64,000 bases of DNA from Flavobacterium taihuense (GTDB lineage Bacteria > Bacteroidota > Bacteroidia > Flavobacteriales > Flavobacteriaceae), in the NCBI RefSeq assembly GCF_019351435.1, contig NZ_JAHWYN010000006.1, positions 62,001-126,000 of the forward strand, written 5' to 3'. Shown in pieces: positions 1 through 64,000 of this stretch. Both the position numbers and the translations under genes were made by a program. Under the pieces are notes generated by a model. It made no database searches, was not told the DNA's origin, and saw nothing but the letters and a program-made list of their open reading frames with translations. Numbering within the stretch: position 1 is the stretch's first letter; each line of letters begins with the position of its first letter.

Positions 1-33
1 AATCCCGATGTGGATTTTTTTTGGTGAGATTAT

Positions 34-69
34 GACACATAGAGAGACACATAGACACAATGGGACACA
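34..69. repeat. GACACA short direct repeats
   Basis: Four copies of GACAC(A) start at positions 34, 46, 54 and 64, just before the HTH gene. Such clusters next to an integrase/excisionase pair can be protein-binding sites; that role is inference. The repeats also run across the ATG at 60, which argues for the next ATG (84) as the true start of the gene. Confidence 0.4.
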
Positions 70-83
70 AAATTAGTCACATT

Positions 84-647
84 ATGAGTTCTAACATTGA
101 GGTCATCAGAATTTGTGAACACTGCAAAAAACAGTTCACAGCCAGAACAACGCGAACGCGATATTGTTCACCCATTTGCAACAGTCGGGGTTATAAAGCA
201 TTGGTACGGAACGGAAAAGTAGAAAAAAGCAATAACGAGACTCTCCAGCTTTTAAACACAGATTTGGAAAAAATAAAGCCGCTTGAGTTTTTAAAAATTA
301 CTCAGGCAACCCTGCTTTTTGGAATTAGCAGAAGTACGCTTTACAGGTTAGTTAACAATGGACAGCTAGACATTGCAAAGTTTGGCAAACGAACTGTTAT
401 CCGCAGATGTGACCTTGAAGCTTTTTTTGCTATTCCCATACAGGATGTTACTTTGAAGACTGGACAGCAATTTCCTGGTTTTGACAATTGCTATACTATC
501 ACGCAAATTCAGCAGAAGTACAATATTTCTTCAGGAGCACTCTATCTATTGATTCAACGGCAGGGTATAGTAAAATATTCCGTTGGAAAATTTACCTGTG
601 TAGCCAAACAGGATATTGATATAATTTTTAATGCTGCGGGAAGATGA
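84..647 (+). CDS. Zinc-ribbon, double helix-turn-helix DNA-binding protein (excisionase-like)
   Basis: A 187-residue protein counted from ATG 84 (an in-frame ATG at 60 lies inside the GACACA repeats). Residues 12-32 hold a Cys4 cluster (C12-x2-C15 and C28-x3-C32) that looks like a small zinc ribbon. Residues ~68-113 form an excisionase/MerR-like winged HTH (LKITQATLLFGISRSTLYRL), and ~136-182 form a second, weaker copy (YTITQIQQKYNISSGALYLL). The stop overlaps the start of the integrase (ATGA), so the two are translationally coupled. It probably acts as recombination directionality factor or regulator of the integrase; this role is inferred from domain and position. Confidence 0.75.
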   Translation: MSSNIEVIRICEHCKKQFTARTTRTRYCSPICNSRGYKALVRNGKVEKSNNETLQLLNTDLEKIKPLEFLKITQATLLFGISRSTLYRLVNNGQLDIAKFGKRTVIRRCDLEAFFAIPIQDVTLKTGQQFPGFDNCYTITQIQQKYNISSGALYLLIQRQGIVKYSVGKFTCVAKQDIDIIFNAAGR

Positions 648-1786
648 AAAATATAAATGTTACGCTAAGAAAAAGGACGCTGCCAAGTGGAAAGATTACA
701 TTATACCTTGATTTTTTTCCTCCAATCTATAACGCTAAAACTCGTGAATTTTCGCGCAGAGAATATTTAGGTTTATATCTGGTTTCAAAACCAAAAAACA
801 ATATTGATAAAACACTGAATTCAGAAAATTTACACAAAGCCGAGATGATTTGTGCAAATAGGCTTAATGAACTGAACAAGCTACAAATCTATACACCATT
901 TGAACAAGAGCGGCTTCGTCTACAGGAAATAGGAGAAAAATCATTTCTACAGTATTTAAAACAGACAGCAGAAACCAGAACAGGCATTAACGCGGAAATT
1001 TGGAAATATGCAATTATCCACTTTGAAAAGTTTCTTAAGAACGAAGACATATTAATGCAGGAAATTGATGTAACAATTATTGAGGATTTCAGGGAATTCA
1101 TTTTGAAGGCAAAATGTTTAAAGAAAAAAGACCAGTTTTTGGCTCAAAATACTGCCCTATCCTATTTTAACAAGATCAAGGCCACCCTACGAAAAGCTTA
1201 CAAAAAAGGATTACTGCAAACTGATGTTAATGCTGCGGTCGAAAGCATCAAGGAAAAAGAGTCACAAAGGAATTTCCTTACTATGGAAGAAGCTTCCAGA
1301 CTGTTTAGAACACCTTGCAAAAAAGAAATTGTCAAACGTGTCTCCATGTTTTCTCTGCTAACAGGAATACGCTATTCTGACATTGCAAAACTTACATGGG
1401 ACGAAGTGCAGCATAGTAAAAGTGAAGGATATTACATTAGATTTAAACAACAAAAAACTGACAGACCGGTAACTCTTCCTATTTCTCAGGAAGCGTTCGA
1501 GTGTTTAGGAGAAAAAGTGGAACAATATAAGAGAGTCTTTTATAATTTAAAAAAATGGGACGTAGACCGTTTGTTGCCTATTTGGGTTAAAGACGCATCA
1601 ATTGAAAAACATATTACGTTTCACTGCTTTCGTCATACATATGCAACATTGCAAATGGCGGCAGGTACCGACATTTTTACGGTATCGAAAATGTTAGGTC
1701 ACAAAAACATAAAGACAACGCAGATATATACAAAAATCATCGACGAGAAAAAAAGGGAAACAACTAATAAAATTTCATTTAAATAA
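644..1786 (+). CDS. int: Tyrosine recombinase / integrase
   Basis: A 380-residue site-specific recombinase that would integrate and excise the element. The N-terminal ~80 residues look like the arm-binding domain of Bacteroidota integrases, ~100-200 is the SAM-like core-binding domain, and the catalytic domain covers ~210-365. The catalytic set is complete: R243 (LLTGIRYSDIAKL), K271, H327-x2-R330 (HCFRH), H353 (LGHK) and nucleophile Y362 (TQIYTK). It overlaps the upstream HTH gene by 4 bp. No attachment site could be identified nearby without the opposite end of the element. Confidence 0.95.
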   Translation: MKNINVTLRKRTLPSGKITLYLDFFPPIYNAKTREFSRREYLGLYLVSKPKNNIDKTLNSENLHKAEMICANRLNELNKLQIYTPFEQERLRLQEIGEKSFLQYLKQTAETRTGINAEIWKYAIIHFEKFLKNEDILMQEIDVTIIEDFREFILKAKCLKKKDQFLAQNTALSYFNKIKATLRKAYKKGLLQTDVNAAVESIKEKESQRNFLTMEEASRLFRTPCKKEIVKRVSMFSLLTGIRYSDIAKLTWDEVQHSKSEGYYIRFKQQKTDRPVTLPISQEAFECLGEKVEQYKRVFYNLKKWDVDRLLPIWVKDASIEKHITFHCFRHTYATLQMAAGTDIFTVSKMLGHKNIKTTQIYTKIIDEKKRETTNKISFK

Positions 1787-2243
1787 AGTTTTTTTTTAAT
1801 TTGTTATAAAAGAAAAAATAGTACTTGACTTTTGCTTTAAGGTAACTTTCTCAGCCACTTTAAAGTTGAAAGTGGATTTTATTTTTGATGCATTCAATTC
1901 AAAGAGATCTTTAAGGAAATAGCCGATCTATGTGGGTTACTTGCGAATTGAAAATACATTAAATCAGATGTACTTTTGGTAGCACTACAGAACAAACAAT
2001 TGGCAGGGAGATGAAGAACTTGGGCAGCGAGCTGAGCAAAGCCAACTCTAACATTCCTGATGAAACAATGTCAATGATATTGAAACTGGAAAAAGAATTA
2101 CAAAAACTAAAAGAACAATTTGGGATTAAATAAACTAAAAACCAACCTTAGCAATTCGGTTGATAACTTTCCTGTTTAAAAAACATTTCAAGGAAGAATA
2201 CTACACTAATCTCTTTATCTTAGCAAGATAAAAACAAAAAAGT
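1787..2243. other. Intergenic region after the integrase
   Basis: This 457 bp stretch is AT-rich and holds only one short open frame (2011-2133). I see no tRNA, no terminator hairpin of quality and no recognisable repeat. It separates the recombination module from the defence-like genes, so an insertion scar is plausible but not shown. Confidence 0.5.
2011..2133 (+). CDS. Small 40-residue helical ORF, possible gene remnant
   Basis: ATG at 2011 opens a 40-codon frame ending in TAA at 2131. The product is charged and probably coiled-coil at its C-terminal end (LEKELQKLKEQFGIK). The frame stays open upstream to 1963 without a start, so this may be the tail of a decayed longer gene rather than a complete small protein. 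I do not recognise the family. Confidence 0.3.
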   Translation: MKNLGSELSKANSNIPDETMSMILKLEKELQKLKEQFGIK

Positions 2244-3182
2244 ATGGGTGAATGGTCTAAAACAGTCGGCGAAAAAGGCGAAAAGGTAGTCGACTTTTTC
2301 TTTAAGGAAATACTCGGATATAATTCCGTTACTTCCAATGAAACAATAAACTGTATTAAGGGTACGAAACATAAATCTAAGTCAGCAAAAGGTGATAAAA
2401 CGACACATGGTATTGATGCTTTAATTAGCAGCAAAAGCCCTCTTGAAGATCAATTATTAGATATTATAGTTATATCTTCAAAATATACTGCAGACGAATA
2501 CCCTAAAAACCCAAAGGCAAAGTTCAAAGACCATTTTGAAGATTTGGCCTTTACACTTGAATGCTTCAAGAATTCTAAACTGTATTCCGAAACGAATTAT
2601 AAATTCAGCGGAATAACCAGAACAGAAATTGCAGGTATCCTAGTATGGCTATCGGACAAGAGCCCCGAAGACTATGAACTTATTCCTAAAATTGCCAATA
2701 TGCAAATTGATGCGGACCTTATTTTTGACAAGATTATTGTCCTAGATAATAATCGTATGAATTTTCTGTATCAAACGGTTTTTAGAGCAAAGGAAGTATA
2801 TGGCGTCGACAATGTTAAATTTGTATATCACAATACTAGCTTGAATATCATCGGCTTAAACTCTATAAGCTATGGCGACATCATGCCAGTACAATACATT
2901 TTCTCAGATATTATTCCACTGAGAATCGAAAAAGGAAGCGATGTGGAATTTCTTATTTTCTGTAAAGACAGTTTTTCAAAAGATAATCTTTCTAAACTTC
3001 TTTCTTTTGCAAAAAGTTTTGATCATTTAGCCTCGGCGAAGAAAACAATTTTATCTTTCCCAGATTACAATGAATTACACCACAAAGGTGCTATTGAAGG
3101 GGAATTATCTAAATTTCCTAAATACAGCTTTAATCAAAACCTTTTAGTTCGCAAGTATCCATCAGATTTTAGAAATAGTTAA
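2244..3182 (+). CDS. gapS4a: GapS4a-like anti-phage protein, predicted PD-(D/E)XK nuclease
   Basis: A 312-residue protein whose start (MGEWSK..GEKGEK), length and partner resemble GapS4a of the two-gene GAPS4 anti-phage system as I recall it. A restriction-like core is visible near the N-terminus: E10/E13 in the first helix, D58 in HGIDAL, and S79-x-K80 in VISSKYT, where the usual acidic residue before the Lys is replaced by Ser. The C-terminal half has no motif I know. Two bases separate it from the next gene, so the pair is one operon. Family assignment is from memory of the pattern and not a search. Confidence 0.62.
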   Translation: MGEWSKTVGEKGEKVVDFFFKEILGYNSVTSNETINCIKGTKHKSKSAKGDKTTHGIDALISSKSPLEDQLLDIIVISSKYTADEYPKNPKAKFKDHFEDLAFTLECFKNSKLYSETNYKFSGITRTEIAGILVWLSDKSPEDYELIPKIANMQIDADLIFDKIIVLDNNRMNFLYQTVFRAKEVYGVDNVKFVYHNTSLNIIGLNSISYGDIMPVQYIFSDIIPLRIEKGSDVEFLIFCKDSFSKDNLSKLLSFAKSFDHLASAKKTILSFPDYNELHHKGAIEGELSKFPKYSFNQNLLVRKYPSDFRNS

Positions 3183-3184
3183 AA

Positions 3185-4288
3185 ATGGAAAAAGATTTTT
3201 TACCACAAGGTGACCATATAAGACAGCTCCTAGTTAACGCGAGCATTTCAACGACCAATATTAACGGATTGCTCCGGGACAAAGGAGTTTTTCTAGGTCA
3301 CATAGAGAAGAATAATTCAATCCCACTATTGATGAAAACTCTTGTAAGTCCTGCAGATTTTCACGATTTACATGAGGCACAAAAAAAGAAGGAGGATACT
3401 ATTAAATTTAGGACTGCAACTATTAAATGTACTTCTGATGTCGATTTAACAAATGTTTTTTCTGCCCCAATGGATCTTGCTGGAAAAATCAAAGAGGCAC
3501 ACAAGTATGAGCCAAATTTTAAGCTTCTGGGGACACCGACATTCTACATCGAGGACGAGACGGCCATTTTTGACTACAAGATCGAACGTGATAATTTTCT
3601 TGAAAACTGGACCAGCAATAAGACAGAACATTCAGGGAAGGTTTTCGTCAAAAAGTCAAAGGACGGAAATCTCGAATTGTCAGTCGAACAGAATTCAACT
3701 TCAAAAGAAACTATTTTGATAAACGAGCTAATTGTTGGCGAGGTAAAAAAACTTCTTAAAGACCAAAGCTTCATCAAACCGGGGGATGATTTTATCCGCA
3801 TTAAATTTAAGGATTTTACGAACGCACAAAGGATTCAGTTTTTCTACTCCTTTACAAAAGATTTCTGCATCTATTTAAAATTTCAATCCATCACCGATAT
3901 CGATCTCTATCTTGATGAAGAACAGGAGTCACATGCAGATATTAAAGCCTTGGTTGACGAAATAGATTCATTAAAGATAAACGGACGTGGCCTCCAGAAT
4001 AACCCATTACTGAAAAACAACTTATATCATGACAAACTGATCGTTGCATCAATCTCGTTTAAGTTTAGTTTTGATATCAGGGGTGTTAAAGGTAGCGCTA
4101 ATCTTGTTATCGCATTCCCTGACTATATTGCAAAAAGATCAAGTGATGCAGAGCTACAGATTTCGCTTAATTTTACGATTGAAAAAGAACATAAGAGGAT
4201 GACAACAGAAACTCAGTTAAGAAAAGAACTTTATGCTTTCGTTGAGAAACACAAGATTGCAAACTATTCAAAATTTAAAACACCATAG
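3185..4288 (+). CDS. gapS4b: GapS4b-like anti-phage partner protein
   Basis: A 367-residue soluble protein starting 2 bp after the nuclease-like gene. The N-terminal part (LPQGDHIRQLL, GLLRDKGVFLG, followed by a segment on resisting or responding to substrate, IPLLMKTLVSP) matches my recollection of the GapS4b family. There is no signal peptide, membrane segment or catalytic motif that I can name. It is presumably the sensor or complex partner of the nuclease subunit. A terminator follows, so the operon has two genes. Confidence 0.6.
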   Translation: MEKDFLPQGDHIRQLLVNASISTTNINGLLRDKGVFLGHIEKNNSIPLLMKTLVSPADFHDLHEAQKKKEDTIKFRTATIKCTSDVDLTNVFSAPMDLAGKIKEAHKYEPNFKLLGTPTFYIEDETAIFDYKIERDNFLENWTSNKTEHSGKVFVKKSKDGNLELSVEQNSTSKETILINELIVGEVKKLLKDQSFIKPGDDFIRIKFKDFTNAQRIQFFYSFTKDFCIYLKFQSITDIDLYLDEEQESHADIKALVDEIDSLKINGRGLQNNPLLKNNLYHDKLIVASISFKFSFDIRGVKGSANLVIAFPDYIAKRSSDAELQISLNFTIEKEHKRMTTETQLRKELYAFVEKHKIANYSKFKTP

Positions 4289-4321
4289 ATTGTATGGAAA
4301 TGAATTGCTACTATTTAAGAG

Positions 4322-4362
4322 GCCGTCTCACAATAAGGTATGTGACGGCTTCTTTTTTTTTT
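4322..4362. terminator. Hairpin terminator between the convergent defence genes
   Basis: GCCGTCTCAC (4322-4331) pairs with GTGACGGC (4342-4349) around a 10-base loop, with a 2-base bulge. A long T tract follows on the plus strand (4351-4362). It ends the gapS4-like operon; the opposing gene stops at 4403. Confidence 0.75.
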
Positions 4363-4402
4363 GAGGCATAGCTTAATTCTTCAAAGCCTACCCCCAATTA
4401 TA

Positions 4403-7400
4403 CTATGGAAGAAAAATCTCCACAGGAAAATCTAATAGCTTTCCAGTTTCTATTTCACTCCTAATATTATCATTTCTTTCCAATCTGCTTTTAGTGGTAC
4501 CAGCACAATAGACCCTGAATATTGAATAATTATCACCATAGGCGAACATTTGTTTCCATTCTTCCAAAGACAATTTGATCATCTCCTTTGTCGCCGATGG
4601 TGTGCCTTTTACCTCAATACATTTTTCAATCCCGTTTTCCATAACCGTAAAATCATAAGGGAGGTAACTTTCAGCCGTCTCGTTATGCCAGATGATTTCA
4701 GTAAAGCTATCCTTGTTCTCCTGAAGATATTTATTGACATATTCCTCAGACCATCGTCCTATATCAACTTTAACTTGCGAATTTTCAATTGGTTTGTAAA
4801 TTTTGGAAGTAGTAACTGTCACTTGGGACAGGTTATTTACCACAGCAGTAACGCTTTCAAAATTAATATCTTCGACTTGTACCTCGGGTACAAAAACATT
4901 TTCAAAATCGATATCTACACCTGTATAAGGGCTTTCTGGATCTCCTGTTTCCTCCGAATATTCAGAGCTGGTACCTGGATAAAAGCCGTCATCTTCAGGG
5001 ATTTCACCCACAGGATAACCCTGTTCTTGAAGCCATAAATAGATGTCTTCAGGCTGAAGCTGCATCGCTAATCCGAATTCCCGTTCCATACCTTCCAATT
5101 TTAAAAGATCGCACAGACTGTTGCTAAGACTGTATAAAGTTACAGGCGAATTCCATTTGCCTGTAAAATAAAACTCGCCGTATTGTCCTGGCCAGCAGTC
5201 GATCTTAGAATCTACAATCACTTGCTCCTGATCTTTGTAAACCAAGCTTAGTGATTCTGCATTTATAAATTTTGTATTCCCAAAAGTTGATGTAATCTTA
5301 GAAAGCGTTTTCTGATAGTTATCAGTACTTTTTTTGGAATAAATGAATGCAAGAAATGACGCGCGTTTCATAAGCGCTTGTTGAAGTTCAACATCCTCCC
5401 TTACATTCGAAGGAACAAATTCCAGCAAATCATAAGTGATCATTGGAATATCTAAAAACTCGGACAACGCTTTTATTTCGCCTTTTGACCTTGGTGGCAC
5501 TTTAAGAAATCTATTGCTTCCCATTGGCGCCTGAGCGTTATGTACAGCAAATATATACAGGTCCGCTGCTGGTTCGAAAGTGTTGTCGATAGTAAGCATA
5601 TAACTACTGGCCTTCCACTGCTCAATTTTCGGTCTTAAAGAACGTACTACATCTGTAGGCTGACCGATAAGCTGGTCATAAATCGAAAATAACTGTTTGT
5701 TAGTATCACTGTCAAGTGGCTGGGAGCCGATCAGATTAAGTAGATGCAGGCACTCTTCTGGACTAAAAATTTTCTTGAATTTAAAAAAATCTATTTGTCC
5801 TACAGTCATCGATGCGGGTAAATCTGCAACGGGAAGATGCTGACCGATAATTGATTTTAAAGACGGTGCAAAAACATCAGTCGACTTATAACATTTACCA
5901 TCTGTGCAGGGAATACATTCAAAATTTTTAACGTAATATTCAATATAGCTCGGAACAATATTACTGCCTCCATAATAATAGTAGTGTGTAGTGTCGCATT
6001 TATATTTGAACAGATCCCAACTATCAAGCATTTTTGTCCAAAAGAACTTAGAAAAAGATGCTTCCAATAGACTTGATCTGAATTCAATTGCAGTATAATT
6101 CTGTATGTAATGTTGTCCACTTTTTCGATATGGACGATACAACGAAGGATAAGCTTCTGTACTATCCAGCCAGTTTAGATAATCAGTTGCCTCAGGATAG
6201 GTTCTTGCAAATTTTTGTCTTTCTATTTTCTCATCGATAAGATCAATAGAAATATTTTCTCTTATACCAATCTTTTTGAAAAAAACTTTCCAGTCTGTGG
6301 AATCTTCTTCAGTTTCTATATAGTCTTGTGTCAAAAAATTTGCGTTTGGCAAAATCGTTGAGAGTTTCTTTTCAGGGTTGTACTGATCTGAAAGATAACA
6401 ATGACTTGGCATCTTTAGACCATTGGTAGTTAAAACCTTCAACAACTTCAAATCCAGATAATCACTATCAGAGAGTAATTTTGCCTGATATACTTTAAAA
6501 ATAAAGCGAGTGATGACTAATCTGTTTTGCTCATTGATATCATCGTTCTTAATCATCGGAAGGATAGCTTTTCGCACAACTTCCAGATCAGTGGGTTCCC
6601 GCACCCCCAATACCTGGAGCCATTTAATTACATGTTTTTTATCGCCGTAAAAAGCTAAAATATCCTCATGAACATAATTGAGGTTTTCAAAATTGATGTC
6701 CGGAGTTACTGTCTCTGCCGGCATGAAAATTTCCTGAGGACTTTTGTATTGACCAGACTCATCCATAATAAAAGGTGCCGATTCCAATTGCGGCAGCCAG
6801 GTTGGATTATTACCGTTGATTGTCTTGTTATAAAAAAACCGTATCAAATTAATTGCTCCATTGGCATCATCAATAGCTTCAGATTCTACAAGTTTCAGCA
6901 CCTGCGAAAAAGCAAACTGCCTAGCTCCTAACGGTATTAAGCAGGATTGACTTTCCATCCGCAGATCTACTATTCCATGCGAATCGGTTATGCCGAGATA
7001 ATCTGTTATTAAGGCTGGAGGGAAGTACTCCGAAAAGCCGGTATTGTCCACTACACTTTGTGAGATTACAATGGTATCCTTACCAGACTGCTCCGGCAAG
7101 AAATCAATATCCCCAGCTGCTGCCTCAAGGCTTTTGTTATATGCGATATCGACTTTTAAATCTGAATATGCCGGATACTTGCCATTAAATAATTTAAGAA
7201 CATCGAAACGATATTGAGTTTCTTGTAAATCGCTAAACCATTCTAACTGCCGTCTTGCAATTTCGATAAACAGAAATTCATTCCAAATATTTGGCATCAA
7301 TTCAGTACGCTCTGCATTAGTGAGGAAATCTCCATTGATCAGAAATGGGAATTCCTTATTTGCTTTCGTCGGCAGGTACGAATAAATTACGGCCCTCTTA

Positions 7401-8266
7401 ATTGGTATCAAATGCTGATCTTTAACCTGTGCTGCAAATGTTAGTTTGGTCGCCTTGGCTTCTTTTAATTTCTGAGGGCATTCTGTATCGGAAAGCTGAT
7501 TAAGTTTTACTGACAGTTCCTCACTAATTGGCAGATCCATTATTTTAAATATCCAAGAACTCTGTAACTTACCATTATTGTAAAGATCTACAACATCCTG
7601 CGAGGCTTCTTTGGTTACTTCAAATATTTTTTTATCCCTGTCAAAGAGTGTAACAGTTTTAACCTTCCGTAGAAAAAGTATAATTTGACAGTCTTCAAAA
7701 ACTTTAATAATTTCTCGTTTGATATTTTCACGGTCACTGATACCAATGATTGTATTTACCCAGTCTTCGTCATAAAAGCCGGCAACTTCACTGGCAACCT
7801 GATCCGTCCAGATTGGCACAACCTGCCATGGATATTCTTCAGGGTTAGCATAACCCTCAAAATTTTTATCAAAACGAAATGAGAAGCCTCCCGAGACTAT
7901 GTGCGCATAGTCCGATGAACCAAAGACAGATTTAAAACCAATACCCTTATAACCTGTTTTTTCTACATTTTTATCCTTATCGCTTGCACGGTTACCAATA
8001 CCTGATATACCTTGAACATCTTCTTTAGTGAAATGTTTACCGTTGTGCGAAAACACAAGGTAATTATCCAGCAGTTGAAAGCGAACACTAATTGGGCTTT
8101 CGTCTGAGGAAGAATCATCAGCATTTTGCAGGAGTTCAAAAATGAACCGATTTACTTCACCAAAAACTGTTTTGGATAATACATTTAGTGTACGGGCGAG
8201 ATCCCTTGAATTGCTGTCATTTTTGGCTTTTTCTTCATGTATAGTATCAACAAATTCTTTGTACAT
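4403..8266 (-). CDS. Sacsin-like GHKL ATPase with C-terminal NO VEIN (DUF3883) domain
   Basis: A 1287-residue protein. The N-terminus is an HSP90/sacsin-type ATPase: N-box with N48 (FELLQNADD), a second motif HNGKHF at 74-79 in place of the usual DNGxG, and GYKGIGF at 105-111. The long middle (~250-1150) has no motif I can name. The last ~110 residues are the NO VEIN/DUF3883 fold with a PD-(D/E)XK-like D1205, E1218, K1220 (IEVKGT) followed by the typical SLEEWKQ helix. Large ATPase-DUF3883 proteins recur in phage-defence islands, so a defence role is likely but inferred. It faces the gapS4-like pair and has its own promoter region beyond 8266. Confidence 0.75.
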   Translation of the reverse strand: MYKEFVDTIHEEKAKNDSNSRDLARTLNVLSKTVFGEVNRFIFELLQNADDSSSDESPISVRFQLLDNYLVFSHNGKHFTKEDVQGISGIGNRASDKDKNVEKTGYKGIGFKSVFGSSDYAHIVSGGFSFRFDKNFEGYANPEEYPWQVVPIWTDQVASEVAGFYDEDWVNTIIGISDRENIKREIIKVFEDCQIILFLRKVKTVTLFDRDKKIFEVTKEASQDVVDLYNNGKLQSSWIFKIMDLPISEELSVKLNQLSDTECPQKLKEAKATKLTFAAQVKDQHLIPIKRAVIYSYLPTKANKEFPFLINGDFLTNAERTELMPNIWNEFLFIEIARRQLEWFSDLQETQYRFDVLKLFNGKYPAYSDLKVDIAYNKSLEAAAGDIDFLPEQSGKDTIVISQSVVDNTGFSEYFPPALITDYLGITDSHGIVDLRMESQSCLIPLGARQFAFSQVLKLVESEAIDDANGAINLIRFFYNKTINGNNPTWLPQLESAPFIMDESGQYKSPQEIFMPAETVTPDINFENLNYVHEDILAFYGDKKHVIKWLQVLGVREPTDLEVVRKAILPMIKNDDINEQNRLVITRFIFKVYQAKLLSDSDYLDLKLLKVLTTNGLKMPSHCYLSDQYNPEKKLSTILPNANFLTQDYIETEEDSTDWKVFFKKIGIRENISIDLIDEKIERQKFARTYPEATDYLNWLDSTEAYPSLYRPYRKSGQHYIQNYTAIEFRSSLLEASFSKFFWTKMLDSWDLFKYKCDTTHYYYYGGSNIVPSYIEYYVKNFECIPCTDGKCYKSTDVFAPSLKSIIGQHLPVADLPASMTVGQIDFFKFKKIFSPEECLHLLNLIGSQPLDSDTNKQLFSIYDQLIGQPTDVVRSLRPKIEQWKASSYMLTIDNTFEPAADLYIFAVHNAQAPMGSNRFLKVPPRSKGEIKALSEFLDIPMITYDLLEFVPSNVREDVELQQALMKRASFLAFIYSKKSTDNYQKTLSKITSTFGNTKFINAESLSLVYKDQEQVIVDSKIDCWPGQYGEFYFTGKWNSPVTLYSLSNSLCDLLKLEGMEREFGLAMQLQPEDIYLWLQEQGYPVGEIPEDDGFYPGTSSEYSEETGDPESPYTGVDIDFENVFVPEVQVEDINFESVTAVVNNLSQVTVTTSKIYKPIENSQVKVDIGRWSEEYVNKYLQENKDSFTEIIWHNETAESYLPYDFTVMENGIEKCIEVKGTPSATKEMIKLSLEEWKQMFAYGDNYSIFRVYCAGTTKSRLERNDNIRSEIETGKLLDFPVEIFLP

Positions 8267-8846
8267 AAACCTTCAATTTAAAATTAATTTCCGCTTTGGT
8301 GAATGTAAGTAAAATATGTTTTTTAACAAGAATAACGATTTAATTTTTTTAATAAAAGTGAATCAAAAGTCTCAAAAGACGATTTGTAAATAGTATTTGG
8401 CAGCGGCGTTAGTTTTATATCATGGTAGTTCTTTACTCTTATAGCTCAGTACATTATTTGATCTCTATTGCATTTGTACCGTATAATCATAGTGCTTCCC
8501 TATCCTTTTTTGTATTCAAAAACCAGTATGCTTTTGTCTTATTTCACGAGCAAAGGTAACTCCGTGTTCTTAACGCAATAGCAAGGCCTAGTCCTTCAGA
8601 TTTGATAAAAAATCTCCACCCATGCGGGTTGTATTTTTTATCAAAGCCTTGCTATTGCTAAACGCTCACCTTTTTATGCTCATGAAACAAAACATAGCAT
8701 ACTCCGGCTCTTTAAACGAATAAAAAAAATGTCAGCAATGAGAAATAAAATATTAACAATGGTAATGATGAAACAAAACAGCACCTCCACTCATTGCCAA
8801 ATAAATAAATTTTCAAAAAAAATAATTCATTAAAAAAGTAGAAATC
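8267..8846. other. Non-coding junction between defence genes and ICE backbone
   Basis: This 580 bp gap holds no convincing gene. Its main content is the long inverted repeat at 8525-8703. The left part (8267-8500) would carry the promoter of the minus-strand ATPase and the right part (8704-8846) the leader of ssb. No tRNA is seen. Confidence 0.6.
8525..8703. repeat. Long imperfect palindrome upstream of ssb
   Basis: A nested inverted repeat of ~180 bp. Perfect arms are GCAATAGCAAGGC (8575-8587) with GCCTTGCTATTGC (8646-8658), and TTTGATAAAAAAT (8601-8613) with ATTTTTTATCAAA (8633-8645). The right arms are adjacent while the left arms are 13 bases apart. At the tip ACCC-ATGC-GGGT forms a small hairpin. 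Outside, AGTATGCT...CACGAGC...AAAGGT (8525-8557) matches the reverse complement of 8671-8703 imperfectly. It could form a cruciform or a very long RNA hairpin. Function unknown; origin, leader structure or single-strand initiation site are options. Confidence 0.85.
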
Positions 8847-9224
8847 ATGAACATCATTGGAAGAGTGACAAAAGATGCGCAGGTACGCACATTGTCAAAC
8901 AGCAAACAGGTAGTAAATTTTTCAGTAGCCATCAACGACAGCTACCGAAATAAAGCGGGCGAACGTATAGAGCAGACAACCTACTTTGATTGTGCTTACT
9001 GGCTTAGCTCAAAAGTAGTAAATATACTCGCGAAAGGCACTCTTGTGGAACTCACAGGCAGAGTAAGCGCAAGAGCGTGGACAGGCAATAACGGAGAAGT
9101 GTATGCAGGTCTGAACTTCAATACCTCGCAAATTAAATTGCACGCAGGAGGTAAAAAATCCGAAACGGTACAAACTGCCACGGAAATCAATAATAACAAA
9201 GCGGAGAACGACCTCCCATTTTAA
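8847..9224 (+). CDS. ssb: Single-stranded DNA-binding protein
   Basis: A 125-residue OB-fold SSB (MNIIGRVTKDAQV start, VVNFSVA, TTYFDCAYW, VELTGRVSARAW), shorter than chromosomal SSBs. It ends in the DLPF tip through which SSBs recruit partner proteins. In an ICE it would coat transferred single-stranded DNA. It opens the ssb-DUF932-PRTRC run and sits just after the long palindrome. Confidence 0.95.
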   Translation: MNIIGRVTKDAQVRTLSNSKQVVNFSVAINDSYRNKAGERIEQTTYFDCAYWLSSKVVNILAKGTLVELTGRVSARAWTGNNGEVYAGLNFNTSQIKLHAGGKKSETVQTATEINNNKAENDLPF

Positions 9225-9269
9225 CTGTAGGTTTTTAAACAATTTTTAAACTTTTTAAATCATTTTATC

Positions 9270-10343
9270 ATGGCACATAATATCAATTTCAATGAGAGTA
9301 CAGGGCGTTATTCATTTTTCAGCGTTCAGCAAAAAGCGTGGCATAATTTAGGTCAAATTGTAGAGGACTATCCAACAAGTTCGGAAGCCATAAAACACGC
9401 AGGGTTAGACTATGAAGTCATTAAAACACCTTTATATACCAAAGGCTCGGGCATTATCGAAACTTCAAATGGTATAGAGATAGGCAACAACGAATTGGAA
9501 GTACCTAACTATTTTGCCAATATCCGCACTGATAACAATGCCGTATTGGGTGTGGTGGGCAAAGACTATCACATCGTACAAAACCGTGAGGCATTCAATT
9601 TCTTTGATGCTATTGTAGGCGGTGGCGAGGGAATATTGTATGAAACCGCAGGGGCATTGGGACAAGGCGAACGCATATTTATCACCGCCAAACTGCCCGA
9701 CTATATCCGAGTGGGCAATGGCGATGATGTTACAGAAAAATACATTTTTCTAACTACTTCGCACGATGGCAGTGGAAGCATCACAGCAGCCTTCACTCCT
9801 ATCCGTATTGTCTGTCAAAATACCCTTAACGCCTCGCTTCGTAATATGAGCAACGTGGTACGCATCAAACATACTTCGGGAGCAAAACAGCATTTGGAAA
9901 ATGCCCACAAACTTATGGGCTTGGCAGATACCTTAAGCACACAGTTAGAGGGAATATTCAACCATTGGGCTAAAGTAAAAGTTACTGACCAAGAAGTAAA
10001 AAAACTAATCCAATTAGCTCTTTGTCCGAATAAGGAAACATTGGATTTGCTTAAAAAGGGTGCGGAAGATGAAGTTTCCACCGTGTTCAAAAATGTGGTG
10101 CAGGATGCCTTTGCTTACGCTATGACAAGCGACACTCAACAAATGGACACCACCAAAGGCACATTGTTCGGGGCGTACAATGCTGTGACTGGCTACTACC
10201 AAAATGTTCGCAGTTACAAAGATGATGAAGCCAAGTTACAAAGTATTGTAATGGGGGGAACGGCACAGCTAAAGTCTCAAAAGGCTTTTGAACTATGCAC
10301 CTCTTTTGCAACAGACGGAGCGGAAATCTTAAATTTTAATTAA
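9270..10343 (+). CDS. DUF932 domain protein (phage/plasmid-like)
   Basis: A 357-residue soluble protein with the DUF932 signature: AWHNLGQIVEDYPTSSEA near the N-terminus, then an Asn/Asp-rich DNA-binding-like core (ILYETAGALGQGERIFITAKLP) and CQNTLNASL. DUF932 proteins are found on plasmids, phages and ICEs, usually beside ssb or recombination genes; their biochemical role is not settled. It lies 45 bp after ssb and is probably cotranscribed. Confidence 0.88.
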   Translation: MAHNINFNESTGRYSFFSVQQKAWHNLGQIVEDYPTSSEAIKHAGLDYEVIKTPLYTKGSGIIETSNGIEIGNNELEVPNYFANIRTDNNAVLGVVGKDYHIVQNREAFNFFDAIVGGGEGILYETAGALGQGERIFITAKLPDYIRVGNGDDVTEKYIFLTTSHDGSGSITAAFTPIRIVCQNTLNASLRNMSNVVRIKHTSGAKQHLENAHKLMGLADTLSTQLEGIFNHWAKVKVTDQEVKKLIQLALCPNKETLDLLKKGAEDEVSTVFKNVVQDAFAYAMTSDTQQMDTTKGTLFGAYNAVTGYYQNVRSYKDDEAKLQSIVMGGTAQLKSQKAFELCTSFATDGAEILNFN

Positions 10344-10352
10344 ATAACCATG

Positions 10353-10378
10353 GGCTATCGCCTTGAATGGTGATAGCC
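10353..10378 (+). promoter_or_regulatory. Hairpin between DUF932 gene and next ORF
   Basis: GGCTATC (10353-10359) pairs with GATAGCC (10372-10378), with CC/GG pairing continuing inside the 12-base loop. No T tract follows, so it is more likely an RNA-stabilising or processing hairpin than a terminator. Confidence 0.4.
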
Positions 10379-10394
10379 TCTAAAAGCAACAACT

Positions 10395-10790
10395 ATGAAT
10401 ATCGGAATTATAACCTATAGGAGATACGATGAAAGAATACTGCTAAATTGGAATTTCAACTTATCAGAACTGTTCAATATTATATTGAATGACAAAGATT
10501 TTGTCCGCTTTGAAATCTATGACAGAAATAATATCCTATTACTGTCAACATACTATCCTAATGTTGAACAAAAGGGGGTATATATCGAAATTGTCAATAT
10601 TAAAAAAGAGAAAGAAATTACAGGAATTACGTATGATGCATTCAGAACACCATCAACTATCCGCAGGATAAAAGTACGTTGGAACGTAAACGGTAGAAGG
10701 TTCAGAACGAAGAAAGGAGCCCTTGAGTATGTTTATTGGGCAAACAGAAGGGCAACTTTGAAAATTGAGTCGTTCGTTGACCGTAGATAG
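10395..10790 (+). CDS. Hypothetical ICE backbone protein
   Basis: A 131-residue basic protein that I do not recognise. It has mixed strand/helix character, no signal peptide or membrane segment, and an Arg/Lys-rich C-terminal third (TIRRIKVRWNVNGRRFRTKK) that could bind nucleic acid. It lies between DUF932 and the PRTRC cassette in the same direction, with gaps of about 50 bp on both sides, which suggests it belongs to the same transcription unit. Confidence 0.7.
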   Translation: MNIGIITYRRYDERILLNWNFNLSELFNIILNDKDFVRFEIYDRNNILLLSTYYPNVEQKGVYIEIVNIKKEKEITGITYDAFRTPSTIRRIKVRWNVNGRRFRTKKGALEYVYWANRRATLKIESFVDRR

Positions 10791-10833
10791 TCTTAAAAAA
10801 GAACCATTAAACAACAATTAAATTTTTAGAACG

Positions 10834-11370
10834 ATGAACACAAATTTTTTCAATCAGATAGCGCAAATGGGCATTACAGGAGATTTACAACTCACTATTT
10901 CAAAGGGCATAGAAAACAATCTTATTGTTTCCATTATGCTTCAAAATGAGCAATGTGGCGATGACGCAAAACAACTGATACCACCACTTAATCTAAGGGG
11001 AACGGCAGAAGAATTGGACGAGGGATTTTTTCAGCAGATAACAGCTCCTTTGCAAACCGCTTCAGGTTTAATGGTAAATATGGAAGCCTTTATGAAACAA
11101 TTGGAAGAAGCTAAAAAGCAATCGGCAATGGAAAAGGAAAAAGGAGAAAAAGAGAAAAAGGAACAGGAAGCCAAAGACAAGAAATTTAAAGAGGGAATGG
11201 CAAAAGCGGACGAATTGGAAAAAGAGGGTAAGTTCCGTGAAGCATGGATGAAAGTACCCGAAATTACCGATTACCCCGAAAAGGCAGATGAGATACGCAA
11301 ACGTAAATCGCAACTATCAAACCAATTTTCTTCAACAGGTCTGTTTGCGACTGAACAATCTACCGTTTAA
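10834..11370 (+). CDS. PRTRC system protein E
   Basis: A 178-residue protein matching PRTRC-E: MNTNFFNQIAQMGI start, an N-terminal globular part (LQLTISKG, PLNLRGTAEELDEGFF), and then a strongly charged Lys/Glu coiled-coil stretch (~95-135). It heads the PRTRC (ParB-related, ThiF-related) cassette found on plasmids and ICEs. Its function is unknown. Confidence 0.85.
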   Translation: MNTNFFNQIAQMGITGDLQLTISKGIENNLIVSIMLQNEQCGDDAKQLIPPLNLRGTAEELDEGFFQQITAPLQTASGLMVNMEAFMKQLEEAKKQSAMEKEKGEKEKKEQEAKDKKFKEGMAKADELEKEGKFREAWMKVPEITDYPEKADEIRKRKSQLSNQFSSTGLFATEQSTV

Positions 11371-11387
11371 CACAAAATCCAAGAGTT

Positions 11388-11606
11388 ATGTTATTAGCAA
11401 CACAGTTAGAACGAGTATTTATACTGAAAGATAAAGGACAGGACATCATACTCACCGACCCCGAACCACGTTGGAGTGTGGAAACGGTATTGAATTTTTA
11501 TGCCAATACGTATCCCATACTAACCACCGCAAAAATATCTGCCCCCATTATCCGTGATGATAGGATAGAATACAAATTGGAGAGCGTAATGGGAACGAAA
11601 GGTTAA
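11388..11606 (+). CDS. PRTRC system protein C, ubiquitin-like
   Basis: A 72-residue protein with the PRTRC-C pattern (F-L-DPEPRWSVETVLNFYANTYP). The size, the strand-helix-strand layout and the C-terminus ending in MGTKG are those of a ubiquitin-like modifier with a terminal glycine. It lies between E and F and upstream of an E2-like and an E1-like gene. That it is conjugated to targets is inference. Confidence 0.85.
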   Translation: MLLATQLERVFILKDKGQDIILTDPEPRWSVETVLNFYANTYPILTTAKISAPIIRDDRIEYKLESVMGTKG

Positions 11607-11620
11607 ACTAAAAATCAAAA

Positions 11621-12799
11621 ATGATGAACTATGCAACGCAATATAGTATCGGGAACTATCAGCATACCCCAGCAGAAAACACAACGGCAACTGCACCAAC
11701 AATTAGGCGAGTTCGCACAATGGATGCAAAGAGCCAAAGATGCAGACGAGGTACGGAAAGACAAACAGAAATCTGTACCGATAGCAATGCTTCCGATGGT
11801 TTTTTAAAGTGTGTGTTTCTGCCTAAACTGAAAACAGTGCAATCCGCACAGGCTTGTAAGAAAACAGCAAAAACGGAGAGGGATTTTTACAAGTCCCTTT
11901 CCCAACTTGCAGAACATTACGGCATTGAACCGTTACAAACGAAAGGTTATGGCTATCCCTATAATATGACTTTGGCTATGTGGGATGCTGAAACCAAGTT
12001 AAAAATAAACAATGTCAATTGGGATAATTTACGTTTGGTACAGAATAGTAAGAAAACATTTTTTACGAGCGAAGAACGATACAGCACAGGTACAACCCTG
12101 TACTATATTCCAATTGCGCCACTCTTTCAAATGCTCAATGACCCAAAGCGTAAAAAGACGGCTCAATTGCTTGTTTCAGTTTGCAGTTATCTGTACCATA
12201 TTGCCGATATACCGTATTACAGACAGGAAAACAGCTATTTATATTGGCTGTACGAAATGATGAACGATTGGGTTGAACAGGATGATTATACCGAAGAAAC
12301 GGAAAGCTATATTGCTGAGATTGTAAAAGCCGAATGGATAGGCGAACGAATAGAACAAAAACTTTTCAACCGCATTAATTTACAGGTATTTGAACAGCGT
12401 TTAAACAACTTCAAAACCCGTGACACATTCGACCAAGAATGCCAAAAAGTGGCTTGCAATGCCTTTGCCCTTTATGCCCAATATCCGCACGAGAGCATTT
12501 TCCGAAACGCACCAAGACCCGAAGAAGACCCCTACAATGATGAAAACGACTCCGAAACCGTTGGAATGGAAAAATACATCTCCTTTATAGCTGATACTAC
12601 AGGCTGGTTGTATGAGAGACTTGCAGACAGTATTAACAATGAGTTTAACGAGTATGGAGCAATGGAAGAACCGACCATTTGCAAACGCTTTGACGGAAGC
12701 AACATTACACAAACCAATCTTGATTTTGAGAACCGCCTGTTTGCCCTTTTGGACGAACTCTGCACATTACTGTATGATTATAAAACGACAAGAAAATGA
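11621..12799 (+). CDS. PRTRC system protein F-like; N-terminal frame doubtful
   Basis: The open frame runs 392 codons from ATG 11621. The part after about residue 65 is a convincing protein, acidic and helical (DFYKSLSQLAEHYGIEPL, then Trp/Tyr-rich helices), in the position of PRTRC-F. The first ~60 residues look like out-of-frame translation (Thr/Arg/Gln-rich). An overlapping frame from ATG 11631 reads more like protein there and meets this frame at a T6A3 run (11800-11808). The true start may be later, or the gene may need a -1 shift. It overlaps the B gene by 4 bp (ATGA). Confidence 0.6.
   Translation: MMNYATQYSIGNYQHTPAENTTATAPTIRRVRTMDAKSQRCRRGTERQTEICTDSNASDGFLKCVFLPKLKTVQSAQACKKTAKTERDFYKSLSQLAEHYGIEPLQTKGYGYPYNMTLAMWDAETKLKINNVNWDNLRLVQNSKKTFFTSEERYSTGTTLYYIPIAPLFQMLNDPKRKKTAQLLVSVCSYLYHIADIPYYRQENSYLYWLYEMMNDWVEQDDYTEETESYIAEIVKAEWIGERIEQKLFNRINLQVFEQRLNNFKTRDTFDQECQKVACNAFALYAQYPHESIFRNAPRPEEDPYNDENDSETVGMEKYISFIADTTGWLYERLADSINNEFNEYGAMEEPTICKRFDGSNITQTNLDFENRLFALLDELCTLLYDYKTTRK
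11631..11807 (+). CDS. 58-residue ORF overlapping the start of PRTRC-F
   Basis: ATG 11631 opens a 58-codon frame, +1 relative to the long ORF, ending in TAA at 11805-11807. Its product (QQLGEFAQWMQRAKDADEV, then SVPIAMLPMVF) has amphipathic helices and a normal composition. It is either the true N-terminus of the F protein in another frame or a separate small gene. Confidence 0.45.
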   Translation: MQRNIVSGTISIPQQKTQRQLHQQLGEFAQWMQRAKDADEVRKDKQKSVPIAMLPMVF

Positions 12800-13518
12800 A
12801 CAATATAAACGACATAACCGAGAATTTTGGAACGCTTTACCACCCAAAATCGGCATTGGTTTTTTACCAAACCAAAGGAACGAATACCAATATGTACGTG
12901 GAGCATTTTGATATGGACAAAAATGGAAATCCTATCAATGCACATCCATTAAGCGTAAATGAAGCTAAAGTATTGGCAAAGGCTTTACACACCGATAAAG
13001 AAAAGGACAAAACCTTTTTAAAGCCAAAAGGAATTTTGCTGACCAATATACTGCACATTAATCCGAGCGAAAAAGGCACGGTGCTTTGGTACACCAAAGC
13101 ACAGGAACAGCAATTATATTTTGTAAACGGTTTGGGCATACCCAACGGCAAAGCGTATGTACCGCCAATGCTTTGGTATGCCAGTAAAAATAGCCTTGCG
13201 GTATTTGCTCTTGCAACTGACAGAAGACCAACAGAAAAGACATTATTGTATTATGCTCCTTTCTTCAATATTTATGAAGACGGTAAAGTATGTATGGGAA
13301 CTGTAAGTATAGATATTAAAAATTCCGCTTCCGTAGAGGAATTTACAACAGCTTGGGAAAACTACTTTTTTAACAGCTATTTCAGCCATTTATTAGGAAA
13401 ACAAAATCCCATAAAAGGGAATTGCGTAAACCTTTGGAAAAAACTGATTGAAACACGCGAAATATTTCCTAAAGAGACGTTAAAAAAGAATAACAAAACC
13501 CTTAAAAACCTTTTGTGA
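12796..13518 (+). CDS. PRTRC system protein B, E2-like
   Basis: A 240-residue protein of the PRTRC-B family (LYHPKSALVFY; LPPxLWYASKNSLAVFAL-type segment; RPTEKTLLYYAPFFN). The stretch PFFNIYEDGKVCMGT resembles the catalytic region of E2 ubiquitin-conjugating enzymes (HPN..DGxVCL), which places C166 as the candidate thioester cysteine. It overlaps F by 4 bp at its start and ThiF by 4 bp at its end, so all three are coupled. E2 activity is inferred. Confidence 0.85.
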   Translation: MNNINDITENFGTLYHPKSALVFYQTKGTNTNMYVEHFDMDKNGNPINAHPLSVNEAKVLAKALHTDKEKDKTFLKPKGILLTNILHINPSEKGTVLWYTKAQEQQLYFVNGLGIPNGKAYVPPMLWYASKNSLAVFALATDRRPTEKTLLYYAPFFNIYEDGKVCMGTVSIDIKNSASVEEFTTAWENYFFNSYFSHLLGKQNPIKGNCVNLWKKLIETREIFPKETLKKNNKTLKNLL

Positions 13519-14327
13519 TGAATACCGAGAAACTAAAAGTACATTTTACAGATAACTATCTGATAAGCCCAACCAATCCCATTGCGGTAAACTTAATCGG
13601 TGCAGGTGGCACAGGCTCAAAAGTTTTGACCGCTTTAATGGAAATAAACCATAGCTTAATCGAATTGGAACACGCAGGGCTACGTGTCCGTCTATGGGAT
13701 GATGATATTGTGACCAATGCGAATTTAGGGAGACAGCGTTTTGCTGAAAGTGAAACAGGGTTATACAAATCCGTTGCACTCATCAACCGTGCAAACCGCT
13801 TTTCAGGGACAAATTGGAAAGCCGAAACCGCAAAGTTTGAAAAGGACAGTTTGGGCAGAATACCCGAAGAAGCACAGGCAACTATTTACATTACCTGCGT
13901 TGACAATGTACAGGCGAGGTTTGGCGTCGCCGAAATATTGAAAGAAGTAAGCAACCGCAGACACCACAGGGACGAACCAAAATATTGGTTGGATTTTGGC
14001 AACAGCCAGCATACAGGACAAGTGTTACTATCCACCATAGGAAACATTCACCAGCCCAATTCGGAGAAATACGAAACGGTGGCAAACCTGCCAATGATTA
14101 CGGAAGAATTTGGAGAATTATTGAAGCAGTCCGAACAAGAGGATGACACACCAAGTTGTAGTTTAGCGGAAGCATTGGAGAAACAGGATTTGTTTATCAA
14201 TTCCTCTTTAACCCAGATGGGATGTTCGCTTTTATGGAGCTTGTTTCGACATGGTATGACACCGTACAGGGGATTTTTTCACAATCTGAAGGACTTTCGT
14301 ACCCATCCCATAAAAGTCGCCTTATAG
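13515..14327 (+). CDS. PRTRC system ThiF family protein, E1-like
   Basis: A 270-residue E1/ThiF/MoeB-fold adenylating enzyme. G29-AGGTGS is the ATP loop, DDDIVTNANLGRQRF carries the acidic and NLxRQ motif that contacts ATP, and TCVDNVQAR is the D-N-R loop. C215 in TPSCSLAEA sits where E1 enzymes carry the catalytic cysteine (P-x-C-T/S). It would activate the C-terminal glycine of a ubiquitin-like partner, for which PRTRC-C is the candidate. It is the last gene of the cassette; PRTRC-A, D and ParB-like members are not seen here. Confidence 0.9.
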   Translation: MMNTEKLKVHFTDNYLISPTNPIAVNLIGAGGTGSKVLTALMEINHSLIELEHAGLRVRLWDDDIVTNANLGRQRFAESETGLYKSVALINRANRFSGTNWKAETAKFEKDSLGRIPEEAQATIYITCVDNVQARFGVAEILKEVSNRRHHRDEPKYWLDFGNSQHTGQVLLSTIGNIHQPNSEKYETVANLPMITEEFGELLKQSEQEDDTPSCSLAEALEKQDLFINSSLTQMGCSLLWSLFRHGMTPYRGFFHNLKDFRTHPIKVAL

Positions 14328-14723
14328 CCCAAATCGGGCGGCAAAAAGACATTCCCTCCTATGGTCGGGACAGTCTTTTTGCGTCAAATCGGTACAGCCA
14401 GTTTGCCAAAATGCCCCCACGCAAACGTCCTCACTTCACATTTTATCAAACAGGCTGTAATCAGATTTCTAAGGGATATTCATTATCCCTTTCGTTGTTT
14501 TAGGGAACTTCTTTTCTTTCCACATAAGCGGCCAAAGAAAAGAAGCAAAAGAACGCCGCTTTGGACTTACTCATCCTTACTGCTTTCTTTCATGAGTTCA
14601 CAAGAAAATAAAGCAGCAAATAAACCTTCTGTAATTTGTAATACTATCTGATCATTTTTAATGTATCATTAAATCTCAATGACACATTATCCCAATTGAT
14701 ATGAAGTAAACAAAGATGTGAGT
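14328..14723. other. Hairpin-rich gap after the PRTRC cassette
   Basis: There is no credible gene in this gap. Three perfect inverted repeats lie in it: GCAAAAAGAC (14341-14350) with GTCTTTTTGC (14373-14382), AAGGGATA (14471-14478) with TATCCCTT (14484-14491), and CTTCTTTTCTTT (14508-14519) with AAAGAAAAGAAG (14534-14545). A competing pair AAGCGGC (14526-14532) with GCCGCTT (14555-14561) overlaps the last. Sequence becomes markedly more AT-rich after ~14600, marking the cargo boundary. Confidence 0.6.
14341..14382 (+). terminator. Probable terminator of the ssb-PRTRC operon
   Basis: A 10 bp perfect stem with an inner TCCC/GGGA pairing (14353-14356 with 14367-14370), starting 14 bp after the ThiF stop. 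The T tract lies within the descending arm (GTCTTTTTGC), so classic Rho-independent termination is less than certain. Confidence 0.45.
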
Positions 14724-15968
14724 TTAGAAATATTTTTTTAAAAGTCTTTTAGAAGTTATTTTACAAGACATTCTATAAATAATAATTGTTGCAGAAATAA
14801 TAGTTAATACACCAATAAAACCAATTGAAAACTCAATGTTGAATATGTTTGTTAAAACACCAGTCAATATAGCACCAATAACATAACCGAAATCTCTCCA
14901 AAAGCGAAATACGCCAATACTTTTTGCTCTTTGTTCTGGATTTGTGTTTTCGGCAATACTCGATAAAAATGTTGGATATAAAATTGCTGTTCCAATTCCT
15001 AATAAGACTGAAATAGTTACAAAATGAAAAATTGATGTTGAGAAAACCAAACATACTATGGCTAAACCTTGTAACAACATTCCCCAAAACAGCAAATCCC
15101 TTTTGCAATAGATATCCGAAAGTTTTCCTGTTATTAGTTGTCCTAAACCCCAAACAATTGGATAAGTGGCTGTAATTATTCCAATATTAGCAATACCAAA
15201 TCCTCGTTGTGCTAATAAAATTGGAATTATACCCCAAATCATTGCATCATTTAAATTATTTATTAATCCTGCTTGAGTTACAGAGCCCAAATTTTTGTTT
15301 AACCAACTTGTTTCTGTAAAAGTGTTTTTTAATAGAGGAATTGTATTGTTTATTTCTGTTTCTTTTTTAACGTGTCCGGCAGTATCTTTTACAAAAAACC
15401 ACGTTAATAACGTTCCTAGGATTACAATTATAATTCCTAAATAAAAAGGATATGGTCTTACTCCATAATTATCAGCTATTATACTTGTCGTGAAGGCAAC
15501 AAGTCCTAAAGTTCCGTAGCCTGCAAATTCATTCAATCCCATTGCAAAACCACGCTGTTTTTCGCCAACTAAATCCATTTTCATTACCACTGTACTAGAC
15601 CACGTTAATCCTTGATTGATACCTAATAAAATATTTGCAAATAAAATCCAGTTCCAATTATTGGCATAAATAAGAATAAAAGGGACAGGAATTCCAATTA
15701 TCCAACCATACAAAAGCAGTTTTTTTCTGCTAAATTTATTGGCTAATGCTCCTGCAAAATAATTGGTTATTGCTTTAAATAATCCAAATAATATGATGAA
15801 TGATAAAATGATAGAAGTTGAAGAAAGATTAAACTCTTTTTCTGCAATTTCAGGTAATAATGTTCTTTCTAAACCTATCATTCCTCCAACAAGTGCATTG
15901 ATGATAACCAATAACCAAAACTGTTTCCAATTTTCTTTTAATCCTAATTTAATGTTTTCTGTGTACAT
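14724..15968 (-). CDS. MFS transporter
   Basis: A 414-residue membrane protein with about 12 hydrophobic segments. The loop after the second helix (GALANKFSRKKLLLYG) is the major-facilitator motif A region. The C-terminal half repeats it as GKLSDIYCKRDLLFWG. The substrate cannot be read from the sequence. It is the last gene of a minus-strand cluster with two DsrE-like proteins, a rhodanese/metallo-hydrolase and a Crp-type regulator, so transport of a sulfur compound or export of a toxic oxyanion is possible but not shown. Confidence 0.85.
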   Translation of the reverse strand: MYTENIKLGLKENWKQFWLLVIINALVGGMIGLERTLLPEIAEKEFNLSSTSIILSFIILFGLFKAITNYFAGALANKFSRKKLLLYGWIIGIPVPFILIYANNWNWILFANILLGINQGLTWSSTVVMKMDLVGEKQRGFAMGLNEFAGYGTLGLVAFTTSIIADNYGVRPYPFYLGIIIVILGTLLTWFFVKDTAGHVKKETEINNTIPLLKNTFTETSWLNKNLGSVTQAGLINNLNDAMIWGIIPILLAQRGFGIANIGIITATYPIVWGLGQLITGKLSDIYCKRDLLFWGMLLQGLAIVCLVFSTSIFHFVTISVLLGIGTAILYPTFLSSIAENTNPEQRAKSIGVFRFWRDFGYVIGAILTGVLTNIFNIEFSIGFIGVLTIISATIIIYRMSCKITSKRLLKKYF

Positions 15969-15990
15969 AGGTTATTTTTAAAAGAACGCT

Positions 15991-16404
15991 TTAAAACGTC
16001 ATCACTATTTTATTTTTTCTAACTAGTTCATATAGGTCTCCCATTGAAGAAAACTTGCATACTTTTGGGTCTTTATTATTTCTGCTTTCTAAACAAGTGC
16101 CACACCCCAAGATAATACCACCATTGTCTAAAAAAGTATTAGCCTGTTCTTTTAAATCTTTTTCTGTCTTTATTAGATTATCTAATTCAACTCCTTTACC
16201 CAAGAGAAAAACACTTACTGTATCTCCTTGGTTTTTAGAAAAATTTGCAAAACGAATTGCATTCCAAACTGTTTCAACATCATTAGAATAAATAACAATT
16301 CCAATAGTTGTGGGAGTATAGGCTTTAGCCGTATTTTCTGTACATTGTGAATAGCTATTGAAGGCAAATAGCGCCATCAATATAAACGTAAATATTTTTC
16401 TCAT
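15991..16404 (-). CDS. Secreted DsrE/DsrF-like sulfur-relay protein
   Basis: A 137-residue protein with a signal peptide (MRKIFTFILMALFAFNSYSQ) and a DsrE-type fold (IGIVIYSNDVETVWNAIRFA, VFLLGKGVE). Two cysteines lie in ILGCGTCLESR near residue 100, the position used to carry persulfide in this family. It lies 2 bp after a cytoplasmic DsrE relative, so the cluster has one copy per compartment. Periplasmic location is inferred from the signal sequence. Confidence 0.8.
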   Translation of the reverse strand: MRKIFTFILMALFAFNSYSQCTENTAKAYTPTTIGIVIYSNDVETVWNAIRFANFSKNQGDTVSVFLLGKGVELDNLIKTEKDLKEQANTFLDNGGIILGCGTCLESRNNKDPKVCKFSSMGDLYELVRKNKIVMTF

Positions 16405-16406
16405 TC

Positions 16407-16754
16407 TTAAAAAGTGATAATTTTATCTGCATTAATAATTAAGTCTGCATATTCCGCCATATTGCTAATCTCAACACCTTCAATATGACTTATGTTTCCT
16501 CTTGCTTCCATACAGCTTTTGCAAACTTTTATAGATGCTTTTTTATTAATTAATTCTTCTATAAGTTCTCCTGCATTGTATTTTGTGGCTGAAGGTTTTT
16601 GATTTTGAATTATTGAACCAATTGCATCAGCAAATAGAAAATAACTTACCTGAACATCTTTTACTTGATTCAGTAATTGAATCCCTGTACGCAATCCATT
16701 ATATGACTTTTCGTTTGAATATGGGCCTTCATTTAGTATTATTAGAATTTTCAT
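16407..16754 (-). CDS. Cytoplasmic DsrE-like protein
   Basis: 115 residues from MKILIILNEGPY; I chose this start because the longer frame (to 16787) runs into the upstream gene. DsrE fold with FLFADAIGS in the middle and two cysteines in KVCKSCMEARG near residue 80, a likely persulfide site. It sits between the rhodanese/metallo-hydrolase and the secreted DsrE protein and is probably in the same operon. Confidence 0.8.
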   Translation of the reverse strand: MKILIILNEGPYSNEKSYNGLRTGIQLLNQVKDVQVSYFLFADAIGSIIQNQKPSATKYNAGELIEELINKKASIKVCKSCMEARGNISHIEGVEISNMAEYADLIINADKIITF

Positions 16755-16773
16755 CTTTATAAATGTTTTATAG

Positions 16774-17880
16774 TTAAGAAATGGCACATCTATTTGCTCC
16801 TGCTTCTAAATCAATAGAATTAACATCGCTAAAGTCTCCTTTTAGATTCAATTCAACAATTGATAAATAATTGGTTGGCGTTGGCGGAATACGTTGCAAA
16901 ATGGTATCAGTAAAATCCTTTTCATCCAATTGTAACATCGCTACATTGTTTTTCACAAAACCAATAGTGGTTTGAATGGGTTGATTATCAAAATCAACGG
17001 GTTGACTGGTATGAGATGGCAAAACAATAACACTATCTTCAAGCGATAAAAGGGTTTGCAATGATTGATAAAGCTTTTTTGCTTTTTCTAATGCTTCGTC
17101 GTTATTGGCTTTTAAATCGGGTCTTCCTACACCATTTGTAAATAGAGTGTCGCCGGACAATAACACTTTTTCATCAATTAGAAATACAGTGCTTTCCAAG
17201 GTGTGTCCGGGAGTTTTTATCGCTTTGATTTTGATGTCTCCTAATTCGAAAATTGTATTATTGGTTATTGGTTCAAACTCAAAAGTTACCTTATTTGGAT
17301 ATGGAAGAAATAAGGGAACTGTATTATTTTCTGCTAATTGTTTTGATCTTGAAATATGATCTGCGTGGATATGCGTTTCAATAACGTATTTTAGAGTAAG
17401 ATTTTGTTGTTCTAAAATTTGCTGGTAAACTTCAACTGATAGCGAAGCATCAACAATAATTGCTTCATTATTGGAAACTATGATATAAGAAAGACATCCT
17501 TTTCCTGTTCGTCTTAATTGTATGATTTTAAAATTAGGAAAAGTAATTTTAGCAGTATTCCAGGATAAACTCCAAGCTTTCATTCCACCTTCTAAAGAAT
17601 AGGCATCAAAACCTTGGTTTTGCAATATTTCAGCTCCAATTAAACTAGTTTTACCCCCTGCACAAATTACAACTACAGGAATGTTTTTTTGAAGATGTAG
17701 TCCTTGAAAAGCTGATTTATCATTTGCTTTTAATTTATCGTAAGCATTAATATGGATGCTTTGTGGAATATACCATTCTGCTCGTTCTTGGATGGGGCGA
17801 ATATCAATTATAGAAACCTCTTTTTCTGTTTCTAACCAATCCCGAAGTGTTTCTGTATTAATTGTTTTTATATGTGTCAT
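16774..17880 (-). CDS. Rhodanese plus metallo-beta-lactamase fold protein (persulfide metabolism)
   Basis: A 368-residue fusion. Residues ~10-110 are a rhodanese domain with the catalytic loop VVICAGGKTS (Cys present). Residues ~125-330 are a metallo-hydrolase with THIHADH, TPGHT, SGDTLF and PSHTSQ, as in ETHE1-type persulfide dioxygenases. The domain order is rhodanese first, the reverse of most bacterial persulfide dioxygenase-rhodanese fusions. It likely handles glutathione or protein persulfide, and the neighbouring DsrE genes support this. The enzymatic activity is inferred from the fold. Confidence 0.85.
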   Translation of the reverse strand: MTHIKTINTETLRDWLETEKEVSIIDIRPIQERAEWYIPQSIHINAYDKLKANDKSAFQGLHLQKNIPVVVICAGGKTSLIGAEILQNQGFDAYSLEGGMKAWSLSWNTAKITFPNFKIIQLRRTGKGCLSYIIVSNNEAIIVDASLSVEVYQQILEQQNLTLKYVIETHIHADHISRSKQLAENNTVPLFLPYPNKVTFEFEPITNNTIFELGDIKIKAIKTPGHTLESTVFLIDEKVLLSGDTLFTNGVGRPDLKANNDEALEKAKKLYQSLQTLLSLEDSVIVLPSHTSQPVDFDNQPIQTTIGFVKNNVAMLQLDEKDFTDTILQRIPPTPTNYLSIVELNLKGDFSDVNSIDLEAGANRCAIS

Positions 17881-17947
17881 TTTGATTTATTTTATTTTAC
17901 AAAATTCAACACTTAAAAACACTAATCCTTTAACATATGATAAATAA

Positions 17948-18511
17948 TTACTTAATCGCTCTTATTCTACTCAAACTAACTTGGGTAATTCCTAAATAAG
18001 ATGCAATATGTTTTAGAGGAACTTTTTTTAAAATATTTGGTTCTTCAGATATTAAAGCATTATATCTTTCTTCGGCTGAATGAAATTGAATTCCTTCGAT
18101 TCTATTTACAGTATCTACATAAGCAACTTCAAATATTTTTCGAAATAATCGTTCAATTTCAGGATAGGTGTCATACAATTTAAAAAGTTGAGTGGCATTT
18201 ATAGCTACTATTTCACTGTCTTCTAGAATTTGGATTGCTTTTCGGGATGGATTTCCTGTAAATAAACTCTCCACTCTTGCTATAATATTGTTTTCAAAAG
18301 CGAAGCTTTCTGTAATGTCAATTCCATCTTTGTAATAATAAATTCTTGCAGTTCCTTTGTTTATATAATAAATAGTCTTGCAAGTATGTCCAAAGGTTTG
18401 TAATTCTTGATTTTTTTTGATTTTTACAATTGAACATATTTCAGTAATAGCATTTTCAGCTTCTTTTGAAAGTGGATTGTATTTACTAAAGTATTGAAAA
18501 AGCAAAGTCAT
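17948..18511 (-). CDS. Crp/Fnr family transcriptional regulator
   Basis: A 187-residue regulator with an N-terminal cyclic-nucleotide-type beta-roll (~20-115, IYYINKGTARIYYY) and a C-terminal HTH (~150-187, KHIASYLGITQVSLSRIRAI). The roll lacks a clear cAMP-binding signature, as is usual for this Bacteroidota subgroup. It lies 67 bp upstream of the rhodanese gene on the same strand and is the likely local regulator of the cluster. No Cys cluster for Fe-S sensing is seen. Confidence 0.9.
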   Translation of the reverse strand: MTLLFQYFSKYNPLSKEAENAITEICSIVKIKKNQELQTFGHTCKTIYYINKGTARIYYYKDGIDITESFAFENNIIARVESLFTGNPSRKAIQILEDSEIVAINATQLFKLYDTYPEIERLFRKIFEVAYVDTVNRIEGIQFHSAEERYNALISEEPNILKKVPLKHIASYLGITQVSLSRIRAIK

Positions 18512-18525
18512 AATTAAATTTCTTT

Positions 18526-18533
18526 CAAATTTA
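18526..18533 (-). promoter_or_regulatory. Candidate -7 box for the Crp-type regulator
   Basis: TAAATTTG on the minus strand fits the Bacteroidota TAnnTTTG -7 element and lies 15 bp before the ATG. The upstream -33 region is only a weak match (TTTT-rich), so this rests on one element. Confidence 0.35.
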
Positions 18534-18700
18534 TGAATCTAAATTCTTAAAATATATCAATTATAATTTTATTATTAATTTCTCGTCTACTGTTGTAAGT
18601 TGTACACTGCACATTTATTAGAATTTTAATAATGCTATTTTTAAATTAATATTATTGTATTGAGAAAAATTAAAGTAATGATTTAAAAACTAATCGTAAA

Positions 18701-18733
18701 AAATTGACCTGCAGTATTTCAGCAGGCCAATTT
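18701..18733 (-). terminator. Terminator at the 3' end of the tra operon
   Basis: On the minus strand AAATTGGCCTGC pairs with GCAGGTCAATTT around a 9-base loop with one mismatch, followed by a T run (18697-18703 reads T on this strand). It lies 9 bp after the traQ stop. Confidence 0.75.
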
Positions 18734-18741
18734 AATTTATA

Positions 18742-19182
18742 TTAATCACTGCTGTTTAACTGAAAACTTAGTTGCTTTTCGTTCCCGAAATTATCTGAAA
18801 TCCATACTTCAAAGGATTGGGAGACGGTGGAGTTCGAAGTATAATACAGCCTGAATTGTTTCGTTGGTAATTGGTACAAATCGTTGGGCAGATACGGTAG
18901 CTCATCATAATACTGCAAAGTTCCTTGTCCATCAAACTGAAAGTAGCGAAGATAGTATTTCGTGTTAGTATAACTATAGGTTGTCTCTATCTTCATCCTG
19001 ATCTCCAATGTATTGCCATTAGAAATTTCTTTAGGAATGGGCATCACCTTCACTTCAAAAGGGAAATCATTTTGTATTTCAAGTTCGTCTTTACTGCAGG
19101 ACGTAACGGAACTTATCAGGATCGCCAGTAATACAAATATTGGCAGTAATCTTATTCTGAATTTATTGAAAAATGCTATCAT
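18742..19182 (-). CDS. traQ: Conjugative transfer protein TraQ (DUF3872)
   Basis: A 146-residue lipoprotein: a hydrophobic N-terminal segment ends in VTSCSKDE, where Cys29 would be lipidated. The rest is a beta-rich domain (FPFEVKVMPIPKEISNG, FRLYYTSNSTVSQSFEVWISDNFG) typical of DUF3872. It is the last gene of the operon and 10 bp after traO. An envelope accessory role in the transfer apparatus is known only by association. Confidence 0.85.
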   Translation of the reverse strand: MIAFFNKFRIRLLPIFVLLAILISSVTSCSKDELEIQNDFPFEVKVMPIPKEISNGNTLEIRMKIETTYSYTNTKYYLRYFQFDGQGTLQYYDELPYLPNDLYQLPTKQFRLYYTSNSTVSQSFEVWISDNFGNEKQLSFQLNSSD

Positions 19183-19192
19183 TTTTTATATT

Positions 19193-19753
19193 TTAAAAGT
19201 TAAACCTCAATCCCACACCCGCTGAAGGTCGGAACTGTTCCAGATCCGTACCCCACAAAACTTTTGTCCCCCCTTGAAGAATCAGTACAAAACGGTCGGA
19301 CAAGTATATTTCAAAAGACAGTCGTCCTCGTGTTCCGTAAATGAAATTATCCTCACTCAATATTTTTGCACCGTCATACAGCAAAGTTTCACCGCGGTTA
19401 ATGCTTTCATAACCCAGTACACCAGTTATTGCTGCATTCAAGGTGATGTTCTTACAGGCATCCCCCATCAGAAAGAAACTGTAACCGCTTTCAGCTGTGT
19501 AGGTTTCCTGTGGTAAGCGGATATCTTTATACTTATCATACTGATGTGTATATTCCAAAGCCCAAAGCTGATAATTGCCATTCTTACCGTTTATGGTCAT
19601 ACCAATATTAAGATAGTAGTTTCTCCCGGAATGGTCATCGGATAAGGTTCCTGCATTTATTTCTAGTCCTTTCTGTTTAGGCAGCATGCGTTGTGCCTGC
19701 GCAATAGTGATGCCCAAAAGTGCAAGCACCATCATATAGATATACTTTTTCAT
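19193..19753 (-). CDS. traO: Conjugative transfer protein TraO
   Basis: A 186-residue protein with a signal peptide (to AQAQ, ~residue 21) and alternating hydrophobic strands ending in GVGLRFNF, the aromatic C-terminus of an outer-membrane beta-barrel. This matches TraO of Bacteroidota conjugative transposons. It would sit in the outer membrane as part of the mating channel. Confidence 0.88.
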   Translation of the reverse strand: MKKYIYMMVLALLGITIAQAQRMLPKQKGLEINAGTLSDDHSGRNYYLNIGMTINGKNGNYQLWALEYTHQYDKYKDIRLPQETYTAESGYSFFLMGDACKNITLNAAITGVLGYESINRGETLLYDGAKILSEDNFIYGTRGRLSFEIYLSDRFVLILQGGTKVLWGTDLEQFRPSAGVGLRFNF

Positions 19754-19780
19754 TTTTCTATTATTACTTTTAATGGATTA

Positions 19781-20674
19781 TTAAAATTTCAGATGCATAT
19801 CGTTAATCAAACGAGCCTTAATCAAATCGGAATTTTCTACCTGCAGCGTTTGATGTCTGCCACCGTTCTTCTCAAAAATCTCAATTAGCAACATCTTGTC
19901 ATCGGCAATGGTAAACTGATCCAACAGGAACACATTCTGCTCGGTTGTCTTTCCGCCAATCTCGCCCAGTGGCTTGTAAGTGCGTAGAGGTATCATTGGT
20001 CTTTCCTGTACCGCGGTTCGCTTTGCAATTTTTTTGTCTACTACTTTGAAATTGATAAAATCAGTCTGGAAAGGAACATTGGTACGGTTTGCGAGTTCCG
20101 TATGGAAATAGTATTTACCATTATGGATATAAATTCCCTTCAGAATAAACTGTATGCCGAAACTTTTCGCCCCGATATGCTTTACAATACGGTTATCGTT
20201 TTTGTAAATGGTTTCCAGTAACAAACCTGCCAAAGACGGTGAGTTGTTTCCCAGCTCTTCAAAAAGCACATCGTTTCCGCCTGCTTTATCCACTGCCTTT
20301 TGCATCGTCATTAGGTCATAACTCAACACCTGCGGGCATGAACTGTAATGCACATTGAAGCTGTAAAAGCGGCCGTCATTGGTAATCACCGAAAAATTGG
20401 TTTCCGGTTCAAACGTTTTTACTGACGCTTTTACACGAAGTACATTTTCGGCATCTTCTGCTTTTCCTGCCATCAGGTATTCACTGCCCAAATCCACATA
20501 GCGGATAGCGGTTGGGAAAATCAGATGCGAAGTCTTGTCATAAGTAACTTCCATAACGTAGGGCTCTATCTTGCCTAAAGCAAGAGGCGTTTTTGCACTG
20601 TCTTGTGCAAATGAGGATACGGCAAAGCCGATCATCAGGGCAAATGCCCAATAGGTTCTAAAATGATTTTTCAT
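19781..20674 (-). CDS. traN: Conjugative transfer protein TraN (VirB9-like)
   Basis: A 297-residue periplasmic protein with a signal peptide cleaved after about residue 23 (SFAQD). DUF4138-type features include VTYDKTSHLIFPTAIRYVDLG early on and KSFGIQFILKGIYIHNGKYYFH in the middle. It corresponds to VirB9 in the outer-membrane core complex. It lies 25 bp downstream of traM. Confidence 0.92.
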   Translation of the reverse strand: MKNHFRTYWAFALMIGFAVSSFAQDSAKTPLALGKIEPYVMEVTYDKTSHLIFPTAIRYVDLGSEYLMAGKAEDAENVLRVKASVKTFEPETNFSVITNDGRFYSFNVHYSSCPQVLSYDLMTMQKAVDKAGGNDVLFEELGNNSPSLAGLLLETIYKNDNRIVKHIGAKSFGIQFILKGIYIHNGKYYFHTELANRTNVPFQTDFINFKVVDKKIAKRTAVQERPMIPLRTYKPLGEIGGKTTEQNVFLLDQFTIADDKMLLIEIFEKNGGRHQTLQVENSDLIKARLINDMHLKF

Positions 20675-20699
20675 TGTTTAATTCTATTTGTGTTTAACA

Positions 20700-22028
20700 T
20701 TATTTTTTGGAAACAAGGAACAGTTGATGCCCTCCCTTTAAGGTAACTTTCGGTGTCTTTACTTTTTTGGAGAAATAGCCCGAAATTCCCTGAACCACGC
20801 CACGACTCAAATCAGCGGCAACCTGTTGTCCTGCTGATTGGGTAAGCATCAGACTCGTACCGGATTGCTGGCTCATATTACCAGCCATCTCGGAAAGGGC
20901 ATTCATTTCGGGCGAATATGGCACGTACAAACCCTGCTGGCCATCCAGATCATAAATCGTAATATCAACCGGGATGATGTTTCCTTCCAGTTCTATGGAA
21001 GTAACTTTGAGCTGTAAACGTCCTCCCTCAAGTTTGGCATTAGCCGTTAAAATTGTTCCTTTGGGAATGGTACGATTAGGGGTTTGGGCAGGTTCCAGTA
21101 ACCGTAAGCGTACAACGCTTTCCCCTATAATGGTCTGCGTTTCCTGTACACAGGCTTTGATACTGTTCTTGGGTTGTACCACTCGCTCTAAAACACCGGC
21201 TGTATAAAAACGGCTGTTCTTTTCTTGACTCCAATCTGCTAAAAAGATGCTGTCACTGGGCTCACGATACAAGGCGGATACAGTGTTCTTTCTAGTAGAA
21301 GTGAATCCTGCAAACTGCTCTTTTTGTGTAGAGGAAGAAGACGTGGGAACAGTACCATTGGCAGGTGCAGCTTCTCCCCTATTTGTGCCTAAAGGAAGAT
21401 ATTTGGCAGCCATCTGATAGGATTTCTCCATCAATGCCAATTGGTTATCTACCGTTACTCCCGCAGGAACATCTTTCTCAGCCAGCTTTTCCTTTAATTC
21501 CTCCACTTGCTTGCGGAGTTTCTGCGTTTCAGAATTATCGTCCTTATAGAAAGAGCCTAATGTACTCTGCACGTTGCGATAGCTGTTCAAAGCGGGATTA
21601 CTGTGTTTTCCAGATCCGTTGGCACTACTGTAGCTTTCTTCCTCTTCAGGCAGCTCTTCTTCCAGTTCTCTTTTTTCGTCTGTATTCCAGTAATCCGAAA
21701 GTGATAGCAGGTCTTTCCGTTTTTCCTCGTTCTTACGTTCGAGCATTTCCTCCTCGTATGCCTTACCCTTATCTGCAGGCATTCCTTCACCCGTAGCCTG
21801 AGGTACAACCTCGTTTAGTCCAATTTTCTCGATTCCTTTTTTCTCGGAAGACGGTTTAAAAATCAGGTATATACAGCCGAGGAACACAACCCCCATCAAA
21901 CCAAAGATGAGCGGCTTTTTAAGCTTTTGAAATTTGCTCTGGGTGCTGTCTTGCAGTACATCATCGGTTTCTTTCGTGTTACCTTCCGTTACCCGAACAA
22001 CCGTCTTTTTGTTCTCAATTTCTTTCAT
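20700..22028 (-). CDS. traM: Conjugative transfer protein TraM (VirB10-like)
   Basis: A 442-residue protein with a cytoplasmic N-terminus, one membrane helix at ~38-58 (LIFGLMGVVFLGCIYLIF), a charged and Gln-rich periplasmic linker with coiled coil (~165-190), and a C-terminal beta domain (IPKGTILTANAKLEGGRLQL, YDLDGQQGLYVPYS) like TrbI/VirB10. It bridges the inner and outer membranes. Its start overlaps the traL stop by 14 bp. Confidence 0.93.
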   Translation of the reverse strand: MKEIENKKTVVRVTEGNTKETDDVLQDSTQSKFQKLKKPLIFGLMGVVFLGCIYLIFKPSSEKKGIEKIGLNEVVPQATGEGMPADKGKAYEEEMLERKNEEKRKDLLSLSDYWNTDEKRELEEELPEEEESYSSANGSGKHSNPALNSYRNVQSTLGSFYKDDNSETQKLRKQVEELKEKLAEKDVPAGVTVDNQLALMEKSYQMAAKYLPLGTNRGEAAPANGTVPTSSSSTQKEQFAGFTSTRKNTVSALYREPSDSIFLADWSQEKNSRFYTAGVLERVVQPKNSIKACVQETQTIIGESVVRLRLLEPAQTPNRTIPKGTILTANAKLEGGRLQLKVTSIELEGNIIPVDITIYDLDGQQGLYVPYSPEMNALSEMAGNMSQQSGTSLMLTQSAGQQVAADLSRGVVQGISGYFSKKVKTPKVTLKGGHQLFLVSKK

Positions 22029-22302
22029 AAATCTTATTTTTATAAATTGTTGTTACTGTATCCTGCAATTTTGTAGGACTTTCATTTTTTTTGTGGATGG
22101 GGTTCTTGATGTGCTCTATGGCTATATCATTACGGGACCTTGAAGTTTCATACCATACTTTACCAATGACCCCCGCAGTAAGCAGCAGATACCCCACAAA
22201 GAAGTACAGCATACATTGATGCTGTTTTTGTATTGGCAATACCCGCCAACGTTCATCCAGCTTGTCAAAGTACCTGTCCATAGTTACTCTTAATTTTTTC
22301 AT
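22015..22302 (-). CDS. traL: Conjugative transfer protein TraL (DUF3989)
   Basis: A 95-residue protein with one membrane helix at ~33-50 (YFFVGYLLLTAGVIGKVW) and a basic cytoplasmic N-terminus, as in DUF3989 TraL proteins. It overlaps traM, as is usual for this pair. Its role in the apparatus is structural and not worked out. Confidence 0.85.
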   Translation of the reverse strand: MKKLRVTMDRYFDKLDERWRVLPIQKQHQCMLYFFVGYLLLTAGVIGKVWYETSRSRNDIAIEHIKNPIHKKNESPTKLQDTVTTIYKNKIYERN

Positions 22303-22321
22303 AGCCTTCTAATTTCTTTTG

Positions 22322-22750
22322 TTATAGTTTGAAACGCTTTGAACTTTTTTCTGCCTCTTGCTTTGGCTCTTCACTAACCAAAGCGATTGAAGCAATTGCT
22401 TTGGGTACGGATATTATAGAAAGATCTGTCAAAGCTGTTTTTTTCAGCAGTTGTCCGAAGCCGTCTTTTTTTGCTACCTCCATTGTGTTGAGAGAGAATT
22501 TGCCGTTCAGGTATTTTACCCACATACTGCATTCTATACGAGGCTTGTCTTCTCCCGACCATTGCAGATAGCTTGTCAGCAACAATTCCTGTTTAGGCAA
22601 ATTGTCGGCACCCTTTTGGCAGCTTTCGAGGTATTCACAGATACTGTCTTTCAGCTTTCCGGGATACGCGCCCTGAGTGTGGAAATAACCGCTATATCCT
22701 TTTTCGGTAAGGGTTATAGCGAAGGTGTTTAAATCTGAAAATGTTTTCAT
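22322..22750 (-). CDS. Uncharacterised tra-operon protein between traK and traL
   Basis: 142 residues from MKTFSDLN; the longer frame to 22780 would overlap traK. It has no signal peptide or membrane helix. The sequence is mixed alpha/beta (FAITLTEKGYSGYFHTQG, ECSMWVKYLNGKFSLNTM) with a Glu/Lys-rich tail. The N-terminal two thirds may bind another tra component or DNA. I do not recognise a family, and the gene is extra relative to the classic traK-traL adjacency. Confidence 0.7.
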   Translation of the reverse strand: MKTFSDLNTFAITLTEKGYSGYFHTQGAYPGKLKDSICEYLESCQKGADNLPKQELLLTSYLQWSGEDKPRIECSMWVKYLNGKFSLNTMEVAKKDGFGQLLKKTALTDLSIISVPKAIASIALVSEEPKQEAEKSSKRFKL

Positions 22751-22760
22751 ACGCTTATTT

Positions 22761-23384
22761 TTAGCGTTCAATAACTTCAATGTCCTTGTTTTCGACCACC
22801 GAAAATTTTTCTATATTGAAGCCCTGCGGGTTATTGTCAGAACGGACGGAATTGACCAGATAGCAGGAAGTAACCAGATTACGTTTGGTTACATTGCTGG
22901 AACGGATGATGAATTGTTTGGCATAGGTGCGGACCGCATAAGGATAAGTGTCAAAATTGCAGACCACACTATCCACTTCGATACGCTGCTGCACATTACC
23001 TGATATAATACGGTTGTAATATCCCTTTTCCGATAGGTCTTTGTAATAATCAAAGGCACTTTTATCGGCAAGATTAAACGCTCGGCTCATATTACTTTCG
23101 ATAGCATTCTTATCGGGAGCCAGCGTAAAGAACAATTCATGAAAATGTCTTACGTGTTCCCTCCCTTCGACCGGACGGTTGATGGATGCATCCTGTGCAA
23201 GTGCCAGCATTAGTGATTTCCCATTGTCCAGTACATAGATTTTTTGGCGTTGTTCTTCTGCAAAGCGGTAGGATTGCCATACGGCATATCCCGCAACGCT
23301 TATGCAGAGAACGGCAAATGCAAGGGCGTAGAGTCTTATTTGGCGAAAGCTGTTTTCGATATTTCTTAGCGTTTTAAATTCCAT
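22761..23384 (-). CDS. traK: Conjugative transfer protein TraK (VirB8-like)
   Basis: A 207-residue bitopic protein: a short cytoplasmic N-terminus, a membrane helix at ~17-34 (LYALAFAVLCISVAGYAV), then a periplasmic domain with the Bacteroidota TraK pattern (EHVRHFHELFFTLAPD, YYNRIISGNVQQRI). It is the VirB8-like assembly factor. It lies 24 bp after traJ. Confidence 0.93.
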   Translation of the reverse strand: MEFKTLRNIENSFRQIRLYALAFAVLCISVAGYAVWQSYRFAEEQRQKIYVLDNGKSLMLALAQDASINRPVEGREHVRHFHELFFTLAPDKNAIESNMSRAFNLADKSAFDYYKDLSEKGYYNRIISGNVQQRIEVDSVVCNFDTYPYAVRTYAKQFIIRSSNVTKRNLVTSCYLVNSVRSDNNPQGFNIEKFSVVENKDIEVIER

Positions 23385-23408
23385 TTTTTACTGATTAATA
23401 GTTTTACA

Positions 23409-24401
23409 TTATTTGAGTAACTGTCCGCCGATATTCCCTGCTGCCGAACCGGCTCCGGCTCCAGCAATATTTCCTGCTTTCATGGCTGTTTGGTGGATAT
23501 TACGCGGAAAGTGTCCTGCGCCGCCAGATTGAATGATCCAGCCTGCTACCGTTGGAATGGTGAAATAACCCACAATGCCGATAATCATAAAAATCACATA
23601 CACGGTGTTTGAGGTGTCTGGAATGAAAGTTGGATCCGCAAGCATTTCGATATCCCTTTCTATAATCAGGGATTGTATCTTGGCAAGCATGGAGCTGAAC
23701 AGATCTGCTACGGGTAACCATAGATATACACTAACGTACCGGGTAAGCCATTGCGTAAGCGTGGACTGAAAACCATCCCAAACCGATATGGCAAAGGCAA
23801 TTGGTCCGAGTATAGACAATACAATCAGGAAGAAAGTACGTATAGTGTCAATCACCAGAGCAGCTGCCTGAAATAAAATTTCCAGTAATTCCCTGAACCA
23901 GTTTTTTACCGACTGCTCAATGCTGTACATCCCCCTTTCCATATACATCCCCGACATCGTGGCTAGATCAGTTGGCGTCCAGCCCAGTTCTTCCAGTTTT
24001 TTATCGAACTCTTCGTCCGATACCAAATAAGCGTTTTCAGGATTTCGAAGCATTGCTTCCCGTTCCAATAGGTCTTTTTTTGTCTGAAGGTCGTTCAGAT
24101 CAAGCACCTGATTTTCGAGGATGGCATGTGTCCCTTGTACCACTGGGCTTAACACAGCATTTATGGTTCCCAAAACCATTGTCGGAAAAAACATGATGCA
24201 AAGGCCCAAGGCAAAAGGACGCAGTAAAGGGTACATGTCAATCGGCTCTGCCCGGCTTAGTGCCTGCCATACTTTAATAGCTACATAGAATAAGGCTCCT
24301 AAACCCGCCACTCCTTTAGCCACTGCCGCCATATCGGCAGACAATGGCAGCATCTCATCATACAAGGAGCGCAGAACCTCATGAAGATTATCAAATTCCA
24401 T
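23409..24401 (-). CDS. traJ: Conjugative transfer protein TraJ (VirB6-like)
   Basis: A 330-residue inner-membrane protein with several hydrophobic segments (~24-45, 80-105, ~190-230, ~275-300) and the conserved WDGFQSTLTQWLTRYVSVYLW-type region near the middle (20-residue core around 208-228). The tail is Gly/Ala-rich (GNIAGAGAGSAAGN). It corresponds to VirB6 of type IV secretion. The traI stop lies just upstream, 3 bp away. Confidence 0.92.
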   Translation of the reverse strand: MEFDNLHEVLRSLYDEMLPLSADMAAVAKGVAGLGALFYVAIKVWQALSRAEPIDMYPLLRPFALGLCIMFFPTMVLGTINAVLSPVVQGTHAILENQVLDLNDLQTKKDLLEREAMLRNPENAYLVSDEEFDKKLEELGWTPTDLATMSGMYMERGMYSIEQSVKNWFRELLEILFQAAALVIDTIRTFFLIVLSILGPIAFAISVWDGFQSTLTQWLTRYVSVYLWLPVADLFSSMLAKIQSLIIERDIEMLADPTFIPDTSNTVYVIFMIIGIVGYFTIPTVAGWIIQSGGAGHFPRNIHQTAMKAGNIAGAGAGSAAGNIGGQLLK

Positions 24402-24404
24402 AGC

Positions 24405-25034
24405 TTACCAGTATTTTTGGTTAGCGGTTCCGTAGAGTTCAAGTACTCTTTTGGTATTGTTCTGCTTTTTTGCCCTAAGAAAGCTTACAGAAATATTTTT
24501 ATTCGTGTAATAGCGTACAAGGCTGTGATATTCCTTCACTTCTTTGTACACACGGTCAATAATATCCATACGTTCTTTGTCATTCAATGACAAGCTGGAA
24601 GAACTTACGATCTGTTTGAGTTCTTTTACAAGTTCGGTACTTTCGTTAAGCAGTGCTGCATAACCATTGGCGATGGCTGTTAATTCCTGAGCAGAAAAGT
24701 TGGGGTCGTTCATCATTTTGCCAAAATTCTGCACATACATTTCTGACACATCGCCAACCAGCAGTACTGTCTGCTGTACCTTGCGGGCATCTTTTACAAG
24801 ATTATTGACAGCCTGCAGCTTATCATAGTATTCTTTGCCCTGCTTATATACTTTTTCCACTTCCTTGAAATTTTTAATAACATTGGATACCGTGGATGAA
24901 GTCTGTACAATTTCATTGGCACTGTTAAGAATACCTGAAGCCAGATTTGTGGGGTCTGTAACCACCCATTGGGCTTTTACGGAGGGTGCTACAGCCAACA
25001 TCAGTACTGTACACACCATAAATAGTTTTTTCAT
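24405..25034 (-). CDS. traI: DUF4141 transfer protein (TraI/VirB5-like)
   Basis: A 209-residue protein with a signal peptide (to VKAQW, ~residue 22) and then almost all helix (NAVNNLVKDARKVQQ-type repeats), matching DUF4141. The helical, secreted form fits a VirB5-like minor pilus or channel subunit. It lies between the VirB4-like ATPase and TraJ, as in other Bacteroidota ICEs. Confidence 0.87.
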   Translation of the reverse strand: MKKLFMVCTVLMLAVAPSVKAQWVVTDPTNLASGILNSANEIVQTSSTVSNVIKNFKEVEKVYKQGKEYYDKLQAVNNLVKDARKVQQTVLLVGDVSEMYVQNFGKMMNDPNFSAQELTAIANGYAALLNESTELVKELKQIVSSSSLSLNDKERMDIIDRVYKEVKEYHSLVRYYTNKNISVSFLRAKKQNNTKRVLELYGTANQKYW

Positions 25035-25067
25035 TGTTCTTAGATTTTTAAATGATTAATAATTGTT

Positions 25068-27563
25068 TTACTTTTCTCTTCTTTGCAGGGCTATCCGCTT
25101 GATGGCCTGCTCTACATTTCCGCCCAGTTCACCGGCAAGCCGCATCACTTCCATTTTCTCCGTTTCTTCGGTCGTATAGGCCAGATATTCTTCAGCCGAC
25201 ACTTCTGTAGCATATACAGCCGAATGGGTTCCACCCAAACCAATCCATACTTCCTTATAGAGCCGTGACGGATCATTGTTCATGTTGATGGAAAGTACCT
25301 GTCCCTTCTCCTTGTCTGTAAGTCCTAGCATAGCCTGTATGTCATCAAACTTGTTCATGTACTTGCGCTGGTCGAGCAGGATTTTACAATCGGAGTTATT
25401 GATGATACTTTCCTTGACGATGGGTGATTGAATGATGTCATCGACTTCCTGTGTTACCACGATAGCTTCCCCGAAAAACTTCCTAACTGTTTTGAAGAGA
25501 TACTTTATATATTCTGCCATTCCCTCTTTGGCGATAGCTTTCCAAGCCTCTTCAATTAGGATAAGCTTGCGGATACCTTTCAATCGCCGCATCTTGTTGA
25601 TGAATACCTCCATGATAATGATGGTCACGATTGGAAAGAGGATTTTGTGGTCTTTGATTGCATCAATTTCAAACACTATGAAGCGTTTGGAAAGCAGGTC
25701 TAACTGTTTATCGGAATTGAGCAGGTAATCGTATTCACCACCTTTGTAGTAAGGTTCCAGTACGTTAAGGAAATTGGCGATGTCAAAATCTTTTTCCCTG
25801 ACCTGTTTTTCTTTTAGTACCTTACAATAATCCCCCTGCACATACTCATAGAAACCATTGAAAGAAGGATATACATCATCCTGTTTGATACGTTCGATAT
25901 AGCCACTTACCGCATTGGATAATGCTACTTCTTCGGAACGGGTCGGCGGTTCATCATCACGTTTCCAAAGCGTAAGTATCAGGGTTTTGACACTTTCTCT
26001 TTTCTCTATGTCGAACACGCCATCATCGGTATAGAAAGGATTAAAGGCAATGGGATTGTCTTCTGTGTAAGTGAAGTACACTCCGTCTTCACCTTTAGTC
26101 TTTCCCTTAATGAGTTCACACAACCCCTGATACGAATTACCCGTATCCACAAGCAGGACGTGTGCACCTTGCTCATAGTATTGCCTGACCATATGGTTAG
26201 TAAAGAAAGATTTACCACTTCCCGAAGGACCCAATATAAACTTGTTCCGGTTCGTGATGATACCACGTTTCATCGGCAAATCCGATATATCCAGATGGAT
26301 TGGTTTTCCGGTCAGACGGTCAGCCATCTTGATACCGAACGGCGATGGCGAATTATGATAGTTCGTTTCTTCAGTAAAGAAGCACAAAGCCGGTTCAATG
26401 AACGTATAAAAGCTTTCTTCACTTGGAAAATCGCCGGAATTTCCCGGCATACCCGCCCAGTAGAGCGTAGCTGCATCGGTGGTATTATGACGGGGTTTGC
26501 ATTCCATCAGTGCCAAAGCACTACCGCTGTCGTTCTTTAGCTGTTTAAGCTCACCAGGGTCATCCGACCAAGCCATAATGTTAAAGTGTGCCCTGATGGA
26601 CGACAGTCCGAAACTGTGCGCTTCGTTCAGATAGCGTTCTATCCATTCTTTATTGATTTGATTGGCACGGCTGTAACGAGCCAATGAGTGCATATTCCTT
26701 GCGGACTTCTCAAACTTTTGCAGGTTGTCTTCACTGTTATCCAAAAACAGATATTGGTTGTAGATGTGATTGCAGTTTAGCAGCAAGCCCACTGGAGCAG
26801 CGAACGACAAACGGCAGTCGCTGCGGTCGGTAGAAAGTTTTTCATAACGGGTATCTGCTGATACTGCCGAAGGCAGGTCATCGGTATCGGATAACGTGTG
26901 CAGGCACAATCTCTTGTTGCCAATACGGACTTCTTCTGCTCCGATTGCGATGTCCTGCATTGGTGTTCCAGCTTCCCTTGACAGTGTTAGATACTGTTCC
27001 AGTAGTCCCTGTTTTTCATCCGTACCAATGATCTCTTCTTCCATTAGACGTCGCAACCCGATAAATCCGCTGTCATTTGCAATACGCTCAAATTGTCCAA
27101 CTGCTTCCATGAAACGATGGATCACTTCCTTGTCCCTGATTTCTTTTGGTATAAGAGCACCTTTGCAAAGCGATGAAAAATTGCTCTGCATACGCATTCT
27201 TTCCTTAGTGGTCTTGGTCAGGAACAGATAGCAGTAATGGTTGAGAAAAGGACGTTCGTTAAAATGCTGCTGGTAGGATTTACCTAAAAAGCTCAAATCA
27301 TCATCCGCAATATCAGGCGCATAATTTTCCTTGATGTACCAGTCCTGTTTATGAATAACCGTATAATCGGGCAACGTCTTGATGGCTTTGTGCCAGGCGG
27401 AATGAATGGCTTCATATTCCGCAGAAGCCACCGTAAACAGTTCTGGCAAACGCACTTCAAAACAGGCGGTAATGTCTGCATCCTTTGAGATAATACAATT
27501 GTTTTCCACTGCCAGTAAGGGAAACTTATTTTCCAGCGTAGTGATCTTAGCTACATTTCTCAT
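25068..27563 (-). CDS. traG: Conjugation system ATPase TraG (VirB4-like)
   Basis: An 831-residue cytoplasmic ATPase. Walker A is GPSGSGKSFFTN at ~445, followed by HVLLVDTGNSYQGL; the Walker B region is RKLILIEEAWKAI at ~660, then VVTQEVDDIIQS. The N-terminal ~300 residues are the VirB4 N-domain. It powers pilus assembly and DNA transfer. Its start overlaps the traF stop by 4 bp. Confidence 0.96.
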   Translation of the reverse strand: MRNVAKITTLENKFPLLAVENNCIISKDADITACFEVRLPELFTVASAEYEAIHSAWHKAIKTLPDYTVIHKQDWYIKENYAPDIADDDLSFLGKSYQQHFNERPFLNHYCYLFLTKTTKERMRMQSNFSSLCKGALIPKEIRDKEVIHRFMEAVGQFERIANDSGFIGLRRLMEEEIIGTDEKQGLLEQYLTLSREAGTPMQDIAIGAEEVRIGNKRLCLHTLSDTDDLPSAVSADTRYEKLSTDRSDCRLSFAAPVGLLLNCNHIYNQYLFLDNSEDNLQKFEKSARNMHSLARYSRANQINKEWIERYLNEAHSFGLSSIRAHFNIMAWSDDPGELKQLKNDSGSALALMECKPRHNTTDAATLYWAGMPGNSGDFPSEESFYTFIEPALCFFTEETNYHNSPSPFGIKMADRLTGKPIHLDISDLPMKRGIITNRNKFILGPSGSGKSFFTNHMVRQYYEQGAHVLLVDTGNSYQGLCELIKGKTKGEDGVYFTYTEDNPIAFNPFYTDDGVFDIEKRESVKTLILTLWKRDDEPPTRSEEVALSNAVSGYIERIKQDDVYPSFNGFYEYVQGDYCKVLKEKQVREKDFDIANFLNVLEPYYKGGEYDYLLNSDKQLDLLSKRFIVFEIDAIKDHKILFPIVTIIIMEVFINKMRRLKGIRKLILIEEAWKAIAKEGMAEYIKYLFKTVRKFFGEAIVVTQEVDDIIQSPIVKESIINNSDCKILLDQRKYMNKFDDIQAMLGLTDKEKGQVLSINMNNDPSRLYKEVWIGLGGTHSAVYATEVSAEEYLAYTTEETEKMEVMRLAGELGGNVEQAIKRIALQRREK

Positions 27564-27889
27564 AGGGCATTCGATTTAAAGGTGAACTTTAAATAGCGGT
27601 GTACGGGCTTGCGGCAGATAATGTATTGGGGATGCCGCTTTCCTGCACCAATTTTCATCAGCCCGTGTTCTCCATACTTTCTGTTCAATGAAAAAGTCTG
27701 CCATACAATCAGCGAAGCACCGCAGGCTCCAATCAGCAGGCAGATATAAGAATTTACGCCAGCCATATACATTATCATCACTAGGATAAGCGTACCAAGC
27801 AGTCCGCCTGCGAAAATGAACAGATATTGTGCTTTGAGTCCCTTAAATTCTACTGTTCTTCCGATGCCTTTGTTGATATTGTAATTCAT
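27560..27889 (-). CDS. traF: DUF4133 transfer protein TraF (VirB3-like)
   Basis: 109 residues from MNYNINKGIGRTVEFKGLKA; I chose this start because the longer frame (to 27952) would read through the traE tail. Two membrane helices lie at ~24-65 (LFIFAGGLLGTLILVMIMY and CLLIGACGASLIVWQTF). This is the VirB3 type partner of the VirB4 ATPase encoded next. Confidence 0.92.
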   Translation of the reverse strand: MNYNINKGIGRTVEFKGLKAQYLFIFAGGLLGTLILVMIMYMAGVNSYICLLIGACGASLIVWQTFSLNRKYGEHGLMKIGAGKRHPQYIICRKPVHRYLKFTFKSNAL

Positions 27890-27900
27890 AAGGCAAGGGA

Positions 27901-28206
27901 TTAAAGAAAGAATGAACGTAGAATGGTAGCCGCAACAATTAAGAAGATACACGCACCAAACCAGCTTGCTGCAGTCTTGCTCGTGTCGGGGTCTCCGCTG
28001 CTAAACTTGCCGTACACTTTAACACCTCCGATGAGGCCTACCACGGCTCCAATAGCATAGATGAGCTGTGTGGCTGGATCGAAATAGGACGTAACCATTT
28101 GAGTGGCCTCGGTGATACCAGCTGAACCGTCTCCCTGTGCCAACACACTGAAGCCTGACAGTATTGCCATTGTTGCCAGCAGGATTTTTTTACTTTGTTT
28201 TTCCAT
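27901..28206 (-). CDS. traE: DUF4134 transfer protein TraE (VirB2-like pilin)
   Basis: A 101-residue protein with a signal peptide (to VLAQG, ~residue 24) and two hydrophobic helices (IYAIGAVVGLIGGVKVYGKF and ACIFLIVAATILRSFF), as in DUF4134. Size and layout are those of a VirB2-like pilin subunit. It starts the core channel gene run after a ~200 bp gap that carries a terminator of the previous gene. Confidence 0.92.
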   Translation of the reverse strand: MEKQSKKILLATMAILSGFSVLAQGDGSAGITEATQMVTSYFDPATQLIYAIGAVVGLIGGVKVYGKFSSGDPDTSKTAASWFGACIFLIVAATILRSFFL

Positions 28207-28352
28207 GATTTTAACACTTTAAATTGTTATGTTTTTCCTGCTCCTTGCAGGTTTTCCAGACAAATATCTCATGGAAAACGAAGAGCTATAACAAAGCGGC
28301 AGTTTGTGGAATTACTTGGTAGTGAATGGCATTATGATTAATGTTTGGGCAT

Positions 28353-28382
28353 AAAAAAACGCCAGAGCTTTTGGCTCTGACG
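28353..28382 (-). terminator. Terminator after the duplicated-domain protein gene
   Basis: On the minus strand CGTCAGAGC pairs with GCTCTGGCG (nine pairs, one T-G) around a 5-base loop, followed by seven T. It would separate transcription of the traA-D section from traE onward, so traE should have its own promoter in 28207-28350. Confidence 0.8.
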
Positions 28383-28413
28383 CTTCTTTTTTTTATCCCA
28401 TAAAATGAATGTT

Positions 28414-29262
28414 TTACATTTTTCTACCTTTTTTTTGTTCAGGGAATATATCTGATAATTTCTTGGCTTCTATTTTCTCTTTTTGTTCCAGTTTTTGCTC
28501 TTCAATGTTTAACTTAATATTTTTTGGAATATTAGTTTCCTTCCATGGCAGCGTCCTGGCTTTAAAGTGTAGTTGAAGAGTATTTTCTTTTATAAGGTAT
28601 CCTGGTCCAAAACCATATTTTATGTTCCAGCCAACATGATCCAAATCTCTGAGATGTGGAAACTTTATCACTATAATTTCCTTAGGAAGTTCGGTAATAG
28701 TACGAATACCGACTTCCTGAAATTCACGAGTTTTTGGATTATATGGAATAATATATGCCTGATAATAACGATCATAATATTCGTTTATTTCCAATAAATC
28801 TATCCCTTTGGACTTAAAGTCATCTTTTGGTCGAAGCTTGTACATTACTAAATCAACATAAAAGGTGTGTCCTGCAATATCCAATGTTGGCAATATTTTT
28901 TTGTTCCATCGCAAATCAAGCGGACTTCCCGGTTTTATCGTCAATTCAAAATCTGTCTTTCCTGTAATTTCTGCTATTGTTAGGTTGTGTTTTTTTGCCA
29001 TCCCTATAGGATCGAGCTCTACAAGATTGGGAATTTTTATTTCCTTTGAATGATTGCTATTGCACAGAGCCATCGATGCTCCAAAAGGAAGAAAGTTATT
29101 GATGGTCATATCATACTGAAAACGATAACCATCACCAACATACAGCATATTTTTAATGCTCATCCTGTTTTGAGCGTTGCCTTTTTCCTTTAATTCATTT
29201 TTTATAACATCTACAAAAAAATCCGTTCCTTCGATGTTTACTGTCGGTAATTCTCTTTCCAT
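28414..29262 (-). CDS. Uncharacterised protein with a duplicated domain, tra region
   Basis: A 282-residue soluble protein built of two copies of one domain. Copy 1 (~5-118) opens with LPTVNIEGTDFFVDVIKNEL and copy 2 (~125-245) with LPTLDIAGHTFYVDLVMYKL. Both end in a related segment (IKIPNLVELDPIGMAKKHN and VIKFPHLRDLDHVGWNIKYG). The tail is a Lys/Glu helix. It lies between traD and traE with its own terminator. I do not know its function; a regulatory or DNA-processing role is possible. Confidence 0.75.
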   Translation of the reverse strand: MERELPTVNIEGTDFFVDVIKNELKEKGNAQNRMSIKNMLYVGDGYRFQYDMTINNFLPFGASMALCNSNHSKEIKIPNLVELDPIGMAKKHNLTIAEITGKTDFELTIKPGSPLDLRWNKKILPTLDIAGHTFYVDLVMYKLRPKDDFKSKGIDLLEINEYYDRYYQAYIIPYNPKTREFQEVGIRTITELPKEIIVIKFPHLRDLDHVGWNIKYGFGPGYLIKENTLQLHFKARTLPWKETNIPKNIKLNIEEQKLEQKEKIEAKKLSDIFPEQKKGRKM

Positions 29263-29300
29263 AATATTCTGTTTTTAAATAACAAAGGGAAGCTGCCTTT

Positions 29301-29939
29301 TCAGACAAACTCCCCAATATCAAACTCCTCCAAATCATTTTTCCGCAAAGAAGAAGAACCGGCATCCGATTCTGAAGAAAGACTTCCGTCCAACAGCTCA
29401 GCTATTTTACGGGAAGCACTTTCCATAGAATTTTCCAGTAGGCTGAATAATTCGGTTCCTTGTATTTTCTGAACTATAGCAACTGCTGTTTCCTTTTGAG
29501 ATGGCTCCAATTTTTCTTTTTGCAGCAGCATCCCCACCGTGCTTAGTTCTTCAAAGGTAACCCCTTGGGCAAAACCGTTATCCCTACCAGATATTCCATA
29601 CCTGTTCCATTCTTCTTCCTCTTCCTCAAAATCAGGTACATTTCCAAAAACTTCATCCAGTTCTTCCTGCGGAATTTGTATATCACCATCTTCATCGTCG
29701 ATTTCAAAATCAAAATTATCATTTTCCTGTTCCTGCTCTTTATTTTGCCTTTCAGTGGCACTCTTTGGCACTGAAAGACTTCTCATCGGTTTAGGCTGCC
29801 CCATAATATCGGCTAGATTCGGACTGGGTTTTTCCTGGGTTAGGTTTTGCTCCGTCTTTTTCCTGATAACGATCTTATCCTCCACTAACAGCGCAATAAC
29901 AATAAGCAGGCATATAACGATTACTGTTTCCATGATCAT
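29301..29939 (-). CDS. traD: Transfer protein TraD-like, membrane-anchored acidic protein
   Basis: A 212-residue protein with an N-terminal membrane helix (~5-19), a long linker that is highly acidic (DFEIDDEDGDIQIPQEELDE, then EEEEEEW), and a C-terminal helical region. This matches the TraD proteins of Bacteroidota conjugative transposons. It overlaps the upstream DUF3408 gene by 4 bp. Its role in conjugation is unknown. Confidence 0.75.
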   Translation of the reverse strand: MIMETVIVICLLIVIALLVEDKIVIRKKTEQNLTQEKPSPNLADIMGQPKPMRSLSVPKSATERQNKEQEQENDNFDFEIDDEDGDIQIPQEELDEVFGNVPDFEEEEEEWNRYGISGRDNGFAQGVTFEELSTVGMLLQKEKLEPSQKETAVAIVQKIQGTELFSLLENSMESASRKIAELLDGSLSSESDAGSSSLRKNDLEEFDIGEFV

Positions 29940-30352
29940 AAAATAGGTTTGTATTTATCGTTGAAACTTATGGTAATCTGCTCACCAAACTCCTGAAAAT
30001 GATATTCGAGAAGATTGTCTAAGTAGGCATAAATGGTTATCTTATCTTCGCCAATAACATGTACTATACGGGACAGTTTCTCATGAAAATCCGGTCGGAT
30101 ATATACCGTTTTGCCATCACGGGCATTGGTACCTGGCTTCTTAAAAAAAATACTTTCATAATCTTGATCATTTACTTTTTTGCCTTTGTTCCGTTCCTTC
30201 CCTAAAGGCTTTTCTTGTAATGGTTTTATCGGAGTTTCGGGTTCTTCCTGCGGAAGTTGCAATCCCTCTTTCTTTATTCCATCTACCATCAAATTCATCA
30301 TCAACTCTTCGTTAATTTCAGGAATGTTTTTTTTGTTATTGCCTTTTTCCAT
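29936..30352 (-). CDS. DUF3408 conjugative transfer protein
   Basis: A 138-residue protein whose C-terminal half (~80-130) is the DUF3408 domain: KTVYIRPDFHEKLSRIVHVI, then ITIYAYLDNLLEYHFQEF, reminiscent of a ribbon-helix-helix DNA-binding protein. The N-terminal half is Lys/Pro/Glu-rich and probably disordered. It follows the ParA gene by 4 bp and may act as its DNA-binding partner (TraB/TraC position); that is inference. Confidence 0.85.
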   Translation of the reverse strand: MEKGNNKKNIPEINEELMMNLMVDGIKKEGLQLPQEEPETPIKPLQEKPLGKERNKGKKVNDQDYESIFFKKPGTNARDGKTVYIRPDFHEKLSRIVHVIGEDKITIYAYLDNLLEYHFQEFGEQITISFNDKYKPIL

Positions 30353-30356
30353 ACTA

Positions 30357-31124
30357 TTACAATTGAACGATTCTTAAAAACTCCATCATAAACTGATCTA
30401 AGCGGCAAGCTTTCATCAAACGCTCATCAGGCGGCATTAAAGTTGACCGAAAAACCGTCTTGGCACCCGCTTCACTCTCCTTGCGGAAACGTGTGCTGTT
30501 CATGATCTGGCATTGCATGAGGCTCAATCCTAACTCATCAATAAGTTTATTATAAACATTGTACAAGGGTGAGCGTTCACGGCCATCTACCTGATTCCAA
30601 AACAGGTTAATAGTTTCAATGGAGGTTTTTCCTTTTTTCATAATAACATCCTTCATCAGCTGGGTGAAAATGAGTGTACTTTCCATAACCACACGATCTG
30701 CTGTGATAGGCGTAAAAATATGATGCATCCCTGCGAGAGCTTTCAAAATGCCGGGAGTATTTACTGTTCCTGGAAGATCAAAAAAGATAAAATCAACCGG
30801 AACGGAAGCGGATTCTAAAAAATCATGTGCAGCCTCCAATACACCTTCAGCTTTATGTTGGATGATCGGATAAGCTTTTTTGTTAATGGTTGTAAATTGT
30901 TTGAATGCCAATCTTTTTAGAAACTCATTTTCCATCACCATAGCCAAATCACGGGTCTTCATTTTCACTAAACTATGCTGTGGAAAATCGGCATCAAATA
31001 CAGCTACATTGTAGCCCAAGCGATAATGCAGCGTACTGGCCGCAAGTGCCGTAAAGGTGGTTTTGCCTACACCTCCCTTTTGGGAAGAAAAAGCAATGAA
31101 TACTGTTTTGTGTTCTGTTTTCAT
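30357..31124 (-). CDS. traA: ParA-family ATPase TraA
   Basis: A 255-residue ParA/MinD-type ATPase: deviant Walker A SSQKGGVGKTTF at ~13-24, switch I FDADFPQHS at ~42-50, Walker B FIFFDLPGT at ~115. It is the first gene of the tra section and faces the putative oriT region. In other Bacteroidota ICEs TraA is tied to transfer and regulation; partition-like behaviour is inferred from the fold. Confidence 0.93.
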   Translation of the reverse strand: MKTEHKTVFIAFSSQKGGVGKTTFTALAASTLHYRLGYNVAVFDADFPQHSLVKMKTRDLAMVMENEFLKRLAFKQFTTINKKAYPIIQHKAEGVLEAAHDFLESASVPVDFIFFDLPGTVNTPGILKALAGMHHIFTPITADRVVMESTLIFTQLMKDVIMKKGKTSIETINLFWNQVDGRERSPLYNVYNKLIDELGLSLMQCQIMNSTRFRKESEAGAKTVFRSTLMPPDERLMKACRLDQFMMEFLRIVQL

Positions 31125-31164
31125 TTTTACTGTATTTAATTATTTACTTATATCGCTGCACAGA

Positions 31165-31400
31165 TAGATACTTATCTACTATCGCCCATACGGATGTAAT
31201 TTTGTAGAAAGCTGTATAGTCATTTAAGTAGATATTGCTCTGCTTGAATACTGACATAGATACATCTGTCTTTAGGTAGTTATACAAATAGGTTTGTATC
31301 TTCAGACCTATAAACCCAAGTCTCTAAATCTGCACATATGCAACTATGTGATTTTATATTCTAATCTATATCTATCCACCCCCTTACGCTTGTATATACA
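31165..31400. repeat. Cluster of short perfect palindromes
   Basis: TAGATA-CT-TATCTA (31165-31178), ATACAAA-TAGG-TTTGTAT (31282-31299), CACATA-6-TATGTG (31333-31350) and TGTATATACA (31391-31400). They lie upstream of the traA start and are possible operator or centromere-like sites for TraA or its partner. Confidence 0.5.
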
Positions 31401-31514
31401 AAAGCACCTAAATACATAATTGACGAACTACGTACCAACATAATTACATGTTTACATCCGCTTGCAGGTACAAAGAAATGCAGATATAAACGTCCTTACC
31501 CAAAGGAGGAATAC

Positions 31515-31554
31515 ATTGGCGCTTATTGGCACTATTTGGCACTGCGCCATAGTG
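31515..31554. repeat. Three TTGGC repeats with 10 bp period, upstream of mobA
   Basis: ATTGGCGCTT, ATTGGCACTA and TTTGGCACTG follow one another exactly 10 bp apart (31515-31544), then CGCCATAGTG. CACTAT (31530-31535) also pairs with ATAGTG (31549-31554). One helical turn spacing suggests cooperative protein binding on one face. A related array lies upstream of mobC in the opposite orientation. Confidence 0.7.
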
Positions 31555-31678
31555 TAATGCTCTTATGAAGACGAGTTTACTTTGTAATGTGATTTTTATT
31601 AATGGCTTTATGCAAAAGAACTTCGATAAATCAGATTATAAAGTGAACGGCCCGAAGCCGTTTTTCCCTGCTTTATTT

Positions 31679-31774
31679 AATCCGTCCCGCAGGGCGGATT
31701 TTTGTGTTCGACAGAACACGGCAAGTTGTGTTTTGAGGCACTCGAAACCGAGTTCGTGCCTCAAAACAACTTGC
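31679..31774. other. Hairpin stack, putative oriT
   Basis: Three adjacent inverted repeats: AATCCG.CCC with GGG.CGGATT (31679-31700), GTGTTC with GAACAC (31704-31719), and a long one with arms 31721-31741 and 31756-31774 (19 pairs, 2-base bulge; key bases GCAAGTTG and TTTTGAGGCAC). An alternative inner pair ACTCG/CGAGT lies at 31740-31753. The site is about 65 bp before mobA. Relaxase nicking here is inferred. Confidence 0.6.
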
Positions 31775-31840
31775 CCTGCCGGGAGCTGAAAAAACCTTCC
31801 GAAGTCAGACTTTTTTGCTTAAGTTAAAAATGGATAAGTG

Positions 31841-32272
31841 ATGAACGAAAACAGTAACAGAAAACAGAATAAAGGCGGACGAACTCCGAAGAACGATCCG
31901 AGTATTCACCGCCACGTTTTTCGCCTTACGGACGAAGAAAATGCTAAATTATTAGCTCTTTTTGAAGCATCTGGAATGATTAATAAAGCTAAATTTATCA
32001 TTTCCGTATTCTTTGGAAGAGAAATTAAAACAGTTAAAATAGACAAATCTGAGGTAGATTTTTATATGAGATTAACCACTTTTCACAGTCAGTTTCGCTC
32101 AATTGGCGTTAATTATAATCAGGTCGTAAAGCTATTATACAGCCATTTTTCAGAGAAAAAAGCAGCTGCTTATCTCTACAAATTGGAAAAGCAAACGGCT
32201 GAATTGGCTGTACTGTGTCAAAAAATCATTCAGATCACAGAAGAATTTGAAGCAAATCATTTGAAAAAATAG
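31841..32272 (+). CDS. mobA: Mobilisation protein MobA (relaxosome accessory)
   Basis: 143 residues from ATG 31841 (a GTG at 31838 would add one residue). The N-terminal part (GGRTPKNDPSIHRHVFRLTDEENAKL) is a ribbon-helix-helix-like relaxosome protein pattern seen in 20-residue pieces: basic start, HVFRLTDEEN, then KAKFIISVFFGRE. The C-terminal part is helical. It likely binds oriT and helps MobB. The stop is 8 bp before mobB. Confidence 0.9.
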   Translation: MNENSNRKQNKGGRTPKNDPSIHRHVFRLTDEENAKLLALFEASGMINKAKFIISVFFGREIKTVKIDKSEVDFYMRLTTFHSQFRSIGVNYNQVVKLLYSHFSEKKAAAYLYKLEKQTAELAVLCQKIIQITEEFEANHLKK

Positions 32273-32279
32273 TATTGAA

Positions 32280-33581
32280 ATGATAGCGAAAATCGGAAGA
32301 GGAAGCAATTTATACGGAGCTTTAGCATACAATCAGCTCAAAGTGGAGAAGGAAAACGGACAGATTCTTTTTACCAATAGAATCATAGAGACACCTAATG
32401 GGCAGTATTCCGTTGCTCAACTAGCTCGATCTTTTGAACCTTATTTGATAGTCAACCGCAATACCGAAAAGTCAACTTTGCATATTTCGCTCAATCCCGA
32501 TCCGAAGGATAATGTTAGTAATGAAAAATTCAAATTGATGGCTCAAAAGTATATGCAAGAAATGGGTTACGGAGAACAGCCTTTTGTAGTGTTCAAACAC
32601 ACAGATATTGACCGAACCCATATCCATATTGTATCTGTTTGCGTGGATGAAGAAGGCAAAAAAATTTCGGATAAGTTCGAGAAAAGAAGGTCAATGAATG
32701 TATGCCGGGAAATGGAAAGAAAGTATGGATTAACACTTGCAATGGAAAAAGGGCATTCGCAAAGTGACAAGATTTTCCGTCCGGTAAATTATCGGTCTGG
32801 CGATGTTAAAAGTCAGATAGCTTCAGTAATACGACATCTGCCAAACTATTATCAATACCAAACTTTGGGGGAATACAATGCGTTACTTTCCCTGTTCAAT
32901 ATTACTACTGAAAAAGTAGAGAGTGAACTGCAGGGAAAAATGCGTCAAGGTTTATTATACATTCCTTTAAATGAAAAAGGAGAAAGAGTTGGGCATCCAT
33001 TCAAGGCATCTCTATTTGGCAAAAATGCAGGGCTTCCTGCTTTGGAATTACATTTTGAAAAATCCAAAAAAGTCTTAAAAAACCATACAGCTAAACTAAC
33101 AATCAAAGCTTCTATTGAGATTGCCTTCCAATCGACAAATGATGAAAAGAACTTTAAAAAACAATTAGCCGAACAGGGCATTAACTTAGTAGTGCGTAGA
33201 AATGATACAGGACGTATTTACGGTATCACTTTTATTGACCATAATTCCAAAACAATTTGGAACGGTTCCCAATTGGGAAAAGAATTTGCAGCTAATACGT
33301 TTAACGACTATTGGAACCATACTATTAAACCAGAGATAAAAGAGCATGAAGAACGTGAACCCAAGGTGATGCAATCAACCACCTACGAAGATCTGCCTGC
33401 TGAAAAACCACACGAATTATTTAACTTTTTAAATAAAGAAGTTCAGACTTACCATACAGATGAGACTGGAATCATAGAAGGTTTGGGTGGATTACTGCCC
33501 GAAGCACAGGGCGAAGATTACGAGGAACAAGATTTTGCTAACAAAATGAAGAAAAAAAGAAACCGTAAAAGAGGTAAGTAG
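32280..33581 (+). CDS. mobB: Relaxase MobB
   Basis: A 433-residue relaxase of the Bacteroidota MOBP-like group. MIAKIGRGSNLYGALAYN opens the protein, STLHISLNPDP lies at ~64-74, and the metal-binding histidine motif HTDIDRTHIHIVS is at ~107-119. The conserved catalytic Tyr of this group is expected near the N-terminus (Y12 or Y17). It nicks oriT and leads the strand into the channel. The C-terminal tail is basic (KKKRNRKRGK). Confidence 0.93.
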   Translation: MIAKIGRGSNLYGALAYNQLKVEKENGQILFTNRIIETPNGQYSVAQLARSFEPYLIVNRNTEKSTLHISLNPDPKDNVSNEKFKLMAQKYMQEMGYGEQPFVVFKHTDIDRTHIHIVSVCVDEEGKKISDKFEKRRSMNVCREMERKYGLTLAMEKGHSQSDKIFRPVNYRSGDVKSQIASVIRHLPNYYQYQTLGEYNALLSLFNITTEKVESELQGKMRQGLLYIPLNEKGERVGHPFKASLFGKNAGLPALELHFEKSKKVLKNHTAKLTIKASIEIAFQSTNDEKNFKKQLAEQGINLVVRRNDTGRIYGITFIDHNSKTIWNGSQLGKEFAANTFNDYWNHTIKPEIKEHEEREPKVMQSTTYEDLPAEKPHELFNFLNKEVQTYHTDETGIIEGLGGLLPEAQGEDYEEQDFANKMKKKRNRKRGK

Positions 33582-33608
33582 ACTTTGTTGCTTATTATGA
33601 ACTCCTGA

Positions 33609-34166
33609 TTATAAAGACACTTTCAATCCCAATGCATAGCTCCAGTACAAAATCTTCGGAACAGTTGGCGTTTTGAACTGATAAATACCATAGACATATA
33701 ATGAAAAAAGTATAAATGCTCCCCAACTCAGTCCAATACACAATATACTTTGTCGTTCTGTCAGATTGAACATACCTGCAACGAATGATTTTACTATGAG
33801 TGCGGGAATAATACAGCATATTAACACACATATTACCCAAGGTAATATCCATAACTTCCTATTCTTTGCCTGCAAACCAATGATAGTTCCTTTAAAGAAA
33901 TAAATAATGCAGAAAATAAGGTAGGTAAAGAATAGAGAGAGACTCCAAATTTTAAATTTGTCTGTTTCTTCTCCCCAGAACTTTTGAGACAATAAAAATC
34001 CGGCATAAAAAAACATACCGAAAATAGCTGCTATTTTTAAGAAGAAAATTAAAACCTCAACGATACCAAACATTAATTCTATTGCAGATTTACTTTCTTC
34101 ATTTTTCCGGGCTTCATATTCTTGTTCACTTTCATCTGGATCAATATCAGGATTATAGTAATTCAT
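33609..34166 (-). CDS. Four-helix membrane protein within the mob region
   Basis: A 185-residue protein with a soluble acidic N-terminus (NPDIDPDESEQEYEARKNEE) and four membrane helices (~38-60, 72-95, 105-130, 142-163). It is on the strand opposite to mobB and mobC and convergent with mobB, 27 bp apart. I do not recognise the family. Entry exclusion or modulation of the coupling protein are possible roles from location only. Confidence 0.7.
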   Translation of the reverse strand: MNYYNPDIDPDESEQEYEARKNEESKSAIELMFGIVEVLIFFLKIAAIFGMFFYAGFLLSQKFWGEETDKFKIWSLSLFFTYLIFCIIYFFKGTIIGLQAKNRKLWILPWVICVLICCIIPALIVKSFVAGMFNLTERQSILCIGLSWGAFILFSLYVYGIYQFKTPTVPKILYWSYALGLKVSL

Positions 34167-34283
34167 ATTATTTTTCTTTAATGTTGATATGTAAATTGAT
34201 TAGATACCCAAAATAATTTTCAGGATTATAAATTTAATAAAAAAAAAGGATGTAAAACCTGATTCTTATTGTAACCTCCTAAC

Positions 34284-34318
34284 GCCAAAGACTGCCACAT
34301 ACCGCCAATGCCTGCCTC
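34284..34318. repeat. Phased GCC(A) repeats upstream of mobC, inverse of the mobA array
   Basis: GCCAA (34284), GCCAC (34294), GCCAA (34304) and GCCTC (34314) start exactly 10 bp apart. On the minus strand these read ATTGGCGGTA, TGTGGCAGTC and TTTGGCGTTA, close to the three units before mobA. The array lies 60 bp before the mobC start, in the gap between divergent genes. Confidence 0.65.
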
Positions 34319-34377
34319 ATTTTTATAGCCATGTTACACAGCATTTAAATTCATACCCTAACATAAAACATTTTAAA

Positions 34378-36378
34378 ATGCAGGGAGAAGACGATTTAAG
34401 AGGGCTTGCCAAAATCATGGCATTTATGAGGGCAGTAAGCATCCTTTTGGTACTAATCCACCTTTATTGGTTTTGCTACGGTTTCTTTATTGAACGTGGC
34501 TGGACTTTAGAAGTAATCAACAAAATATTAGGCAATTTTCAACATACCGCCGGGCTGTTTTCGCATACCTTATATACCAAAGTATTTGCATTAATATTGC
34601 TGGCTTTGAGCTGTCTTGGAACAAAAGGCGTAAAGAATGAAAAGATAACCTGGACAAAAATTTATGTGGCTTTGGGAATTGGCTTTGTACTGTTCTTTCT
34701 GAACACATCATTGTTAAAACTGTCATTAAACATCGCTACATTTCTTTATATTCTTACCACAGGTTTGGGCTATATCTCCCTTATGGTTGCAGGAGTTTGG
34801 ATTAGCCGTTTGCTCCGTACCAACCTGATGGACGATGTTTTCAACAACGAGAATGAAAGTTTTATGCAGGAAACCAAGCTGATGGAAAATGAGTTTTCCG
34901 TGAACTTACCAACCAAATTCTGGTACAACAAAAAACAGCATAATGGTTGGATCAATATTGTAAACCCTTTTAGGGCAACCATTGTATTAGGCACACCCGG
35001 TTCGGGTAAATCGTATGCTGTAGTAAACAACTATATCAAGCAGCATATTGAAAAAGGTTTTTCAATGTATATCTATGATTTTAAATTCGACGACCTATCT
35101 ACAATTGCTTACAACCATTTGTTAAAACACACGGATAAGTACAAAGTAAAACCGAAATTCTACGTCATTAACTTTGATGACCCAAGAAAAAGCCACCGGT
35201 GCAACCCCATAAATCCAGATTTTATGACCGATATATCCGACGCCTATGAGTCAGCATATACCATTATGCTGAATCTGAACCGTTCTTGGATACAGAAGCA
35301 GGGGGATTTCTTCGTCGAGTCTCCAATTATTTTATTGGCTGCTATTATTTGGTATCTGAAAATCTATGAAAACGGAAAATACTGTACGTTCCCTCACGCC
35401 ATTGAATTATTGAACAAAAAGTATTCGGACGTATTTACTATTCTGACTTCCTACTCTGATCTGGAAAATTATCTATCACCCTTTATGGATGCATGGCAAG
35501 GCGGTGCACAAGACCAGTTGCAGGGACAGATTGCATCGGCTAAAATCCCCTTGTCAAGAATGATTTCACCTCAGCTTTATTGGGTTATGACAGGAGATGA
35601 TTTTTCATTAGACATCAATAATCCCAAAGAACCAAAGATATTATGCGTAGGAAACAATCCAGATCGACAAAATATTTACTCTGCTGCGCTGGGATTGTAC
35701 AATTCACGTATTGTAAAACTCATTAATAAGAAAGGTCAGTTGAAAAGTTCGGTTATTATAGATGAGCTGCCCACAATCTACTTTAGAGGACTGGACAATC
35801 TCATTGCAACAGCCAGAAGTAATAAAGTGGCAGTATGTTTGGGCTTTCAGGATTATTCGCAGTTAACCCGCGATTACGGAGACAAAGAAAGTAAGGTTAT
35901 ACAAAATACTGTAGGTAATATATTCAGTGGCCAAGTGGTTGGCGAAACAGCAAAAAGTTTATCTGAACGCTTTGGAAAAGTGTTGCAGAAACGTCAAAGC
36001 CTAACTATTAACAGAAACGACAAATCTACTTCTATATCTACACAGCTGGACAGTCTTATCCCCGCTTCCAAAATTTCCACCCTCACGCAAGGTATGTTTG
36101 TGGGAGCAGTTTCGGATAATTTTGACGAACGTATCGAACAGAAAATATTCCACGCAGAAATTGTAGTTGATAATGGAAAAATAGCAACCGAAACCAAAGC
36201 TTATCAAAAAATACCGGAAATACTATCTTTCGTAAACAAGGCTGGAGAAGATATGATGAAGCAGGAAATCGAAGCTAATTACAGACAGATAAAACTGGAT
36301 ATTATCCAGGTTATTCAAACTGAATTGGAGCGTATTAAAAATGATCCTGATTTAGAATACCTTATTAAAAAGGGATAA
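34378..36378 (+). CDS. mobC: Type IV coupling protein MobC (VirD4-like)
   Basis: A 666-residue coupling ATPase. The N-terminus has the Bacteroidota YWFCY domain (HLYWFCYGFF at ~28-37) within four to five membrane helices up to ~145. Walker A is GTPGSGKSYAVVN at ~205, Walker B VIIDELPTIYFRG at ~460, then the VAVCLGFQDYSQL motif. It links the relaxosome to the TraG-driven channel. It is transcribed away from the minus-strand copper genes, with a shared terminator. Confidence 0.95.
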   Translation: MQGEDDLRGLAKIMAFMRAVSILLVLIHLYWFCYGFFIERGWTLEVINKILGNFQHTAGLFSHTLYTKVFALILLALSCLGTKGVKNEKITWTKIYVALGIGFVLFFLNTSLLKLSLNIATFLYILTTGLGYISLMVAGVWISRLLRTNLMDDVFNNENESFMQETKLMENEFSVNLPTKFWYNKKQHNGWINIVNPFRATIVLGTPGSGKSYAVVNNYIKQHIEKGFSMYIYDFKFDDLSTIAYNHLLKHTDKYKVKPKFYVINFDDPRKSHRCNPINPDFMTDISDAYESAYTIMLNLNRSWIQKQGDFFVESPIILLAAIIWYLKIYENGKYCTFPHAIELLNKKYSDVFTILTSYSDLENYLSPFMDAWQGGAQDQLQGQIASAKIPLSRMISPQLYWVMTGDDFSLDINNPKEPKILCVGNNPDRQNIYSAALGLYNSRIVKLINKKGQLKSSVIIDELPTIYFRGLDNLIATARSNKVAVCLGFQDYSQLTRDYGDKESKVIQNTVGNIFSGQVVGETAKSLSERFGKVLQKRQSLTINRNDKSTSISTQLDSLIPASKISTLTQGMFVGAVSDNFDERIEQKIFHAEIVVDNGKIATETKAYQKIPEILSFVNKAGEDMMKQEIEANYRQIKLDIIQVIQTELERIKNDPDLEYLIKKG

Positions 36379-36382
36379 TAAA

Positions 36383-36418
36383 AAAAGAGGCCTTCCGAAA
36401 ATTAGGTCAGCCTCTTTT
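36383..36418. terminator. Shared terminator between mobC and the copper cluster
   Basis: AAAAGAGGC (36383-36391) pairs with GCCTCTTTT (36410-36418) with an 18-base loop containing a further CCT/AGG pair. T-rich on both strands, so it can serve mobC and the convergent oxidase gene, which stops at 36422. Confidence 0.8.
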
Positions 36419-36421
36419 GAA

Positions 36422-38665
36422 TTAATAATTCAAAGTAGCACCAAATCCAAATCCCATATCACTATCATAGTGCGTAGTTATTCCAAAGTTTCTTTTGATA
36501 ATATAACGTAAACCTGCCATATACTCTTTGTCGGTATTCCCCATTAAACTCATTCGTAGTCTTTTAGAAACTGGAATATCTTTTCGTTCAAACTGTAAAC
36601 GAACATTTCCATCGGTGAATACTTCGACTTGTGCCATTATAAGCATTGGCAAAGTATAATTAACCCCTGCACTAAAAACAGCTCGATTGTCTTTAGTATT
36701 AGTTTGTCCAAAAAGATTATGTTCTTGCACGTCTATTCCCATTTTTCTATATCTCCAATCAAAACCTATAAACGGCATTAGCCATTGCATTTTCCCAATG
36801 TATCTTCCAATATGGGTTTCGGTTTCATAACCGTGGTGTTCCTTGTAACCTAAACGCCATTCTGTTCCAATGCTCCAACGAGTACTTTGGTACATTGCTT
36901 CTCCATCGTTACCGTTGGTTGCAAAATCATTTTCTGCCATAAAATGAAATTTTCTATCATCGGCAAACAATTTACGTTGTGCGAGTTTTGGGTTTGGGAT
37001 TTCGGGATTTGGCGTTTGGTTCTCATAGCTGAAAACTCTGCCCATTCCGCTCATCATATGGTACAAGATATGACAATGAAAAAACCAATCACCTTTTACA
37101 TTTGCATTAAATTCCAAGGTATCGGTTTCCATTGGCATAATGTCCACAATATTTTTTAATGGTGCATGATCGCCTTGACCATTCAATAATCTGAAATCGT
37201 GCCCGTGTAAGTGCATTGGATGACGCATCATAGAATTGTTGTGAATAGTAATACGTACATTTTCACCTTCTTTAATTAAAATTTTGTCGGCTTCTGAAAC
37301 TACTTTATTATCAAGACTCCAAACGTAACGATTCATATTTCCTGTTAGTTCAAATTTTAATTCTTTTACAGGTACATCTTTTGGGAGTGTGGTTTTAGTT
37401 GGTGATTTCAGCATTGCATAATTTAAGGTTGTAATGTCCGAAAGGGCATTACTGTTATAATCGGCTTCGGTCATTTTCATATCCTTCATTTTTTTATCGG
37501 CTTTCTTTTTTTGTTCGCCTGTAATTTCTGGATACATTACTACGTTCATATCCATTTGATTGAGACTCATTTGCATTCCCATATCGTCAAGGTCACCGTT
37601 CATTTTCATCATATCGTTCATCATTTTCATTCCTTCAAAATATTTAAGCTTGGGAAGGGGTTCAATAAGTTGTTTGATACCATCGCCAATAAAATAAGAG
37701 GCTGAATATAATCTATCTTCGGTGGTCGCCAAAAATTCATAAGCAGTTTTATCAGCAGGAATAGTAACAACAACATCGTAAGTTTCAGAAACTCCAACAA
37801 TTAATCTATCGACTTCTACTGGTTCAACATCGTTACCATCGTTGGCAACAACAGTAATTTTACCACCTGCATAGGTAAGCCAAAAATAGGAAGAAGCCCC
37901 ACCGTTGGCAATACGCAAACGAACTTTATCTCCTCCTTTTAAAGGTTTGCCATCAATACTTTTAACATCTGTACTTGGCTTACCATTCATGAGAATTTTG
38001 TCGTAAAATACATCGCTTACATCCATTGCGTTCATCCGCTTCCACTCGTTTTTTACTTTTATACCAAAATACCCTTGTTTTATAGCTTCTGTATAACTTT
38101 GAGTTGTCCCTTTTTTGATTGCCGGATAATCATTTGCGTTATGCAACATTCGGTGTATATTTTCGGGTTTTATATCTGTCCATTCGCTTAAAACCATTGG
38201 AACAGTTGGCAAATCGTCAATTCCTTTTCTAAAAGTTGGATCGGTTGTTTTTTTGAGCATAACAAAATTTCCATACATTCCGATTTGTTCTTGTAGACCT
38301 GAATGACTATGATACCAATGTGTACCGTTTTGTATAATTGGAAAGCTGTATTTGTGAGTTGTACCGGGCTTGATTGGCATTTGTGTCAAATTAGGAACAC
38401 CGTCTTCTTTATTAGGCAAAAACAAACCGTGCCAATGTAAAGATGTTTCTTCTTTTAACTCATTATGTACATAAATTTCAGCAATGTCGCCTTCGGTAAA
38501 TGTTAGTGTTGGCATTGGTATTTGTCCGTTTACGGCAATAGCTCTTTTGGGCTTGCCTGTGAAGTTTACAATTGTATCTCGAACATATAAATCGTAACGT
38601 ACTACTTTTTGAGCTGATGCACTCAAAGCGACAAATAAGACTAAAATTGATAATTTTATTTTCAT
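36422..38665 (-). CDS. Multicopper oxidase with Met-rich insert and CopB-like outer-membrane barrel tail
   Basis: A 747-residue secreted protein (signal peptide to SASAQ, ~18). Cupredoxin copper ligands are complete: HWHGLFLP at ~78, HWYHSHSG at ~117, HPMHLHGHDF at ~482 and HCHILYHMMSGM at ~531. Residues ~345-410 are Met-rich (NDMMKMNGDLDDMGMQM), as in copper-binding loops of CopA/PcoA. After ~600 the sequence changes to amphipathic strands (GYETETHIGRYIG, FIGFDWRYRKMG) ending in GFGFGATLNY, resembling CopB/PcoB. It likely oxidises Cu(I) in the periplasm while anchored to the outer membrane. It is 4 bp from the DUF2911 gene. Confidence 0.88.
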   Translation of the reverse strand: MKIKLSILVLFVALSASAQKVVRYDLYVRDTIVNFTGKPKRAIAVNGQIPMPTLTFTEGDIAEIYVHNELKEETSLHWHGLFLPNKEDGVPNLTQMPIKPGTTHKYSFPIIQNGTHWYHSHSGLQEQIGMYGNFVMLKKTTDPTFRKGIDDLPTVPMVLSEWTDIKPENIHRMLHNANDYPAIKKGTTQSYTEAIKQGYFGIKVKNEWKRMNAMDVSDVFYDKILMNGKPSTDVKSIDGKPLKGGDKVRLRIANGGASSYFWLTYAGGKITVVANDGNDVEPVEVDRLIVGVSETYDVVVTIPADKTAYEFLATTEDRLYSASYFIGDGIKQLIEPLPKLKYFEGMKMMNDMMKMNGDLDDMGMQMSLNQMDMNVVMYPEITGEQKKKADKKMKDMKMTEADYNSNALSDITTLNYAMLKSPTKTTLPKDVPVKELKFELTGNMNRYVWSLDNKVVSEADKILIKEGENVRITIHNNSMMRHPMHLHGHDFRLLNGQGDHAPLKNIVDIMPMETDTLEFNANVKGDWFFHCHILYHMMSGMGRVFSYENQTPNPEIPNPKLAQRKLFADDRKFHFMAENDFATNGNDGEAMYQSTRWSIGTEWRLGYKEHHGYETETHIGRYIGKMQWLMPFIGFDWRYRKMGIDVQEHNLFGQTNTKDNRAVFSAGVNYTLPMLIMAQVEVFTDGNVRLQFERKDIPVSKRLRMSLMGNTDKEYMAGLRYIIKRNFGITTHYDSDMGFGFGATLNY

Positions 38666-38669
38666 TGTT

Positions 38670-39542
38670 TTATTTTTTTAGTAAGGTTTCCCAATTATTT
38701 ATTTTTTCTTTTAGCATCTCAATTGTACTCTTCATTTTTTCCTTTTCGGCCAGGGCAAGTGCTTTCTTCGCAGCATCAATTGCATTTATATAATCTTTTG
38801 ATTCTGAAGCTATTTTTTGTCGCAAATTAGGATAGTAGAAATTTTCAGGATTTAATTTTTCAGCCTCTTCAAGCCACATTATCGCTTGTCTATAATCTCT
38901 ATTTGTGCTGTAATAATAATTAGCTGCCTGAAATAACAAAGCGGGATCTTGAGTTTTGGCGGTAATGAGATGTTTATCGATCAATGCTAATATAGTATCG
39001 TCCTCTTTACTCTTTATAGGTATTTTGACCATTGTATTTTCCCAAATTATTTTTAGAAATGCTCCTCCTTTACTATTGATGTCATTTAATTCAATTGTAA
39101 ATGTTTCATAAAAACTAGTGTTTCTTTCTGAAGGTACTTTGAAGCGCATAATATCTTTTTTCTCATCATAGCCTGTTTCGCCATGTAAGGTAGTGTCAGA
39201 GTTAACAATTATTGTCCAATTATTTACTGAAGGAATTGAAAATATTGAATAACTACCTGCTTTTAATACATTGTTACCAAATGAAATATCTTCGGAAGTG
39301 GATATGACAGTACAATCACTTGCACCAGTTCGCCAAAGTTTATCAAAAGGGACAAGCTCACCGAATATTTTTCTACCTCTTACTAGTGGTCTGCTGTATG
39401 CCATTTTAATTTTTGCACTACCGACTTCTTGCTCAAAAGATGCTGAAGGACTGGCTGATGTAGCTCTTATCTGAATTTTATTCTGTGCAGATATTAATAA
39501 GGATTGCAAAATAATTAACAATGTTAAGAGTGTTTTTTTCAT
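38670..39542 (-). CDS. DUF2911 domain protein
   Basis: 290 residues from MKKTLLTLLIILQSLLISAQ (signal peptide); the longer frame to 39614 would start inside the upstream gene. Residues ~30-165 match DUF2911 (MAYSRPLVRGRKIFGELVPF, KLWRTGASDCTVI, AGSYSIFSIP). The C-terminal third is helical, with TPR-like repeats (NYYYSTNRDYRQAIMWLEEA). DUF2911 proteins are secreted and common in Bacteroidota; function unknown. Its place in a copper operon may be incidental. Confidence 0.85.
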   Translation of the reverse strand: MKKTLLTLLIILQSLLISAQNKIQIRATSASPSASFEQEVGSAKIKMAYSRPLVRGRKIFGELVPFDKLWRTGASDCTVISTSEDISFGNNVLKAGSYSIFSIPSVNNWTIIVNSDTTLHGETGYDEKKDIMRFKVPSERNTSFYETFTIELNDINSKGGAFLKIIWENTMVKIPIKSKEDDTILALIDKHLITAKTQDPALLFQAANYYYSTNRDYRQAIMWLEEAEKLNPENFYYPNLRQKIASESKDYINAIDAAKKALALAEKEKMKSTIEMLKEKINNWETLLKK

Positions 39543-39552
39543 TTTTTTAGAT

Positions 39553-40803
39553 TTAAATTGATTTTGAGATTCTTTCCATAATAGAATGGTCTGTTCCAAA
39601 TTTGCAAATCGCATCGCAATTGGCTCTTAATTCTGAAAATAGTATGTATTTGATATTCATTTTTGAGTTTTTTATAACGGGTCGGTTGAGTTGTTGAATA
39701 ACGTCTTTCTCCCGACTGTCTGGAATGATTATATAAAAGACTTCTTCGCCATTAGAAATACTAAAATACAAATCGGATAATCGTAATATTCCTGAATAGA
39801 TACTGGTACTTTTTTCAACTTCAAATGCTCCAATGATCTTGTCAGTTCCTTTTTGAAACCATAGCACATCGATTAATTTTATGGTGTTTTGTGTGTCTTT
39901 ATCTGTTGGAAGTTCTGGAAATTTAGTAAGTGAAATAAATGAAAAACTTTGACCGCCAAACGATTTGCTTTTATCGTTGCTTGCCGGTGTTACATCAAAA
40001 CCTAATGAAACTCCAATTTTTAATAAATGGTATTGCATTTCGTTATGGAGGTTTTCTGCTAATTTTTCTTCTTGGATTTCGTTTTGGCGTTTTAAGATGT
40101 TTTTTTCAAATTTGTTGCGTTCTTCTTCGCTTAAATATTCATCATTACCAATGAGCATTTTTTGTGTTCCAATTTCAAAACATAATCCCGCAATCGCTCC
40201 TAAATCATTTGATAATTCCGATTTATGTTTATTGTTAGTTTCGATTAAAGTTTCTCTTATTTTTAAATATTCTGTCCAACTTCCTAGTCTCTTTTTGTCC
40301 TTGAACAGAAAATTAAATCCGTTAAGAATTGCTGTATTGAATGGTGGAAACCAAGTTGGATGCAAGAAATATAAAATACTGGCGACTGCTGGTCCAAGAC
40401 CTTTTACTTTGAGTTCGTCTAGTTTTACAATTTCTTTTACTACTTGTTCTTCTGTTTTGGCATTAATGCAGTTTTCAAGAAATTGACCAAAAGCAATTTT
40501 ATTGTTTTGGTTTTCGTAAATATCTGGAATTCTTAATTTTGGTTTCCAATAAAAAGGATGTGCTACGCCTACAAAGACTTGTTTTTGCTCTGCTATACAA
40601 CTCAACACAAATTCTAAACTACTGCCTTTAAAATCGTTAGGAAAAGATTTGTTTTTAATATCGTCAATAACTTGTAAAACGCCTCTGCGAATAGTGCGAA
40701 ATGCTTTTAATCGTTGGTCATTGTCAACAAACCAAGTATTATAAACACTTTCGTTGTCATTTTTGTATTGCTGAATGATTTGCGTTAGGTTACTCATCTT
40801 CAT
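39553..40803 (-). CDS. HhH plus restriction-endonuclease-like protein
   Basis: 416 residues (a second ATG at 40797 matches the start of the decayed paralogue better). A helix-hairpin-helix lies at ~130-150 (KLDELKVKGLGPAVASILYF). The C-terminal ~170 residues have a PD-(D/E)XK look: DVTPASNDKSKSFGGQ, VLWFQKGTDKIIGAFEVEKS with D/E...E-V-E-K, then SIYSGILRLSDLYFS. There is no signal peptide, so it acts in the cytoplasm. It overlaps the haem-binding gene start region and is in line with secreted copper proteins. No methyltransferase is nearby. An orphan type II-like nuclease or repair enzyme is the best guess. Confidence 0.6.
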   Translation of the reverse strand: MKMSNLTQIIQQYKNDNESVYNTWFVDNDQRLKAFRTIRRGVLQVIDDIKNKSFPNDFKGSSLEFVLSCIAEQKQVFVGVAHPFYWKPKLRIPDIYENQNNKIAFGQFLENCINAKTEEQVVKEIVKLDELKVKGLGPAVASILYFLHPTWFPPFNTAILNGFNFLFKDKKRLGSWTEYLKIRETLIETNNKHKSELSNDLGAIAGLCFEIGTQKMLIGNDEYLSEEERNKFEKNILKRQNEIQEEKLAENLHNEMQYHLLKIGVSLGFDVTPASNDKSKSFGGQSFSFISLTKFPELPTDKDTQNTIKLIDVLWFQKGTDKIIGAFEVEKSTSIYSGILRLSDLYFSISNGEEVFYIIIPDSREKDVIQQLNRPVIKNSKMNIKYILFSELRANCDAICKFGTDHSIMERISKSI

Positions 40804-41247
40804 TAAGTGTGTTTATCCAATTAATAACTTCCTCTTTTTGAGTAGGTGTTAGTATTGCATTTTTATGAATTAAAGTATAGGACTTCAAAGGCATTTCGTT
40901 AGATTTTATTTCTTTTACAATTCTATCTAATTTATTATTTTGCTTACGGCTACTATAATTTCTCCATTCGCTAAAATTCAAATTTTCTTTACCTTCTTTG
41001 ATATGGTTCTCCATTAAAAACCGAGTGGGTTGAATGTTTGAATACCAAGGGTAATTGGTATTATTGCTATGGCAATCATAACAAGAGGTTTTTAAAATTG
41101 TGGCTACATTTTTAGGCACGTTATATACTTTTGTAAAATTAGCGGTTATATCCTGCTCCAACGCAACGTTACGAGCAGGCTGATATAACTGCATCAGCAA
41201 AAAAAGAATTAAACCTATGACGGCTATTTTTTGATGATAATTTTCAT
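40790..41247 (-). pseudogene. Haem-binding domain (CxxCH) protein, frameshifted in the signal anchor
   Basis: The reading frame from 41200 to 40790 encodes a CYDCH haem-binding domain (SCYDCHSNNTNYPWYSNIQP) very similar to the intact paralogue at 55201-55659. The paralogue has an extra N-terminal anchor. Here the same anchor is present from ATG 41247 (MKIIIKK) but one A is missing in the A run at 41227-41232 (six A where seven would restore IAVIGLILFLLMQ). As read, the product lacks its export signal. It could be a real knockout, a phase-variable run or a sequencing error. Confidence 0.75.
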
Positions 41248-41248
41248 T

Positions 41249-41761
41249 TTATAAGGTCTTTTTTATTGAACCACAGGTAAGCATATTAGACCCATAATAA
41301 GGGTTTTTGATTTCTTTTACTTCACTAATCCAAATAGCACCTTTTCCCTCATCGGCCATTGGGCAATAGTCTTGATAGAGTTTTTGTTTCGTTCCAAAAA
41401 GTTTAATCAAATCGTTAATATCTTTACTTAATAAAACAAAATGCTCTCTTTGGTGGTCTAATTTCCCCGCATTATCGCCTATATGTTCGGCATTTTCTTT
41501 GGCACTTTCGGCAATATCAAGATAGTCTTTTTTTAGTTTAGCATCTATCGCATTCGTTTTTACAGCATTGAATGTAGCATACAAAGTTTTTCCTGCACTC
41601 GCCACTGCTTTTGTTTCATCTTTGGTCAAAGCATTTTTTAAAGCTAAATAATTGGTTACGATTTTATCGATTGAAAATTTGGTTTGAACTTTTTTGCTTT
41701 GAGCATTAGTAAATCCTATTGTAAATGTTACTAATAGAATTGAAAGAATTATATTTTTCAT
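41249..41761 (-). CDS. DUF3347 secreted protein
   Basis: A 170-residue protein with a signal peptide (to TNAQS, ~21) and one DUF3347 domain: NYLALKNALTKDETKAVASA, ESAKENAEHIGDNAGKLDHQ, HFVLLSKDI. The C-terminal module has CPMADEGKGAIWISEVKEI and PYYGSNMLTCGS, whose Cys and Met residues are likely copper ligands. DUF3347 is often found at the end of CusB-type adaptors; here it is free-standing. It begins one base past the frameshifted haem-binding gene. Confidence 0.85.
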   Translation of the reverse strand: MKNIILSILLVTFTIGFTNAQSKKVQTKFSIDKIVTNYLALKNALTKDETKAVASAGKTLYATFNAVKTNAIDAKLKKDYLDIAESAKENAEHIGDNAGKLDHQREHFVLLSKDINDLIKLFGTKQKLYQDYCPMADEGKGAIWISEVKEIKNPYYGSNMLTCGSIKKTL

Positions 41762-41808
41762 TTTATTTAAGTTTAAATTATTTATTGATTTTAATGAGTT
41801 GGAATATG

Positions 41809-42366
41809 TTATTTTTTAGCAGAGTTAAATAGTTGAGTTAAATCTTTTATATCCTTGCTTAATATTTCAAAATGTTCTTTTTGATGATCTAACTTACCCT
41901 CATTATCACCAATATGTTCTGCATTTTCTTTGGCACTTTCGGTAATATCCAAATAGTCTTTTTTTGTTTTGGCATCAATAGAATTGATGTCAATTTCATT
42001 GAAAATTACATACAAAGATTTACCAGCAGTTGCAGCAGCTTTTGTATCATCTTTTTCCAAAGCATTTTTTACATTTGAAAATTCATTTTGAATTTCAGTA
42101 AGCGAAAAGGCATTAGTTCTATTAATTACTTCTGCTTCGTGTTCGTGGTTTTCTTTTTTTGAAACTACTGGCTCGCTTAATTCCATACCACATTTAGAAC
42201 ATTCATCACCTTTTTTACCTGTTACTTCTGGGTGCATTGAACACGCATACAATTGTGATGTCGTTTCTGCTGTTTCGGTAGCCGAAGTTTCTCCTTGTTT
42301 GTTTTTTTGGTTACAAGAAACTAGTACGAATACCATTGCTACGGCAGAAAGAATTACATTTTTCAT
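41809..42366 (-). CDS. Lipoprotein with heavy-metal-binding domain and truncated DUF3347
   Basis: A 185-residue lipoprotein (lipobox VLVSC, Cys18). Residues ~40-65 are a heavy-metal-binding domain (YACSMHPEVTGKKGDECSKC, then GMEL). Residues ~95-180 are DUF3347, very like its neighbour, but the protein stops at LTQLFNSAKK and lacks the CPM...CG metal-ligand end. The signal region is nearly identical to that of 55661-56212, suggesting recombination among paralogues. Confidence 0.85.
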   Translation of the reverse strand: MKNVILSAVAMVFVLVSCNQKNKQGETSATETAETTSQLYACSMHPEVTGKKGDECSKCGMELSEPVVSKKENHEHEAEVINRTNAFSLTEIQNEFSNVKNALEKDDTKAAATAGKSLYVIFNEIDINSIDAKTKKDYLDITESAKENAEHIGDNEGKLDHQKEHFEILSKDIKDLTQLFNSAKK

Positions 42367-42391
42367 TTTATTTTAATTTTGAGTTATTAGA

Positions 42392-42523
42392 TTATTTTAT
42401 ATAATTACCGTTTAATTGTGGATTTGTCATATCCATATTGTCGTCTTTATTGCAAGATGATAAAAGTATTACTCCAATGATTGAAGCGGTAAAAAATATA
42501 TTCTTCCTTTTTAAAGTTTTAAT
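42392..42523 (-). CDS. Small 43-residue lipoprotein with ATT in the start position
   Basis: The minus-strand frame reads (M)KTLKRKNIFFTASIIGVI, then LLSSC at the lipobox, followed by NKDDNMDMTNPQLNGNYIK and a stop. It has every feature of a small lipoprotein except that the first codon is ATT (42523-42521). Its start overlaps the HMA-DUF3347 gene by none, lying 2 bp before its stop. Either ATT is used, or the start is mutated. Confidence 0.4.
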   Translation of the reverse strand: MKTLKRKNIFFTASIIGVILLSSCNKDDNMDMTNPQLNGNYIK

Positions 42524-42524
42524 T

Positions 42525-43376
42525 TTATTGTTTTATTGTTTCTACTATCTTGCCACAACTTAACATTTGTGAGCCATAGTAAGGGTTTTTGACTGCGTTT
42601 TCTTTGCTTAACCAATTAGCATCTTGCATAGGACAATATTGATAATAAATGGCTTCAGAAAGTTTTGAAGCTTTTATCAGCTCATACGTATTTTTAGATA
42701 ATGATTTGAAAAGTTCTCTTTGCTTTTTGATGTCTTGTGTTTCAGAAATATTTTTTGCATCAGCGGTTAAATCTTTCAAAACTTTCATCCAAACCAAATG
42801 TTCGTCTACATTTAGTGTTTCCATTTTTACAGCATTAATTGCTGAAAGCAAATCATTTGCTTTTAATGAAGCAGTGTTTCCATCTGTTTTTACCAAAGCA
42901 TCTTTCAATAAAAAATAATTATCGAAAACTGATTTCAACTGACTTTCAGTTGTTTTAGAATGATTAGACATATTCATTTCTGAATGTTCTGATTTATCCG
43001 CTCCAGATATTGCATCCACTTTTACGGGAACTTTTGCAATTCTGTCATATTGACAACAACCTGATAATTTTGAATAAACTGCCTCTGGAGCAAGAAATTT
43101 ATCACTGTCATAGCCTGACAATGCAATACGTTTGAGTATTTCGTCTTGGTTGGTTATTTTAGAGTCATAAGTAAGGACAGCCATTTTTGTGTCTGCATTC
43201 CAATCAACGCTTGCGCTATTTTTAAGATTTCCTGCTTTTTCTATTGTGGCTTTGCACATTCCACAGTTACCAAATATTTTAACGGTTTCTGTTTTAGCAT
43301 TTTTTATTTGTGCGTTGGATACCACGATTGATAACAATAGAAGTATTGCCATCATTGTTTTTTTTAATAATTTCAT
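42525..43376 (-). CDS. Secreted HMA metal-binding plus DUF3347 protein
   Basis: 283 residues from MKLLKKTMMAILLLLSIVVS (signal peptide); the longer frame to 43430 adds an unlikely leader. An HMA domain (~28-95) has GNCGMCKATIEKAG, the CxxC copper site of Atx1-like proteins. A second pair of Cys lies in SGCCQYDRI. From ~145 comes a DUF3347 domain with YCPMQDANWLSKE and PYYGSQMLSCGK at the end. It would bind Cu in the periplasm and hand it to efflux or oxidase partners; that is inference. Confidence 0.88.
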   Translation of the reverse strand: MKLLKKTMMAILLLLSIVVSNAQIKNAKTETVKIFGNCGMCKATIEKAGNLKNSASVDWNADTKMAVLTYDSKITNQDEILKRIALSGYDSDKFLAPEAVYSKLSGCCQYDRIAKVPVKVDAISGADKSEHSEMNMSNHSKTTESQLKSVFDNYFLLKDALVKTDGNTASLKANDLLSAINAVKMETLNVDEHLVWMKVLKDLTADAKNISETQDIKKQRELFKSLSKNTYELIKASKLSEAIYYQYCPMQDANWLSKENAVKNPYYGSQMLSCGKIVETIKQ

Positions 43377-43467
43377 TGTATAATATTTTTGAATTGATTT
43401 AGTAAACCAATAACAAAATAACAGCAACACAAGCTATCTTTTTGAAATTGAAATAAACTGAAATGAA

Positions 43468-43580
43468 TGATTTAAAGCAAAAATTGCTTTCGATTTGAAA
43501 CACTTATGGCTGTCAAAAGTAGATTTAGCTTATTTTTGGTATAAGCCAAATAGAATAGAAACCAGAAGATATAAAGGTTT
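43468..43580. repeat. Dispersed repeat, copy 1 (3' end of Cys-rich unit)
   Basis: Most bases match 58635-58750. The repeat spans the last codons of the Cys-rich gene and ~55 bp downstream, including a hairpin AAAGCAA-aaa-TTGCTTT (43474-43490) whose stem is identical in both copies while the loop differs. It is a candidate terminator or RNA-stabilising hairpin. Confidence 0.75.
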
Positions 43581-43881
43581 CTGAATTAGAAAATTTTTGT
43601 TTTTCTGAAGAAAAATCAAAAGTATTATTTATAAAATTTACCTCCGAAATTACTGTAAAGCTAATACTTGATGATGGACAACCACATTTAGAATGTCCAC
43701 ACTTACTGGCACATTCTTTTTTTGAATTATCATTTTTATCACAACAATCTTTTTTTTCAGTTTTAGAAGAGATTTCTTTTTTACAAGAGTGATTTCCTGA
43801 ATCATTTTCACACGCAAAAGCCCCCGTTGGTATCAAAAAGAAACCAAGGACAACAATTAATAAAATGTGAAACTTTTTCAT
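43525..43881 (-). CDS. Cys-rich secreted protein, copy 1
   Basis: 118 residues from MKKFHILLIVVLGFFLIP with a signal peptide ending near FACEN. The mature N-terminal half is Cys/Lys-rich (KKDCCDKNDNSKKECASKCG, then HSKCGCPSS), with ten Cys, suitable for metal binding. The C-terminal end (FISSGFYSIWLIPKIS) is conserved in the paralogue at 58695. It has its own promoter box and 3' hairpin, so it seems an independent unit. A metallothionein-like copper trap is an inference; no family is recognised. Confidence 0.75.
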   Translation of the reverse strand: MKKFHILLIVVLGFFLIPTGAFACENDSGNHSCKKEISSKTEKKDCCDKNDNSKKECASKCGHSKCGCPSSSISFTVISEVNFINNTFDFSSEKQKFSNSETFISSGFYSIWLIPKIS

Positions 43882-43899
43882 TTGCTCTGCATAATTGGC

Positions 43900-43907
43900 C
43901 AAAATTA
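43900..43907 (-). promoter_or_regulatory. -7 promoter box of Cys-rich unit 1
   Basis: TAATTTTG on the minus strand, 19 bp before the ATG. The same octamer lies at the same distance upstream of the paralogue (59086-59093) although the surrounding sequence differs, which supports function as the Bacteroidota TAnnTTTG element. Confidence 0.55.
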
Positions 43908-44036
43908 GCTAAATAATATTAATTAATTATAATTTAAAAAAAAAATCAACAACTGAATTTTAAAAGCCTACGAAGTCCTTTCAAGTTTTAATATTATAAT
44001 TTGTTGTACTAAAATGAATTTTATTTATAAAATGTA

Positions 44037-44432
44037 TTAAAAAGTGTTAATTAACTTAATAATGTTGTTAGTTCCTTTTTGAAACCATAACACATTGATT
44101 ATGGTGTTTTGTGTGTCTTTATCTGTTGGAAGTTCTGGGAGTTTAGTAAATGAAAAACTTTGATTACCAAACGATTTACTTTTATCATTGCTTGCTGGTG
44201 TTACATCAAAACCTAATAAAATCCCAATTTTCAATAAATTGTATTGCATTTAGTTAAGAAGATTCTCTGCCAATTTTTCTTCTTGGATTTCTTTTTGACG
44301 TTTTAAGATGTTCTTTTTAAATTTATTGCGTTCTTCATCGCCTAAATATTCATCGTTATCTACAAACCAAGTGTTGTACACACTTTCGGTATCAGCTTTA
44401 TATTGTTGGATTATTTGAGTAAGGTTGTTCAT
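44037..44432 (-). pseudogene. Decayed, internally deleted copy of the HhH-nuclease-like gene
   Basis: Starts MNNLTQIIQQYKADTESVYN as in the gene at 39553-40803, but after residue 27 (FVDND) it jumps to EYLGDEERNKF, which is residue ~225 of the intact protein. About 196 residues, including the HhH, are lost. The junction lies at a short shared AATGA/GATGA sequence. A stop then breaks the frame at 44250-44252 (LAENLLN), the second piece runs MQYNLLKIGILLGFDVTPAS and ends early at NIIKLINTF, losing the C-terminal ~90 residues. Confidence 0.85.
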
Positions 44433-44501
44433 TTTTAATACAGCTATAACTTATTTTTTTTCATTTTTACAATTAACTGATAGTCATTATTATAGTAATA
44501 A

Positions 44502-44535
44502 AATAAATGGTTCGTTTTAGGACGAACCATTTATT
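44502..44535 (-). terminator. Strong terminator after the 44542 gene
   Basis: A perfect 14 bp stem: AATAAATGGTTCGT (44502-44515) and ACGAACCATTTATT (44522-44535) with a 6-base loop. It lies 6 bp after the stop of the minus-strand gene. It likely ends the long copper transcript begun upstream. Confidence 0.8.
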
Positions 44536-44541
44536 AAAAAA

Positions 44542-44976
44542 TTATTTTTTTGATTTTTCCTCATTCATCTTTTGCTCCAACAATAAGCAATGGGCGGCAC
44601 ACGCGTGAAGTTTGTAATTTTTATGTACGCTACCTACATTATGACCTTTTGCATCCAGTATTTCCCATTTTTCTTCTTGTGTTTTTCCAATATTAACCAC
44701 GTTTTCACCTTTTATGTTGTAGTACGAACCATTCTTTTTAGCCGTACCCATCTTTTTTCCATTAGAATCAATAACATTACCGTTTGCATCAATAAAATAG
44801 ATTGTCTTACCTTCATTATTTTTCACAATGTCCTCTTTGGTAATAAATCCTAATTTGTTCCAACCGTGATCGTCGATTTCGCCTTTCTTATTGATATGAA
44901 TTTCTTCATTAGAACTAGTCTTTGCTTTAGTTTGGGCATTGACACTTAACGAGATTACCATTAAAAACATTGTCAA
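44542..44976 (-). CDS. Secreted protein of unknown function downstream of the Cu ATPase
   Basis: A 144-residue frame (TTG at 44976, ATG at 44970), but the signal peptide looks cut. An in-frame extension to an ATT at 45021 gives TKIKRLISTKRVTLLTMFLM before VISLSVNAQT, a complete signal sequence. The mature part has short repeats of the type GKTIYFIDANGNVIDSNGKK and YYNIKGENVVNIG and ends with KLHACAAHCLLLEQK, a CxxxC that may bind metal. I do not know its function. It follows the ATPase in the same direction and precedes a strong terminator. Confidence 0.7.
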   Translation of the reverse strand: MTMFLMVISLSVNAQTKAKTSSNEEIHINKKGEIDDHGWNKLGFITKEDIVKNNEGKTIYFIDANGNVIDSNGKKMGTAKKNGSYYNIKGENVVNIGKTQEEKWEILDAKGHNVGSVHKNYKLHACAAHCLLLEQKMNEEKSKK

Positions 44977-45048
44977 TAATGTAACTCTTTTTGTCGAAAT
45001 TAACCTTTTAATTTTCGTAATGAATTGTATTTAATTATTCGTCAGTTC

Positions 45049-45083
45049 CGCTGTTGCCCGGTCTTCAGTCTCGCTGTTGCCCG
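45049..45083. repeat. 12 bp direct repeat downstream of the Cu ATPase gene
   Basis: CGCTGTTGCCCG occurs at 45049-45060 and 45072-45083 (23 bp period), with similar flanks (AGTTC and AGTCT). It is GC-rich in an AT-rich region. It lies between the ATPase stop and the next gene start. Confidence 0.7.
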
Positions 45084-45094
45084 ATTTATTTTAT

Positions 45095-47632
45095 TTATAG
45101 TTTCAAACGTCGCAATCGTAACGCATTTACAATTACAGAAACCGAACTAAAACTCATTGCCAAAGCCGCAATCATTGGCGAGAGCAAAATTCCGAAATAT
45201 GGATATAAAACTCCTGCTGCAATTGGAACTCCTAAAACATTGTAGAAGAAAGCAAAGAATAAGTTTTGCTTGATGTTTCGCATTACAGCGTGGCTCAAAT
45301 TCTTGGCTTTTACGATGCCTTGTAAATCGCCTTTTACGAGAGTGATTTTTGCACTTTCAATAGCTACATCAGTTCCTGTTCCCATCGCAATTCCAATGTC
45401 TGCTTGTGCTAGTGCGGGTGCATCATTTATACCATCGCCTGCCATTGCTACAATTTTCCCTTCGGATTGTAAGCGTTTTATTTCGTTCAATTTGTCTTCG
45501 GGTAAACAACTTGCTTTGTAGGATGATAAGTTTAATTCATCGGCAACTGCTTTGGCTGTATTTATATTGTCGCCAGTAAGCATAATTACTTCAACTCCTT
45601 GACGCATTAATTCTTTTATAGCTGCTGCACTTGAAGTTTTTATAGCATCGGTAATTGATACAAAACCAACTGCAACGCCATCAACAGCAATATATGAAAC
45701 GGTTTTTCCTAGTTTCTGCTCGGCAATAATTCTGCTTTCTAAATCGTCAGCAATAGTTGCTTTGACTTGTTCCATTAGTTTTTTGTTGCCCAATGCTACT
45801 TTTTTATTGGTAACTGTTCCTGTAACTCCTTTTCCTGCAACGGCTTCAAAATCCTTTACCTCGATTAATGAAACTGTTTTTGATTTAGCATAATTGACTA
45901 CTGCTTGTGCTAATGGATGCTCACTATATTGGTTTAATGAAGCTATGCTTTGCAATAAATCGTAATCGTTGTTATTGGTCGCATAAATTTTTTCGACTGA
46001 TGGTTTTCCTTCGGTTATTGTTCCTGTTTTATCCGTTATAAGCACATTTACTTTATTCATGTTTTCCAGAGCTTCGGCATTTTTTATCAAAACGCCGGAT
46101 TGTGCACCTTTACCAACACCTACCATTACTGACATGGGTGTTGCTAATCCTAACGCACACGGACAAGCAATAATTAAAACGGCAATAGCATTTATAAAAC
46201 CATATACTAATGCCGGTTCGGGACCAAACTTTGCCCAAATGATAAATGTAATTGCTGATATAATTACTACAATAGGAACAAAATATTTGGAAATGCTATC
46301 GGCTAATTTTTGGATTGGCGCTCTCGAACGGGAAGCATCGTTGACCATTTGAACGATTTGAGAGAGTAGTGTTTCTGAACCCACTTTTTCTGCAACCATT
46401 ATAAATGACTTGTTCCCATTGATTGTTCCGGCAATTACATTGTCGCCTTTCTTTTTGTCAACGGGTATTGGTTCGCCTGTAATCATGGCTTCATCGATAC
46501 TGCTTTCACCATCGGTAATTTTCCCATCAACAGGAATTTTGTCTCCGGGTTTTACCCGTAATAAATCTCCTTTTTTGATGTCGTGAATCGAAATTACTTT
46601 ATCACTTCCATCAATTACTAAAATAGCTTCGGTAGGAGCGAGTTTTAGTAATTCCTTAATTGCTCCACTAGTTTGGCTGTGTGCTTTGGCTTCCATTAAT
46701 TGTCCTAATAGAACCAATGTTAGAATTACTGTTGTGGCTTCAAAATAAAGCAAGACTGTTCCGTGTTCTGTTTTGAATTCGTTTGGAAAAATGTTTGGAA
46801 AAAACATACCCACTAAACTAAACAAAAAGGCAACTCCGGTTCCTATACCGATAAGGGTAAACATATTCAAATTCCAAGTAATAATAGATTTGAAGGCACG
46901 AACAAAGAACATCCAACAGGCATAAAAAACAACAGGAAGTGTAAGTATAAATTGTACCCAATTCCATTTTGTAGCATCCATTATTTTAAGTAACGGATTG
47001 TTTGGCATCATTTCTATCATTGCGATTGCAAAAATGGGAACTGTAAATACGACCGCTATTTTCATTTTTTTGACCAAATCTTTATAGGTCTTTTGATCTT
47101 CTGTGTCAGTTGGATTCATAGGCACTAAATCCATTCCGCAAATAGGACAAGAACCTGGTGTTTCACTAATTACTTCTGGATGCATTGGACAAGTATATAG
47201 GGATTTGCTAAGAGTTAAATCCGGAGCTTTGACTAAATCCATTCCGCATACAGGACAGTCGCCTGCTTTGTCATACACTTTTTCGCCTTCACAATGCATT
47301 GGACAATAATATTTGCCATTAGCATTAACAGCGATTTTGATTTCTTTTTTATCGCTGTGGGAATGCGTAGAGCAACAAGATTTTACAGTATTTTCATTTG
47401 AGGTTGCTTGTTGTAACATTTTATCATTGGCTATTTCTATGGTGTATTTTCCAACGGCAGATAATGCTTCTTGCAACTGTGTTATTGGAATGTGTTTTTC
47501 CATTGTTATAGTAGCTATGGATGGGTTTAAGGAAACTTTTGCTTCAACGCCATCAATAGCATTCAATGTTTTTTCGACTTTAGAACGACAGCCATTGCAA
47601 GTCATTCCGGTAATGGTATAGGTATGTGTCAT
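45095..47632 (-). CDS. copA: Copper-exporting P1B-type ATPase
   Basis: An 845-residue heavy-metal P-type ATPase. An N-terminal HMA domain (GMTCNGCRSKVE) is followed by two heavy-metal-binding domains (YYCPMHCEGEKVYD..CGMDL and YTCPMHPEVISETP..CGMDL). The transport site is IIACPCALGLATP at ~490, the phosphorylation site DKTGTITEGKP at ~534, TGE at ~385 and GDGINDAPAL at ~735. This is the Cu(I)/Ag(I) class. It exports Cu from the cytoplasm to the periplasm, where CusB-like adaptors and oxidases act. It lies 20 bp after the adaptor gene. Confidence 0.95.
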   Translation of the reverse strand: MTHTYTITGMTCNGCRSKVEKTLNAIDGVEAKVSLNPSIATITMEKHIPITQLQEALSAVGKYTIEIANDKMLQQATSNENTVKSCCSTHSHSDKKEIKIAVNANGKYYCPMHCEGEKVYDKAGDCPVCGMDLVKAPDLTLSKSLYTCPMHPEVISETPGSCPICGMDLVPMNPTDTEDQKTYKDLVKKMKIAVVFTVPIFAIAMIEMMPNNPLLKIMDATKWNWVQFILTLPVVFYACWMFFVRAFKSIITWNLNMFTLIGIGTGVAFLFSLVGMFFPNIFPNEFKTEHGTVLLYFEATTVILTLVLLGQLMEAKAHSQTSGAIKELLKLAPTEAILVIDGSDKVISIHDIKKGDLLRVKPGDKIPVDGKITDGESSIDEAMITGEPIPVDKKKGDNVIAGTINGNKSFIMVAEKVGSETLLSQIVQMVNDASRSRAPIQKLADSISKYFVPIVVIISAITFIIWAKFGPEPALVYGFINAIAVLIIACPCALGLATPMSVMVGVGKGAQSGVLIKNAEALENMNKVNVLITDKTGTITEGKPSVEKIYATNNNDYDLLQSIASLNQYSEHPLAQAVVNYAKSKTVSLIEVKDFEAVAGKGVTGTVTNKKVALGNKKLMEQVKATIADDLESRIIAEQKLGKTVSYIAVDGVAVGFVSITDAIKTSSAAAIKELMRQGVEVIMLTGDNINTAKAVADELNLSSYKASCLPEDKLNEIKRLQSEGKIVAMAGDGINDAPALAQADIGIAMGTGTDVAIESAKITLVKGDLQGIVKAKNLSHAVMRNIKQNLFFAFFYNVLGVPIAAGVLYPYFGILLSPMIAALAMSFSSVSVIVNALRLRRLKL

Positions 47633-47652
47633 AATTTTTTAGTTTTTAAATA

Positions 47653-48873
47653 TTACATTTTCATTCCTTCCATTGGGTCACTGCCTTTTCGGAATTTATA
47701 TTCACTGTTTATGGCATAGGCACCCGTAATCACGACTTTTTTTGTACTGTCTATTTCAGATTTGATTTCTATCATTCCATTGGTTTCTATTCCTGTTTCA
47801 ACCATTACGTTTTCAAATACTCCCGGTCTTTTTTCAACCCAAATATAGGAAGCGTTTTCTTCCCTGATAACTGCATCAACAGGGATATACAATCCTTTCA
47901 GATTAGATTGTGTTAATTTTGCCATCGCTTGCATCCCAGGTTTTAATTGCAAATTTGGATTTGGTATTTCTAATCGAATTAAAAGCAGACGAGTATCTGG
48001 ATTTATTTCTGGATTGATAAAAGAGACTTGTGCATTTATGGTTTTATCAGGAAAATCGGTAAATGTAATTTTGGCTTTTTGTCCTATTTTTAGATTTTTA
48101 GCATAGTTTACGTTGACCTGTGTTTCTAACCAAAGACTGTTTAAATCAGCCAATTTAATGATGCTAGAACCTTCCATTGCATAACTGCCTTCTGTGGTAC
48201 TTATTTCCGATATTGTTCCACTGACTGTACTGTGAAAAATTGTATATGGAGAAACATCTTTGAGGGTTTTTAAACTTTCAATTTGGGCATTGGATAGACC
48301 AAAGAACAACAGTTTTTGTTTTGCTGCATTGAGCATATTTCGGGCATTCTTTCCAAAATCGCCAGGCATTGCCAGTTGTTTGTGTGCCGTGAAATAATCC
48401 TGTTTGGCAATGGCAATATCTTCACTATACAATTGATATACGGCTTGGTTTTTAGCCACATAATCACCAACGGTTTTGAAATATAACTTTTCAATTCGTC
48501 CCATTGCTCTTGCAGAAATGGTTTTGATTTTCTCTTGATTAATGGTCAAGACTCCCGTATAATTTTGCTCTAAACTGCTTTGAGTTTCTGAAATGGTTTG
48601 GGTAGTGATATTTCCCAGCTGTATTTGCTGTTTACTCAAACTTATTTCGTTAGCCTCTGTGTCATCTTGTTTTATCGGGGTTAACTCCATATGGCAAATA
48701 GGGCATTTACCTGGTTTGTCTTCCTTAACTTGTGGATCCATAGAACAAGTGTAAAATGTTGTTGCTGCACTCTTATTGTGTTTGCTATGGTCTTCTTTTT
48801 CTTTAGTATTACAAGCTATCATTACCATAAATAGTATGGATACTAAACTTATTTTTTTTATTGTCTTCATCAT
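47653..48873 (-). CDS. RND efflux periplasmic adaptor with heavy-metal-binding domain (CusB-like), copy 1
   Basis: A 406-residue lipoprotein (lipobox MIACN, Cys21). A heavy-metal-binding domain lies at ~40-68 (YTCSMDPQVKEDKPGKCPIC, then HMELTPI). The rest is a membrane-fusion protein: ARAMGRIEKLYFKTVGDYV barrel, helical hairpin at ~150-210 and beta domain to KGSDPMEGMKM, whose Met-rich tail resembles CusB. It overlaps the stop of the other adaptor by 1 bp. It pairs with the split RND pump. Confidence 0.92.
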   Translation of the reverse strand: MMKTIKKISLVSILFMVMIACNTKEKEDHSKHNKSAATTFYTCSMDPQVKEDKPGKCPICHMELTPIKQDDTEANEISLSKQQIQLGNITTQTISETQSSLEQNYTGVLTINQEKIKTISARAMGRIEKLYFKTVGDYVAKNQAVYQLYSEDIAIAKQDYFTAHKQLAMPGDFGKNARNMLNAAKQKLLFFGLSNAQIESLKTLKDVSPYTIFHSTVSGTISEISTTEGSYAMEGSSIIKLADLNSLWLETQVNVNYAKNLKIGQKAKITFTDFPDKTINAQVSFINPEINPDTRLLLIRLEIPNPNLQLKPGMQAMAKLTQSNLKGLYIPVDAVIREENASYIWVEKRPGVFENVMVETGIETNGMIEIKSEIDSTKKVVITGAYAINSEYKFRKGSDPMEGMKM

Positions 48874-50120
48874 TATTCGGTTTTAATAAAGCTTTCGCTG
48901 TCAATTAAATATTGTGCATTTTTGGCAATGGTGTCTTTTACGGAAATACCTTCAATAATTTGAATAAAATCATCCATTTCAATTCCTGTTTTTATGGAGG
49001 ATGCCCTAAAGCCATTTTCCATTTTCAAGAAAACTATTTTCTTGTTTCCAATGCTTACCATTGACTGTTTTTGAATCCAAATTCCTTTTACTGGATTTGT
49101 TTTCACAACGCCTTGCAATCGCAAACCAATGGGTAATTTCAATTTATTGTTATTTAAATAAACTCGAATTCTATTGGTTTTATCAGCAGCATTTAATTGT
49201 GTTTCGACAAAATTTATTTTTGCATCTATGAATTCATCTTTGTCTAGTTCGGTAGTAATTTTGATAGATTGATTTTTTTTAATTACACTATTATACCCTT
49301 GGATAACATTGAATATTCCCCAGACTTTATCCGTATTTAATAGTTTAAAAATGACTTCTCCCTTTTTTATATAATCTCCTTCCTTAACATTCAAAACTTC
49401 AGTGTTGTTACTTGTACTTTGCATAACATCATTAGTTGTGTTATCCATCGTTTCTGTTCCTTCAATAATTCCGTAAGCGGGACTGTAAATTGAAATTTTA
49501 GGATTTACTTTTTTGGAAGTGGTCAAAGCATTTATTTGATTCTGGGTCATTCCATAAAGCAACAATTTTTGTTTGGATGCATTAATAATCGAAGGATTTT
49601 CAACATCATCAGTAATCATATAAATGAAGTTTTGTTGCTCTGTCAGTAATTCCGGGCTGTATAAATCAAATAGCTTTTGTCCTTTATTAACTTTTTGGTA
49701 TTTATAATTGACATACATTCGTTCGATTCTTCCGCTCATTCGAGCTGCAATGTTTACAGATGAATTGGGATCATATCCCACAATTCCCGGTAGATTTATT
49801 TCACTGCTTAAGGTGGTGTCTATTGCCGTTGTCGTTTGATAATTACCTACTATAAAATTGTCGGTAGGTTTTATAAGATTGTCGATGGAATTGTCGTCAA
49901 CGGAATTGTTTTCTGTTACTTTTTTTACCAAAGTCATTCCGCAAATGGGACAATTTCCGGGTTTATCTCTAATGATTTCAGGGTGCATCGAACAAGTGTA
50001 AACCTCGTTTTGATGTTCCATTTCTGAATGATTGTCTGATTTTTTGGCAAAGAAATAGATTGCAATTCCGATAATGGAAATTACAATAAGAGCCAAACCA
50101 TATTTTATATACTTGTTCAT
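48873..50120 (-). CDS. RND efflux periplasmic adaptor with heavy-metal-binding domain (CusB-like), copy 2
   Basis: A 415-residue adaptor anchored by one membrane helix (~5-24, YGLALIVISIIGIAIYFF). The heavy-metal-binding domain is at ~40-66 (YTCSMHPEIIRDKPGNCPIC). Then comes the fusion-protein fold (AARMSGRIERMYVNYKYQKV, YSPELLTEQQNFIYM). It is only weakly similar to its neighbour, so the system has two distinct adaptors, possibly making a hetero-oligomer. It lies 2 bp from the TolC-like gene. Confidence 0.92.
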   Translation of the reverse strand: MNKYIKYGLALIVISIIGIAIYFFAKKSDNHSEMEHQNEVYTCSMHPEIIRDKPGNCPICGMTLVKKVTENNSVDDNSIDNLIKPTDNFIVGNYQTTTAIDTTLSSEINLPGIVGYDPNSSVNIAARMSGRIERMYVNYKYQKVNKGQKLFDLYSPELLTEQQNFIYMITDDVENPSIINASKQKLLLYGMTQNQINALTTSKKVNPKISIYSPAYGIIEGTETMDNTTNDVMQSTSNNTEVLNVKEGDYIKKGEVIFKLLNTDKVWGIFNVIQGYNSVIKKNQSIKITTELDKDEFIDAKINFVETQLNAADKTNRIRVYLNNNKLKLPIGLRLQGVVKTNPVKGIWIQKQSMVSIGNKKIVFLKMENGFRASSIKTGIEMDDFIQIIEGISVKDTIAKNAQYLIDSESFIKTE

Positions 50121-50122
50121 AA

Positions 50123-51379
50123 TTATTTGGTTTCTAATTGTTTTTCAATTTCTACTTGTGCTGCCAAAATATTTTGTAATTTATCTAACGCATCAATTTG
50201 AGCCATATTTAACGCTTCCCAAGCATCGAGAGTGACAAATAAATCACCCGTATTATTTTGCCAAGCCAAGATTGCGGTTTCATAATTTTTTCGTAAAGCA
50301 GGTATGATACTTTTTTGGGTGATTTCGTACTGTTTTTTTAAGGAAGTCAGTTCTGTATTCATTCCCGAAATCATTCCTGTGGCTTCATTCAAAATCATTT
50401 GTTTTTGCCAACTTAGACTTTCATTTTTAATTTGAAAACTATTGATATTTGCTTTATTCATTTTAGTTGACCAAGGCATAGGAATGGTAATCATACCCAA
50501 TAAGGAGAACTGTTGAGGTTGTGTTCCAAAAGCAAACATATGGTCGTATTTTATCCCAAACTCGGGCAATAATTTTGTTTTTTCGGCTACAATTTTGAGT
50601 TGATTTATTTCCATCGTTTTTTCTATGGCTTTCACATCGCTTCTGTTTTTAGAAAGGGAAGTTGTATCTGATACTGCCGAATTGAAATCTTTTATTTCGT
50701 ATGTTTCATCAATTTCAAATGCGGTGTTTTTATCTCTTGCCATCAAGGTGTTTAGCATAATTCGCTTTTGGGAAATATCATTTTGCAACATCAGAATCAT
50801 ACTTTCTAATGCGCTGTATTGTGATTTTGCTTTGTAATAGGTTGGCAATTTGTCCATATTATACTGATAGCGTATCTCCATACTTTTAATCATATACTCT
50901 AAAAGTGACAAATTATCATTGGCTATTTTTATTTTTTTATTTAAAACCAACCATTGATAATAATTTGTTTTTGCCAATGCTTTCAATTGATTAATTGTAT
51001 AGTTTTTGTTTTCTTTTTCAACAGAAGACATTGCATTCATAAGATTAGAATCCGCTTTTAACTTGGAAGCATTCGGTATCATTTGCGTAACTCCCAACAT
51101 ATAACTTCCCATACCAGGGTTCATTTCATCTGCTTTCCACATTTTGGTATTGTAGGGTGTCATAAAAAAACCGGTTTCCACCTGAGGAGGCATCCAGCTT
51201 TTAGCTCCTTTTGCCGCTGCATCCATACTTTGAATATCGGCATCATACATTTTTAGTTGAGGATTGTTTGTCTTGATTGTACTCAAGATATTATCCAAAG
51301 AAAGTGTTTGGGCTGCCAGATTAGTGGCGCTTAAAATCAAACAACTTATGATGGCTATATAAAATTTATTCTTTAACAT
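50123..51379 (-). CDS. TolC-family outer-membrane efflux protein (CusC-like)
   Basis: A 418-residue protein with a signal peptide (to LAAQT, ~24) and two long helical repeats typical of the TolC family (DIQSMDAAAKGAKSWMPPQV early on, then AILAWQNNTGDLFVTLDAWE). Met residues cluster in QVETGFFMTPYNTKMWKADEM. It forms the outer-membrane duct of the tripartite pump. It overlaps the RND C-terminal gene by 14 bp. Confidence 0.93.
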   Translation of the reverse strand: MLKNKFYIAIISCLILSATNLAAQTLSLDNILSTIKTNNPQLKMYDADIQSMDAAAKGAKSWMPPQVETGFFMTPYNTKMWKADEMNPGMGSYMLGVTQMIPNASKLKADSNLMNAMSSVEKENKNYTINQLKALAKTNYYQWLVLNKKIKIANDNLSLLEYMIKSMEIRYQYNMDKLPTYYKAKSQYSALESMILMLQNDISQKRIMLNTLMARDKNTAFEIDETYEIKDFNSAVSDTTSLSKNRSDVKAIEKTMEINQLKIVAEKTKLLPEFGIKYDHMFAFGTQPQQFSLLGMITIPMPWSTKMNKANINSFQIKNESLSWQKQMILNEATGMISGMNTELTSLKKQYEITQKSIIPALRKNYETAILAWQNNTGDLFVTLDAWEALNMAQIDALDKLQNILAAQVEIEKQLETK

Positions 51380-53303
51380 CTATAAGATCTATTTTACCTT
51401 TTGTTTTCAATTCACGAAGCTTTACAATCTCGAAAACAATTGGTGTTACTAATAATACATAAATCGTGGAAGTAATGGTACCTCCAATTAGTGGGACAGT
51501 AATGGGAAGCATTATATCGGATCCTGTTCCTGTTGCCCAAAGAATGGGAATTAATCCAAATATGGAAACCGAAACAGTCATCAATTTTGGTCTTAACCTT
51601 TTGGCAGAACCATCAATAATATATTGTTTCAATATTTCTTCAGTTATGGTTTCCTTACTATTTCCGTACTTTTCTACCATTTTATTCATTGCTTCATTCA
51701 AATAGATGGTCATTAACATCGCCGTTTCGATAGCCATTCCAAACAGAGCAATAAATCCGACGGCAACAGCAACGGATAAATTGATTCCATAAAAATAAAC
51801 CATAAATATTCCTCCAATTAGAGCAAAGGGTACTGTAATCATTGTGATTAACGCCTCTTTCATAGAATGGTAAGTAAAATATAAAACTAGAAATATAATG
51901 ACCACAACAATAGGCAGTATTAAACTTAATGTTTTGTTGGCTCGAATTTGATTTTCCCATTGTCCGCTCCATTCCACATAATATCCTTTTGGCATTTTAG
52001 TCATCATTGCATTGAGTTTCTTCTGCGCTTCTTTTACCGTACTTCCTAAATCACGTTCCCGAACGTTGAACAACACAGTGCCACGAAGCATTGCATTTTC
52101 GCTGTTTATCATTGGAGGGCCATCACTTATTTTTACATTAGCTACAGTTTCTAATGGTATTGGACCAAAATCCATTGTTTGCACTTGTAGTTTTTTTAAG
52201 GCTTCAATGCTATTTCTGTATTCTTGTGCATATCGTGCATTGACTGAAAAACGCTGTCTTCCTTCGATAGTCGTGGTGAGTTTCATACCTCCAATTGAAG
52301 CTTCAACTACGTTATTTATATCATCTATGGTTAGTCCGTATCTGCCAATAACGTCTCTTTTTGCTTCAATATCAATATATTTTCCGCCCGTAATCGGTTC
52401 GGCATACAAATCTTTTACACCAGAAGTTCCTTCCAATGTTTTTTTAATTTTTTGAGCCAAAACATTGATAGTATCTAAACTTGCTCCGTAGATTTTTATT
52501 CCCACATCGGTTCTAATTCCTGTCGAAAGCATATTGATGCGGTTGATGATAGGTTGCGTAAAACCATTGGTCACGCCAGGGATTTGCAGTTTGTTGTTTA
52601 TTTCGGTGATAATATCATTTTTGGTTTTGTCTTCTCGCCATTCTGCTTGAGGTTTTAACAAAATAATTGTTTCCACCATACTTATTGGACTGTTATCCGT
52701 TGCCGTATTTGCCCTGCCTGCTTTTCCAAGCACGTGAGCCACTTCGGGAATTGATTTTATCAATTTGTCCTGAACTTGAAGAATTCTTTTTACTTCGGAG
52801 TTGGATACATCAGGCAAAGTGACTGGCATAAACAATACAGATCCTTCATCTAAAGGGGGCATAAATTCGGAACCAAGCCTTGTAAACATCAATACGCCAA
52901 TCAGCAATGCAATGATGTTGATGCCCAATACCGTTTTCCTCCATTTTAAACAAAAAATCAAAATGGGTGTATAAATGCTTTCTATTTTTTTGTTAATTGG
53001 GTTTTTGTCTTCTGGGCGAAGTTTTCCTTTTAGTAAAAAACTAATTAGCACTGGTACAAGTGTAATGGCTAAAAAGGCATCAACTATCAGTATAAACGAT
53101 TTCGTCCAAGCTAATGGTCCGAATAATTTGCCTTCCATTCCTGTGAGAAGAAATACAGGCAAAAAGGATGTAATTACAATTATTGTTGAGTAGAAAACAC
53201 CTGGACCAACTAATTTTGAAGAGCTTTCTATAAGCTTCAACTTATCTTCAGGAGATAGTGGATCGTTTTCTTTTTTGAATATATTTTTAATTTTATTTTT
53301 CAT
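51366..53303 (-). CDS. CusA/CzcA-type RND pump, C-terminal half
   Basis: A 645-residue protein that corresponds to CusA from just before TM5 to the end. An N-terminal amphipathic helix (KNKIKNIFKKENDPLSPEDK) precedes TM5/TM6 (YSTIIVITSFLPVFLLTG, LIVDAFLAITLVPVLISFLL), then the second periplasmic porter domain (SEFMPPLDEGSVLF) and TM8-12 (ending TSTIYVLLVTPIVFEIVKL). It lacks any N-terminal half, which is encoded by the next gene upstream, 11 bp away. Both halves have intact starts and stops. Confidence 0.93.
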   Translation of the reverse strand: MKNKIKNIFKKENDPLSPEDKLKLIESSSKLVGPGVFYSTIIVITSFLPVFLLTGMEGKLFGPLAWTKSFILIVDAFLAITLVPVLISFLLKGKLRPEDKNPINKKIESIYTPILIFCLKWRKTVLGINIIALLIGVLMFTRLGSEFMPPLDEGSVLFMPVTLPDVSNSEVKRILQVQDKLIKSIPEVAHVLGKAGRANTATDNSPISMVETIILLKPQAEWREDKTKNDIITEINNKLQIPGVTNGFTQPIINRINMLSTGIRTDVGIKIYGASLDTINVLAQKIKKTLEGTSGVKDLYAEPITGGKYIDIEAKRDVIGRYGLTIDDINNVVEASIGGMKLTTTIEGRQRFSVNARYAQEYRNSIEALKKLQVQTMDFGPIPLETVANVKISDGPPMINSENAMLRGTVLFNVRERDLGSTVKEAQKKLNAMMTKMPKGYYVEWSGQWENQIRANKTLSLILPIVVVIIFLVLYFTYHSMKEALITMITVPFALIGGIFMVYFYGINLSVAVAVGFIALFGMAIETAMLMTIYLNEAMNKMVEKYGNSKETITEEILKQYIIDGSAKRLRPKLMTVSVSIFGLIPILWATGTGSDIMLPITVPLIGGTITSTIYVLLVTPIVFEIVKLRELKTKGKIDLIDVKE

Positions 53304-53314
53304 CTTATTTCCAA

Positions 53315-54595
53315 TTACTGGTTATTATCCATTTCTTCCTGTTTCTCCGAAATTGTCCTGTATGCATTCTCTACCATTACGATACCATCATCAACGACAA
53401 CGCCAATTGCCAGAGCAATACCCGTTAATGACATAATATTGGAAGAGATACCAAAAGCTTCCAACAGTATAAATCCGATAGCAACAGAAATGGGTAATTG
53501 TATCAGAATAATAAGCGCACTTCGCCAATGAAAAAGGAACAATAAAACAACTATAGAAACGGCAATCATTTCTTCGATTAAAGTGCCTTTGACTGATTCT
53601 ATTGCTTTTTCAATCAATTCGCTTCTGTCATAAGATGTTTTAAAAGTAACTCCTTCAGGTAATCCTTTTTCGACTTCTTTCATTTTTTCTTTCACAGCAG
53701 TAATTACCTTATCGGCATTTTCGCCATAACGCATTACTACAATTCCGCCAACAACTTCACCATTACCATTTTCATCAAAAATACCTAGTCTCAAATCGCC
53801 ACCCATTTGTATTGAACCAATATCTTTAACTTTTACCGGAACGGAATTATAGTTTTTAATAGCAATGTCTTCTACATCTTTTACGTTTTTTATGTAGCCT
53901 AAACCTCGGATAATGTAGGCCATATTGCTCATTTCAAATTTTCGACCACCAACATCGTTATTGCTGGTCTTGACGGCATTCATCACTTCCATCATATTCA
54001 CGTTATAGTATTGCATTTTCAATGGATCCAACACTAATTGATATTGTTTTTCAAATCCACCAAAAGAAGCCACTTCGGCAACTCCCGGAACGGTTTGCAA
54101 GGCAAATTTCACATACCAATCTTGCAAGGCTCTTTGTTCTCCCAAGTCCATACCATTCGCATTTAAATGATACCAAAAAACGTGACCTACACCTGTACCA
54201 TCAGGACCCAAAGTTGGAACTACATTTTGAGGCAACAAGCGTTGAGCATAATTTAACCTTTCTAAAACCCGGGTTCTTGCCCAATATATATCTACATCAT
54301 CTTCAAAAATGATATAGACAAAGCTCATCCCGAACATTGAGGCAGCACGAATATTTTTAATTTTAGGAATACCTTGCAGGTTTGAAACCAAAGGATAAGT
54401 GACTTGATCTTCCATTACTTGTGGGCTTCTTCCCATCCACTCCGTAAAAACAATCACTTGATTTTCGGATAAATCAGGTATGGCATCAATAGGGTTTTGT
54501 TGTACACTGTAAATTCCCCAAGCAAATAAGCTAGCAGAAACCAACAATACAACGGCTCGATTTCGTAGTGAGAATGTTATTAATTTTTCTACCAT
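53315..54595 (-). CDS. CusA/CzcA-type RND pump, N-terminal half
   Basis: A 426-residue protein equal to the first part of CusA: TM1 (~15-32), the porter domain with PIDAIPDLSENQVIVFTEW and ASFGGFEKQYQLVL, TM2-TM4, and the TM4 motif GVVVDDGIVMVENAYRTISE with the heavy-metal-RND acidic pair. It then ends at KQEEMDNNQ, in the cytoplasmic linker before TM5. The rest of the pump is in the following gene. Together 426 + 645 gives a normal CusA length. Confidence 0.93.
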   Translation of the reverse strand: MVEKLITFSLRNRAVVLLVSASLFAWGIYSVQQNPIDAIPDLSENQVIVFTEWMGRSPQVMEDQVTYPLVSNLQGIPKIKNIRAASMFGMSFVYIIFEDDVDIYWARTRVLERLNYAQRLLPQNVVPTLGPDGTGVGHVFWYHLNANGMDLGEQRALQDWYVKFALQTVPGVAEVASFGGFEKQYQLVLDPLKMQYYNVNMMEVMNAVKTSNNDVGGRKFEMSNMAYIIRGLGYIKNVKDVEDIAIKNYNSVPVKVKDIGSIQMGGDLRLGIFDENGNGEVVGGIVVMRYGENADKVITAVKEKMKEVEKGLPEGVTFKTSYDRSELIEKAIESVKGTLIEEMIAVSIVVLLFLFHWRSALIILIQLPISVAIGFILLEAFGISSNIMSLTGIALAIGVVVDDGIVMVENAYRTISEKQEEMDNNQ

Positions 54596-54610
54596 TATTT
54601 TTAATTTAGT

Positions 54611-55177
54611 TTAGTTAATTTGCTTTTTAACACTCCCACATTTTAGCATTTTGCTTCCATAATAAGGGTTTTTTACTTCTTTGCTTGTGCTTAACCACGC
54701 ACTTCCTTTGTCATACATTGGGCAAAACTGCTCATATAATGTGTTTGCAGTTCCTGTAATGGCAAGCAAATCGCTCATATCTTTGCTCAATGTTTTGAAA
54801 TGTTCTCTTTGATGATCTATAGGGCTTTTTACAATGTGTTCTGCGTGCTCGGTTGCATCTGCAATAATTTCGATAAGTTTCATTTGTTGCATACCTTCAT
54901 AATTTTTTCTATTAAATGCCTTTAGGGATGCTATCAACTTTGACCCTGCTTGAGCCGCTTTTTTGGCATCATCATTCACCAAAGCATCTTTTAAATTGAA
55001 GTAATCACTTAAAATCGCCTCCGCTTTCGCATCGCTTTTTATAGTCATTTTGCTATGATCCATTTTCTTACTGTCCATTTTCATTGTGTTGTGGTTGTGG
55101 TTGTGTCCATCTTGTGCGTTCACATAGGTTACTGCTAACAATAGTATTGTTGCTATACTCATTTTTAATTTCTTCAT
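54611..55177 (-). CDS. His/Met-rich secreted DUF3347 protein
   Basis: A 188-residue protein with a signal peptide (to VNAQD, ~22) and a His/Met-rich segment just after ([20 protein letters not shown]), probably a copper-binding loop. DUF3347 follows ([40 protein letters not shown]) with [12 protein letters not shown] and [12 protein letters not shown] at the end. It sits 15 bp upstream in reading order of nothing but the RND N-terminal gene, so it is probably cotranscribed with the pump. Confidence 0.87.
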
Positions 55178-55200
55178 CTTTTTTTATTTTTAAATATTAA

Positions 55201-55659
55201 TTATAAACTGTCTTTTAGTTGTGAAATCCAATCCAATACTTCTTTTTTTTGAGTGGCTGAAAGGGTTGCGTTTTTATGGATCATAGTGTAGGACGACAAA
55301 GGCATTTCGTTTGATTTGATTTGTTTTGCAATTCTATCTAATTTATTATTTTGTTTACGGGCACTATAATTTCCCCATTCATTGAAATTCAAATTTTCTT
55401 TTCCGGCTGCAATATGACTTTCCATAAAAAACCGAGAGGGTTGAATGTAAGAGTACCAAGGATAATAGGTGTTGTTACTATGGCAATCATAACAAGAGGT
55501 ACGTAATATGGTTTCTATGTTTTTAGGTACATTATACACTTTTGTAAAATTGCCAGTTATATCCTGCTCAAAACTTATGTTTCGAGCAGGTTGATATAAC
55601 TGCATCAACAAAAAAATAATTAACCCTATAAAAAGTATCTTTTTGATGATTATTTTCAT
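55201..55659 (-). CDS. Membrane-anchored haem-binding domain (CxxCH) protein
   Basis: A 152-residue protein with an N-terminal anchor (KKILFIGLIIFLLMQLYQP) and one haem c motif, CYDCH at ~58-62, followed by SNNTYYPWYSYIQPSRFFMES, 20 residues of the PF14376-type haem-binding domain, and a Met (NEMPL) that may be the sixth ligand. It may pass electrons to or from the copper oxidases, or sense redox state; inferred. It is the intact version of the frameshifted gene at 40790-41247. Confidence 0.85.
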   Translation of the reverse strand: MKIIIKKILFIGLIIFLLMQLYQPARNISFEQDITGNFTKVYNVPKNIETILRTSCYDCHSNNTYYPWYSYIQPSRFFMESHIAAGKENLNFNEWGNYSARKQNNKLDRIAKQIKSNEMPLSSYTMIHKNATLSATQKKEVLDWISQLKDSL

Positions 55660-55660
55660 T

Positions 55661-56212
55661 CTAGTATTCTTTTTTTATAGAACCGCAAGTAGCCATATCT
55701 TTTCCAAAATAAGGGTTTGTAATTTCTTTGGTTTCGCTTATCCAAACAGCACCTTTGTTGTCATCTGCCATTGGGCAAAAATCCAGATAAAGTTTTTGAT
55801 TGGTTCCGAATAATTGAATTAAGTCTTCCATATCCTTACTTAAAGTTACAAAGTGTTCTCTTTGGTGTTCTATCTTTCCTCCATTATCTCCAATATGCTC
55901 TGCGTGTTCTTTTACATCATCTGCTATACTCATATAAGTTTCCATCTGGTCGGAAGAAACCTTTTCCATACCAGTTTTTGCCATCGTCTCTGACAATACT
56001 TTTCCCGCATCAGCCGCAGCATCAGAATCATCATTTGCCAATGAATTTTTAATTGCCAAATAATTTTTCACAATAATATCAATTGAGAAGTCGGATTGTG
56101 CAACAAGTCCAGTTGTTGATTCTGTTTTGACCGTTTCTTCTTGTTTGTTTTTTTGGCCACAAGAAACTAATACGAATGCCATCGCAATGGCTGAAAGAAT
56201 TAAATTTTTCAT
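55661..56212 (-). CDS. DUF3347 lipoprotein
   Basis: A 183-residue lipoprotein (VLVSC lipobox, Cys18) with a DUF3347 domain (VKNYLAIKNSLANDDSDAAA, EHAEHIGDNGGKIEHQREHF) and the metal-ligand end (CPMADDNKGAVWISE, PYFGKDMATCGS). Its leader is nearly identical to that of 41809-42366. It lies 1 bp from the haem-binding gene, as does the corresponding gene in the other block, so the gene pair was copied together. Confidence 0.87.
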   Translation of the reverse strand: MKNLILSAIAMAFVLVSCGQKNKQEETVKTESTTGLVAQSDFSIDIIVKNYLAIKNSLANDDSDAAADAGKVLSETMAKTGMEKVSSDQMETYMSIADDVKEHAEHIGDNGGKIEHQREHFVTLSKDMEDLIQLFGTNQKLYLDFCPMADDNKGAVWISETKEITNPYFGKDMATCGSIKKEY

Positions 56213-56273
56213 TTTGTTTATTTTTAAATTGTTATTGATAAAGTATTTTTAAATTTTGTAAAAGTGTACCGTT

Positions 56274-57767
56274 TTATGAAACCTGAAATTGTCCCATCAT
56301 ACCAGTTTCCTCGTGTTCTAAATTATGGCAGTGAAAAACGAATTTTCCTGTATAACCATTAAATGGGACTAAAACTTTTACTTTTTCGCCCGGCATACAC
56401 AAAGCCATATCCTTCCATCCTTTTTCTAAAGCTGTAAGTGTACCTCTTCCGCCAATTCGATTTAGTATTTGAAATTGTACACCGTGCAAGTGCATTGGGT
56501 GTGGTTCTGCACCGTTTGTGTTATCAAAAGTCCAGATTTCGACTGCTCCATTGTTAACTAATTCATCAATTCTATTTGCGTCATAGCTTTTATTATTGAT
56601 TGTGTGCATCATCATTCCTGACATTGAACCACTATCCACATTAGAGATTTCAAAACTTCTAGTTTTAGTAGCCATACTTTCGGTTAATTGAGAAATGGAA
56701 GAAAGAGTAGTTGGAATGCTAAAATTGTCAACCACTTGTGTAGCGACTTTGAATTTCATTATTTTAAATTCCTGTGTTCCTTGTGCATTTCCACCAACAA
56801 AAGTTTTACTGATTAAAAATAATTCTGAATTCAGCCCCATTGAACTAAAATCAATTATTAAATCAGCACGTTCTCCAGGAGCAATAATCAGACTGTTTAC
56901 TGTTTGTGGTGTTGCCAATAAGCCACCATCATTGCCAATAACTGTAAATGAAGCTCCATTTGATAGCGCTAAATTGTAAATTCTTGCGTTAGAACCGTTT
57001 AGTATTCTCACTCTATATTTTGCAGTTTCAACATTGTGAATTGGAGCATATACACCGTTAACAAGTATGTATTGCCCCATTAAACCCGTCATTTGATCCA
57101 TCATTGTAGGTGCATAAGGAATGCTTCCTCCTGAAATTCTTTTATCTTGAATTACCAATGGTAGTTCTCTATTACCTGATGGTAAATTCAATGCTGCTTC
57201 TTCACTGTCATTGACGATAATTAAGCCTGCTAAACCTTGAAAAACTTGTTTGCCTGTTGTTCCTTCAGCGTGTGGATGGTACCAATACAATCCGGCTCTT
57301 TGATTTACCGTAAAATTATAATTAAAGGAACCTCCAGCATTGATGAAATTTTCGGGATGTCCATCCATATTAGCTGGTATTTTTAGTCCGTGCCAATGAA
57401 TGTTGGTTTTTTCGTTTAATTGATTTACAAAGTTTACATTCATAGATTGACCACTATTTAGTTTCATAGTAGGGCCAAGTAAGCTACCTAAACTATAACC
57501 TAACCCTTTGATGCTTCCAAATCCATTACTATTTACTGTAACATTTTGTGCTGTAAGGATAGTTGTCCCACCAACAATTGGAGGAATTGCAAATAGGGCT
57601 GAAAAGTTACCTTCTGTTACTGGAACTGGTTGCCCCATATTCATATTTCCTCCCATATCCATATCCATATTGCTATTTGAACAAGAGGAAAGAAACGGAA
57701 TACTGCTACTTACTAATATGGCAGTAGTTGATAAACCAGATAATTTTATAAAATTTCTACGTTTCAT
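56274..57767 (-). CDS. Tat-exported multicopper oxidase (CueO/SufI-like)
   Basis: A 497-residue oxidase with a Tat signal (RRNFIKLSG at 3-11) and a Cys at SSCSNS (~29) that may also be lipidated. A short Met-rich stretch follows (MDMDMGGNMNMGQ). Copper ligands are HWHGLKIP at ~124, YWYHPHAEG at ~161, HPMHLHGVQF at ~424 and HCHNLEHEETGMM at ~481. It differs from the other oxidase in the cluster by its length, export route and lack of a barrel. Likely role is Cu(I) oxidation in the periplasm. Confidence 0.93.
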   Translation of the reverse strand: MKRRNFIKLSGLSTTAILVSSSIPFLSSCSNSNMDMDMGGNMNMGQPVPVTEGNFSALFAIPPIVGGTTILTAQNVTVNSNGFGSIKGLGYSLGSLLGPTMKLNSGQSMNVNFVNQLNEKTNIHWHGLKIPANMDGHPENFINAGGSFNYNFTVNQRAGLYWYHPHAEGTTGKQVFQGLAGLIIVNDSEEAALNLPSGNRELPLVIQDKRISGGSIPYAPTMMDQMTGLMGQYILVNGVYAPIHNVETAKYRVRILNGSNARIYNLALSNGASFTVIGNDGGLLATPQTVNSLIIAPGERADLIIDFSSMGLNSELFLISKTFVGGNAQGTQEFKIMKFKVATQVVDNFSIPTTLSSISQLTESMATKTRSFEISNVDSGSMSGMMMHTINNKSYDANRIDELVNNGAVEIWTFDNTNGAEPHPMHLHGVQFQILNRIGGRGTLTALEKGWKDMALCMPGEKVKVLVPFNGYTGKFVFHCHNLEHEETGMMGQFQVS

Positions 57768-57835
57768 TTGGGTTTATTTAAAGATTTTTTTACCAAAGGG
57801 TCTAGAAACCCTACAGGTTTTATTAATTCAAGAAA

Positions 57836-58471
57836 TTAATGTTTATGATCTTCTTCCTTTTTTTGATTATTCATTTCTTTCATTTCCATTCCACATTTAG
57901 GACATTCCCCTTTGGTATCAGCGGTTGAACCATCCATTGGGCAAACATATTTTGTCACAATTTTAGTTTTAGGTTGACTGCCTTTTAGTGCGTGGGTATC
58001 GACTGTTTCAGTAATTTTTACCATTCCCGTTCCACATTTAGAACATTTTCCTTCAGTTTTAGAAGTTGAACCATCTGTAGGGCAAACGTATTTAGTTACC
58101 ATTTTGCTTCTAGGTTGACTGCCTTTTAGAGCGTGGGTATCTACTTTTTCGGTAGTTTTTACCATCTTCATTGCACATTTAGAACATTCACCTGGGTTAT
58201 CAGAAGTTGATCCATCCATTGGACAAACATATTTGGTTACCGTTTTAGTCATCGGTTGACTACCTTTTGTGGCGTAAGTAGGTACTTTTTCGGTAATTTT
58301 TGTCAATACCATTCCACATTCAGGACATTTTCCTGAACTTGGATTCATCTTGTCCGGGTGGGTAGGGCAAACGTAAATTGTTTCAGGACTTTCTTTTTTT
58401 GTAGCTTTTTGAGCTGATACTGATGTGATTGCTGTTAAGAAAACGCTTAATATGATAATTAAATTTTTCAT
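57836..58471 (-). CDS. Secreted protein with four heavy-metal-binding domains
   Basis: A 211-residue protein with a signal peptide (to VSAQK, ~21) and four heavy-metal-binding domains of the type YVCPMDG..GEC.KCGM.M, the first more divergent (YVCPTHPDKMNPSSGKCPEC). Three are joined by near-identical 47-residue linkers (KVDTHALKGSQPKTK). Each domain has three Cys plus Met, so up to four metals may be bound. The tail is His/Lys-rich (NNQKKEEDHKH). Likely a periplasmic metal buffer; inferred. Confidence 0.87.
   Translation of the reverse strand: MKNLIIILSVFLTAITSVSAQKATKKESPETIYVCPTHPDKMNPSSGKCPECGMVLTKITEKVPTYATKGSQPMTKTVTKYVCPMDGSTSDNPGECSKCAMKMVKTTEKVDTHALKGSQPRSKMVTKYVCPTDGSTSKTEGKCSKCGTGMVKITETVDTHALKGSQPKTKIVTKYVCPMDGSTADTKGECPKCGMEMKEMNNQKKEEDHKH
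57923..58345. repeat. 141 bp tandem repeat inside the four-domain gene
   Basis: Equivalent codons (Ser-Thr of the GST motif) lie at 57923, 58064 and 58205, exactly 141 bp apart. Units 2 and 3 are most similar. Unit number could vary by slippage without loss of frame. Confidence 0.85.
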
Positions 58472-58634
58472 TTTATTTGATTTTATGAAACAAGGTAATG
58501 CCTTCGTCGAAATTTTCGATTTAGTGAGTTACAGTTTCGTTAATAAGTTTAGATAATTTTAAATTGAACACGCTAAAGCATAAGTAAACAATAGCAAAAA
58601 GCCATAATTTAATAGTTGATTAGGTGATAAAATA

Positions 58635-58750
58635 GATGATTTAAAAGCAAGAATTGCTTTCGATTTGACACACTTGTGGCTGTCAAAATTTGATTTAGCT
58701 TATTTTTGGTATAAGCCATAAGGAATTGAAACCTGAAGAAATGGAGGTTT
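58635..58750. repeat. Dispersed repeat, copy 2 (3' end of Cys-rich unit)
   Basis: The counterpart of 43468-43580. The hairpin AAAGCAA-gaa-TTGCTTT (58643-58659) has the same stem with a different loop. The remaining gap 58472-58634 to the four-domain gene is AT-rich and I see nothing else in it. Confidence 0.75.
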
Positions 58751-59066
58751 CGTAATTGTGAAATTTTTGTTTTTCTGACGCGAAATTAAAAAGATTGCTA
58801 TTAAATTTCAACTCATTGATAGCAACTGTACAACTGCTACAAGAAGTCGCACAAGCACATTTTGAATGATTGCATTTACCACCGCAACCGTCGTGGTTTT
58901 TATTTTTTGAATGACTGTCATTTTTGCAACAATCATCATTATCCATTCTTGAAGAAGTTTCTTTTGCAGCAGAATGCTTAGATGAATTATTTTCACACGC
59001 AAAAGAACTACTTGGTATCAATAAGAATCCAAATAATATAATTACTATAATGTGAAATTTATTCAT
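58695..59066 (-). CDS. Cys-rich secreted protein, copy 2
   Basis: A 123-residue paralogue of 43525-43881: signal peptide (to SFACEN), a Cys/His/Lys-rich middle (DDCCKNDSHSKNKNHDGCGG, KCNHSKCACATSCSSC) with twelve Cys, and the same C-terminal end (SISSGFNSLWLIPKIS). It is the first gene of the minus-strand copper cargo and has its own -7 box. A metal-chelating role is inferred from Cys content and context. Confidence 0.75.
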   Translation of the reverse strand: MNKFHIIVIILFGFLLIPSSSFACENNSSKHSAAKETSSRMDNDDCCKNDSHSKNKNHDGCGGKCNHSKCACATSCSSCTVAINELKFNSNLFNFASEKQKFHNYETSISSGFNSLWLIPKIS

Positions 59067-59085
59067 TTTGTACTTTAATTTGTAA

Positions 59086-59093
59086 CAAAATTA
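59086..59093 (-). promoter_or_regulatory. -7 promoter box of Cys-rich unit 2
   Basis: TAATTTTG on the minus strand, 20 bp before the ATG; same octamer and spacing as upstream of the paralogue. No TTTG -33 element at the expected distance, so an activator may be needed. Confidence 0.55.
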
Positions 59094-59254
59094 ATCAAAT
59101 TATATGTATTGTTTACTAATCAATTGTTAAAAAATATATTTTTCGCTGCACTTTCTTAACAAGTTAGATAATTACGCCTCAGAAGCCAAAAATTAAGGTG
59201 CATTTCAAAATTTACCGCTAAACAAAAAGGAGTGTTTTGTTATCACCAATAAAA

Positions 59255-62200
59255 TTACATTGCTTTTAAACCTACAGAAGACCTTTCCTCAACATTATTG
59301 ATTTTTATAGCATCTTCCTGCTCTTTCGGTTCTGTAGTAATAGATAGCTGTATCTTCCTGTCAATCGACGCCAGTTCAGTTTTTAGTTCACTCAACTTAT
59401 TTTCCTTCGTCCATATACCATTGACGACTTCCTGAAGTACAGGCAGATCTTTTTGCAGTTCGGTAACTTTCTTTTGTTCTTGTTCGATATATCCTGGTAT
59501 TTTTTCCAAAGCACTCAGGAAATTCATTGATGCAAGCATTGCATCATTAGCAATTAAACCATTATTATAGGTGTATTTTATGTTGCCTTCACCCTGTACA
59601 AAAAAACGATTGATTTTCATATCAGCACCCTCTTTTTCGGATATTTCGGTTTTAACCAATAACGTAAATCCATACAGTCTGCCTATTTCTTCATATTGAC
59701 CTCCAGTACGAGCTGTATCGGCAATCTGATTTAACTTGGCTCCAATCTGTTTAACATCTCCATGAAGTGATAATCCATCAAGTTGTACAGGGTTCAGTAC
59801 CGTACCGTCCTGCCGTTTTTGTATGCGTTGTTGCAGGTTTTCCCAATCAAGGCTCATTCGTTCCAATCGTGATCTGGCAGATTCCAGCGCAATGGTAGTG
59901 TCTTCCAACTTGTATTTGGAGCTGAACTTGGAACGATTGAATGCGTGTTTTTCGCTTTCCAATCCGGCGACCTGCTTTTCTAATTTTGCTTTTTCCAAAA
60001 GATCGTTATTACCCGATAATATGGCTACATATTCAGAGAAATTCATTCCCGATTTTTCATCCATACTCCCTTCATCAATGGTCCGCTTTCCGAGATTATT
60101 AGTTTTAAGCTGGTCAATAAAAAGCTGTTTATTGTACAGCAGATTAAACTTGTAGCTATCCAGCGATTTTTCAACTGCATAGATAATCACATCCACCTTG
60201 TTATCGGCGAAGAACTTGGCTATTTCATTGCCTTTTCGGACAGCCCTTCCGTCACGTTGGGCAAGATCACTTGGTCTCCATGGGGTATCCAAGTGATGAA
60301 CGGCAACAGCTCTTTTCTGTGCATTTACGCCTGTCCCCAGCATACCTGTAGAACCGAACAGCACACGGATTTTTCCTTCATTCATACCGCTGATAAGCTC
60401 CTTACGCTGCTTATCATTTTTAGCTTCCTGTATAAAACGGACTTCGTTGGGCGGTATGCCGTGGTACTCTACAAGCTTTTGCTTGATCTCCCCATATACG
60501 TTCCATTCTCCTAGCTTATAAGTGCCTAAATCCGAAAAGACAAACTGTGTTCCTTTCTGTGCATGAAACTTTTGGTAATACTTGGCAATATTAGCAGCAC
60601 AATGGGAAGCTTTGCTATCAGGATGGTCATGATATTTGCTGCTTACCATCCGCATATCGAGCGACATCTTGCGAGCATAATCCGTAGCAATTAGCATCTT
60701 TGCTTTTTCTTCACGGTCTGTCAGCGGTGGTCTCCCCAATAAGGTCGCATTTCCTGATTTAGCAAACTCCATCAATTTCTGGATGAACACTTCCTGATCC
60801 GGCGTAGGCGGTATATTATATAGTACCTCATTCTTTTCCGGACGGTCAATACCAATATCCTTAGCGGTTCTGTAATCCGTAATTTCCGAATAAAACTGGG
60901 CTAGTTCGGGCACTTTGATAAAGTACCGGAAGCGTTCTTTTGACACTATATTATTTGCTACCGAAAACTCATAATCAGTCGTTTTCCTTGCATAGATAGC
61001 CGCCCACGCATCAAAGCAGTTAATGCCCTGTTTTTCCAATGCTCTTGGACGCAGATATTTAAACAACAGATATAACTCGGTTAAGGAATTACTGATAGTT
61101 GTTCCTGAAAGAAAGGTAGTTCCCATATCACCTTGTATGCGATCCTGAATGGTGCGGATGGCAAAAAGCAGGTTCATGGCTTTTTGGCTTCCCATCATAT
61201 TGCCCAAACCTGCAACTCGGTCATGACGGGTATTGAACATCAGATTTTTGAACTGGTGGCTTTCATCAACAAGTAAATGGTCGATACCCATCATCTTAAA
61301 GTCCACTACATCATCTTTACGGTTGGCAATGTCATGTTCCAAAGTTTTTAGCTTAACTTCAAGGTTCTGTTTCCTAATGATTACACCTTTGAGCATTCCC
61401 CTTGAAATCTCTTTACCCTGTGCTTCCAAAGTGACAAGATTATCTTCCACGCTGTTAAGTTCGGCTTGTAGGATTTCCTTTTGCATTTCTGGCGACTGGG
61501 GTATCATGCCAAACTGGTCATGGGTCAATATCACGCAGTCCCAATCGTTGTTTTTAATATCTCCGAAAATCCGTTGCCTTTTCTGTGGGGTAAAATCTTC
61601 TTTGCCAGGATACATAATTTTAGCGTGTGGGTAGGCTTTACGGTACGTTTCTGCAATCTCATGAACATTGGCTTTCAATCCTATTATCATTGGTTTGTGT
61701 ACCATTCCCAAACGCTTCATCTCCTGTGATGCGGTACACATCACCAATGTCTTCCCCGCTCCTACTTCGTGATCGCAAATAGCACCATTGTTCAGCTTGA
61801 TCATCCATACTGTATCCTTTTGGCTCGAATACAGATCGTTAATACCTAAGCCTTTTCTTTCCAGTCCGGGAAATTCCTGATGGCTTCCGTCGTACTGCGG
61901 ACGTACAAAACAGTTAAAGGTATCGTTATATTGATTGGTTAGTCTTTTTTTGAACTCATCATTTTGGGTGTGAAGCCATTCGGTAAAAGCTGTACGTATT
62001 TCATCAATCTTTGTATTCGCAATCTGTATGGCTTCCATATCCCGTACCTTGATCTCCTTATCATCAATCATGACCTTTTTGGTAATATCGGGAGTGGTAT
62101 TGACTAATGCATTTTTCAGCAGAGCAATCCCGTCAAACGTTCGGCTTTCAGACTTGACGGCATATTTATCCCATATATGCACATTTTTTTTATCGCATTT

Positions 62201-64000
62201 TATAGAAAAATCATCGGAAGTTTCAGAATACTGGATACGCACGTCCGTATCAAAAATATGAGAAGCAAAACAGGCATAGATCCCTGTCGGTATCCAGCGC
62301 TCTCCAAGATTGAAATCTAACTCTTCAAATTCGATACGTCTGGGTCGGGCTTCTTCCAAAGCCCTAAGACTTTGTTTTGCTTCTGCATCACTGGAATTTA
62401 TTTCGAGGTAGGTTTTTACAGCAGCGGCTTTCTCCACTACATTCCCGGCTATCCATCTTTCAGCTATTTCATATTGATTTTCCATAGGATTGTAAAAGAT
62501 GCTACCACGTAATGCATCCTTCAAATCGTTGAATGCTATACTGCTGATTTGGGACATAAAGTCCAAATCAACATTGCCGTATTTATTCAGCGATGCAGCC
62601 AACGCCTCATCGGGTTTATCGGTAGTTAATGTTGTAATAGAGAAACTTACCGGACGGTGGAATATATCGGCCTTGCGTACCACACCACCCACCACACGCT
62701 CCAGATAAGGGATTTCCTTACCTGAACTGTCTGTTTTGACAAGCTTAATATTTTCCGCATTATTCAGATTGCCGTACTTTTTCACAAAGGCATCGTACAG
62801 TTTGTTAAGGTTTTCCCTTTCCTCTTTATGTTCGGTTTGCAGTTGGGCTTCTTTCTGGTATAGATCGAGGTAAGTATCCCGTACAGAAATATAGGCCTCG
62901 GCTCTTGCTTTCTGCAATGGAGGCAACTGCAAAGGATGAAACATTGCGTGCTGCTTATCATTATCAAAATCTTTAAGATAGCCAACCCAACCATTATCTA
63001 CCGTAAGGCAATCGCTTCGGTGAAAAAATTGTATTTCTTTGGTATAAATTGCAGATCTAGCAATGGTGTTACCTGCGGTAATCTTTTCGTCCAAGCTATT
63101 TATGTTCAGTGCTGAAAACAAATCTCCGATAACTTCCTGTGCATTCCTTTCATTAGGTGTATTGTTATTTACAAGAGAAGTCGAAACTGAAGGTAAGTAG
63201 GATTGCCGCACCAAACCACTGAATAGGTTTGCTTGATGCCCATTCACTCCCTTTCTTATTTTGGTTGGTTGTTTTTTTATTCTAACTGCTTTATCAGGAA
63301 CAACAACGGCCACTCGTTCATCTAAATTTTCAAACAGGTCAAAAATGCTTAGTTGTCTTTCTTCTTTTACAATTGCCTTATTTGTTGTTGGAGTAGATAA
63401 TGTCTGTGCTTCCTGTGTAATAGTTACAGATTGAGCAACGTGAGGTACAACCGTTGGTGTTATCGGAATTTTTATGACAGGTGCATCGTTTCGCTCACCT
63501 TTATACAAGCCAATATCCAGATGCTCCCTAAAATCATCCGATAGCATTCGCTTCATATCTTTGGCAATTCCTTCCACACCATCCTTGTGGGTACAGATAA
63601 ATGCAGGTTGTCCATAAGGATCAGTAGCTAACATCTGTGTAGTGTATATAATCCTTCCGTTATCCTGAAACAAGGCATTGCTTGATGTATTGTATTCCGT
63701 TATTTGGCTCTGACAAAACAGTTCTTCCGATTCGGTCAAACTTTGCTTTGCAGTATTCTTTTGCAGAATTATCAAATCACTTCCTACTTCTGTACCAGCA
63801 TAATCGGCAAATAAATTATTCGGAAGCCGAATGGCAGACACTAGGTTGTTGTCCTTCATCAATGCCCTGCGTATGGATTCATTCTTTGGGCTGTTCAGCA
63901 CACCTTGTGAAGTAATAAAAGCCAATATACCCCCTTCACGGAGCATATCGGTTCCCTTCATGAAAAAGTAGTTGTGTATGCTTCGCGCAGCCTGCACTTT
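59255..64000 (-). CDS. ICE N6-DNA methylase/SNF2-type helicase, 3' part (runs off the window)
   Basis: An open frame of at least 1581 codons that continues past 64000. The visible N-terminus is the end of an N6-adenine methylase domain ([40 protein letters not shown]). The helicase core follows: Walker [11 protein letters not shown] at ~742 of the visible part, DESHQFKN at ~908, [13 protein letters not shown], and motif [13 protein letters not shown] at ~1255. The end is coiled coil. Such giant methylase-helicases are typical of Bacteroidota ICEs and may protect or process the element's DNA. The catalytic NPPY motif would be outside the window. Confidence 0.88.

What the first reader, a model, noticed from the sequence alone, without database searches (positions are those of the whole stretch)
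10834..14327. PRTRC cassette reads as a mobile ubiquitin-like conjugation system
Seen: a 72-residue protein ending in GTKG, a 240-residue protein with PFFNIYEDGKVCMGT (C166), and a ThiF protein with GAGGTGS, NLGRQRF and C215 in TPSCSLAEA, in one coupled operon. Known: PRTRC-C, B and ThiF are conserved together on plasmids and ICEs, and the C-terminal Gly, E2-like Cys loop and E1-like motifs are hallmarks of Ub, E2 and E1. Inference: C is activated by ThiF and passed to B. No JAB-type peptidase or ParB partner is present in the window. Related bacterial Ub-like operons act in phage defence, so a role in element maintenance or defence is worth testing.
Basis: partly seen in the sequence, partly recalled or inferred. 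Interest (0 to 1): 0.75.

Follow-up and report, generated by a model that had tools for sequence, protein, structure and literature searches.

The report
Mobile bacterial ubiquitin cassette, hidden gene
A mobile DNA element in a bacterium carries a small set of genes that looks like a stripped-down ubiquitin tagging system, predicted since 2006, and comparing its relatives reveals an overlooked small gene that is sometimes fused to the ubiquitin-like protein, so far only where a matching cutting enzyme is present.

Summary
In detail: PRTRC E, C (ubiquitin-like, ends GTKG), F, B (E2-like, C166) and ThiF (E1-like, C215). The ubiquitin reading is not new: Iyer et al. 2006 described this operon type (row 6d). 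Gly, C166 and C215 are nearly invariant. Predicted B ranks E2 enzymes first; C looks beta-grasp (modest scores).

Two results appear new. (1) A small gene, X, follows C; in the window it is 58 codons (11631-11807), overlapping F out of frame. It is under protein-level selection and has no significant Pfam, NCBIfam or PHROGs match. (2) C carries a tail beyond its Gly only where the JAB peptidase gene (PRTRC A) is present: 33 of 50 JAB+ against 0 of 133 JAB- loci. In some JAB+ loci the tail is X itself, while close relatives encode X separately. This fits JAB cutting a pro-Ubl behind GxKG. The window is of the JAB-less class, its Gly already exposed.

All chemistry is inferred. Maintenance or defence was not tested. 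JAB status follows phylogeny; within named Pseudomonadota alone the rule is not significant (p=0.07).

The parts
10834..11370 (+). PRTRC protein E (178 aa), role unknown
   Evidence: PF19556 265.5 bits, TIGR03741 50.7 bits
11388..11606 (+). PRTRC protein C, ubiquitin-like beta-grasp protein (72 aa) ending GTKG
   Evidence: PF14454 82.9 bits; AF2 pLDDT 87.0, beta-grasp neighbours; Gly72 invariant in the 51-row alignment A4
11631..11807 (+). X: overlooked small gene (58 codons + stop), C-terminus SVPIAMLPMVF; overlaps the F ORF out of frame
   Evidence: position and C-terminal motif conserved behind C; synonymous excess in the X frame only; no significant Pfam, NCBIfam or PHROGs match, best E 0.11
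11621..12799 (+). PRTRC F-position protein (392-codon ORF; true start uncertain because its first ~62 codons overlap X)
   Evidence: ORF and synteny; no curated family over cut-off
12796..13518 (+). PRTRC protein B, E2-like, C166 and H198
   Evidence: PF14460 116.6 bits; AF2 pLDDT 89.3; VIA rows 1-39 all E2 entries, best 7ahf Z 5.2, rmsd 4.1, 112 aligned
13515..14327 (+). PRTRC ThiF, E1-like adenylyltransferase, K85, D130, C215
   Evidence: TIGR03736 232 bits; profile matches UBA6, UBA1, NAE, UBA5, Cap2 in PDB; conservation
8847..9224 (+). SSB, usual companion of the cassette in Bacteroidota elements
   Evidence: PF00436 62.5 bits; synteny
9270..10343 (+). DUF932 / TIGR03299 phage-plasmid-like protein, usual companion
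   Evidence: PF06067 231.7 bits; synteny

Best explanation
The cassette is a minimal, element-borne ubiquitin-like modification system of operon type 6d. Proposed working: ThiF adenylates the exposed C-terminal Gly of C and takes it on C215; C passes to C166 of B (with H198 in place of the classical E2 His); B attaches it to unknown target(s). A small partner, X, is made right behind C. In JAB-bearing cassettes C may be born as a pro-protein, sometimes fused directly to X, and PRTRC A cuts behind GxKG. The window's cassette belongs to the JAB-less class: C is made with its Gly ready, X is a separate gene, and any conjugate is irreversible or removed by something else. Shown by sequence: the genes, the conserved residues, X and its selection, and the tail/JAB association. 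Inferred: every chemical step, X's role, the targets. For purpose I favour a task in the element's own establishment or maintenance (SSB-DUF932 neighbours here; ParB beside many plasmid cassettes), at about 0.4; defence about 0.25.
For: Families. ThiF C215 205 of 206 (1 gap), K85 206 of 206, D130 205 of 206 (1 gap); B (those over 150 aa) C166 198 of 200, H198 183 of 200. Tail beyond GxKG: 33 of 50 JAB+ against 0 of 133 JAB- loci; Fisher 4e-24 ignoring kinship; parsimony needs 8 tail changes and 6 JAB changes; Pagel-type LR 15.6, 4 df, p 0.0036, and 4 of 328 simulations with 20-50 extended tips fell all in JAB+. JAMM residues E99, H146, H148, S156, D159 invariant in the 6 A proteins aligned. 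Separate X of L263 against the fused tails of 8 relatives picked: 49-60% identity, their C proteins 70-85%; L263/L264 score 163 against a best of 43 in 200 shuffles. X motif: 101 of 135 JAB- loci behind C against 440 of 11871 control ORFs (motif widened). Folds. E1 profile.
Against: I saw no biochemistry for any member; I read none of the 26 papers that hold the word PRTRC. JAB status is confounded with phylogeny: most JAB- loci are Bacteroidota or viral contigs; in hand-made lists of named Pseudomonadota the tail rule is 10 of 23 (3 of the 10 with tails of 3-5 residues) against 0 of 6, p=0.07. Independent pairs on the tree cannot reach significance. Two B proteins have Ala at C166 (L215, L216) and one C ends GTKA (L160). 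Foldseek alone gave no match at E<=0.001 for B or C and VIA Z stays under 8. In 16 of 50 earlier and 18 of 61 held-out JAB+ loci the tail of C is another sequence and X follows separately; 11 more have a tail and no recognised X, so the tail is not always X. X was not found in 34 of 135 JAB- loci.
Confidence: 0.62

Rival explanations
1. Sulfur carrier instead of protein modifier: C is a ThiS/MoaD-like carrier, ThiF makes a thiocarboxylate, and B is a structural or acceptor subunit.
For: ThiF matches ThiF and MoeB profiles too. A bacterial JAMM protease is reported to cut a MoaD-MoaE fusion (PMC8832034, abstract in the listing). A PAPS-reductase family gene lies near three plasmid cassettes (L223, L226, L238).
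Against: B has an E2-family profile with a near-invariant Cys. ThiF carries no second Pfam domain such as rhodanese, and no sulfurtransferase is annotated between E and ThiF in the annotated plasmid loci.
Confidence: 0.15
2. Anti-phage or anti-plasmid defence module, like CBASS Cap2/Cap3 or Bil.
For: Both full cassettes of this genome lie beside defence-type genes: TmtA (1204.6 bits) in the window and GajA/GajB at L004. Related E1/E2 systems act in defence (PMC10097602, listing and abstract; PMC11354881, passages).
Against: PADLOC gives the cassette genes only weak E1-E2 matches to ThiF (best E 0.0028). On plasmids the cassette often sits with ParB or dnaN genes, and contigs filed as viral carry it too. 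Two copies are an anecdote; neighbour enrichment was not tested.
Confidence: 0.25
3. The tail/JAB association is only phylogeny: extended C proteins arose in a few Pseudomonadota-like lineages that happen to keep JAB.
For: Not significant within named Pseudomonadota (p=0.07); the held-out set was gathered with the JAB protein and has no contrast.
Against: Eight tail changes on the ThiF tree with no tail outside JAB+; dependent model preferred, p 0.0036; fused and split forms among close relatives, all JAB+.
Confidence: 0.2
4. X is not a gene but a by-product of the overlapping F frame.
For: In the window X overlaps F; the F frame is open across X in 27 of 39 loci against 6.5 expected from synonymous recoding (near relatives counted apart).
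Against: Selection is in the X frame (349 synonymous/659 non-synonymous, against 116/919 and 81/963). X is fused in frame to C in 23 loci (examples) and a separate protein is annotated at its place in L229.
Confidence: 0.05

Closest known systems
Operon type 6d of Iyer, Burroughs and Aravind 2006 (PMC1779556), which I equate with the PRTRC system of NCBIfam
   Same: Ub-like protein with terminal Gly, E1-like, E2-like with downstream His, helical protein; Bacteroides listed; some such clusters on mobile elements. The paper also predicts JAB processing of the Ub-like proteins of such systems.
   Different: The paper lists JAB as part of type 6d; the window's class has none. X and C-X fusions are not mentioned in what I read (section 14, Table row 6d, searched passages). 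The equation with PRTRC is mine, from the parts list.
BilABCD (known to me only as described in the review PMC11354881, passages)
   Same: Ubl, E2, JAB DUB and E1 in one operon; BilC cuts BilA to expose its Gly.
   Different: BilA has two Ubl domains. Here the tail can be a separate conserved partner gene and the JAB can be absent. BilB and BilD were not compared with B and ThiF.
DRJAMM and the MoaD-MoaE fusion of Deinococcus (PMC8832034, abstract in a listing)
   Same: A bacterial JAMM protease separates a Ub-like protein from a fused partner.
   Different: A cofactor pathway without E2 (recalled); X was not compared with MoaE.
CBASS Cap2/Cap3
   Same: E1/E2 chemistry with a JAB protease.
   Different: Fused E1-E2 protein and a cGAS-like partner (recalled; PMC10097602 seen as listing and abstract); only weak E1-E2 matches here.
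Eukaryotic ubiquitin-ribosomal protein fusion genes (recalled)
   Same: A Ubl fused behind its Gly to an unrelated small protein that must be cut off.
   Different: Here the same partner occurs fused and unfused among near relatives, and the presumed cutter is a JAB in the operon.

Membership tests
PRTRC system / operon type 6d | C (Ubl), B (E2-like), ThiF and E together | tested here: met
   C, E and ThiF over NCBIfam cut-offs, B over the Pfam cut-off but just under TIGR03737's
PRTRC system / operon type 6d | JAB peptidase (PRTRC A) | tested here: not met
   none in the element or genome, positive controls; 133 of 183 loci lack it, so I call this a JAB-less variant of type 6d
PRTRC system / operon type 6d | PRTRC ParB protein | tested here: not met
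   only one below-cut-off match, on contig C11
PRTRC system / operon type 6d | PRTRC F | tested here: inconclusive
   right place in the operon, no curated family over cut-off
Ubiquitin-like beta-grasp modifier | beta-grasp fold and terminal Gly | tested here: met
   PF14454; AF2/VIA neighbours protein L, ubiquitin, FAT10, Z 4.4-5.3, weak; Gly in 132 of 133 JAB- loci
E2 (UBC) superfamily | UBC fold with active-site Cys | tested here: met
   PF14460; VIA rows 1-39 all E2 entries, Z 3.5-5.2, first unrelated row 3.0 (Z under 8, so moderate); C166 198 of 200
E1-like | ATP-site motifs and a conserved candidate catalytic Cys | tested here: met
   catalysis itself not tested
Ub-like conjugation system | covalent attachment of C to targets | not testable with these tools
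   needs biochemistry
Anti-phage defence system | protection against phage | not testable with these tools
   needs plaque assays

The most novel reading that the evidence does not exclude
PRTRC cassettes contain an overlooked, widespread small component X (recognised, separate or fused, in 199 of 246 loci), the dedicated partner or first substrate of the ubiquitin-like protein C. Its gene switches between separate and C-X fused forms, the fused form being viable only with the JAB peptidase: a bacterial counterpart of ubiquitin fusion genes. Bacteroidota elements carry a JAB-less, one-way version of the system.
Probability: 0.45. Interest if true: 0.78.

Novelty: new variant of a known kind. 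Interest (0 to 1): 0.6.

Why it matters
The type 6d prediction has stood since 2006, and the listings of my searches showed no experiment on it (open-licence papers only, PRTRC papers not read). Natural C-X fusions give a ready-made JAB substrate with a defined cut site, and X gives a named candidate partner. The JAB-less class offers a very small ubiquitin-type system for reconstitution.

Tried and rejected
Considered and dropped: RadC as a substitute JAB. A RadC-like HNHP-type motif lies near five JAB- cassettes (L069, L115, L119, L127, L143), but this genome has a single RadC, on contig C45.

Dead ends: A1 was too diverse for a contig scan; viral scans with L062 ThiF, L009 ThiF and A6 found no relatives; the L007 scan gave 5 loci. 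PDB sequence searches with B and C gave only matches with E above 0.2; Foldseek gave nothing at E<=0.001. The first tree run used unset tail labels and is void, replaced. In one search fitted gain rates sat at the search bound and the root was set at the midpoint.

One search left out L070 (extended, JAB+ by eye), L076, L108, L200 (exact, JAB- by eye) and L120 (C truncated to 61 aa); L058's cut point was misread by four residues but it is extended either way. In one search the motif was narrower (105 of 172 ORFs behind C, 403 of 20956 elsewhere); I widened it, so one search is not blind. Of the held-out 80, 17 were dropped as contigs already seen (list made by hand), and 2 had no C. An HMM of X grown from 38 Bacteroidota-type seeds stayed in JAB- loci (105 of 133) and did not reach the JAB+ ones; at E<=0.001 10 of its 112 hits were not behind C. 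X in JAB+ loci therefore rests on position, motif and the pairs.
Full report
What is there. The window opens just behind mnmE on contig C56 of a 4.7-Mb draft genome. The last ~20 bases of mnmE and the following stretch recur at C56:258230, so the window lies in an element (or elements) of about 196 kb inserted at the 3' end of mnmE. Near its left end, after an integrase-like ORF (read by eye), lie SSB, DUF932 and the cassette E-C-(X)-F-B-ThiF. The genome holds a second full copy on contig C3 (L004; C, E, F, B and ThiF 89.5-95.2% identical) and a ThiF remnant on C72.

Known identity. The proteins fall in families already named for this idea: Prok_Ub, Prok-E2_D, PRTRC_E, PRTRC ThiF. Iyer et al. 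2006 (PMC1779556; section 14 and searched passages read) described what I take to be this operon as type 6d, with the terminal Gly, an E2 whose His lies downstream of the Cys, a helical protein and a JAB, listed Bacteroides ('Bthe'), and speculated on addiction or defence for such systems. Of 26 papers holding the word PRTRC, none has it in the title and one in the abstract; I read none of them.

Conservation. I collected loci by protein similarity from plasmids, 296 Bacteroidota genomes, GTDB contigs and viral contigs; several lists are capped. ThiF C215 is present in 205 of 206 rows (one gap), B C166 in 198 of 200 and H198 in 183 of 200. In the Bacteroidota sample 10 of 296 genomes pass the ThiF cut-off.

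Folds. AlphaFold2 gave B pLDDT 89.3 and C 87.0. For B, the first 39 VIA rows are all E2 entries (best UBE2S 7ahf, Z 5.2, rmsd 4.1, 112 aligned), the first unrelated row having Z 3.0. C aligns with beta-grasp proteins (protein L Z 5.3, ubiquitin 5.0, FAT10 4.9). These Z values are modest, and Foldseek alone found nothing significant. The ThiF profile matches eukaryotic E1s (best E 2.2e-10).

The tail rule. Among 183 loci with a readable C, 50 have PRTRC A and 133 do not. C runs past GxKG in 33 of the 50 and in none of the 133. The tails are 1 to 100 residues long; 29 of the 33 are 20 or more. On the ThiF tree JAB status needs 6 changes and the tail 8; a dependent model beats an independent one (LR 15.6, 4 df). 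Caveats: most JAB- loci are Bacteroidota or viral contigs; within named Pseudomonadota it is 10 of 23 against 0 of 6, p 0.07. PRTRC A has the full JAMM set in the six aligned.

The hidden gene X. Following the tails led to small ORFs right behind C. In the window this is 11631-11807, 58 codons, ending SVPIAMLPMVF. Over 28 homologues of equal length the X frame shows 349 synonymous and 659 non-synonymous codon changes, the other two frames 116/919 and 81/963; changes by codon position are 502, 361, 736 (all pairs share the window and are not independent). Small ORFs behind C end in the proline-hydrophobic motif in 105 of 172 cases against 403 of 20956 elsewhere; with a wider motif, chosen after, 101 of 135 JAB- loci and 41 of 43 JAB+ loci with exact or short C have it, against 440 of 11871 control ORFs.

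Fused or separate. In 23 JAB+ loci (3 of 50 earlier, 20 of 61 held-out) the tail of C itself carries the motif and no separate X follows; in 34 more the tail is another sequence and X follows separately; in 11 there is a tail and no recognised X. L263 has a separate X starting within a few bases of C's stop; eight relatives, picked from the list, carry the same protein (49-60% identity) fused directly behind GTKG, their C being 70-85% identical. All held-out loci have A, but that set was gathered with A.

Mechanism and doubts. I read this as a Ub-like relay C to ThiF to B, with A as maturation and perhaps removal enzyme where present, and X as a co-made partner. The window's version lacks A, so C is born mature. 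The F frame is open across X in 27 of 39 loci against 6.5 expected, which I cannot explain; dual coding or shared descent are possible. Purpose is open: SSB/DUF932 company in Bacteroidota (both in 9 of 12 loci) and ParB or dnaN company on plasmids suggest element maintenance, TmtA and Gabija neighbours of the two copies here suggest defence, and PAPS-reductase family genes near three plasmid cassettes keep a sulfur role alive; none was tested.

Verdict. As a ubiquitin-like cassette it is a known prediction; the JAB-less class as a class, the tail rule and X are what is new here, as far as the papers I could read show.

Noticed in passing
L003:13831-14000, window 1-~320, L327 (C56:258230 onward): The element is inserted at the 3' end of mnmE; the far end repeats the mnmE end plus about 320 bases including the start of the element's first ORF, so a second element with a similar left end probably follows in tandem.
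   Followed up: partly
window 4403-8266 (-): 1287-aa sacsin-type ATPase with NO VEIN C-terminal domain, matching PADLOC TmtA at 1204.6 bits, next to the cassette; 2244-4288 hold two ORFs without a PADLOC match beside it.
   Followed up: no
L004:79-2704: A 3' part of GajA (cut by the contig end) and a GajB (Gabija) lie beside the second cassette copy.
   Followed up: no
L226: A Burkholderia cepacia plasmid has B-A-ThiF directly behind conjugation genes, with no C, E or F annotated in the stretch.
   Followed up: no
L223, L226, L238: A PAPS-reductase family gene lies a little downstream of the cassette on three plasmids.
   Followed up: no
L215, L216 (B) and L160 (C): Natural Ala at the E2-like Cys in two loci and a C ending GTKA in one; possible inactive or regulatory variants.
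   Followed up: no
window 11631-11807: The F frame is open across X in 27 of 39 Bacteroidota-type loci against 6.5 expected, unexplained.
   Followed up: partly
L185-L213, L249, L278 and others: In one viral-contig group the tail of C is a variable stretch ending in a common CPLLDEEVAFINALHARYC-type end, of changing length, mostly with X separate behind it; function unknown.
   Followed up: partly
window 36422-59066 (-): Long run of copper/metal-type efflux and oxidase genes with several related small-protein genes, within the element (read by eye).
   Followed up: no
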